The position numbers and the translations under genes are program-made. 31,036 bases of DNA, taken from positions 1 through 31,036 of the IMG/VR virus record IMGVR_UViG_3300027771_000062; one strand, written 5' to 3'. The notes under the pieces are model-generated. The model was given only the letters and a program-made list of their open reading frames with translations. It searched no databases and was not told the DNA's origin. Source of the stretch: a virus. Of this stretch, positions 1 through 31,036 are shown one piece after another (positions within the stretch are counted from its first letter, which is position 1; each line of letters starts with the position of its first letter).

Positions 1-1
1 C

Positions 2-2971
2 GTCATTGGTAGAACCGAGAGAGGCCCGGCGATGGTGCCCCATCAAGTAAACTCTTTTGCAGAGTTTGTTAACGTGTTCGGAAATCCAATTCCAGGGCAG
101 ATAAACACTGATGTCTGGAGAGACGGGAATTATTCGGCACCTACATATGCAGCATACGCGGCCCAAGCTTGGTTGACAAATAACTCCCCTGTTACGGTCG
201 TTAGACTGTTAGGAGCAGAAAATGCAAAGGGCACCGGCACAGGTGCCGCTCTAGCGGGCTGGGCAACTGATAATGAAATCAAAGCAGCGGGCGAAGCGAA
301 CGTCATCGGCGGCGGCGGAGCGTATGGTATTTGGCTGATCGATAGCGGCTCGAATGCAAATGCTACGGCAAATTCATCGTCGCCTTTCGTTTTTGGTCCC
401 GGTGTCACTGGAACCTTGGGGGCCATTATCTACACAAGAGATGGATGCCCACAGCTAACTGGCTCGACTCCAGCGGTTAGTGGAGTCACCGATGTCCACC
501 TCGGGTCCCTGTCTTTCCCGGACGTCACCGGGTCTTCTGTTTGGGTAAAATCCCTCACGGATAAGACATTCCGCTTGATAATGATGGCAGGTGCCAGTGA
601 CGCGGCTGCTACCGCGTCTACGGATGTTGTATTTAATTTTGATAGAAACTCGAATAAGTACATCAGAAAAGTATTGAACACTAATCCTATTTTGACGAAC
701 ACAACCATTACGACAAAAACAGCAGAGAACTATTGGGTAGGAGAGACTTTCGAGAGAGAGGTATACACTAAATGTTCCGGTACTGTTCAGTTTGCTGCTA
801 TTTTGCCAATGGCACAGAACGGAACTGCGGCCAACCAGTGGCAAGAACACTACTATTCAATGAGAAGGTCTAAAACTGGCTGGTTTATTGGCCAGGATCT
901 TAGAGCCACAGCGGGAAGCGCGGTTGAAGCTAACAATGTGTTGAGCCCTGTGTACAGCCCAGAGAGTATGCAAAAACTATTCCGAATTCATTCTCTAGGA
1001 TGGGGAGAGTGGAACCAAAATAATATAAAAATTTCTATTGAGGGAATCGCGGCAACAACCAACAACTCTAACCCTTATGGGCTCTTCTCGGTAAGAGTTA
1101 GAAAAATAGAAGATAATGACGGCGCCCTCAAGACTGTAGAGCTTTACGAGAACTGTTCTCTCAATCCTAGCTCTGAAAACTACATCGGTAGAAAAATTGG
1201 CGATAGATACGTCGAATGGGACGAGGATACTAAAAGATATATAAACTATGGCAGTTACGACAACAACTCTAACTTTATTAGAGTTGAAATTAATACGGAT
1301 GTAGACGATGCTACAACAGACCCAGCTTACTTGCCTTATGGCGTGTATGGGCATCCTAAGTTTTTATCGTGGAGATTTATCTCTGGTACCACTGGCCCGA
1401 TCAAGGTGGGCGCAGGTGTTGTTTCCGGAACGGTAGACTATGTTAACACTTACGTTTCTTCATTTGTCGGCGGAGTAACGTCTTTCATTCCAGGCGGACA
1501 GTATAGTCCAATTGCATCGGGCGATAAAAGCTGGATCGGTCTTACACCATCGGGAAGTCTTACAGCCGACGCCACCTACTCGAAAATGTCACAAACATCG
1601 GGCGCTCACGCTCCGTTCGACTTCCCTTCTGTCGCATTGAGATCGGGTGCCCTAGACGGCAACATCCAAAGTCCAAGACAGGCATATTTCGGAGCAGACT
1701 TGCTTAGAAAACAGGGCGGCGTCTTTTATAACGACTTTGACAAATCAAACAGAGATATTATAAGGTCGTTACCTGAGAGTCATAAGGATAGTGAGGTCGT
1801 AGCCAATGAGATTGGATGGTCTTGGGTTTTCTCCTTAGACGATTTAAGTTCTTCTGCTGGCAATTCTGTTGATTATACTTCTGGCAGCCGCGCGACTGGT
1901 CGTTCAATTACAGCAGGTTCTGGATCATGGCAAGATGTACTTTCTGCCGGATACAACAAGTTTACGACCATTCTTTACGGAGGGTTTGACGGATTAAGAA
2001 TTAATGAGTCCGAGCCATTTAGAAATACATTCACTAGCGATGGCACCGAACTAAACAACTATGCCTATAACTCTATCAAGAGAGCCATTGACAGTGCCAA
2101 GGATCCTGAAGTTGTCGATTACAATCTGGCCTTGGCTCCTGGAGTTACTACTAGCGGACTAACCGGCCATATGGTTAATGTCTGTGAAGACCGTGGCGAT
2201 GCGCTTGCGGTTATCGATCTTGCGGGTGGCTATGTCCCTCACACAGAGAATGCATCGACGCAGGCCAACCGCCTGGGTAGCGTAAAATCGACGGTAAACA
2301 GCCTAAACAATCGCGGTCTCAACTCAAGCTATGGATGTGCATACTATCCATGGGTCCAGATGAGAGACACTCTAAACAACGCTAATGTATGGATGCCGCC
2401 TTCTGTTGCCGCCCTCGGCGCTATGTCTAACTCTGAGAGAAAACAGGAGCTATGGTTTGCTCCAGCAGGGTTTAATAGAGGAGGTCTCTCGAAGGGAGAC
2501 GCTGGAATTCCTGTAGTTGGGGTTTCTGAGAAATTAACTTCTGATGATCGCGACACTCTTTATGATGCGAACATCAATCCGATTGCATCATTTCCGAACG
2601 AGGGCATTGTAATCTTCGGGCAGAAGACGCTACAGGTTACACCTTCTTCTCTAGACAGAATCAACGTCAGAAGACTGATGATTTATGTCAAAAAGAGCAT
2701 TTCGGGAATGGCCAATCGTGTTCTGTTCGACCAGAACACGATTACAACATGGAACAGGTTTACTGGAAAGGTTAATCCGTTCTTGGCTAGCATCAAAGCT
2801 AGATTCGGTCTGGATGACTTCAAGGTTGTGCTAGACAGCACCACCACAACTCCTGACCTAGTTGATAGAAATATCATTTATGCGAAGATCTTCTTGAAGC
2901 CTACAAAGGCTGTAGAATATATCGCTATTGACTTCACAATTACTAATAGTGGAGCATCTTTCGAAGATTAA
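2..2971 (+). CDS. Contractile tail sheath protein (5' end outside window)
   Basis: Forms the contractile sheath around the tail tube. The frame is already open at base 2. The residues before the first in-window ATG (base 32) read VIGRTERGPA and continue into MVP...SFAEFVNVFG, which is the typical N-terminal signature of phage sheath proteins. The ATG at 32 is therefore internal, and a few tens of residues probably lie upstream. The C-terminus (NIIYAKIFLKPTKAVEYIAI, then DFTITNSG) matches the conserved sheath end, in which the last strand exchanges with neighbouring subunits. At about 990 visible residues it is much longer than T4 gp18 (659), so the middle, roughly residues 100-700, probably holds inserted surface domains. 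The tube gene follows after 44 bases, the usual sheath-tube order. The identity is clear from both ends; the function of the extra central sequence is not known. Confidence 0.93.
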   Translation, partial: VIGRTERGPAMVPHQVNSFAEFVNVFGNPIPGQINTDVWRDGNYSAPTYAAYAAQAWLTNNSPVTVVRLLGAENAKGTGTGAALAGWATDNEIKAAGEANVIGGGGAYGIWLIDSGSNANATANSSSPFVFGPGVTGTLGAIIYTRDGCPQLTGSTPAVSGVTDVHLGSLSFPDVTGSSVWVKSLTDKTFRLIMMAGASDAAATASTDVVFNFDRNSNKYIRKVLNTNPILTNTTITTKTAENYWVGETFEREVYTKCSGTVQFAAILPMAQNGTAANQWQEHYYSMRRSKTGWFIGQDLRATAGSAVEANNVLSPVYSPESMQKLFRIHSLGWGEWNQNNIKISIEGIAATTNNSNPYGLFSVRVRKIEDNDGALKTVELYENCSLNPSSENYIGRKIGDRYVEWDEDTKRYINYGSYDNNSNFIRVEINTDVDDATTDPAYLPYGVYGHPKFLSWRFISGTTGPIKVGAGVVSGTVDYVNTYVSSFVGGVTSFIPGGQYSPIASGDKSWIGLTPSGSLTADATYSKMSQTSGAHAPFDFPSVALRSGALDGNIQSPRQAYFGADLLRKQGGVFYNDFDKSNRDIIRSLPESHKDSEVVANEIGWSWVFSLDDLSSSAGNSVDYTSGSRATGRSITAGSGSWQDVLSAGYNKFTTILYGGFDGLRINESEPFRNTFTSDGTELNNYAYNSIKRAIDSAKDPEVVDYNLALAPGVTTSGLTGHMVNVCEDRGDALAVIDLAGGYVPHTENASTQANRLGSVKSTVNSLNNRGLNSSYGCAYYPWVQMRDTLNNANVWMPPSVAALGAMSNSERKQELWFAPAGFNRGGLSKGDAGIPVVGVSEKLTSDDRDTLYDANINPIASFPNEGIVIFGQKTLQVTPSSLDRINVRRLMIYVKKSISGMANRVLFDQNTITTWNRFTGKVNPFLASIKARFGLDDFKVVLDSTTTTPDLVDRNIIYAKIFLKPTKAVEYIAIDFTITNSGASFED

Positions 2972-2985
2972 AACAAAACAAACAT

Positions 2986-2992
2986 CTATTTA
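2986..2992 (+). promoter_or_regulatory. CTATTTA motif upstream of the tube gene
   Basis: CTATTTA lies 23 bases before the tube gene start, in a 44-base A/T-rich gap, just ahead of the ribosome binding site GAGGAG. The same 7-mer recurs at 4631, 16968 and 29460, each time in a short gap before a gene. It could be the core of a phage late promoter, as T4 late promoters use a lone TATAAATA, or an A/U-rich translation enhancer. No -35 element is evident. This is inference from recurrence only. Confidence 0.35.
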
Positions 2993-3015
2993 AGTTATAG
3001 AGGAGAATTAGCAAC

Positions 3016-3558
3016 ATGGGGTCAACTTCATTCTGGTCAGACCAGAGCATCGAGCCAAAGAGAAAATCAAGATTTATTTTATCACTCGGTGGTATCGAGC
3101 ACTGGATTGTAAAGTCCGGAGCAAAGCCAAGCTTTGACATCAATGTTACCGAACATACTTATTTGAATCACAAGTTTTACTATCCCGGAACCGTTACTTG
3201 GAATGAAATCGAAGTTGTATTAGTTGACCCTCTTCAACCTGACTCAACAGCAACTATGTACGAAGTACTCCTTAAATCGGGCTACATTCCCCCTACGAGC
3301 CAAGGTGAAGCAGAATCTGGCACCGTGTCTAAGAAGAATGCAACAGAGGTTATGAACGAGGTGACGATTTCGCACGTAGGGCCGGGTGGAGTGAATGATA
3401 TTCTTGACACATGGACATTAAAGAACACATTTGTCTCCAGGGTGAACTGGGGAGATCTGAGCTATGAGGATGATAGTCTTGTTGACATTACTGTTGGCTT
3501 AAGATATGATTTTGCTACATACGAAACAACAAGTTCGCCTTCAAGCGGAACTGAGTAA
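3016..3558 (+). CDS. Major tail tube protein (T4 gp19-like)
   Basis: Builds the inner tube through which DNA passes. The 180-residue length is close to T4 gp19 (163). The order of features fits the gp19-like family: an N-terminal FWSDQ segment, a beta-rich core with the IEHWIVKSGAKPSF and LNHKFYYPGTVTWNEIEV segments, a tail-tube style FVSRVNWGDLSYEDDSLVDI stretch, and the closing LRYDFATYE. The last ten or so residues are Ser/Pro-rich and probably disordered. The ATG is preceded by GAGGAG about ten bases upstream. It lies directly after the sheath gene and before the chaperone pair, as in other myoviruses. The stop codon lies within a tandem octamer repeat. Confidence 0.88.
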   Translation: MGSTSFWSDQSIEPKRKSRFILSLGGIEHWIVKSGAKPSFDINVTEHTYLNHKFYYPGTVTWNEIEVVLVDPLQPDSTATMYEVLLKSGYIPPTSQGEAESGTVSKKNATEVMNEVTISHVGPGGVNDILDTWTLKNTFVSRVNWGDLSYEDDSLVDITVGLRYDFATYETTSSPSSGTE

Positions 3559-3572
3559 CTGAGTAACTGAGA
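3549..3572 (+). repeat. Three tandem octamers across the tube gene stop codon
   Basis: AACTGAGT, AACTGAGT and AACTGAGA follow one another without a gap. The first contributes the TAA stop of the tube gene. Because the unit is 8 bases long, the later copies place stop signals in other frames. It is probably a slippage product; a role as a multi-frame stop is conjecture. Confidence 0.8.
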
Positions 3573-3595
3573 ACTAATAAACTAACGAGGTAAAC

Positions 3596-4444
3596 ATGAG
3601 TTCAAGCAGGAATGAGGCCCGAACGAACATCCCAACAGATGTTCCGGAGCCTCAAACCCGAGCACAGCAAGGAGATCCTCTTTCCTTCGCTGTCCCAACA
3701 GAATTGGTAGACATCCCTTCGAGGGGCAAATTCTATCCAGAGGAACACCCATTACATAACGTAGAAACGGTGGAAATGCGTTTTATGACGGCGAAGGAAG
3801 AGGATATCCTCACGTCGCAGTCTCTGATTAAGAAGGGCATAGTGGTCGATAGACTACTACAGAGCTTAATCGTTGATAAACGCATCAACCTAGAACGCCT
3901 GCTCATAGGGGATAAGAACGCCCTAGTGGTGGCGGCCAGGATCAGCGGATACGGCAATGAATATGAAACACGGGTCTCTTGTCCTGCGTGTGATAGCCCT
4001 GTAGATTTTATGTTCGATTTAGATGAAATCGATATTAAAGAATTCGAAGAGGACGAAGACCTCATGGTCAGTCTGACCGAGAATAACACCTTTAGGGTAG
4101 AGTTACCTAGGAGTAGGGCAATAGTTGAGGTTAAACCTCTAACTGGCGCTGACGAAAGGTTTATCACCCAACAAGGGGAAAAGCGGAAGAAGAATAAGTT
4201 GTCTGGGAACGCGCTGACAACGCAGCTTAAACGAATGATCTGTTCGGTGAACGGAGAAGACGATCAGGGGTCGATAAGTAAGTTTGTTGACTCCCTCCCG
4301 GCCTTCGACTCTAGATTTTTGAGAGGGGCATACACTAGTTTTGTTCCTGATATAGATATGAAACAAGATTTTACTTGCTCTGAATGTAACCACGAGCAAA
4401 CAATGGAGGTGCCGCTCACAGCGGACTTCTTTTGGCCTAGATAA
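3596..4444 (+). CDS. Baseplate hub assembly chaperone, T4 gp26-like
   Basis: Resembles the T4 gp26 baseplate family, which acts in hub and tape-measure assembly rather than in the mature virion. The signature sits at about residues 38-90: a VDIPSRGKFYPEEHPL stretch, then a VEMRFMTAKEEDILTSQSLI stretch followed by KKGIVVDRLLQ. Two CxxC pairs (C129/C132 and C261/C264) would fit a structural zinc site. The 282-residue length is somewhat above T4 gp26 (208). A ribosome binding site, CGAGG, lies shortly before the ATG. It sits between the tube and tape-measure genes, the place where tail assembly chaperone pairs of other phages are found. The next reading frame begins across its stop codon and has no normal start, so part of the product may be made as a longer frameshifted form. 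Confidence 0.82.
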   Translation: MSSSRNEARTNIPTDVPEPQTRAQQGDPLSFAVPTELVDIPSRGKFYPEEHPLHNVETVEMRFMTAKEEDILTSQSLIKKGIVVDRLLQSLIVDKRINLERLLIGDKNALVVAARISGYGNEYETRVSCPACDSPVDFMFDLDEIDIKEFEEDEDLMVSLTENNTFRVELPRSRAIVEVKPLTGADERFITQQGEKRKKNKLSGNALTTQLKRMICSVNGEDDQGSISKFVDSLPAFDSRFLRGAYTSFVPDIDMKQDFTCSECNHEQTMEVPLTADFFWPR

Positions 4445-4445
4445 C
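4430..4445 (+). promoter_or_regulatory. Candidate +1 frameshift site at the end of the gp26-like gene
   Basis: The gene ends TTC TTT TGG CCT AGA TAA C. The Phe codon TTT at 4430-4432 can re-pair perfectly after a +1 slip to TTT at 4431-4433. The following frame then reads GGC CTA GAT AAC and continues into the gp51-like protein. The stop codon is followed by C, a weak termination context also found at the E. coli prfB frameshift. A GGAGG lies at 4405-4409, about 20 bases upstream, which is further than the stimulating sequence of prfB. The exact slip codon is a guess. Confidence 0.4.
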
Positions 4446-4619
4446 ACTTATATAGAAAATGTATACGAGCAAATCTTCTTCTTAAAATATCATGGGCACT
4501 GGTCCTTTATTGAAGTTTATAACCTGCCGATAAAAATACGTGCATGGTTTCTTCATCGTCTTACCAAACAAATTGACAAAGAAAATAAAGCAATGGAGAA
4601 GGCCACAAAGGCTAAATAA
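4434..4619 (+). CDS. gp51-like tail/baseplate assembly protein without a standard start codon
   Basis: The frame ending in TAA at 4617-4619 encodes a convincing small protein. It runs from about DNTYIENVYEQIFFLKYHGH through WSFIEVYNLPIKIRAWFLHR and a charged helical end. This resembles the short gp51-type protein that follows gp26 in T4-like marine phages (recalled, not searched). The frame is open back to 4362, after TGA at 4359-4361. It contains no ATG, GTG or TTG before the conserved part, and the first Met codon, at 4593, is near the end. The given start assumes a +1 frameshift at TTT in the upstream gene. A non-standard start such as ATA at 4452, or a one-base assembly error, would also explain it. 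Its place before the tape-measure gene fits a chaperone role. Confidence 0.6.
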   Translation, partial: GLDNTYIENVYEQIFFLKYHGHWSFIEVYNLPIKIRAWFLHRLTKQIDKENKAMEKATKAK

Positions 4620-4630
4620 TTTGTTATAAA

Positions 4631-4637
4631 CTATTTA
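4631..4637 (+). promoter_or_regulatory. CTATTTA motif before a small tail-region gene
   Basis: This is a second CTATTTA copy, 18 bases before the ATG at 4656 and 5 bases before the ribosome binding site AAGGAG. It lies in the 3' arm of an A/T-rich inverted repeat, CTAAATA (4612-4618) with TATTTAG (4636-4642). That repeat makes an alternative reading as a weak hairpin possible. Confidence 0.35.
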
Positions 4638-4655
4638 TTTAGAAGGAGCCCGATA

Positions 4656-4976
4656 ATGGAAGAAAAAGTAATTGATTTAGGCGCAGCAAAAAGATCTACG
4701 GAGCTAAATGAAGGCTTCTTAGAAGCTTTTGGCTATTTCGCGGAAATGGGCCTAAAAAGGTTATTCGGTTATGATCTCGGGATTCCTCTCAAATTAAAGG
4801 GAACGCCCTCGGAGATCAAATCCTTCACAAACGCTCTAAGCAGTGAAAAGAAATATATGGAAGCTTATAAAAATCACGGTTTGTCGGATTCTAGAACATT
4901 AAACAACAAGGGCCTTCTTGATAAGGCAGTCACCAAGTTTCAAAGCGCTACCGGTCTGAAGTGGCCTTTCAAATAG
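4656..4976 (+). CDS. Small protein of unknown function between chaperone and tape measure
   Basis: A 106-residue soluble protein with no recognised domain. The N-terminus (EEKVIDLGAAKRSTELNEGF) is followed by an amphipathic stretch, FLEAFGYFAEMGLKRLFGYD. A mainly helical C-terminal half is rich in Lys and Ser and ends in LKWPFK. There is no signal peptide or membrane segment and no Cys. A strong ribosome binding site, AAGGAG, lies seven bases before the ATG, and a CTATTTA motif precedes it. The position just ahead of the tape-measure gene suggests a small tail or hub assembly factor, but nothing in the sequence itself proves this. Confidence 0.75.
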   Translation: MEEKVIDLGAAKRSTELNEGFLEAFGYFAEMGLKRLFGYDLGIPLKLKGTPSEIKSFTNALSSEKKYMEAYKNHGLSDSRTLNNKGLLDKAVTKFQSATGLKWPFK

Positions 4977-4987
4977 GAGGGTAACTT

Positions 4988-6976
4988 TTGGCTGAAGATA
5001 ATGAAATAACAAATACATCGATCGAACAGAAGCAAAAGTTTCTCGACATATCAGACCAGCAGGCTAAGGTTAACCGAGAACTATCGGCTTCTTATGCTAA
5101 TCAGATAATAGAGATGCAGAAACTCGTCGAAGCGGGCACAGAACAGAAGGATAACTTGGACGCCCTACTCGCCTTAAAGGATAAGCATGTTAAAAAGATG
5201 GCAGAAGAGGGAGCAGCCTACAAGAAGGTACAAGCCGAGATAACTGCAATAAATAAGAAGATGTCCGAAATGGAAGACGTCGGTAAGACGGCTGCCAAGA
5301 ACCTAAGAGATTTATCGAGAGCTTTCGGGGTTCCTAAGAATTTTGAAAAGAGCTTGACCGGCTCAATTATTAAACTAGCATCGCTAAACAAAGAAAGCAA
5401 AGAAGGTCAGAAGGCGCTTGGAAAATTTAGAGACGAGATGAAAGAGGGCTTTAGTGCTGGTAATATAAGCATGTCAATTATGGGTGCTGCGATGACTGCG
5501 ATGCAAGATGCGGCCATGTTCCTTTTTAAGAACCTAAAAGACGTTGCGATCGAGTTTGATGAGATGAGGGCCAGTATAAATAAAAGTATTCTTAGCGCGG
5601 AAGCCTATGTTGATATCGCCAAGCAAACATCAATAGAGAATATGCGCCTCGGTGTTACGGCAGATGTGGCCGGAGAGGCCACTAGTGCAATTGCAAAAAA
5701 CATGGACCTTGCGTCGGATACTAACAAAGTGTTCGCAAAACAACTTGGGGAAACTGTTTCAAAGATGTCTGTACTGGGAGCAGACACCTCACAGACAACC
5801 AAGGTCCTTTCCTTCTTTCAAAGAGGGTTAAAACAAACAGCGGCGCAGACGAATCAGATGGCGCTTAGAGTCCAAAAGTTGGCCTCGGGCTTGAAGATAG
5901 GTTTGGGAGAAGCTTTCGACCAACTAAATACTGCTCTGCCCACCTTAGCTGCTCACGGCGACGGTATGACTGAAATATTCGAAGATCTGGCAACGCAAGC
6001 AAGGGCCACTGGGGTCTCCATGCAGACATTGCTGGGAGTAGCTGGTAAATTTGATCAATTCCAGTCAGGGGCACAGTCAGTGGCAGCTTTGAACGCCATG
6101 CTTGGAGGGGCCTACTTAAACTCCACAGAACTTGTAAGAATGTCTGAGAATGAAAGGCTAAAAACAATCATAGCCACGGTCCAAGCACAGAAGGGCGCCT
6201 TTAAAGACATGGATCGATATGAGAAAAAATATATCGCCAATGCTGTTGGAATAACCGACATGGCAGAAGCCAATAAATTATTTGGTATGAGTGTGAACGA
6301 GTACGACGGTTACGCGGCACAAGTAGATAAGGCGAAAGCCAGCCAAGAGGCCCTTGATAAAGCAACGGCTAAGGCAATTCCGGTACTAAAGAGCCTACAA
6401 TTAGCTGTAGCGGAGTTTGTTGCCGATTATGGAGACCTAATCCAAGATGTCCTGGAAGGCACTCTAGACCTAGCGAAAAGCTTTTTGAAATGGAGAGACG
6501 AAGGAGCGAAGTTCTGGTCCAAATGGGGACTAACGATAACCGCAGTACTTTCGGGTGTGACCCTCTTCTTCGGTTACCTAGCAGTCAAGGTTATTGCCCT
6601 TCAGGCAGCCCTACTCACGCTGGCCCCTGCGGCGGCTAGTATTGCAGGAGCCCTTGGAACGGTTGCGGTGGCAGGGGGTGGAGCGGCAGCGGCTGGTGCA
6701 GCGGCAGGGGGTGGAGCGGCGGTAGCAGCCGGAGGAGCAACTATACTACCAATTCTTGCCGGAATTGCGCTAGTGGCAGCAGCAGCCTATGGAGCTTACC
6801 AACTCTTTGAAGGAAATGATCGAGCGACTCCCGCAACGGCGCAAGCCCAGAGAGGTAACCAGGGGGATTTTGTAATAGACAACGCAACCCTGAACCTCAC
6901 TTTCAGTGCAGAAGAGACGGTGAGAATATCGAAGACACTTACAAGCGTTGGCTTAAAAGCTAACGGGATGACATAG
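4988..6976 (+). CDS. Tail tape measure protein (TTG start)
   Basis: Sets tail length and is threaded through the tube during assembly. The 662 residues show the usual layout. A Lys/Glu-rich coiled-coil N-terminal part (about 1-130) is followed by a long helical body with an AKNMDLASDTNKVFAKQLGE type region. Near residues 510-615 there is a strongly hydrophobic, Gly/Ala-rich stretch (TITAVLSGVTLFFGYLAVKV onward), and then a polar C-terminus. Hydrophobic segments of this kind are common in tape measures and are linked to membrane passage of DNA. By the rule of about 1.5 angstrom per residue it predicts a tail near 100 nm. The start is TTG at 4988, supported by AGGAGGG ending about six bases upstream; the stop codon of the previous gene lies in the same sequence. 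The Gly/Ala part contains an 18-base direct repeat. Confidence 0.85.
   Translation: MAEDNEITNTSIEQKQKFLDISDQQAKVNRELSASYANQIIEMQKLVEAGTEQKDNLDALLALKDKHVKKMAEEGAAYKKVQAEITAINKKMSEMEDVGKTAAKNLRDLSRAFGVPKNFEKSLTGSIIKLASLNKESKEGQKALGKFRDEMKEGFSAGNISMSIMGAAMTAMQDAAMFLFKNLKDVAIEFDEMRASINKSILSAEAYVDIAKQTSIENMRLGVTADVAGEATSAIAKNMDLASDTNKVFAKQLGETVSKMSVLGADTSQTTKVLSFFQRGLKQTAAQTNQMALRVQKLASGLKIGLGEAFDQLNTALPTLAAHGDGMTEIFEDLATQARATGVSMQTLLGVAGKFDQFQSGAQSVAALNAMLGGAYLNSTELVRMSENERLKTIIATVQAQKGAFKDMDRYEKKYIANAVGITDMAEANKLFGMSVNEYDGYAAQVDKAKASQEALDKATAKAIPVLKSLQLAVAEFVADYGDLIQDVLEGTLDLAKSFLKWRDEGAKFWSKWGLTITAVLSGVTLFFGYLAVKVIALQAALLTLAPAAASIAGALGTVAVAGGGAAAAGAAAGGGAAVAAGGATILPILAGIALVAAAAYGAYQLFEGNDRATPATAQAQRGNQGDFVIDNATLNLTFSAEETVRISKTLTSVGLKANGMT
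6670..6720 (+). repeat. 18-base direct repeat in the tape-measure Gly/Ala segment
   Basis: GGCAGGGGGTGGAGCGGC occurs at 6670-6687 and 6703-6720. The 33-base spacing equals 11 codons, so the frame is kept. It encodes repeated AGGGAA units. Recombination between the copies would add or remove 11 residues without a frameshift. Confidence 0.9.
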
Positions 6977-6986
6977 GGGACAAAAG

Positions 6987-7802
6987 ATGGCAAAAGGAGA
7001 CAACTTCCAATGGTTCGATAAAGGAGCCGACGCTAGCGATAATCTAGGGAATAAAGGCCAGTTTATAGAGTTTTATCAAGTCCCTAGCATGGAGTCTGTC
7101 CGGTTCAAAGCTTTTGTGGCACAATACGAAGACGCATATAAAAGCACTTGGCAACGAACACCTGTCTTCGGTAAGATGGACCCAATCCATACGTTTCAAC
7201 ATACGCAGAGGGTAATTAATCTTTCTTGGGAAGTCCTAGCTGGATCTCTTGAGGAAGCTACCGAAAACCAAAGAAAACTGTCTCTACTTGTTCAGATGTT
7301 ATATCCATCTTACGAAGGCTCGGCAGCGGGCGGGAAGAGGGTAAAGACAGCACCAATTTTTAAAGTAAAATTTATGAATCTAATAACGGACGCCTCAGTC
7401 TCGTCGCAATCGTCGGGGGCAGAAACAGGGGGTGCTGTTTGTACAATAGACGGATTTAGCCACTCCCCTACAATGGAAAGTGGGCACTTTATATCGGACG
7501 GGGCGCTGTTTCCAAAAAACTTTAAGATGCAATGCACAATGCACGTTTTACACACTCATGACGTCGGCTGGAATAGAGCGGGTGAGTTCGAAGAAACCAA
7601 CTTCCCATACGGGTCGGATGATTCAGTTTTAACTGATGCATCGTTTTCTATGGGAGAAATAGTTAAGCAAAACGAAGATGGAACCTACCAGGCAGCAACA
7701 GTCTCGTTGCCGAAGGCGCTTAGAAAAGGACAGGGCTCAAACAATAAATTCTTGGAACCAGGGGCGTGGAAAGAGATGCACGGTATACCGGAAGAAGAAT
7801 AG
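6987..7802 (+). CDS. Baseplate/tail-tube cap candidate (gp48/gp54 position)
   Basis: A 271-residue protein without a signal peptide or membrane segment. It contains FKAFVAQYEDAYKSTWQRTP followed by VFGKMDPIHTFQHTQRVINL, then APIFKVKFMNLI, a GFSHSPTMESGHF segment and CTMHVLHTHDVGWNRAG. This pattern resembles proteins of T4-like environmental phages annotated at the tube-initiator or baseplate position (gp48/gp54); that is recalled resemblance, not a search result. It lies directly after the tape measure and before the gp53-like gene, as expected for a protein that joins the tube to the baseplate. The start ATG is preceded by GGGGAC and follows the tape-measure stop by ten bases. The acidic C-terminus ends EEE. 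Structural role likely, exact T4 counterpart uncertain. Confidence 0.6.
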   Translation: MAKGDNFQWFDKGADASDNLGNKGQFIEFYQVPSMESVRFKAFVAQYEDAYKSTWQRTPVFGKMDPIHTFQHTQRVINLSWEVLAGSLEEATENQRKLSLLVQMLYPSYEGSAAGGKRVKTAPIFKVKFMNLITDASVSSQSSGAETGGAVCTIDGFSHSPTMESGHFISDGALFPKNFKMQCTMHVLHTHDVGWNRAGEFEETNFPYGSDDSVLTDASFSMGEIVKQNEDGTYQAATVSLPKALRKGQGSNNKFLEPGAWKEMHGIPEEE

Positions 7803-7815
7803 GATACATTAAACA

Positions 7816-8154
7816 ATGGGTGTTAGATACGACAACAGAGAAACTATAAAAGTATTAAAAAACTATTACAAATCAGCTTTGGGTAATAGAAATCTTAAAG
7901 ACTTAACAATTTTTAAGACTCCCACACTAAATTACCCGACTGATGCGCAGGTTAGCGGCTTGAACCTAATACGACACACTTGGTCCACGGGGGATCGGTT
8001 TTATAAACTATCTTATAAGCACTATGGAGACCAGGAACTATGGTGGGTGATAGCACTCTTTAATCAAAAACCTACCGAGTCTCACTTAAGTCTTGGAGAC
8101 ACTATTTCAATACCTCTAAACTTAGACTTAATACTAGAAATATTGGGAGTTTAA
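7816..8154 (+). CDS. Baseplate wedge protein gp53-like / LysM-like
   Basis: The C-terminal half (about residues 50-105) has a LysM-like pattern. It reads HTWSTGDRFYKLSYKHYGDQ, then ELWWVIALFNQ, and ends GDTISIPLNL. This matches both the T4 gp53 wedge family and the related tail protein X fold, in which a small LysM-type module mediates contacts within the baseplate. The 112-residue length is shorter than T4 gp53 (196). No signal peptide is present, which fits a virion part rather than a lysin. It follows the tube-cap candidate by 13 bases and precedes a very large structural gene by one base. Confidence 0.72.
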   Translation: MGVRYDNRETIKVLKNYYKSALGNRNLKDLTIFKTPTLNYPTDAQVSGLNLIRHTWSTGDRFYKLSYKHYGDQELWWVIALFNQKPTESHLSLGDTISIPLNLDLILEILGV

Positions 8155-8155
8155 T

Positions 8156-11100
8156 ATGGGCACTTTAGCGATGAATCGATTATGGGATGACGCCAAATTG
8201 GCGGCTAGTGAGGCCCTCAAAGACGCCGAAGAGGTTGTAAACGCGGCTGGCGATTCGTATACAGACGACGAAGAGGCACTAAGGTCTGCCCTCTCGGCGG
8301 GTGGAATAAAATACCATGATGTAGTTATTCCGAACTTAACGAACTACGAGAAGGAGGCAATTACTAACTTAAATATTGCGTACAAGAATGTTCAGGAAGT
8401 ATTAGAGAGGGGGGAGCTTGACAGAGACTATAAACGCTTAAAGGGGTTTATTGCCGAGTATAGGAAGTGGAGACTCACCTACGCCGACAACTCAAATTCG
8501 CCACAAAGCCAAGCGAAGATGTTCTATACTTTTGTTAAGAAGAATACGTCTGAGAACGATGAAGAACAGGTCGTCGCTCTGGATTTGCCAGTCCCAACCG
8601 TCCGCTCGGGACCTCCGGAAACCTCGACAGACTATTTTTTTGAAAAAATACCCAACGAGGCACAACACAGGGAACACCTAATAAAGGCGGGGTTCGACCC
8701 GTTTTATGATAAAAACACAAATCCCACTGGATGGATTGACCTCCTCTTCTTCCGCCCCCACGATGAGATGGTGGGTGCCATGGGAGAGGTCCATCGTCTA
8801 AGCCGCGAGGAATTCGAGAATGCGGCAACAAACTCTGGTTTTGGGACAACAGAATATCTTAAAATCCTCGATAGAGAACTACTGGGAAAACCACAGCCTA
8901 CACCAACAATCATGTTGAACTTTATAGCTTGGATGGATGACCGCGTCTTAAGCCAGGCCATCCTACAGGCATCGATAAAAGGGATTGTAGGAGACCAGTC
9001 AGTTGACACAGCAGTATTAGAGGCTCCAGAGGCAGAAGAAGAGAGCCCCTCTGTTGAAACTATAGAAATAGAAAGAAGGTTCCAAGATCAATGTTTTTTG
9101 ACTAGCAATTTTAATAAAATAATTGAGAATACCTCTATTAAGGAGTTCAACTATGAACATTTTATTTCGTTGCAGGGAGAACCCTTTATAGCAACAAATA
9201 ACATGACCTTCCACAAAGGGCAGAGGGCTTTCGCAGATCTTACTTCTTTGGAGATGTCTATGTTATATCCAAGAATAAAACTATCTAAAGTCTTTTATGA
9301 TAAGGGGAGCGGTAAGACAGCTTTGAATGAGATCGCCTCTGTTCCTTTTAAGTTTGGGACTCATAACGATTTTAAAGACCCATCAATGCTTACTATGAGC
9401 AAAAGGGCAAGAGGAGATGACGCGGGAATAGAGTCTTTTTCATTTTCTTTTGAAGGGCAAGACTATGCAACAGCGGAAAAGATTGTAGTTTGTAACGCAA
9501 CATATTTTTTTAAATCAATGTCTGACTTCATATCTGACTTTAAATATGGTGATAAAATATATAGCTATTCCGATTTGGCTGCGTACCCCGCAGGAAGAGA
9601 GAGCTTCGCGATTAAAGCAGAAGTGGGTTGGCAAACTCCGGACGACCTGTCTACTATCGCCGGGTCCATTAGGGCAACAAAAATACAAAAAGCAGCAAAA
9701 TCTGCCAAACTAACAATTTTTTTGATGGTCACGAGCTTCAATTATGAGGTCAATGAAGATGGTTCTTTAAAAGTTTTTGTAGAATATAGAGGCTGGCTAA
9801 ACGATAAGTTGTCTGGTCTCAAATTTGATATATTTATAAATCCTAGTAGAGGCGATGGGGCCGACGACCTTGAGATTGCCACGGCAGAATACGCGGTGTC
9901 CTCTATTGGGCATTCGGGAGTTCACAGGCGCTCCTTTAAATTAACTGATTTAATGGATAGAGACCTTATGGTGGCTGACCTAAATCTTGGCGTTTCTCTT
10001 GATGACCCTAGGAAATCTTTTATCAACCACATTTCGACGATTATTATCAATGCACTAAGCGCACCAGGGCAGACTGGACCCTCCTTAGACTCTATACAAG
10101 GCCCCCTTAGAAATGCATGTGTACCCCCGATTATAGGGGACGCCTCACCGACCACGCAGGGTACCAACGACGACACCTTCTTCGACTTTCTCGTCGGTTT
10201 CTCTGGGACCAAAGCCGGCTCCGCAGCCAAACGCCAAAGGATTTTACAAAAATTTGCAGACCAAGCGAAAAGACATATAAAGAAGATAAAAGAACAGGGA
10301 ATGTTAATAAACCACGATGGCCTCCTAGACGAAATATTTAACGAGGGCATTGTTTTTAGAGTCGACATACCTAAAGACTCGCTGTCCCATTATCAAAATA
10401 AGAATGTAAACAAAAGTTTAACTCCGTCACTGAGAAAAACGGACGACGTAATGGTGAAAAAAGACGATTTTACCGTTCAACAGATACTGAGTAGTGATCC
10501 TAAAGATCCGGGCAAAGCCCAGCGGGAACTCGGAGGAAATCTGATAAGTTCCGTTAATCGTGCGTTTAGAGGTAGGAGTGCCCGAAAAAACGACGCTAGA
10601 AATTTCCCTGCCGCAGGCGGCCCCAACGGACGTTTTGGTGCGGAGGGGGGATATAATATACATTTTGTAACTTTTGGTACTATTCTCAACACTATCATGA
10701 GTAGGGTGTACAGCCTCAGAAGCATTAGTAAAAATGCATATATAAAAAAGTTTAATATGATTGTTGGTTCAGCGAGTACAGAGGCAGGACCTTTCAGGGG
10801 GGACGACATATCCATTGCAGACATTCCGGTCTCTTTGGATCTTTTTAGCTATTGGTACCTTACGGAAGTTATGGAATCTGCGGAGGTAACTTATGATGTT
10901 GGCAAATTCGTACAAAATATGCTTGATAAACTAATTCTTCCTGCACTGGGAGCAGACTGTCAAGAGGACACGGAAGCTTCAGACCTCTATACAGTGAAGG
11001 GTCAAGTTTACAATACTACGGGTAAGATCATGAATAATCTTAAAGGCAGCGTTTTAGAAAAAGGGGATAGGCTTAACGGGACGGATATATCCGCAAAAGG

Positions 11101-11617
11101 CAAACGAGCCTATACTATCGAAAATCTTAGTTCTTACTACTACATTTTTATAGATTCGAAAACAGCAATGAAGGGTTTTAATAAGTTTGAAGAGCAACGA
11201 AACAAAGAAGATAGCAACATAATGACTCTTGGTACCGGATACAACAAGGGATTAACAAGGAGCATTAAGTTTAAAGGAAACGATATCACTTATTTCCAAG
11301 AGGCTGCGGATGCTGTCCTAACAAGCAAGGAGGGTGACGACAGCGTTAGAAGGATGTTAAAATTTCATAACGCTGACGTATCCTTGTTTGGAAATACTAT
11401 TTTTTATCCTGGCATGATTGTATATATATCGCCTAGCTTCCCTGGAATCGGAAATCCATTCGGAAGTCCGGTGAGATCTGTTGTTACAGCAACCAATATT
11501 GCCAATAGCCTTGGAATAGGTGGTTATTACGTGATTACAAAGGTCAAGAGCAATATAGACTCCTCTGGAGGTTTCCAAACCTCTATAGAAGCTAATTATG
11601 AAGCGGGGGCTGAATAA
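8156..11617 (+). CDS. Very large baseplate-region structural protein, function unknown
   Basis: A 1153-residue acidic protein whose start follows the previous stop by one base, with GGGAG upstream. An N-terminal helical segment (about 1-120, rich in Ala and Glu) leads into a mostly beta-like body. The last about 80 residues (FYPGMIVYISPSFPGIGNPF and on to GIGGYYVITKVKSNI) resemble the C-terminal part of baseplate hub proteins, where a short beta domain ends in a GYYVVTKV type strand. No lysozyme or protease motif was recognised and there is no signal peptide. Its place between the gp53-like gene and another unknown structural gene suggests a hub or central spike component. The size would allow fusion of several hub functions. 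Role inferred from context and the C-terminus only. Confidence 0.6.
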   Translation: MGTLAMNRLWDDAKLAASEALKDAEEVVNAAGDSYTDDEEALRSALSAGGIKYHDVVIPNLTNYEKEAITNLNIAYKNVQEVLERGELDRDYKRLKGFIAEYRKWRLTYADNSNSPQSQAKMFYTFVKKNTSENDEEQVVALDLPVPTVRSGPPETSTDYFFEKIPNEAQHREHLIKAGFDPFYDKNTNPTGWIDLLFFRPHDEMVGAMGEVHRLSREEFENAATNSGFGTTEYLKILDRELLGKPQPTPTIMLNFIAWMDDRVLSQAILQASIKGIVGDQSVDTAVLEAPEAEEESPSVETIEIERRFQDQCFLTSNFNKIIENTSIKEFNYEHFISLQGEPFIATNNMTFHKGQRAFADLTSLEMSMLYPRIKLSKVFYDKGSGKTALNEIASVPFKFGTHNDFKDPSMLTMSKRARGDDAGIESFSFSFEGQDYATAEKIVVCNATYFFKSMSDFISDFKYGDKIYSYSDLAAYPAGRESFAIKAEVGWQTPDDLSTIAGSIRATKIQKAAKSAKLTIFLMVTSFNYEVNEDGSLKVFVEYRGWLNDKLSGLKFDIFINPSRGDGADDLEIATAEYAVSSIGHSGVHRRSFKLTDLMDRDLMVADLNLGVSLDDPRKSFINHISTIIINALSAPGQTGPSLDSIQGPLRNACVPPIIGDASPTTQGTNDDTFFDFLVGFSGTKAGSAAKRQRILQKFADQAKRHIKKIKEQGMLINHDGLLDEIFNEGIVFRVDIPKDSLSHYQNKNVNKSLTPSLRKTDDVMVKKDDFTVQQILSSDPKDPGKAQRELGGNLISSVNRAFRGRSARKNDARNFPAAGGPNGRFGAEGGYNIHFVTFGTILNTIMSRVYSLRSISKNAYIKKFNMIVGSASTEAGPFRGDDISIADIPVSLDLFSYWYLTEVMESAEVTYDVGKFVQNMLDKLILPALGADCQEDTEASDLYTVKGQVYNTTGKIMNNLKGSVLEKGDRLNGTDISAKGKRAYTIENLSSYYYIFIDSKTAMKGFNKFEEQRNKEDSNIMTLGTGYNKGLTRSIKFKGNDITYFQEAADAVLTSKEGDDSVRRMLKFHNADVSLFGNTIFYPGMIVYISPSFPGIGNPFGSPVRSVVTATNIANSLGIGGYYVITKVKSNIDSSGGFQTSIEANYEAGAE

Positions 11618-12851
11618 GTTGGTTGATAGAACAGCAAAACTTTACAAAGGTGGCATGAAAGCTGGCACCGCTTTTTTCTCTAGGCAGAACGAGGAAATAG
11701 AGTACCTCCTCCGCCGGAATATAACCAATGTGGGTTCCACTCGTGGCATACAAGGGCTTTATGGACTTGTAGACTTCCAATTTAATACGGTGAATATGAT
11801 GGGGAATTACCAGGATGGGCTAAGTAGTGGCCATCTAGTCATGACCAATAATAGTACAAATCCGGTCTTTGTAACTAAATTTGTTCATGATGCCTTTGAT
11901 GCCATGGCCATTTACTACGGTGTCGCCAAGAACCATAATAAAATAAAGACAAATGTTGGCTCTCTCGTTGATTTGAAGATTAAAAGAGGATACGAAAGTA
12001 TCAACAACACTCACGAAGCATATATGCAAACTTATTTTGAGTCTTTCACTGGCTACCTAAACTCAAGGGGCCTGATAGAAAAGATAGCAAACTTCAACGA
12101 ATTCATGAAACATTTCGAAGACTTTTTATATCAAGTAGTCATGGAAAACCCGATAACTAGGACCGGCTTTACTAGAAGCGTCTATTCCAATATATTAAAC
12201 GGAGGGCTCGCTATAGAGATAGAGAACATTAGCAAGTCTAAGGAGAACCGAAAGGTTAGTGACTTCTACGAAAACCCAAATTTTGATAATTTTTCAAAAA
12301 CAGCCGAGCATTTTGGGTTTGTTATCGATCGAGATGTCCCGTGGAGACTTATTGCCAATATCTCTTCGCCAAGAATGCAGATTTTTATGGAACAGCACGG
12401 AATAACAAAGCTTGGTTTGTTTGATGACCGTTATATAAGGACTGTTTTATTAGATATCAATATACTGATCAAGCACGCTGCAACATTCTACAATACATAC
12501 GTAGCAAGAGAGCCCGAGACCACCCGGCCTGAGTTGGTTTTTAACGAAAATTGCCCAAAAAGAGGCTCATATATTGGTTCTATCTCTTCTGGCACGCTAA
12601 AGATCAAGAAGTTCAGGAGAACAACAGTTAGTAAGAATAAAGCGATAGCAGATTATGGAATAAAACAGTGGGTGAAACTATACTTTAGGCTAAGGCTCGC
12701 GGAAGAAAAGATTGACATTTCTACAGCCGAGACAAATGCTCTCTTAACGTCGATATACGCGAGAAGCTTAAAAAATAATTCTATTGACTTGGTGGTCGGA
12801 GCCGTTTATAGTGACCTAGAAGTAAAAAGGCGCATTACTGTAGAGGTTTAA
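11598..12851 (+). CDS. Unknown protein, probable virion component
   Basis: 417 residues with no family recognised. It starts inside the preceding gene (20-base overlap), which indicates translational coupling. The N-terminus is basic (MKRGLNKLVDRTAKLYKGG); the body is mixed helix and strand with many aromatic residues, for example HEAYMQTYFESFTGYLNSRG. A central FVIDRDVPWRLIANISSPRM segment looks well conserved in style. The C-terminus carries a basic LKIKKFRRTTVSKNK stretch. No catalytic motif, signal peptide or membrane span is visible. Its neighbours are a large baseplate-region protein upstream and a DNA polymerase immediately downstream, so it marks the border of the tail and replication modules. 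It could belong to either, with a structural role more likely. Confidence 0.6.
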   Translation: MKRGLNKLVDRTAKLYKGGMKAGTAFFSRQNEEIEYLLRRNITNVGSTRGIQGLYGLVDFQFNTVNMMGNYQDGLSSGHLVMTNNSTNPVFVTKFVHDAFDAMAIYYGVAKNHNKIKTNVGSLVDLKIKRGYESINNTHEAYMQTYFESFTGYLNSRGLIEKIANFNEFMKHFEDFLYQVVMENPITRTGFTRSVYSNILNGGLAIEIENISKSKENRKVSDFYENPNFDNFSKTAEHFGFVIDRDVPWRLIANISSPRMQIFMEQHGITKLGLFDDRYIRTVLLDINILIKHAATFYNTYVAREPETTRPELVFNENCPKRGSYIGSISSGTLKIKKFRRTTVSKNKAIADYGIKQWVKLYFRLRLAEEKIDISTAETNALLTSIYARSLKNNSIDLVVGAVYSDLEVKRRITVEV

Positions 12852-14036
12852 ATGCTATTTCAGACGTTAGATGACAAAAAAGAATGTGTAGCGGTCTACA
12901 CTGACGGGAAACTAGACTTTGAGAGCGTACCTCCGGGTCTTACGAAGACCTGGAAGTATGTACCCTATGCTTCCGGGGACTTAGAGTGTGCATCCTTATA
13001 CTGCGTTGGATGTTCGTTAGAAGACGCGTGCCCACCCCACTTAAAAGAGAGGTGGGCGAACATAAATAAAAAGCTGCGCTCATTACAGCGCTCTTTCGAG
13101 ATTTCCCTTATTGACATGAACGAGCTTTGCTTTTTTGACCTGGTTCAAGACCGATTCCTCCTAGAATACTGTGATATCAAAAATCAGATATCTCAACATG
13201 TTTTTGATACACATGAGCGGCCTAAAAATTATGATTTTCTATTCGGCCTCTCTGAGGTTCTGTACAATATTCGGTATAAGAAACTAAACATTGATATTAA
13301 CGGATTGAAGGATATTTTTGCTAAGCCGAAAACCCGCGCTTTCCTTAAAAAAGTGAATCTCCTGTCCCCGAACGTTGAATATGATATCGCGGGGACACGA
13401 ACGGGAAGGCTCACTACAAAAAAGAATTCTTTTCCGATATTGACGCTTGATAAAGACTTCAGATCCCTGATCAAGCCTAATAACGATTTATTTGTCGAGC
13501 TAGACTTCAATGCGGCAGAGTTACGCACTATATTAGCACTTTCCGGTGTAGAGCAACCGCAGCAGGATATACACGAATGGATTGCCAAGGAGGTTTTTCT
13601 TTCCGGGGAACCTCGCGAAGACATAAAGAAAAAAGTCTTTGCATGGCTCTATAACCCCCTGGCAAAGAATGAGAAACTAGAACAGGTCTTCCAAAGACAG
13701 AAAATAACAGACAAGTACTTCGATGGAACCAGAGTTTTAACCCCATTTGATCGAAGTATCGAGGTAGATGAAAGAAGAGCGTTCAACTACATTGTACAAA
13801 GCACTACGAGCGACCTGTTCCTACGCTGTATGATAAAAGTTGCGAATCTGTTAAAGGGCAAAAAGTCCTATGTGGCTTTCTCTATTCATGACTCCCTTAT
13901 CATAGATCTTAGTATAGAGGACAGACCCCTTCTAGGAGAGATCGTTGAGGCATTCTCGGAGACTGATTTGGCAAAATTTAAAATAAACATGAGCGTAGGA
14001 GAAGACTATGGCTCCATGAAAACGAAGAGGCTATAA
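12852..14036 (+). CDS. Minimal family A (PolA-type) DNA polymerase
   Basis: Carries the family A catalytic motifs in order: TRTGRL (182-187); motif A DFNAAELR with D218, E223 and R225; motif B spacing R255-K259-F263-Y267, as in the Pol I fingers helix; N312 and Q316; and motif C H346-D347. Both catalytic aspartates and the nucleotide-binding Arg and Lys are present, so activity is plausible. Oddities: only 394 residues, against about 600 for a Klenow fragment; no room for a 3'-5' exonuclease and a much reduced thumb; Glu of the HDE motif replaced by Ser; the motif B Gly after Tyr replaced by Asn. The first 65 residues hold C46, C51, C54 and C60, a possible Zn or Fe-S site. It begins directly after the upstream stop and shares one base with the next gene. 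A separate DnaE exists at 26012, so a repair, bypass or specialised role is likely. Confidence 0.82.
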   Translation: MLFQTLDDKKECVAVYTDGKLDFESVPPGLTKTWKYVPYASGDLECASLYCVGCSLEDACPPHLKERWANINKKLRSLQRSFEISLIDMNELCFFDLVQDRFLLEYCDIKNQISQHVFDTHERPKNYDFLFGLSEVLYNIRYKKLNIDINGLKDIFAKPKTRAFLKKVNLLSPNVEYDIAGTRTGRLTTKKNSFPILTLDKDFRSLIKPNNDLFVELDFNAAELRTILALSGVEQPQQDIHEWIAKEVFLSGEPREDIKKKVFAWLYNPLAKNEKLEQVFQRQKITDKYFDGTRVLTPFDRSIEVDERRAFNYIVQSTTSDLFLRCMIKVANLLKGKKSYVAFSIHDSLIIDLSIEDRPLLGEIVEAFSETDLAKFKINMSVGEDYGSMKTKRL

Positions 14037-14881
14037 TGGAAACTATTATCGGATTAGGTGATGCGGGGTGCGCGATAGCTCACCAGTTTACTGAGTACCC
14101 ACAGTATAAGGTTCATAAGATAAACTCTAAAAAAAGTACGGAGGATAACTATCTCTATGTAACCCCCCAGAAGACACATGAAGATTACGAATCGAAGACG
14201 AGGCTAAAAAAAGCATTTTTTGAAAAGATAAGCGGCCCAATATTATTTATAGTGGGGGGATCGGGGGATATCTCTGGAGCCTGCCTGCGTATCTTAGAAA
14301 GGCTCAAAGACCACCCAACTTATGTTCTTTATATCAAGCCTGACACGTCTTTACTCTCTGAACTCAAAGAGAGACAACATAATGTAGTTTTTAATGTTCT
14401 ACAACAGTACGCGAGATCTGCGATGCTGGAGAGATTATATATTGTCGAGAACTCTAAAATAGAACAGGCCATTGGAGAGGTTCCCGTTATCGGATACACC
14501 GATACTATTAACCGCCTCCTTGTTTCAACTATCCACATGATCAATATTTGTGTGAACACAGACGCCGCTATCGACACATCTACTGACCCGCTGCCGATGT
14601 GTAGAATCTCCTCCATTGGGTTGGTGGACGTAGACACCGGGGAAATGAGATCCTTCTGCGAGATTGAACACCCTAGGCAGATAGTCTTTTATTACGCGAT
14701 CAATAATGAACGTTTAAAGACGGATGGGGCCTTACTACAAAAATTAACTTCCTTAGTTAAAGCTAAGAATGAAGAAAAATTACGAGCTTCATTCGCGATC
14801 TATCCTACTGAATATGAACAGGATTATGCTTACTGCGCCGTTCACTCGTCCTATGTGCAGGGACAAAAAATTGATTTATAG
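14036..14881 (+). CDS. Divergent FtsZ/tubulin-superfamily protein
   Basis: The 281 residues follow the FtsZ layout: a glycine-rich first loop GLGDAGC (6-12); hydrophobic strand ILFIV, then a GGSGDISGA loop (74-82) in the place of the tubulin signature GGGTGSG; a strand ending YIKPD (99-103) matching the FtsZ VVTKP motif; LYIVEN (134-139) in place of LIVIPND; and N174-T-D176 with D180 after a helix, resembling the catalytic T7 loop NxDxxD. The C-terminal half is plausibly the second FtsZ domain. FtsZ and TubZ are usually above 350 residues, so this is short. The altered signature loop leaves it open whether GTP is hydrolysed. It may form filaments, position phage DNA, or interfere with host division. 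Its start shares a base with the polymerase stop, and the SSB gene follows. Assignment is by motif order, without a search. Confidence 0.68.
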   Translation: METIIGLGDAGCAIAHQFTEYPQYKVHKINSKKSTEDNYLYVTPQKTHEDYESKTRLKKAFFEKISGPILFIVGGSGDISGACLRILERLKDHPTYVLYIKPDTSLLSELKERQHNVVFNVLQQYARSAMLERLYIVENSKIEQAIGEVPVIGYTDTINRLLVSTIHMINICVNTDAAIDTSTDPLPMCRISSIGLVDVDTGEMRSFCEIEHPRQIVFYYAINNERLKTDGALLQKLTSLVKAKNEEKLRASFAIYPTEYEQDYAYCAVHSSYVQGQKIDL

Positions 14882-14882
14882 C

Positions 14883-14981
14883 TTTACAAACGATTTTTTT
14901 TAGAGTAGAGTGTACTCACAATCGAGATGGTTGGAAAATTTGCTAACCATACTCTATCCTATTGATTAAAAGGAGTTTATC
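14883..14981 (+). promoter_or_regulatory. Promoter candidate and structured leader of the SSB gene
   Basis: TTTACA (14883-14888), a 17-base spacer and TAGAGT (14906-14911) form a moderate sigma70-like promoter. The leader holds GAGTA/TACTC (14903-14917) and ATGGTT/AACCAT (14927-14932 with 14945-14950). TAGAGT (14901-14906) can instead pair with ACTCTA (14951-14956), enclosing the second hairpin and excluding the first. T4 gp32 represses its own translation through a structured leader, so a similar control is plausible. AAAGGAG precedes the ATG. Confidence 0.45.
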
Positions 14982-15734
14982 ATGGGTATTGACATGTCTA
15001 AAATGAAAGAGAAGCTGGCGTCCTTGAACCGCAAGGGTTCCGAGAAGAATAACTTTTGGCGTCCAAAGGACGGGGAACAAACGATCCGCATTGTTCCTAC
15101 TGCGGATGGAGACCCATTTAAGGAGTTTTGGTTCCACTACAATCTTGGTAGTAACACACCCTTTCTGAGTCCGAAGAAGAATTTTGGAGACGAGTGTCCG
15201 CTTGACGATTTTGTTCGTACTCTTTACAAGCAGGGAGATCCTGATAGCGTCAAGATGGCGAAGAACCTTACTGCCCGACAGCGATTCTTCGCACCTGTGC
15301 TCGTTAGAGGAGAGGAAGAACAAGGGGTCCGAATCTGGGGTTTCGGTAAAACTGCGTACCAGGAGTTGCTGAACTTGGTTTTGAACCCGGATTATGGGGA
15401 CATCACTGATGTCGACAGCGGCACGGATTTGGTTATTGCTTATGGGAAACCGGCAGGGGCGCAGTTTCCGCAGACAAGTATTACACCACGCCGCCGCACG
15501 TCTCCTTTGGTTGAGGACAGTGACGAGTCTGCGCGTCTTCTGGACGCAATTCCTGATGTGACAACCTTGTTTGAGCGTCCTAGTCCAGAGGATGTTGGGA
15601 AGATGTTACATGATTACATGACTAGCATCGATGAGGAGATGTCTGCGTCTACGGGGATTAGTACAATAAGTACCGCCCCTACTAGCAAAGACAACTCTGT
15701 CGACAGTGCCTTTAACGAGTTAGTTAACTCGTAG
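14982..15734 (+). CDS. Single-stranded DNA-binding protein, T4 gp32-like
   Basis: Coats single-stranded DNA at the replication fork and in recombination. The N-terminus has the gp32 style basic stretch with KMKEKLASLNRKGSEKNNFW, followed by RPKDGEQTIRIVPTADGDPF and KEFWFHYNLG, which is the OB-fold entry seen in phage gp32 proteins. The core includes ARQRFFAPVLVRG and VRIWGFGKTAYQELLNLVLN, and the C-terminus is Ser/Asp-rich and acidic, as needed for partner binding. The length is 250 residues against 301 in T4. Only one Cys is visible (in DECPLDD), so the zinc site of T4 gp32 is apparently missing. The start at 14982 has AAAGGAG upstream; Met5 is an alternative. A long structured leader lies upstream and a strong stem-loop follows the stop. 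Confidence 0.87.
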   Translation: MGIDMSKMKEKLASLNRKGSEKNNFWRPKDGEQTIRIVPTADGDPFKEFWFHYNLGSNTPFLSPKKNFGDECPLDDFVRTLYKQGDPDSVKMAKNLTARQRFFAPVLVRGEEEQGVRIWGFGKTAYQELLNLVLNPDYGDITDVDSGTDLVIAYGKPAGAQFPQTSITPRRRTSPLVEDSDESARLLDAIPDVTTLFERPSPEDVGKMLHDYMTSIDEEMSASTGISTISTAPTSKDNSVDSAFNELVNS

Positions 15735-15741
15735 GCGCGAC

Positions 15742-15793
15742 GGTAACGCGAGGTGTTTTGTCGGTCCCCCTCCGCTCTACATCTCGCGTTGCC
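15742..15793 (+). other. Strong stem-loop between SSB and UvsX genes
   Basis: Bases 15742-15755 (GGTAACGCGAGGTG) pair with 15780-15793 (CATCTCGCGTTGCC) over 14 base pairs with two G-U pairs. The 24-base loop is C/T-rich. It begins 7 bases after the SSB stop. No U-run follows, so it is not a standard intrinsic terminator. An RNA-stabilising or processing hairpin that separates SSB from recombinase expression is likely. Confidence 0.75.
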
Positions 15794-15818
15794 AATTTAC
15801 TATAACTAGGATTTTATA

Positions 15819-16943
15819 ATGGCAAGACATGGCAAAAAAGAAACAAATACGAATTTAGGTCGACTTAGCATGGATGAGATGCGGAAGATCATTAATCGGA
15901 AAGCCGGGTATGACCTGGCATATAATCTGACACAGGATAACCCAACACAGGTGAAGGGCTGGATACCAACAGGATCTAGGTGGCTTGACTCAATTATCTG
16001 TAAAGGAAGGTTGGCTGGGATCCCTGTTGGAAAAATAACTGAGATCGCCGGATTGGAGTCTACCGGGAAATCCTATGTGGCAGCCCAGATAGCAGCGAAC
16101 GCACAGAAACAAGACATAGATGTAATCTACTTTGACTCTGAATCCGCGATTGACCCGGAGTTCTTGACAAAGGCGGGTTGCGACCTTGAAAAAGTTTTAT
16201 ATATTCAAGCAGAGAGTGTAGAGTTTGTTCTAGAGACCATCGAGGAACTTTTGGGGAGCAACCAGAATAGGATGATCTTTATCTGGGATAGTCTGGCGTT
16301 AACTCCAGCGATTACTGACATCGAAGGGGACTTCAATCCCCTTTCCTCTATGGCGGTAAAACCTAGAATCCTGTCTAAGGGGATGGCAAAGCTAACAATA
16401 CCGCTTGCAAACGCGGAGGCTACACTACTCGTGCTAAACCAGCTTAAGACCAACATTACGTCTAATGTTGCAGAGGCGATGACAACGCCTTATTTCACTC
16501 CTGGAGGCAAAGCCATGCATTATGCATATGACTTACGCATCTGGCTAACTGGACGTAAGGCTAAGGCTTCTTTTGTCAAAGACGAAAACGGCTTTAGAGT
16601 TGGTTCGGAAGTTAAGGCGAGGTTAGAGAAGTCTAAGTTCGGGACTCAAGCCAGGGAGTGCACGTTTAAGATTCTCTGGGGAGATGAAGTAAGAGTACAA
16701 GATGAAGAAAGCTGGCTTGAAGCAATTAAGTCTTCGGAGCATTTCGAAACAAGAGGACCCTGGCACGCCATAACCTATAAGGACGGGACGCAAGAGAAAT
16801 TTCAGGGAGCCAGTTGGAATGAGAAGTTGAAAGACGAGAAATTTAAAACTCGTATCCTAGAGATTATGGAAGAAGAAATTATTTTAAAATTCCATAATAG
16901 GACAGGAGACGCCTCGGACTTTTATAATGTGGATGCGCAGTAA
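15819..16943 (+). CDS. uvsX: UvsX/RecA-like recombinase
   Basis: Catalyses ATP-dependent strand exchange and supports recombination-dependent replication with the gp32-like SSB. Walker A GLESTGKS lies at 78-85, the catalytic glutamate in YFDSESA is E108, and Walker B MIFIWDSLA (about 152-160) ends in D157. LLVLNQLKTNI followed by a MTTPYFTPGGKAMHY stretch corresponds to the L2 DNA-binding loop region of RecA/UvsX. The 374-residue length is close to T4 UvsX (391). The N-terminus is basic and polar; the C-terminal about 100 residues are charged and probably regulatory. AGGA precedes the ATG. It lies directly after SSB and a stem-loop, consistent with T4-type recombination functions being grouped. 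Confidence 0.92.
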   Translation: MARHGKKETNTNLGRLSMDEMRKIINRKAGYDLAYNLTQDNPTQVKGWIPTGSRWLDSIICKGRLAGIPVGKITEIAGLESTGKSYVAAQIAANAQKQDIDVIYFDSESAIDPEFLTKAGCDLEKVLYIQAESVEFVLETIEELLGSNQNRMIFIWDSLALTPAITDIEGDFNPLSSMAVKPRILSKGMAKLTIPLANAEATLLVLNQLKTNITSNVAEAMTTPYFTPGGKAMHYAYDLRIWLTGRKAKASFVKDENGFRVGSEVKARLEKSKFGTQARECTFKILWGDEVRVQDEESWLEAIKSSEHFETRGPWHAITYKDGTQEKFQGASWNEKLKDEKFKTRILEIMEEEIILKFHNRTGDASDFYNVDAQ

Positions 16944-16967
16944 GTGAGCTTATACTAGAACTTTATA

Positions 16968-16974
16968 CTATTTA
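16968..16974 (+). promoter_or_regulatory. CTATTTA motif before a small unknown gene
   Basis: This is the third CTATTTA copy, 18 bases upstream of the ATG at 16993. It overlaps a TATACT (16964-16969) that would make a fair -10 box, but no -35 is seen at a normal distance. CTTATACTA and CTTTATACTA form a near direct repeat just upstream (16949-16970). Confidence 0.35.
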
Positions 16975-16992
16975 TGCTTAGAGGTTAAACGT

Positions 16993-17328
16993 ATGTTTTT
17001 AAAGGAAAAAGTAAGAGAAGTTATTTCTGAAGCACTAAAGTATGATGTCTACAAAGCGGATGTATCAATAAAGTCTACTAAAGACCGCAATATTACAGAG
17101 ATTTTAGACGAGATGAGGGGACTGTGCGGAGTCACCATTGTAAACATCTCGGTAGCATCTAAGAGCCTTAGCGAAGAAACGGAGATAACCATATGTTCCC
17201 TCAAATTTTTCTTAACGAACCCAAGCTTAAAGTTGCATATGAACAAGTTAGCCCTATCAGCGAAGAAGATAGAGGGTGTCGCAGCGTTCAGGATTCTGAG
17301 AGTTGAAAGAATCCAAGACAAAAAATAA
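16993..17328 (+). CDS. Small unknown protein, probable ferredoxin-like alpha/beta fold
   Basis: 111 residues without a recognised family. The pattern is helix (EKVREVISEALKYD), then a segment with ITEILDEMRGLCGVTIVNIS, a strand ICSLKFFL, a helix with LHMNKLALSAKKIEGV and a final strand AFRILRVER. This beta-alpha-beta-beta-alpha-beta order, with two GV turns, is typical of small ferredoxin-like or ACT-like domains. No catalytic residues stand out, and there is no signal peptide or membrane span. A ribosome binding site AGAGG precedes the ATG. Its end overlaps the start of the nuclease gene by 26 bases, so it is translated with it. It could be a small accessory factor for recombination or replication, but this rests on position alone. 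Confidence 0.7.
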   Translation: MFLKEKVREVISEALKYDVYKADVSIKSTKDRNITEILDEMRGLCGVTIVNISVASKSLSEETEITICSLKFFLTNPSLKLHMNKLALSAKKIEGVAAFRILRVERIQDKK

Positions 17329-18280
17329 GAGAGTTCTCTTTATAGACGCTCTTAACTCTTATTACCGAGCCTATATTGTAGACCCTTCCTTGTCTACAAA
17401 CGGTGATCCTATCGGAGGTATGAAGGGATTTCTCAAGATACTCCAGAAGCTTACGAGAGAGATCCGGCCTGATAGGATCGTTATTTGTTGGGACGGTGCC
17501 GGGGGATCTAAACGACGTAAGAGCATTAATAAAAATTACAAGGAAGGACGGAGTCCTATCCGCCTTAACAGACAGGTAAGAAACCTGACCGAGAACCAAG
17601 AAGTCCAAAACAAGGTTTGGCAACAAACACGCCTTGTAGAATATCTAAGTTACATGCCGGTCACTCAACTACTGTTCGAGCACATTGAGGCAGATGATCT
17701 TATAGCGTTCACCGCAAAATTGGAAGACTACTCCGGATGGCAAAAAGTAGTAGTTTCTAGTGACAAGGACTTCATACAGATCTTGGATGAAGAAACGGTA
17801 CTCTTTAGGCCGACACAGGAACAAGTGCTCAATGTGAAACGAGTTGTGGACGAATACGGTATCCACCCTAACAACTTTGCGCTGGCTCGGGCGATAGCGG
17901 GCGACAAAAACGATAATTTACCCGGAGCCAAAGGCGTCGGACTTGCGACAATCAAAAAGCGCTTTCCTTTTCTTGAGGATGAGGAAGAATATTTAGCTAG
18001 CGACATCTTTGAGCACTGTAGGGAGAACATCGATGGCGTAAAAGCATATACATCGATATTGAACGAGGAAGCCTTGGTCAGACAGAACTATAAGATGATG
18101 CAGCTTAGCTCTCCCAGTATAAGCGTGTCCACTAAGATGAAGATACGAGCAATAATAGCGAGCGATAACCTGTTTTTTAACAAGACAGAGGTTATCAAGA
18201 TGATGAGTCAAGATGGATTTGGAGAAACTAGCTGGGCAGATCTTTTTCAGCGGTTTAACAAGATTCTGATTGACAAATAG
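17303..18280 (+). CDS. 5'-3' exonuclease / RNase H of the FEN family (TTG start)
   Basis: Removes RNA primers and flaps during lagging-strand synthesis, as T4 RNase H does. The FEN/PIN metal ligands are visible: D15 in LFIDALNSYYRAY, D64 in VICWDGAGG, the HIEADDL motif near residue 132, the SSDKDF motif near residue 152, and a GDKNDNLPGAKGVGLATIKK helix-hairpin region near 198. The 325-residue length is close to T4 RNase H (305). The only upstream in-frame start is TTG at 17303 within the preceding gene, and the next Met lies after the first active-site Asp, so TTG is required. The context is replication: UvsX upstream, helicase downstream. A promoter for the helicase overlaps its last codons. 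Confidence 0.88.
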   Translation: MKESKTKNKRVLFIDALNSYYRAYIVDPSLSTNGDPIGGMKGFLKILQKLTREIRPDRIVICWDGAGGSKRRKSINKNYKEGRSPIRLNRQVRNLTENQEVQNKVWQQTRLVEYLSYMPVTQLLFEHIEADDLIAFTAKLEDYSGWQKVVVSSDKDFIQILDEETVLFRPTQEQVLNVKRVVDEYGIHPNNFALARAIAGDKNDNLPGAKGVGLATIKKRFPFLEDEEEYLASDIFEHCRENIDGVKAYTSILNEEALVRQNYKMMQLSSPSISVSTKMKIRAIIASDNLFFNKTEVIKMMSQDGFGETSWADLFQRFNKILIDK

Positions 18281-18298
18281 TCTTTATTGACGTATATT
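18270..18298 (+). promoter_or_regulatory. Sigma70-like promoter for the helicase gene
   Basis: A perfect -35 TTGACA (18270-18275), a 17-base spacer and -10 TATATT (18293-18298, 5 of 6 matches) lie 22 bases before the helicase start codon. The -35 overlaps the last codons of the nuclease gene. The helicase, and probably the reductase behind it, can thus be made independently by host RNA polymerase. Confidence 0.7.
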
Positions 18299-18320
18299 AC
18301 TACAAAATTAGGAGGGGAAA

Positions 18321-19676
18321 TTGCAACAAGACTTTTCTTTATATGGAAAAAACTTTCAAGAAAAACTGGTTCAGCTAATGCTGGAGGACAGACCATTTTC
18401 TGAGCAGATGCAGGAAGTATTAGATATCAAGTTCTTTGAATCAAAGTACTTACAGGTGTTCTCTGGACTTATCTTCGAATACAAAGATAAGTATAATGTG
18501 CACCCAAGTAATGAGATCCTCGACTCTATCCTGAGAACGGAGATGGGTGGAGAACCCGATCTTATAAAGAAGCAGGTTAGAGACTTTTTCACGAGAGTCC
18601 GCACGAAGGAAATAGAAGACCGTCAATATGTAAAAGACACGTCTTTGGATTTTTGTAAAAAGCAAAAGCTCAAAGAGGCCATGATGATCTCGGTAGGGCT
18701 GCTGGATAATTCTTCATTCGAAGAAATTAAAAAAGTAATAGATGTGGCGGTCAAACTGGGGATCGACAACGACCACGGACACGATTACAAGAAAGATTTT
18801 GAGTTACGGTACCTTTTTGAGGCCAGAAACCCGGTGAGTACGGGGTGGGGCCGGATAGACAAAGTAATGAAAGGTGGCCTTGGGAAGGGAGAACTTGGGG
18901 TCGTCGTGGCTCCAACGGGGGCAGGCAAATCTCATGCGCTTGTCCACTTAGGGTCAAGTGCGGTCATGGCGGGTAAGACTGTAGCTCATTACACTATGGA
19001 GCTATCTGAGGAGGTCATAGGACAGAGGTATGATAGTTGTATTACTGGTTACCCCCTCTCTGGGTTAACTGCCTTTAAAGATAGAATCAAGGAAACATGC
19101 CTAAATGTGAAGGGAGAACTTTTTATTAAGGAATACCCAACAAAAGCTGCATCGACAAATACTATACGTGCTTCTTTAGATAAGTTGTTGAAAAGAGAGA
19201 AAAAAGTTGATTTAATCATTGTCGATTACGCGGATATTCTTAAGCCTACAACAAATTATAAAGAGAAAAGGAATCAACTAGAGTCTATTTATGAAGAGTT
19301 GCGAGGTATCGCAAAAGAGTATGAGTGTCCGATTTGGACGGCGTCACAGACGAACAGGACCGGGTTGAACCAAGCAGTGATTACAATGGAAGCTATTTCC
19401 GAAGCGTTTAACAAATGCTTTGTATCTGATTTCATCTGTACAGTTTCAAGAACAAAGGAAGATAAGACTGCGAATACTGGAAAAATGTATGTTGCGAAGA
19501 ATCGTAATGGGCCTGATGGGATGGTCTTCCCTCTACTTTTTGATACTTCAAACGTTAAGATAGAAGTCTTAGAGTCCACTGACGAGACTATTGATGAAAT
19601 GGAAGAAAGCGAAGTAAAACGTCAGCAGAGAGAGATGAAGAAAGTTTATACACAATGGGAAGAAAGGAAGAAGTAA
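18321..19676 (+). CDS. DnaB/gp41-like replicative helicase (TTG start)
   Basis: Unwinds DNA ahead of the polymerase as a ring on the lagging strand. The N-terminal about 150 residues are helical, like the DnaB N-domain. The RecA-like motor starts with TGWGRIDKVMKGGLGKGELG, Walker A APTGAGKS (197-204), a strand with HYTMELSEE, Walker B VDLIIVDYADIL with D302, and the H3 segment WTASQTNRTG. The end contains a DGMVFPLLFDTSNVKIE segment typical of gp41-like helicases. The 451-residue length fits DnaB (471) and gp41 (475). The TTG start at 18321 has AGGAGGGG just upstream. A strong promoter precedes it and the reductase gene follows after one base. No separate primase or helicase loader is seen in this window. 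Confidence 0.9.
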   Translation: MQQDFSLYGKNFQEKLVQLMLEDRPFSEQMQEVLDIKFFESKYLQVFSGLIFEYKDKYNVHPSNEILDSILRTEMGGEPDLIKKQVRDFFTRVRTKEIEDRQYVKDTSLDFCKKQKLKEAMMISVGLLDNSSFEEIKKVIDVAVKLGIDNDHGHDYKKDFELRYLFEARNPVSTGWGRIDKVMKGGLGKGELGVVVAPTGAGKSHALVHLGSSAVMAGKTVAHYTMELSEEVIGQRYDSCITGYPLSGLTAFKDRIKETCLNVKGELFIKEYPTKAASTNTIRASLDKLLKREKKVDLIIVDYADILKPTTNYKEKRNQLESIYEELRGIAKEYECPIWTASQTNRTGLNQAVITMEAISEAFNKCFVSDFICTVSRTKEDKTANTGKMYVAKNRNGPDGMVFPLLFDTSNVKIEVLESTDETIDEMEESEVKRQQREMKKVYTQWEERKK

Positions 19677-19677
19677 G

Positions 19678-22095
19678 ATGTACAACAAAAAGCTAGTAGA
19701 GGAAGAAACACTAAACTATTTTGGTGACGATGAGTTAGCGACGAACGTTTGGATGACAAAGTATTGCCTTAAGGACAAAGAAGGCAACTTACTAGAGAAA
19801 ACTCCGGATGACATGCACAGGAGGTTAGCTAAAGAGTTCGCTAGAGTAGAAAAGAAGTTTAATGGCCTGCGTACAATGTCGGAACAAGAGATATTTGATC
19901 TTCTAAAGAACTTTGATTATATTGTGCCGCAAGGATCACCAATGATGGGAATTGGGAATAACCACGTTAACGTCTCCCTGTCCAACTGTGTAGTCGTGGG
20001 TCCTCCGGGAGACAATATATCTTCTATTATGGATTCCGGAAAAGACCTCGCTAATCTCTTCAAAAGAAGGTGCGGTGTAGGCCTCGACTTATCTCACCTT
20101 CGTCCGGAGAACGCGGCTGTCAACAACTCCGCTGGAACGACAAGTGGGGCATGGAGCTTCGCGGATCTTTACTCGTATGTGTGCCGGATGATTGGACAGA
20201 ACGGACGCCGTGGTGCTTTGATGCTCAGCATGGATATTAGGCACCCGGACATCGAACAATTTGTTACCATGAAACACGATTTAACGAAAGTTACCGGTGC
20301 GAATGTGTCTGTCAAAATAAGCGATGAGTTTATGAAGGCGGTCGAGAACGATGAGACTTTTACGTTGAGGTTCCCTGTAGATGCCGAAGAACCGATAACG
20401 ACCAAAGATATAAAGGCTTCGGAACTGTGGGCACAAATTGTAAGCTCCGCGACTAAGACAGCAGAGCCTGGGCTTTTGATGTGGGACAACATTTTGAAAT
20501 ATCTCCCGGCAAACGAATACGAGCAGTTTAAGACGGAATGTGTTAATCCTTGTGCGGAGCTACCTCTGTCTGCCTACGATAGCTGTAGATTAATTTCTAT
20601 TAATTTAAAGAATTTTGTCGTGGAGCCATTCACTGGGGAAGCTAAGTTCGACTTCAAAAAGTTCTCCCGAACAGTGGCGGCGTCGATGCGTCTTTCCGAC
20701 GATCTAGTGGAATTAGAACTAGAAAAGCTTGAAAATATCCGCACGGTCGCTGACATGGATGATGAGAAGGAGCTTTGGGGGAAACTTTATGAAACCTGTG
20801 CGAATGGCAGGAGAACAGGCTTGGGGACACACGGACTTGCCGATGTGCTCGCTTGCCTGAACCTACCCTATGATTCTGATGAGGCCTTAAAGATTGTTGA
20901 TAAAATTTATAAGACATTGAAGGTATCCTCCTACGAAGAGAGTGTAGAGCTTGCGATTGAAAGAGGTTCGTTCCCGGCATTCTCATGGAACGTCGAAAAG
21001 GACAATGCGTTTATAAAATCTTTACCCAAAAGTTTAAGAAATCGGATCGAAAAGCATGGAAGAAGAAACATTTCTATCCTTACTAACGCGCCAACAGGCT
21101 CGGTCTCTATAATGAGCCAAACAAGCTCCGGCCTGGAGCCGGTCTTCCGGAATTCTTATGTAAGGAGGAGGAAGCTAGACCATAGCGAGAAGAGTGACGC
21201 GGATTTTATAGATGATCTGGGGGATAGATGGAAAGAGTTCAAGGTTTACCATCACAATGTAAAACAATATCTGGAGGGTCGAGAAGATGTAGATTTGCCG
21301 AGCTTCTTTACTGAAAGTCATGAGATTGACTGGGTAAAGCGTATTGAAATACAAGCGGCTATCCAAAGGCATATCGACCATTCGATTAGTTCCACTATTA
21401 ATTTGCCAAAAGGCACCTCCTCCGATGTGGTTGGAGAACTATACTTTGATGCCTGGCGCAAAGGCCTTAAAGGGGTAACCGTTTACGTAGATGGATCAAG
21501 GACGGGGGTTCTCATTGCGGAGGGCACCTCCGAAGAATCTGAAGAACCATTCCCGCAGAATAATTCACCGAGAAGACCTATAAAGCTTGAATGCGAGATT
21601 CATAGGCCAACTATTAAAGGGGAGGAATGGACGGTCTTGGTGGGACTAATGGAGGGAAAACCGTATGAAATTATGGGAGGCCTCTCCACTTTTGTTGAAA
21701 TACCAAAGAAGTACACCCATGGTATAATATTGAAGCACGCAAGAAAAAGTACTAATAGCATTTACGATTTAAAATTCGGGGAGAATGGGGAAGAGGTTGT
21801 TATCAAAGACGTAGTAAAAGTATTCGATAACCCAAATCACTCGGTATTCACTAGGATGATTTCTCTTGCTTTAAGACACGGTTCCGGTGTACAATATGTT
21901 GTCGAGCAGTTAAACAAGGACAGAGATAGCGATATGTTTAGCTTTTCGAAGGTTACAGCTAGAGTGTTAAAGAAATATATTCAAGATGGCAGCAAGGCTT
22001 CTGATAGAAAATGCACCGAGTGCGGTTCTGAAGGCCTAATATATGTTGAGGGGTGTGTTACTTGCACATCCTGTGGTTACGCTAAATGTGGATAG
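19678..22095 (+). CDS. nrdJ: Adenosylcobalamin-dependent (class II) ribonucleotide reductase
   Basis: Reduces ribonucleotides to deoxyribonucleotides using coenzyme B12; it needs no oxygen and no separate radical subunit. Catalytic features: redox cysteines C104 (LSNC) and C303; radical cysteine C292 inside NPCAEL with N290 and E294; C292-C303 spacing of 11, as in known class II enzymes; and the PTGSVSIMSQTSSGLEPVF phosphate loop at about 485-510. The C-terminus is a Cys-rich tail (CTEC, CVTCTSC, final C) like the Zn-ribbon and shuttle cysteines of NrdJ. 805 residues is normal for the dimeric form. An acidic linker of about 20 residues near 623-643 separates the barrel from the C-terminal domain. 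It follows the helicase by one base, linking nucleotide supply to replication. It implies a host that makes or imports cobalamin. Confidence 0.92.
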   Translation: MYNKKLVEEETLNYFGDDELATNVWMTKYCLKDKEGNLLEKTPDDMHRRLAKEFARVEKKFNGLRTMSEQEIFDLLKNFDYIVPQGSPMMGIGNNHVNVSLSNCVVVGPPGDNISSIMDSGKDLANLFKRRCGVGLDLSHLRPENAAVNNSAGTTSGAWSFADLYSYVCRMIGQNGRRGALMLSMDIRHPDIEQFVTMKHDLTKVTGANVSVKISDEFMKAVENDETFTLRFPVDAEEPITTKDIKASELWAQIVSSATKTAEPGLLMWDNILKYLPANEYEQFKTECVNPCAELPLSAYDSCRLISINLKNFVVEPFTGEAKFDFKKFSRTVAASMRLSDDLVELELEKLENIRTVADMDDEKELWGKLYETCANGRRTGLGTHGLADVLACLNLPYDSDEALKIVDKIYKTLKVSSYEESVELAIERGSFPAFSWNVEKDNAFIKSLPKSLRNRIEKHGRRNISILTNAPTGSVSIMSQTSSGLEPVFRNSYVRRRKLDHSEKSDADFIDDLGDRWKEFKVYHHNVKQYLEGREDVDLPSFFTESHEIDWVKRIEIQAAIQRHIDHSISSTINLPKGTSSDVVGELYFDAWRKGLKGVTVYVDGSRTGVLIAEGTSEESEEPFPQNNSPRRPIKLECEIHRPTIKGEEWTVLVGLMEGKPYEIMGGLSTFVEIPKKYTHGIILKHARKSTNSIYDLKFGENGEEVVIKDVVKVFDNPNHSVFTRMISLALRHGSGVQYVVEQLNKDRDSDMFSFSKVTARVLKKYIQDGSKASDRKCTECGSEGLIYVEGCVTCTSCGYAKCG

Positions 22096-22104
22096 GAGAA
22101 TCCT

Positions 22105-22377
22105 GTGAGTTATAAACCAGTTAATAGAATGATTGTGGTGAACGTCAGTTTAAAAGAGGAGGAGACGCAGACTGTGGTACTTTTACCGGAAGGGGTTAGA
22201 CCCCCGGATCGGTATGGGAGCGGTACTGTGGAATCTATAGCGAGCGATTGCAAGATTGACGTTTCTGAAGGGGATGAAGTCGTCTTCGAGAATTCGATGC
22301 TCCAGACAGTCACCCTTGGGGACGAAGAAGTCAACATGCTATTAGAGAACTACGTCCTTGCCGTTGCGAGCGAATAA
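22105..22377 (+). CDS. GroES-like co-chaperonin (GTG start)
   Basis: A 90-residue protein with the GroES pattern: YKPVNRMIVVNV at the start, a polar mobile loop (residues 16-25), VVLLPEGVRPPDRYGSGTVE, DCKIDVSEGDEVVFENSML and the closing strand ENYVLAVASE. The mobile loop EEETQTVVLLP is where GroES binds GroEL. Phages such as T4 (gp31) encode a substitute lid so that their capsid protein folds in the host GroEL. The roof hairpin is shortened and divergent. The start is GTG with AGGAG six bases upstream, overlapping the reductase stop. No GroEL is encoded here, so the host chaperonin would be the partner. Confidence 0.78.
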   Translation: MSYKPVNRMIVVNVSLKEEETQTVVLLPEGVRPPDRYGSGTVESIASDCKIDVSEGDEVVFENSMLQTVTLGDEEVNMLLENYVLAVASE

Positions 22378-22379
22378 AG

Positions 22380-22973
22380 ATGATAATACTAACTTTAATA
22401 TTAGCGACCGCATTCGGAGGAGCACCATACTCGGAGGATTGTTCGGAAGCGGGGCACAGCTATGCCAACCTCGTGGACATCGCGTCTACCGACTGCAAAT
22501 ATGCGCGGTCGGAGAATGTAGACATTGAGTTGTTGTGGGGCCTGGTAGAAATAGAAAAGAAGTACAACGTCCCCGAAGAGGTGAGAGGTATGGTCCTCGC
22601 CGCTGCTTGCATGGAATCGGGATATAATCCGAACGCCCTAGGAGATAAGAAGTTTAGCAAAAGCGGGAAGCACCCGATGGCGGTTGGGATATTACAGCAG
22701 TGGCCCGTATACGAAAAGATGTACGGAACAGACAGAAGAGACCCGCTGGCAGCAGCAGATAGCTGGCTTAAGCACATAACCAAGAAGCTCAAAAAAGTTG
22801 AGAGACAGTGTAAGTACCGGACCGTTAGAAAAAAATGGATTGCGGCTTGGGTGACAGGCATACGATACCCTAAAAAGGGCGGTAGATGTAGGGAAAGACC
22901 TAAACATTTAAAGCTATTAAACCGCTGGCATCGCGCGGCTAAGAAACTTTGCAATGAAACAATTGGGTGTTGA
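22380..22973 (+). CDS. Exported lysozyme/transglycosylase-like protein
   Basis: Likely cleaves peptidoglycan. The first about 16 residues (MIILTLILATAFGGAP) are hydrophobic and could act as a signal peptide, although no positive charge precedes them. The lysozyme-like fold is indicated by AAACMESGYNPNALGD with candidate catalytic E79, then MAVGILQQWPVYEKMYG (about 100-116), as in lytic transglycosylases of the SLT/goose lysozyme group. Seven cysteines (21, 39, 77, 144, 170, 191, 197) suggest disulfides formed outside the cytoplasm. The C-terminal third is strongly basic, suiting binding to the cell wall or envelope. It lies two bases after the GroES-like gene and overlaps the next gene by 20 bases. 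Could be the phage endolysin; no holin was recognised nearby. Confidence 0.68.
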   Translation: MIILTLILATAFGGAPYSEDCSEAGHSYANLVDIASTDCKYARSENVDIELLWGLVEIEKKYNVPEEVRGMVLAAACMESGYNPNALGDKKFSKSGKHPMAVGILQQWPVYEKMYGTDRRDPLAAADSWLKHITKKLKKVERQCKYRTVRKKWIAAWVTGIRYPKKGGRCRERPKHLKLLNRWHRAAKKLCNETIGC

Positions 22974-23757
22974 ACTAGACAACCACCGGTATAGCTGGGG
23001 GGAAGTCGTAATCGGCAACAACCTAGCCTCCTTCGTGTACGCGAAAAAGAACGAATGTAAACTGATCGTAAACGGCTTAGAAGATGTCTTCCAATTTGAC
23101 CTGTTTAAGAACAGAGAAATCCTAGAGTCTCTTGACTACGATACGATGATAGCCAATAAAAAGACTTTGATAGATCGAACTTTGTTCGATCTATGCTTGG
23201 AGGGGAAAGCCCCAATCAACCGGAAGGTCCGAGCAATCAGGGTTGAGCCGGAGAACAACTCTTTAAATGTAATGGTGGCGGACACCACCAAGATAAGGAT
23301 AGATTATGAGAGACTACGAGTCTTTGATGGCAACTTGATTTCGGGTCTCCCGTTTGAAGCAAGGCAGAAAACAAACATAAATATTGTATACGATTGGTTT
23401 TCTTCTAACATAAACAAGGATATACATTTTCTTGAGTTACACGACGAAGGTTCTGCTTTAGTGAGGAAGACTATTATTAGGAAAAGACCCCGAAACCTCG
23501 TGATCGCACAATCGTTTTTAAACGATAAACAACTTAAAAAGTTTGATTTCTCTGACACGATGAGCAGGTTCCGTTTGGAGAAAATACTTAAACAAAATGA
23601 GATAAAAGGACCAAGAAACGGGTTTTATAGAAACAAACCCGATGTATCGAGGTACAGACCCATAAAATTAGACTTTGTTAAAAGAGAGGTTCTCCCACAG
23701 AGAACCAAAGAGTTTGTCAAGTTTGGAAATATAACTTTTGATAATGAGGATCTTTAG
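22954..23757 (+). CDS. Unknown protein coupled to the nucleotidyltransferase gene
   Basis: 267 residues with no recognised catalytic motif. The N-terminus (YSWGEVVIGNNLASFVYAKK) looks like a beta strand, glycine turn and helix, somewhat like a nucleotide-binding loop, but a full GxGxxG is absent. The middle contains IVYDWFSSNINKDIHFLELH. The C-terminal about 90 residues are very basic, with KIDL-like strands and a RYRPIKLDFVKREVLPQRTK segment. No signal peptide or membrane segment is seen. It starts inside the lysozyme gene and its stop shares a base with the next start codon. That suggests a coupled set with the nucleotidyltransferase and cysteine synthase genes. Confidence 0.7.
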   Translation: MKQLGVELDNHRYSWGEVVIGNNLASFVYAKKNECKLIVNGLEDVFQFDLFKNREILESLDYDTMIANKKTLIDRTLFDLCLEGKAPINRKVRAIRVEPENNSLNVMVADTTKIRIDYERLRVFDGNLISGLPFEARQKTNINIVYDWFSSNINKDIHFLELHDEGSALVRKTIIRKRPRNLVIAQSFLNDKQLKKFDFSDTMSRFRLEKILKQNEIKGPRNGFYRNKPDVSRYRPIKLDFVKREVLPQRTKEFVKFGNITFDNEDL

Positions 23758-24626
23758 TGGAGCCGGGCTACCATCTTGCCGGTATTGTTCCTGTTGCAGG
23801 GCGAAAGCTAGATTTTAATATGCCATGGCACGATTGCCTTATGCCGATAGCACAAGATTACCTCGCTGTCGAGAGATCTATTATAGATTGTAGCTACGCC
23901 GGGTGTGAAACAATATTCGTTATTTGTCATACCGACATGATGCCGTTGATAAAAGCGCGTCTCGGAGATTTTGTAGAGGACCCGGTGTACGCGTATAGGA
24001 ACTTCGAGAATTTTTCCCATGAAGTTAGGGTGAGGATCCCAATATACTATGTGGCGATCCACCCGCACGACCGGGACAAAAGAGACAGCCTCGCGTGGAG
24101 TGTCCTTTACGGGACTAAGACCGCGAACGAGATGATCGGGAGACTCAGCAGTTGGCTAGTGCCGAACAAGTTTTTTGTTTCTTTCCCATACGGGGTCCAT
24201 AACCCGGAGTTTTTAAGGAGCCACCGGAGGGTGATTTCCAGTCCGAAAAATTTTTCCCTATCTTGGCAGGGCAAAACCGTTATTGACGAAGAATATTTAC
24301 CATTTACGTTCGATTATCAACAGTGCTTATACTTTATAGATATGGTCAAAGAGAACGGCACTGCTAGATATGAGAATCAAGATTGGGGGGACAGAAAGGT
24401 ATCGCTTCCTATAGAAGAACAATATTCTGCTCGCTTTTTCTCTTTAAATGATGTATTCTATGACCTAGTGCTTGAGCGGATTGAGGAGACCCCTTACTAC
24501 TTTAATATAAGCAGTTGGGATGGTTACCAAAACTATATGGCCAACAAACCGGATGACATATGCCGACCCGCTAAAAGAATACTAAGCCCCCACCTATTAA
24601 AAGGAATCGGAATAGAGAATGAGTGA
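23757..24626 (+). CDS. Nucleotidyltransferase-like protein (GTG start)
   Basis: The N-terminal part resembles sugar-phosphate nucleotidyltransferases. LAGIVPVAGRKLDFNMPWHD takes the place of the glycine- and Arg-rich NTP loop, LMPIAQDYLAVERSIIDCSY is the following helix region, AGCETIFVICHTDMMPLIKA the second strand and helix, and RIPIYYVAIHPHDRDKRDSL the later strand. The classical GxGTRxxP loop is changed to VAGRKLDFNMPW, so the substrate cannot be inferred. The C-terminal half is unusual, with aromatic-rich NISSWDGYQNYM near the end. The GTG start shares its G with the preceding TAG stop, and the end overlaps the cysteine synthase gene by 8 bases. It could activate a sugar or another small molecule for modification of phage DNA, the virion or the host surface. 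Confidence 0.62.
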   Translation: MEPGYHLAGIVPVAGRKLDFNMPWHDCLMPIAQDYLAVERSIIDCSYAGCETIFVICHTDMMPLIKARLGDFVEDPVYAYRNFENFSHEVRVRIPIYYVAIHPHDRDKRDSLAWSVLYGTKTANEMIGRLSSWLVPNKFFVSFPYGVHNPEFLRSHRRVISSPKNFSLSWQGKTVIDEEYLPFTFDYQQCLYFIDMVKENGTARYENQDWGDRKVSLPIEEQYSARFFSLNDVFYDLVLERIEETPYYFNISSWDGYQNYMANKPDDICRPAKRILSPHLLKGIGIENE

Positions 24627-25485
24627 TATTTTAAACTACATTGGTGAGACTCCCCTCATACAAATAAACCCAAGACTATACGCCAAGCTTGAAACATATA
24701 ACCCGACCGGGTCTATTAAGGACAGAATGGCCTACTACGTCTTGACAAAGGCGGAGGAGAGAGGAGAGCTAAAGCCGGGTGATACTATAGTCGAGGCGTC
24801 GTCGGGGAATACGGGAATTTCTTTTTCTATGCTCGGCTCTGTTAAAGGTTATAACGTTATCGTGATCCTACCTTGCAACATGAGCGAGGAGAGAAAGCAG
24901 ATGATAAGGTTATTTGGAGCAACAATAATAGAGGTTGGGCAAAGTGACTTCAAAGGCGCTATAGCCCTAAGAGATAAGATGGTAGAAGAGAATGAAAGCT
25001 ATTTCTCTCCTAGACAATTTAGCAACGCCGACAACGTCAGTTGTCATGAATGGACAACCGGCTTTGAGATTAAAAAGCAGTTGATCCAGAGGAAAGAAGG
25101 AAAAATTGCGGCGATTGTGTCTGGAGCCGGGACCGGTGGGACTATAATGGGTGTGAAGAGGGCTCTAGAACGCTTCGCAGACCCCCTACCAAAGTTCTTG
25201 ATGGTGATGCCTGCCGAGGGAGCCAACCATGGCATACAGGGTATCGGAGACGGTGGTGACTACCTTGTTAATCGTGAAGAAATAGACGATACAATCGATA
25301 TCACCACGGTGGAGGCCGTTGAAAGAGCGAAAAAATTGGCGAGAGGGCACGGTCTCTTTGTAGGGATTAGCGCGGGAGCTAATGTATTGGCGTCCGAGCG
25401 GTGGATGGAAGATAATGAATTTGAGGGTGTTGTGGTCACATTCTTGTGTGATCGCGGCGAGAGATACTTGAGTATTTTTGATTGA
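24619..25485 (+). CDS. Cysteine synthase-like PLP enzyme (auxiliary metabolic gene)
   Basis: Fold type II PLP enzyme of the O-acetylserine sulfhydrylase (CysK/CysM) family, which makes cysteine from O-acetylserine and sulfide. Key features: ILNYIGETPLIQI, the PLP lysine K34 in NPTGSIKDR, the substrate loop SSGNTG (61-66), the phosphate loop SGAGTGGTIMG (about 172-182), HGIQGIGDGG (about 203-212) and GISAGAN (about 252-258). It has 288 residues, against about 310-323 in CysK; the loss is mainly in the N-terminal loop between TPL and the PLP site. All catalytic motifs are kept, so it is probably active, though a related substrate such as phosphoserine is possible. It starts inside the nucleotidyltransferase gene (ATGAGTGA overlap). 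A promoter overlaps its stop codon. Confidence 0.87.
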   Translation: MSDILNYIGETPLIQINPRLYAKLETYNPTGSIKDRMAYYVLTKAEERGELKPGDTIVEASSGNTGISFSMLGSVKGYNVIVILPCNMSEERKQMIRLFGATIIEVGQSDFKGAIALRDKMVEENESYFSPRQFSNADNVSCHEWTTGFEIKKQLIQRKEGKIAAIVSGAGTGGTIMGVKRALERFADPLPKFLMVMPAEGANHGIQGIGDGGDYLVNREEIDDTIDITTVEAVERAKKLARGHGLFVGISAGANVLASERWMEDNEFEGVVVTFLCDRGERYLSIFD

Positions 25486-25510
25486 CAAACCCGCGCGGGC
25501 TTGATATCCT
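25482..25510 (+). promoter_or_regulatory. Sigma70-like promoter with a palindromic spacer
   Basis: A perfect -35 TTGACA (25482-25487), a 17-base spacer and -10 TATCCT (25505-25510) lie before the gene at 25530. The spacer contains the perfect 10-base palindrome CCCGCGCGGG (25490-25499), the most G/C-rich stretch nearby, well placed to be a repressor operator. The TGA stop of the cysteine synthase gene lies inside the -35 box. It would drive the small Cys-rich gene and, behind it, dnaE. Confidence 0.65.
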
Positions 25511-25529
25511 ATTCGGAAAGGAGAACATG

Positions 25530-26015
25530 ATGAGCACAAGGCAGGGGTGGATTAACATGTGTGTGGAGACGGTTAGAAAACATTTCTTTACGGAAGAGAA
25601 AAAGTGTAAAGGTTTCCAGTGTCCTGCTTGTGATAGAAGGGTCAAATACGATGATAGGCCCATAAACAAAACCATGGCCATGGGTCTTAAATGGCTTGAT
25701 GGAGCCTGCGGCGGTAATTACATTCATATCGCCCACAACATACCAAATCATCTGAACAGCAAACAACTGACTACACTAAAACACTGGGGTCTCGTGGAGA
25801 GAGGCACTCCGGGACACTGGAGGCCCACCCGATTGGGTTACGAGTTCTCAAAGGGTACTACTCCGGTCCATTTGAGGGCTAGGATTTTTCATGATAGGTG
25901 TGAAGGTTTGTTTGGGGACAAGATATATATAGACCAACTCCTGGAAGGATTCGAATACAGTGATACTATGAAACCGGCAGATTCGACAGCTAAACTTATG
26001 AGGAAAAATCAATGA
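25530..26015 (+). CDS. Cys-rich winged-helix-like protein, function unknown
   Basis: About 162 residues. The N-terminal part has CKGFQCPACDRR (C-x4-C-x2-C), a possible metal site with a further Cys in GACGGNY. This is followed by a region that reads like a winged helix: NSKQLTTLKHWGLVERGTPG, then HWRPTRLGYEFSKG. Such a pattern suits a DNA-binding regulator, but no family was recognised. Start choice: two adjacent ATG codons at 25527 and 25530. AAGGAG at 25518-25523 gives a 6-base spacing to the second. A TTG at 25482 in the same frame is rejected because it is the -35 box of the promoter. The last four bases, ATGA, overlap the dnaE start, so the two genes are coupled; it might regulate or assist the polymerase. 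Confidence 0.7.
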   Translation: MSTRQGWINMCVETVRKHFFTEEKKCKGFQCPACDRRVKYDDRPINKTMAMGLKWLDGACGGNYIHIAHNIPNHLNSKQLTTLKHWGLVERGTPGHWRPTRLGYEFSKGTTPVHLRARIFHDRCEGLFGDKIYIDQLLEGFEYSDTMKPADSTAKLMRKNQ

Positions 26016-29000
26016 CAGACAGAAAAAAATCATCAATACCTTTTGTAGGGTTGCACGCACATAGTGTAGTGGGGTCCCCCTTCGATGCACTTGGGTACCC
26101 GCAGGAACACATGGACTTCGCCTACGAGAACGGCAGTGATGCCCTCGCGCTCACGGACCATGGCAACGCCAATGGTATGTCCTACCAGGTGTTGCATGCT
26201 CGAAAGATGAAAGAGCAGGGGAAAGACTTTAAACCTATCTTCGGTGTTGAAGCTTACTTCCTGCCTTCTATCGATAAGTGGAAAGAAGCGTATGAGAAAG
26301 CGAAAGAAGATAAGAAAGAAGCAAGGAAACTAAAAAACTCGGACAACATGGCTATCGAGAACGAGGGTGATTCCAAGGCGAAAGCCAACATAATCAAGAA
26401 GAAGAACCATCTTATACTAATCGCGCAAAATCAAATAGGACTTAACAACATATTCTCGCTCATATCTAAATCGTATGAGGGGGAAAATCGTTATCGTTAC
26501 CCACGTCTTGACTATAAATTATTGGAGGAACATAATGAGGGTATTATTGCTTCGTCTGCTTGCCTTGGCGGTGTTTACGCAGGTAACTATTGGGATAATC
26601 GTGATGATGGCGCGGATGCTGTTCTAGCCGCGATGAGAGAGACCACGGAAAATATGCAGTCGATCTTTGGGGACCGATGGTATGGAGAACTTCAGTGGTT
26701 CTCAGCCCCGGAACAACACGAGTTGAACAATTATATTATAGACGTATCTAAAGAGTATAATATGGAGTTGATATCGACGGCAGACAGTCACTACCCAACT
26801 CCAACTGCGTGGAAGGACCGTGAGCTATATAAAAGACTTGGGTTCCTCGGCAGGGCTCAGAAGCCGGAGTGGATGACAGATGAACTACCTATGGATGTCG
26901 AGGATTTGGGGATGGAACTGTTCCCTAAAAACGGAGACCAGATGTGGGAGGACTACAAAAAGTATTCTTCTCTGTGCGGGGTGGAATACGATGACGACCT
27001 CGTAATGAAGTCTATTACGAATACACACAAGATTGCTTTTGAGAGAATCGAGTCCTTTATGCCTGACAGCACGGTGAGGCTGCCGGAGTTTGTCGTACCC
27101 CCGGACCATACAGCAACAGGAGCACTCACTAAGTTAGCTATCACGGGTCTAAAAAGCATGGACCTCCACAAGAAGATGAACTATATCGATAGGTTGAAAG
27201 AGGAAATAAAAATTATTGATGAGAGAGGGTTTAGCAAGTATTTCTTGACCATGAAGGCTATCGCGGATAGAGCTAACGATGTTATGCTCTCTGGTCCTGG
27301 AAGAGGCAGTGCTGCCGGGTCTCTTTTATCCTATGTACTGGGCATAACGCAGATCGACCCCATTAAGTATGACCTCCTCTTCTCCAGGTTCATGAGAAGG
27401 GACGCTACCGATTATCCGGATATCGACTACGATGTTAGTGACCGGATGAAGTTGACGAACTTGTTAATCGACGAATGGGGAGCGAATACGGTTGTGCCAA
27501 TCTCCAACTATAACACTCTCCAGCTTCGTTCCTTGATTAAGGATGTCTCAAAGTTTTATAATGTGCCCTTCACTGAGGTGAACCCGGTCACGTCGAAGAT
27601 GATTGAAGAGGCCACACCAGCGGCGAAGAAGAAGCATGGTATTAAGTCTGGGGTGTACACACCCACCTTTGAGGAGACAATGGAATTTTCGACTACACTA
27701 CAAAAGTACCTAGAAAAATATCCCTTCATAAAAACTCATATTGAGGCAATTTACGGCTCAGTCCGTTCGATCAGCCGACATGCGGGTGGTGTTGTTATTG
27801 GGGAGCAGTTAGATAAATACATGCCCCTTATTACAAACAAGGGAGTCACACAGACACCATGGTCGGAGGGCCAGAACGTCAGGCACCTGGAACCCCTTGG
27901 GTTCATCAAGTTCGACTTCCTGGGGCTAAGCACCCTTAGAATGATTGAAGTCGCCATCGAGCACATTCTGGAGCGGTATCACGGAATAGAGGACGTGACC
28001 TATAATGATGTTAAAGAGTACTACGACAAAAATCTCCACCCCGATGTCATAGATCTAAACGATAAGAATGTATACGAGAACATATTCCATAAGGGGAACT
28101 TTGCGGGAGTGTTTCAGTTTACGCAGGAGGGAGCGCAAGAGTTTTGTATGAGAGCAAAACCAAAAAACATTATTGACATCTCCGCGATTACGTCGATTTA
28201 CCGACCAGGCCCGTTAGGGGCCAACGTAGATAAATCCTATGTTGAGGCGAAGGGGAACCCGGATAACATACATTATATACACCCATTATTAAGGGAGGTC
28301 ACCCAAGAGACCTATGGTTTCCTGATATTCCAAGAACAGATTGCGCTACTAGCACACAAACTAGGTAAGAATGTTTCTCTTGATGAGGGGAACGCTCTGA
28401 GAAAGCTTCTGACAAAGAAGGGTACAGGGAAAGACGCATCTGAGAAAGACAAGATTCAAAAGAAATTTGTTGAAGGATGTATAGAGAAGAACATAGATAA
28501 GGTTAGCGCCGAGAAGCTATGGGCAAACTTTGAATACTTCTCCGGCTATGGGTTTAACAAGAGCCACGCGGTTTCGTACTCGGTTCTAAGTTACCAGTGT
28601 GCGTGGCTACTGAACTACTATCCTTCTGAGTGGGTAGCTGCCTTCCTGGATCGGGAGCCGGAAGGCCGGAAGGAACAAGCCATCAATATTGTTAAAAAGA
28701 TGGGGTATGAGGTGCAGCCGATTGATATTAACCTTTCTACGACCAAGTGGTCTATTGAAGAAGATAACAAGAGTCTGCGCCAACCGTTTAACTCCATAAA
28801 AGGTCTTGGAGAAGCAGCGATTAAACAAATTATGGATAACAGGCCTTTTAACACTGCGGAGGAACTGCTATTTAACGAAGGAATCTCTTATTCGAAGTTG
28901 AACAAAAAGGTTATAGATGTTCTTTGTAGGTGTGGAGCACTAGACAATCTTATAGATGAAAGATTTACTGGTGACAAACATTTCTGGGGGGCAGTCGCAT

Positions 29001-29440
29001 GTGAGAGACCTAAAAACAAAAAAAAGTTTCTAAATAATATTGAGGCATTTGCGGAGCAGGGTAGTTTTAGTGATGAGGAGAAGATTAGGCATATCTCTGA
29101 TTTGACCGGAGTGTTCCCCTTCGATATTGTTGTTAACAAAGACGTACAGAGAAAACTGCAAGAGTATTGTGTTCCGCCCCTTGGGGAATGGGACGAGGAC
29201 CTGGGGGTTGCTTGGTTCATACCTCGGGAGATAGTTAGAAAGAAGACCAAAAATGGCAAAGACTATTGGGTTGTAAGAGCCTTAGACCCAACCTCTACGA
29301 TTACTAGTATTAAGTGCTGGGGGATAAAAAAGGATGAGGAATTGCACATCAACAGACCCTATATGGCGAAGCTAGATTATGACGACCAATGGGGCTTTTC
29401 TACGAGGTCTATCAGGCATAACTTTAAATTGCTGGGGTAG
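26012..29440 (+). CDS. dnaE: DNA polymerase III alpha subunit (DnaE-type, family C)
   Basis: Main replicative polymerase candidate. An N-terminal PHP domain starts with H15-A-H17 and DALALTDHGN (about 43-52). The family C core follows: GPGRGSAAGSLLSYVLGITQ (428-447), the catalytic aspartates in YPDIDYDVSDR (D470, D472) and the third in FIKFDFLGL (D635), an RPGPLGANVD loop (about 731-740), and GYGFNKSHAVSYSVLSYQCA further on. A helix-hairpin-helix region around IKGLGEAAIKQIMDNRPFNT fits the C-terminal DNA-binding part. The 1142-residue length matches bacterial DnaE (1160), so it is complete and no intein is seen. T4-like phages usually use a family B polymerase, so this is a replacement. A separate proofreading subunit was not found here. 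The start ATG overlaps the preceding stop. Confidence 0.94.
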   Translation: MTDRKKSSIPFVGLHAHSVVGSPFDALGYPQEHMDFAYENGSDALALTDHGNANGMSYQVLHARKMKEQGKDFKPIFGVEAYFLPSIDKWKEAYEKAKEDKKEARKLKNSDNMAIENEGDSKAKANIIKKKNHLILIAQNQIGLNNIFSLISKSYEGENRYRYPRLDYKLLEEHNEGIIASSACLGGVYAGNYWDNRDDGADAVLAAMRETTENMQSIFGDRWYGELQWFSAPEQHELNNYIIDVSKEYNMELISTADSHYPTPTAWKDRELYKRLGFLGRAQKPEWMTDELPMDVEDLGMELFPKNGDQMWEDYKKYSSLCGVEYDDDLVMKSITNTHKIAFERIESFMPDSTVRLPEFVVPPDHTATGALTKLAITGLKSMDLHKKMNYIDRLKEEIKIIDERGFSKYFLTMKAIADRANDVMLSGPGRGSAAGSLLSYVLGITQIDPIKYDLLFSRFMRRDATDYPDIDYDVSDRMKLTNLLIDEWGANTVVPISNYNTLQLRSLIKDVSKFYNVPFTEVNPVTSKMIEEATPAAKKKHGIKSGVYTPTFEETMEFSTTLQKYLEKYPFIKTHIEAIYGSVRSISRHAGGVVIGEQLDKYMPLITNKGVTQTPWSEGQNVRHLEPLGFIKFDFLGLSTLRMIEVAIEHILERYHGIEDVTYNDVKEYYDKNLHPDVIDLNDKNVYENIFHKGNFAGVFQFTQEGAQEFCMRAKPKNIIDISAITSIYRPGPLGANVDKSYVEAKGNPDNIHYIHPLLREVTQETYGFLIFQEQIALLAHKLGKNVSLDEGNALRKLLTKKGTGKDASEKDKIQKKFVEGCIEKNIDKVSAEKLWANFEYFSGYGFNKSHAVSYSVLSYQCAWLLNYYPSEWVAAFLDREPEGRKEQAINIVKKMGYEVQPIDINLSTTKWSIEEDNKSLRQPFNSIKGLGEAAIKQIMDNRPFNTAEELLFNEGISYSKLNKKVIDVLCRCGALDNLIDERFTGDKHFWGAVACERPKNKKKFLNNIEAFAEQGSFSDEEKIRHISDLTGVFPFDIVVNKDVQRKLQEYCVPPLGEWDEDLGVAWFIPREIVRKKTKNGKDYWVVRALDPTSTITSIKCWGIKKDEELHINRPYMAKLDYDDQWGFSTRSIRHNFKLLG

Positions 29441-29443
29441 TGC

Positions 29444-29470
29444 TTTACAATAGTTACAACTATTTAAAAT
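29444..29470 (+). promoter_or_regulatory. Weak promoter/leader candidate before the fibre gene, with CTATTTA
   Basis: TTTACA (29444-29449) is followed 15 bases later by TAAAAT (29465-29470), a short spacing. The CTTTACAA string also occurs before the SSB gene (14882-14889). The fourth CTATTTA copy lies at 29460-29466, 30 bases before the fibre gene start. Either element could be the functional one. Confidence 0.35.
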
Positions 29471-29496
29471 GAAAGAGAATACCAAGAGAGTGTTGC

Positions 29497-30648
29497 ATGG
29501 GTAGTTTTGGTAAGTTTAGCGCTGGTGTTAAGTCCGGCTTGAAGTCAGCTAAGTTCGGTGACATAAAAGACATCGACGTGCTTTCTTCTTACGACTGTGG
29601 TCTTCTACGCTATGACAGCAGCCTGAAGAGTTGGTCGAGTGAACCGGGTGACATAAAACAGCGAGGGGACCTCCACGTAACCGGCGCGTTTAGAGTCCTC
29701 GGTGACCTATACGTCACTGGGACAACCTACCTACAAAACACTGTTGTCAAACACAAGACCCAGTTGAGTTCTTCGGGGGCTAGCATCTTTGGTGATGACT
29801 ACACAGATACACATCAGTTTACAGGCTCCGTGTATGTTAGCCAACATCTATACGTTGCTCAAAATATGTCTGGCACCCTCGCGCTAAGCGCGAATTCATT
29901 AACCGCTTCTTACTTGAAAGTTACCGGGTCTACTACTCTTGGTAACTATAGCTATAACTGGCCAACTGCTTCGGGGAATGCGAACCAAGTACTGACTATC
30001 GACGGTAGCGGCAATCTTGAATGGGCAACAGTCGGCGACGGAACCGATGACTTTATAACAAACGGTGATGAGTACGTCGGCAATAGAACTATTGGTAACA
30101 AGACCAACTATACCCTTGGCGTCTTAACAAACAATAAACAAAGAATACATATTACGGGGGAAGGTCAAGGTGGGTTTATTGGAGTTGGGGTCTCTGGTAG
30201 TGAAGTCACGAACATGCTGACCCTCCCGAACATCCCAAATGTCTCTGGCTCCGGCAAAGCAGGTAGCTGGAGAACCTACAGTTCCAGAAGGTATAAGAAA
30301 GACATTGAAACTATATCGAGCCCGATCTCCACTGTAATGCGGTTGCGGGGTGTTACCTTCCGCTGGAAGAATGGAGATGTAGACGATATAGGGTTCATCG
30401 CTGAAGAAGTAGGCGAAGTCCTCCCAACCATTGTGGAGTACGAATCCAACGGCGTTGACGCTGAGAGTATGGAGTATTCTAAAGTAGGCCCTTTGTTAGT
30501 CGAGGTTGTCAAAGAACAACAAAAGATGATCAAGGGTCTTGACCTCGCTTTGGTGTCTCTGAGAGACGATTTTGAATATTATAAATTGCCTTGGTGGAAG
30601 AAACTTTTCCTATGGGCGAAAAAAAAGTTAAACAAAGATAGTGAGTAA
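29497..30648 (+). CDS. Tail fibre-type protein with C-terminal S74 self-cleaving chaperone
   Basis: The N-terminal about 250 residues are repetitive and beta-rich, with Gly, Thr and Ser in strand repeats such as GDLHVTGAFRVLGDLYVTGT, the usual style of a trimeric fibre shaft. Near 262 the peptidase S74 intramolecular chaperone begins: S262 and K267 in YSSRRYKKDI form the expected Ser-Lys dyad, followed by MRLRGVTFRWKNGD and IGFIAEEVGEVLPTIVEY. S74 domains help the fibre trimerise and then cut themselves off. After a coiled-coil part there is a basic, aromatic tail, PWWKKLFLWAKKKLNKD, which is unusual. The product is likely a receptor-binding or side fibre. AAGAGAG lies upstream of the ATG. 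It comes after dnaE, separate from the main tail block. Confidence 0.84.
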   Translation: MGSFGKFSAGVKSGLKSAKFGDIKDIDVLSSYDCGLLRYDSSLKSWSSEPGDIKQRGDLHVTGAFRVLGDLYVTGTTYLQNTVVKHKTQLSSSGASIFGDDYTDTHQFTGSVYVSQHLYVAQNMSGTLALSANSLTASYLKVTGSTTLGNYSYNWPTASGNANQVLTIDGSGNLEWATVGDGTDDFITNGDEYVGNRTIGNKTNYTLGVLTNNKQRIHITGEGQGGFIGVGVSGSEVTNMLTLPNIPNVSGSGKAGSWRTYSSRRYKKDIETISSPISTVMRLRGVTFRWKNGDVDDIGFIAEEVGEVLPTIVEYESNGVDAESMEYSKVGPLLVEVVKEQQKMIKGLDLALVSLRDDFEYYKLPWWKKLFLWAKKKLNKDSE

Positions 30649-30657
30649 TTGCACTCG

Positions 30658-30749
30658 GTTAAGTAAAATCGCTGTAAGGAACACCATTTTAATGTTTAAC
30701 AAGCCCTCTAACCGCACTACTTAAAGTGCCCCAGGGGAGACCTTGGGGC
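30658..30749 (+). other. Structured leader before the last gene (two hairpins)
   Basis: The 141-base gap 30649-30789 holds two inverted repeats. The first joins GTTAA and TAAAAT (30658-30669) to ATTTTA and TTAAC (30686-30700) across a 16-base loop. The second, 30728-30749, is a tight 9-base-pair stem GCCCCAGGG/CCTTGGGGC with a GAGA tetraloop. No U-run follows, so it is not a clear terminator. It may stabilise the mRNA or control the next gene. No tRNA features are present. Confidence 0.6.
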
Positions 30750-30789
30750 CTCTAACTAATAAATTATCAAAATATAGGGGGATATATTT

Positions 30790-31036
30790 ATGTCTATTAT
30801 AATTTCCGGATCAGGAGTCCGTACTGGTAACAGTACAACTAAGGTTCTTGAATTCGGCACGGAAGGTACGTTGACACTCAACGGTGACCTTGCCACAACC
30901 GGCTCTGCCGGATTTACTGCAATTACTGCTACCGGTCTTGCTTCGCTTGACGGTGGTATTAATGTCGCTGACACTCTCACGGTTAGCAATGCAGGCGCTG
31001 TCGCTGGTGCAACTACCCTTGCAATGGGCGGAGCAC
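30790..31036 (+). CDS. Structural or fibre-like protein, 3' end outside window
   Basis: An open frame runs from ATG 30790 to the window end, giving 82 codons without a stop. An A/G-rich AGGGG ribosome binding site lies shortly upstream. The protein begins MSIIISGSGVRTGNSTTKVL and continues with short Gly/Thr/Ala repeats, including GDLATTGSAGFTAITATG and LDGGINVADTLTVSNAGAVA. This style is common in phage fibre or surface-decoration proteins built from beta-helical repeats. It follows the S74 fibre and a structured leader. The identity beyond "repetitive structural protein" cannot be judged from the part that is present. Confidence 0.75.
   Translation, partial: MSIIISGSGVRTGNSTTKVLEFGTEGTLTLNGDLATTGSAGFTAITATGLASLDGGINVADTLTVSNAGAVAGATTLAMGGA

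Follow-up and report, generated by a model that had tools for sequence, protein, structure and literature searches.

In the viral record IMGVR_UViG_3300027771_000062 of IMG/VR, a reading frame at positions 14036 to 14881 lies between genes for a short DNA polymerase and a single-strand-DNA-binding protein (SSB), and the question it raises is whether its product belongs to the FtsZ/tubulin superfamily and what such a protein might do within a replication module. The whole stretch of DNA analysed, 31,036 nucleotides of that record, is referred to below as the window. A first-pass annotation, made from the letters alone, had described a short, altered tubulin-like protein whose gene shares one base with that of a "mini polymerase" and lies before SSB; the reading frame and the motifs quoted for it are present in the window. 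Searched on its own, the window protein returned nothing significant from Pfam, PHROGs, PDB sequences or GenBank phages.

Genomic setting, relatives and phage group

The gene and the neighbours discussed below are as follows.

12852 to 14036, + strand: mini family-A DNA polymerase, 394 aa (PF00476, DNA_pol_A, E 1.7e-15; PHROG 17, E 7.9e-19)
14036 to 14881, + strand: FtsZ/tubulin-fold gene, 281 aa (open reading frame, family alignment, AlphaFold2 model, Foldseek, hhalign)
14882 to 14981, + strand: leader of 100 bp separating the FtsZ-fold gene from SSB, with a conserved hairpin
14982 to 15734, + strand: gp32-like SSB (PF08804, E 2.7e-11; PHROG 1192, E 1.2e-23)
15819 to 16943, + strand: UvsX/RecA-like recombinase of the same module (PHROG 97, E 2.5e-51)
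26012 to 29440: full-length bacterial-type polymerase III alpha with a PHP domain

The first-pass description of the gene pair was accurate in detail: the TAA of the polymerase frame ends at 14036, on the same A with which the ATG of the FtsZ-fold gene begins, and the polymerase itself, at 394 aa with its DNA_pol_A match, is indeed a miniature enzyme. Among close relatives the FtsZ-fold gene is under strong purifying selection, with a dN/dS of 0.046 against the relative L003 (pN 0.095 and pS 0.71, with synonymous sites near saturation) and of approximately 0.08 between the relatives L004 and L005 (pN 0.026, pS 0.264).

Close relatives of the window protein, one of which is partial, were found at seven IMG/VR loci; SSB lies downstream at every locus, and the same polymerase lies upstream wherever the contig extends far enough. 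More distant members were recruited through these neighbours, using SSB and the mini-polymerase as bait in IMG/VR and then running the protein profile iteratively over all open reading frames of the fetched loci, at almost every one of which a homologue adjoins SSB. Redundancy removal at 85% resulted in 119 non-redundant members, and an alignment of 68 family sequences (A5) was used for structure modelling. A direct profile search of IMG/VR identified the family on at least 595 contigs. The gene, taken at first for the oddity of one phage, thus belongs to the core genes of a large group of uncultured phages, and its status as an orphan specific to the window was dropped after the neighbour-baited search had returned many relatives. 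The idea of a cultured relative was likewise dropped, as tblastn with three queries spanning the family found no member in 50,697 GenBank phage records and the A5 profile had no match in Mel-JY01, RM378 or phiKZ.

The gene order is close to invariant across the family. The first-pass annotation had proposed looking for the same gene pair in related phages, and the mini-polymerase was found upstream in all 106 members with enough sequence (68 of them within 30 nt; median gap 8 nt), with SSB downstream in 118 of 119 members (median 92 nt), so that both the pairing and the position before SSB hold well beyond the window. At four loci (L049, L078, L087 and L092) there are extra genes between the protein and SSB, and none between the protein and the polymerase. 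The FtsZ-fold gene is inherited together with both partners, its pairwise protein distances correlating with those of SSB (r 0.73; permutation maximum 0.17) and of the polymerase (r 0.73; permutation maximum 0.15). Of the 61 SSB loci whose upstream sequence exceeds 1.2 kb, two (L067 and L068) are without the gene, a pattern that fits loss and displacement alike; in both, other reading frames occupy the site and the end of the contig is no more than 3 kb away. In the Microcystis phage Mel-JY01 the mini-polymerase, SSB and UvsX occur with no detectable FtsZ-fold copy, and the module can therefore function without it.

Further features were observed around the gene. Directly upstream of the mini-polymerase, a basic 417-aa protein (11598 to 12851; pI 9.45) is conserved in relatives and has no Pfam or PHROG match. 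The leader at 14882 to 14981 is highly conserved in six relatives, and contains a promoter-like pair TTTACA...TATAGT (TAGAGT in the window) and, ahead of the SSB ribosome-binding site, an 11-bp hairpin (ATGGTTGG...CTAACCAT) with weak covariation support. Gene 32 of T4 is autoregulated, and by analogy the leader hairpin may serve in autoregulation of SSB. Upstream of SSB in three different phages, unrelated-looking reading frames carry DNA-methyltransferase-like motifs (DPPW/DPPY, recognised by eye; L049:5025-5600, L186:6759-7742 and L067:561-1538), an arrangement reminiscent of a site of insertion. A small reading frame of approximately 85-90 aa with the motif TGxFTKxxGxxRTMxFVR also recurs before SSB in several divergent relatives (L049:5646-5918, L087:5528-5779 and L092:3128-3388).

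A T4-type Gp23 capsid gene was present in 13 of 13 long contigs tested and a bacterial-type polymerase III alpha in 12 of 13, which therefore assigns these phages to a lineage of T4-superfamily myoviruses that have two polymerases, in the window the family-A enzyme of just 394 aa and polymerase III alpha. Further along the window come UvsX, an exonuclease and a DnaB-type helicase, and a ribonucleotide reductase lies within the same gene cluster. In its general features the lineage resembles the uncultivated Far-T4 phages (PMC4360716). The cluster also contains, among unknown genes, a GroES-like co-chaperonin (22105 to 22377), as well as a pyridoxal-phosphate-dependent enzyme (PALP, E 2e-58; 24619 to 25485). 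A piece of the same phage cluster (L113:7514-12870) was also observed in a contig assigned by binning to candidate division WOR-3, where the bin or the assembly is probably chimaeric; as the phage piece breaks off abruptly inside UvsX, it carries little information on the host.

Fold and homology to FtsZ

The AlphaFold2 model built for the window protein family on the 68-sequence alignment was confident (pLDDT 95.1, pTM 0.92) and was the only one relied on, the model from only six close homologues being unusable (pLDDT 38.7). A Foldseek search of this model against the PDB returned 562 matches at E<=0.001, and the 50 matches listed were without exception FtsZ or TubZ (lowest E 8.3e-13; query TM 0.60-0.73; identity 9-16%), in agreement with the FtsZ/tubulin-like fold originally proposed. 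In profile-profile comparison with 26 FtsZ sequences, hhalign gave the family a score of 56.3 (E 3.3e-7) over 159 columns, compared with a maximum of 20.2 across 60 column-shuffles, 15.4 for the reversed alignment, and 16.5 and 15.1 for two unrelated families from the window. The 119-sequence alignment scored 53.3 against a shuffled maximum of 23.8, and global alignment to FtsZ extends through the C-terminal domain, over the whole length. Because the profile-profile score lies far above the shuffled, reversed and unrelated-family controls, these results support genuine homology of the protein to FtsZ/tubulin in both of its domains, and not just a similarity of fold. The Pfam Tubulin profile matches just three of the 68 members, with a best E of 0.011.

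A different fold, or a better match to another Rossmann-type family, had been named at the outset as grounds for abandoning the assignment, and neither was found. The candidate to be weighed is a Rossmann-type NAD-binding protein of the TrkA_N/KTN kind with no FtsZ fold, since TrkA_N was the commonest weak Pfam match (16 of 68 members, best E 0.0019) and KtrA the top PDB sequence match (E 0.011). However, the fold search returned FtsZ and TubZ with both domains, the hhalign score of TrkA_N was 32.2 over 32 columns against 56.3 over 159 columns for FtsZ, and the window protein reached 15.0 bits against a cut-off of 23.8 for a whole-domain TrkA_N match, leaving this explanation hardly credible. 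Weak matches to TrkA_N, MIF, UvrC, KtrA and alcohol dehydrogenases were considered and dropped.

Motifs retained, lost and new

Alignment to FtsZ and the secondary structure of the model divide the protein as follows.

14051 to 14074, + strand: T1-equivalent loop, aa 6-13; G6 in 96%, G8 in 100% and G11 in 94% of 119 members (hhalign)
14174 to 14191, + strand: T3-equivalent [ST][PH]E[ED]YE, aa 47-52; E49 in 95%, Y51 in 90% (hhalign)
14255 to 14278, + strand: altered T4/tubulin-signature loop GGSGDISG, aa 74-81; two residues shorter than in FtsZ (hhalign gap)
14402 to 14419, + strand: motif Q123-x-Y125-x-R127-S128 at the end of helix H4; 100, 95, 100 and 100% of 119 members
14450 to 14452, + strand: N139, the Asn of FtsZ PND; 92% of 119 members (hhalign)
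14495 to 14512, + strand: start of core helix H7, aa 154-159 (Y154, 155, N159; model, hhalign)
14534 to 14605, + strand: end of H7 (HMxN) and a short loop replacing T7 and H8, aa 167-190 (DSSP of the model)
14606 to 14848, + strand: C-terminal domain, aa 191-271, with S7, S8, H10, S9 and S10 (DSSP, global hhalign)

The five motif parallels drawn at first reading fared unevenly. By hhalign, GLGDAGC corresponds to T1, GGSGDISGA to T4, YIKPD to strand S5 and LYIVEN to the PND strand, but N174-T-D176...D180 does not correspond to the T7 loop, its spacing being NxDxxxD rather than NxDxxD and positions 176 and 180 varying freely. The T7 motif NxDxx[DE] occurs within aa 167-190 in none of the 119 members, and there is no catalytic acidic pair. 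The T3-equivalent aligns with the NPE of FtsZ loop T3, with several residues missing ahead of it. The signature loop is changed, as had been noted, and the canonical [SAG]GGTG[SAT]G was found in T4 in 0/119 members.

Judging from residue conservation, much of the nucleotide pocket is retained. The author used the FtsZ alignment to pick 26 pocket-equivalent positions, and 11 of these rank among the 45 most conserved positions, an enrichment over the 4.2 expected (hypergeometric p 7e-4). The residues at the start of H7 align with guanine-contacting positions of FtsZ, including N159 (conserved in 93% of 119 members) and position 155, which by alignment matches the base-stacking Phe of FtsZ and is aromatic in approximately 80% of members and T in the window protein. 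The nearly invariant Q-x-Y-x-R-S is a new motif specific to this family, and H167-M168-x-N170 is also strongly conserved across the 119 members, at the end of H7. In FtsZ, helices H4 and H7 have their C-terminal ends on the face turned toward the next subunit and away from the nucleotide, and by analogy these two motifs would lie on the side opposite the nucleotide.

The remaining differences are reductions. In the AlphaFold2 model aa 174-190 form no helix, i.e. H8 is absent, and H9 is missing by DSSP. Q275 is conserved in 93% of members, most of which end no more than approximately 10 residues beyond it. The C-terminal linker and anchor peptide of FtsZ are absent from the family, as are the H11 and acidic tail of PhuZ, the last element of the model being strand 264-271, followed by approximately 10 residues. 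The original description of a short, altered tubulin-like protein therefore fits a product of 281 aa that has lost the signature, T7 and H8.

FtsZ is the best match of the family both by profile and among the 50 PDB matches listed, and the two share both domains in order, the T1 loop, the PND-strand Asn and the H7 Asn. Unlike FtsZ, the 281-aa phage protein has a shorter pre-T3 loop and a T4 reduced by two residues, and is without the T7 motif, H8, H9, C-terminal linker and anchor peptide. PhuZ and phiKZ TubZ of the Chimalliviridae, which are nucleus-forming jumbo phages, are likewise phage-encoded proteins of FtsZ/tubulin fold, but the profile match to PhuZ is weaker than that to FtsZ (score 42.9, E 3.2e-5, shuffled maximum 17.9), and the present family differs in its altered signature and in having no H11, acidic tail or T7 motif. 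Unlike the PhuZ phages, the phages here have a T4-type Gp23 capsid, with the gene located in the replication module. Bacillus cereus TubZ (4ei7) shares the fold (E 5e-12, 15% identity), but in contrast to this plasmid and phage segregation protein the phage product is far shorter, with no C-terminal extension and no recognised segregation partner. The closest viral fold match, in BFVD, was A0A6J5RW92 (E 6e-13, TM 0.77 on the query, 18% identity), an 'FtsZ Cell division GTPase' of an uncultured Caudovirales phage that has 452 aa against 281 aa here. By description, the family can also be likened to the FtsZl families of bacteria and archaea, cellular proteins linked to membrane remodelling (Makarova and Koonin 2010, PMC2875224), as a divergent side branch of the superfamily found by profile methods. 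With the signature, the T7 loop and the family tails absent, the protein falls outside canonical FtsZ, tubulin, TubZ and PhuZ, and a search of the freely accessible journal literature revealed no earlier account of this family.

Possible roles in the replication module

The preferred explanation, to which a probability of roughly 45% is assigned, is that this reduced FtsZ/tubulin protein acts as a nucleotide-gated accessory or scaffold of the replication-recombination module and forms no treadmilling filament. The remaining pocket would still bind guanine nucleotide, while hydrolysis by the classical mechanism, with T7 inserted into the next subunit, would not occur, and the protein would therefore behave as a slow or static nucleotide-gated switch. 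Through its Q-x-Y-x-R-S/HMxN side it may form short head-to-tail assemblies or bind a fixed partner, and those contacts could bring the mini-polymerase to SSB-coated DNA or arrange it there. The fold, the homology, the lost T7 and signature, the pocket enrichment, the synteny, the co-inheritance and the purifying selection together would argue for such a role. Against it, shared synteny can arise from common descent alone, the window protein has T at position 155 where most relatives have an aromatic residue, and the Mel-JY01 module is without an FtsZ-fold copy. Put forward more tentatively is a tubulin-superfamily protein that has abandoned the cytoskeleton and become part of the core replisome in a large, uncultured branch of T4-superfamily phages, where nucleotide binding without T7-type hydrolysis would assemble a complex of the mini-polymerase and SSB.

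The main competing explanation is a phage cytoskeleton, in which head-to-tail filaments position or confine the replicating genome in the manner of PhuZ or TubZ, with GTP hydrolysed by non-T7 residues or with assembly driven by binding instead. The FtsZ/TubZ fold, the conserved nucleotide pocket, and the two conserved motifs Q-x-Y-x-R-S and HMxN, on the subunit-contacting side by FtsZ topology, are all consistent with filaments. However, T7 is found in 0/119 members, H8 is absent and T4 is shortened, and there is neither a PhuZ-type H11 or acidic tail nor an FtsZ tail, whereas in published work on phiKZ TubZ its C-terminal tail and a canonical T7 interface matter for polymerisation (PMC3678025), and filaments are considered rather unlikely. 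Less likely than filaments are two further explanations. The retained pocket without a hydrolysis loop, and the ribonucleotide reductase in the same gene cluster, could point to a non-cytoskeletal nucleotide sensor or enzyme, e.g. a monomeric regulator of the nucleotide pool that works together with that reductase; this is improbable, the gene adjoining the polymerase and SSB rather than the reductase and no catalytic motif being recognised. A decoy that caps or poisons host FtsZ filaments and so blocks division ranks lower still: an FtsZ homologue minus its catalytic side would suit a capper, but identity to FtsZ structures is low (approximately 10-14%), the gene always accompanies the polymerase and SSB, and the strongest conservation lies in the family-specific motif rather than an FtsZ-like interface.

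In a published survey, phage tubulins distinguish the nucleus-forming jumbo phages, with only a handful found elsewhere, based on profile searches at E below 1e-5 (PMC11835377). Searches of that kind do not see the present family, yet at least 595 IMG/VR contigs carry it. The family represents a second, separate phage use of the fold, in the replication cluster of T4-superfamily myoviruses, which suggests that phages have redeployed a cytoskeletal fold within a module for DNA replication. Its members are also naturally occurring FtsZ homologues without the catalytic loop, with which one can ask which parts of the FtsZ fold serve nucleotide binding, assembly and hydrolysis.
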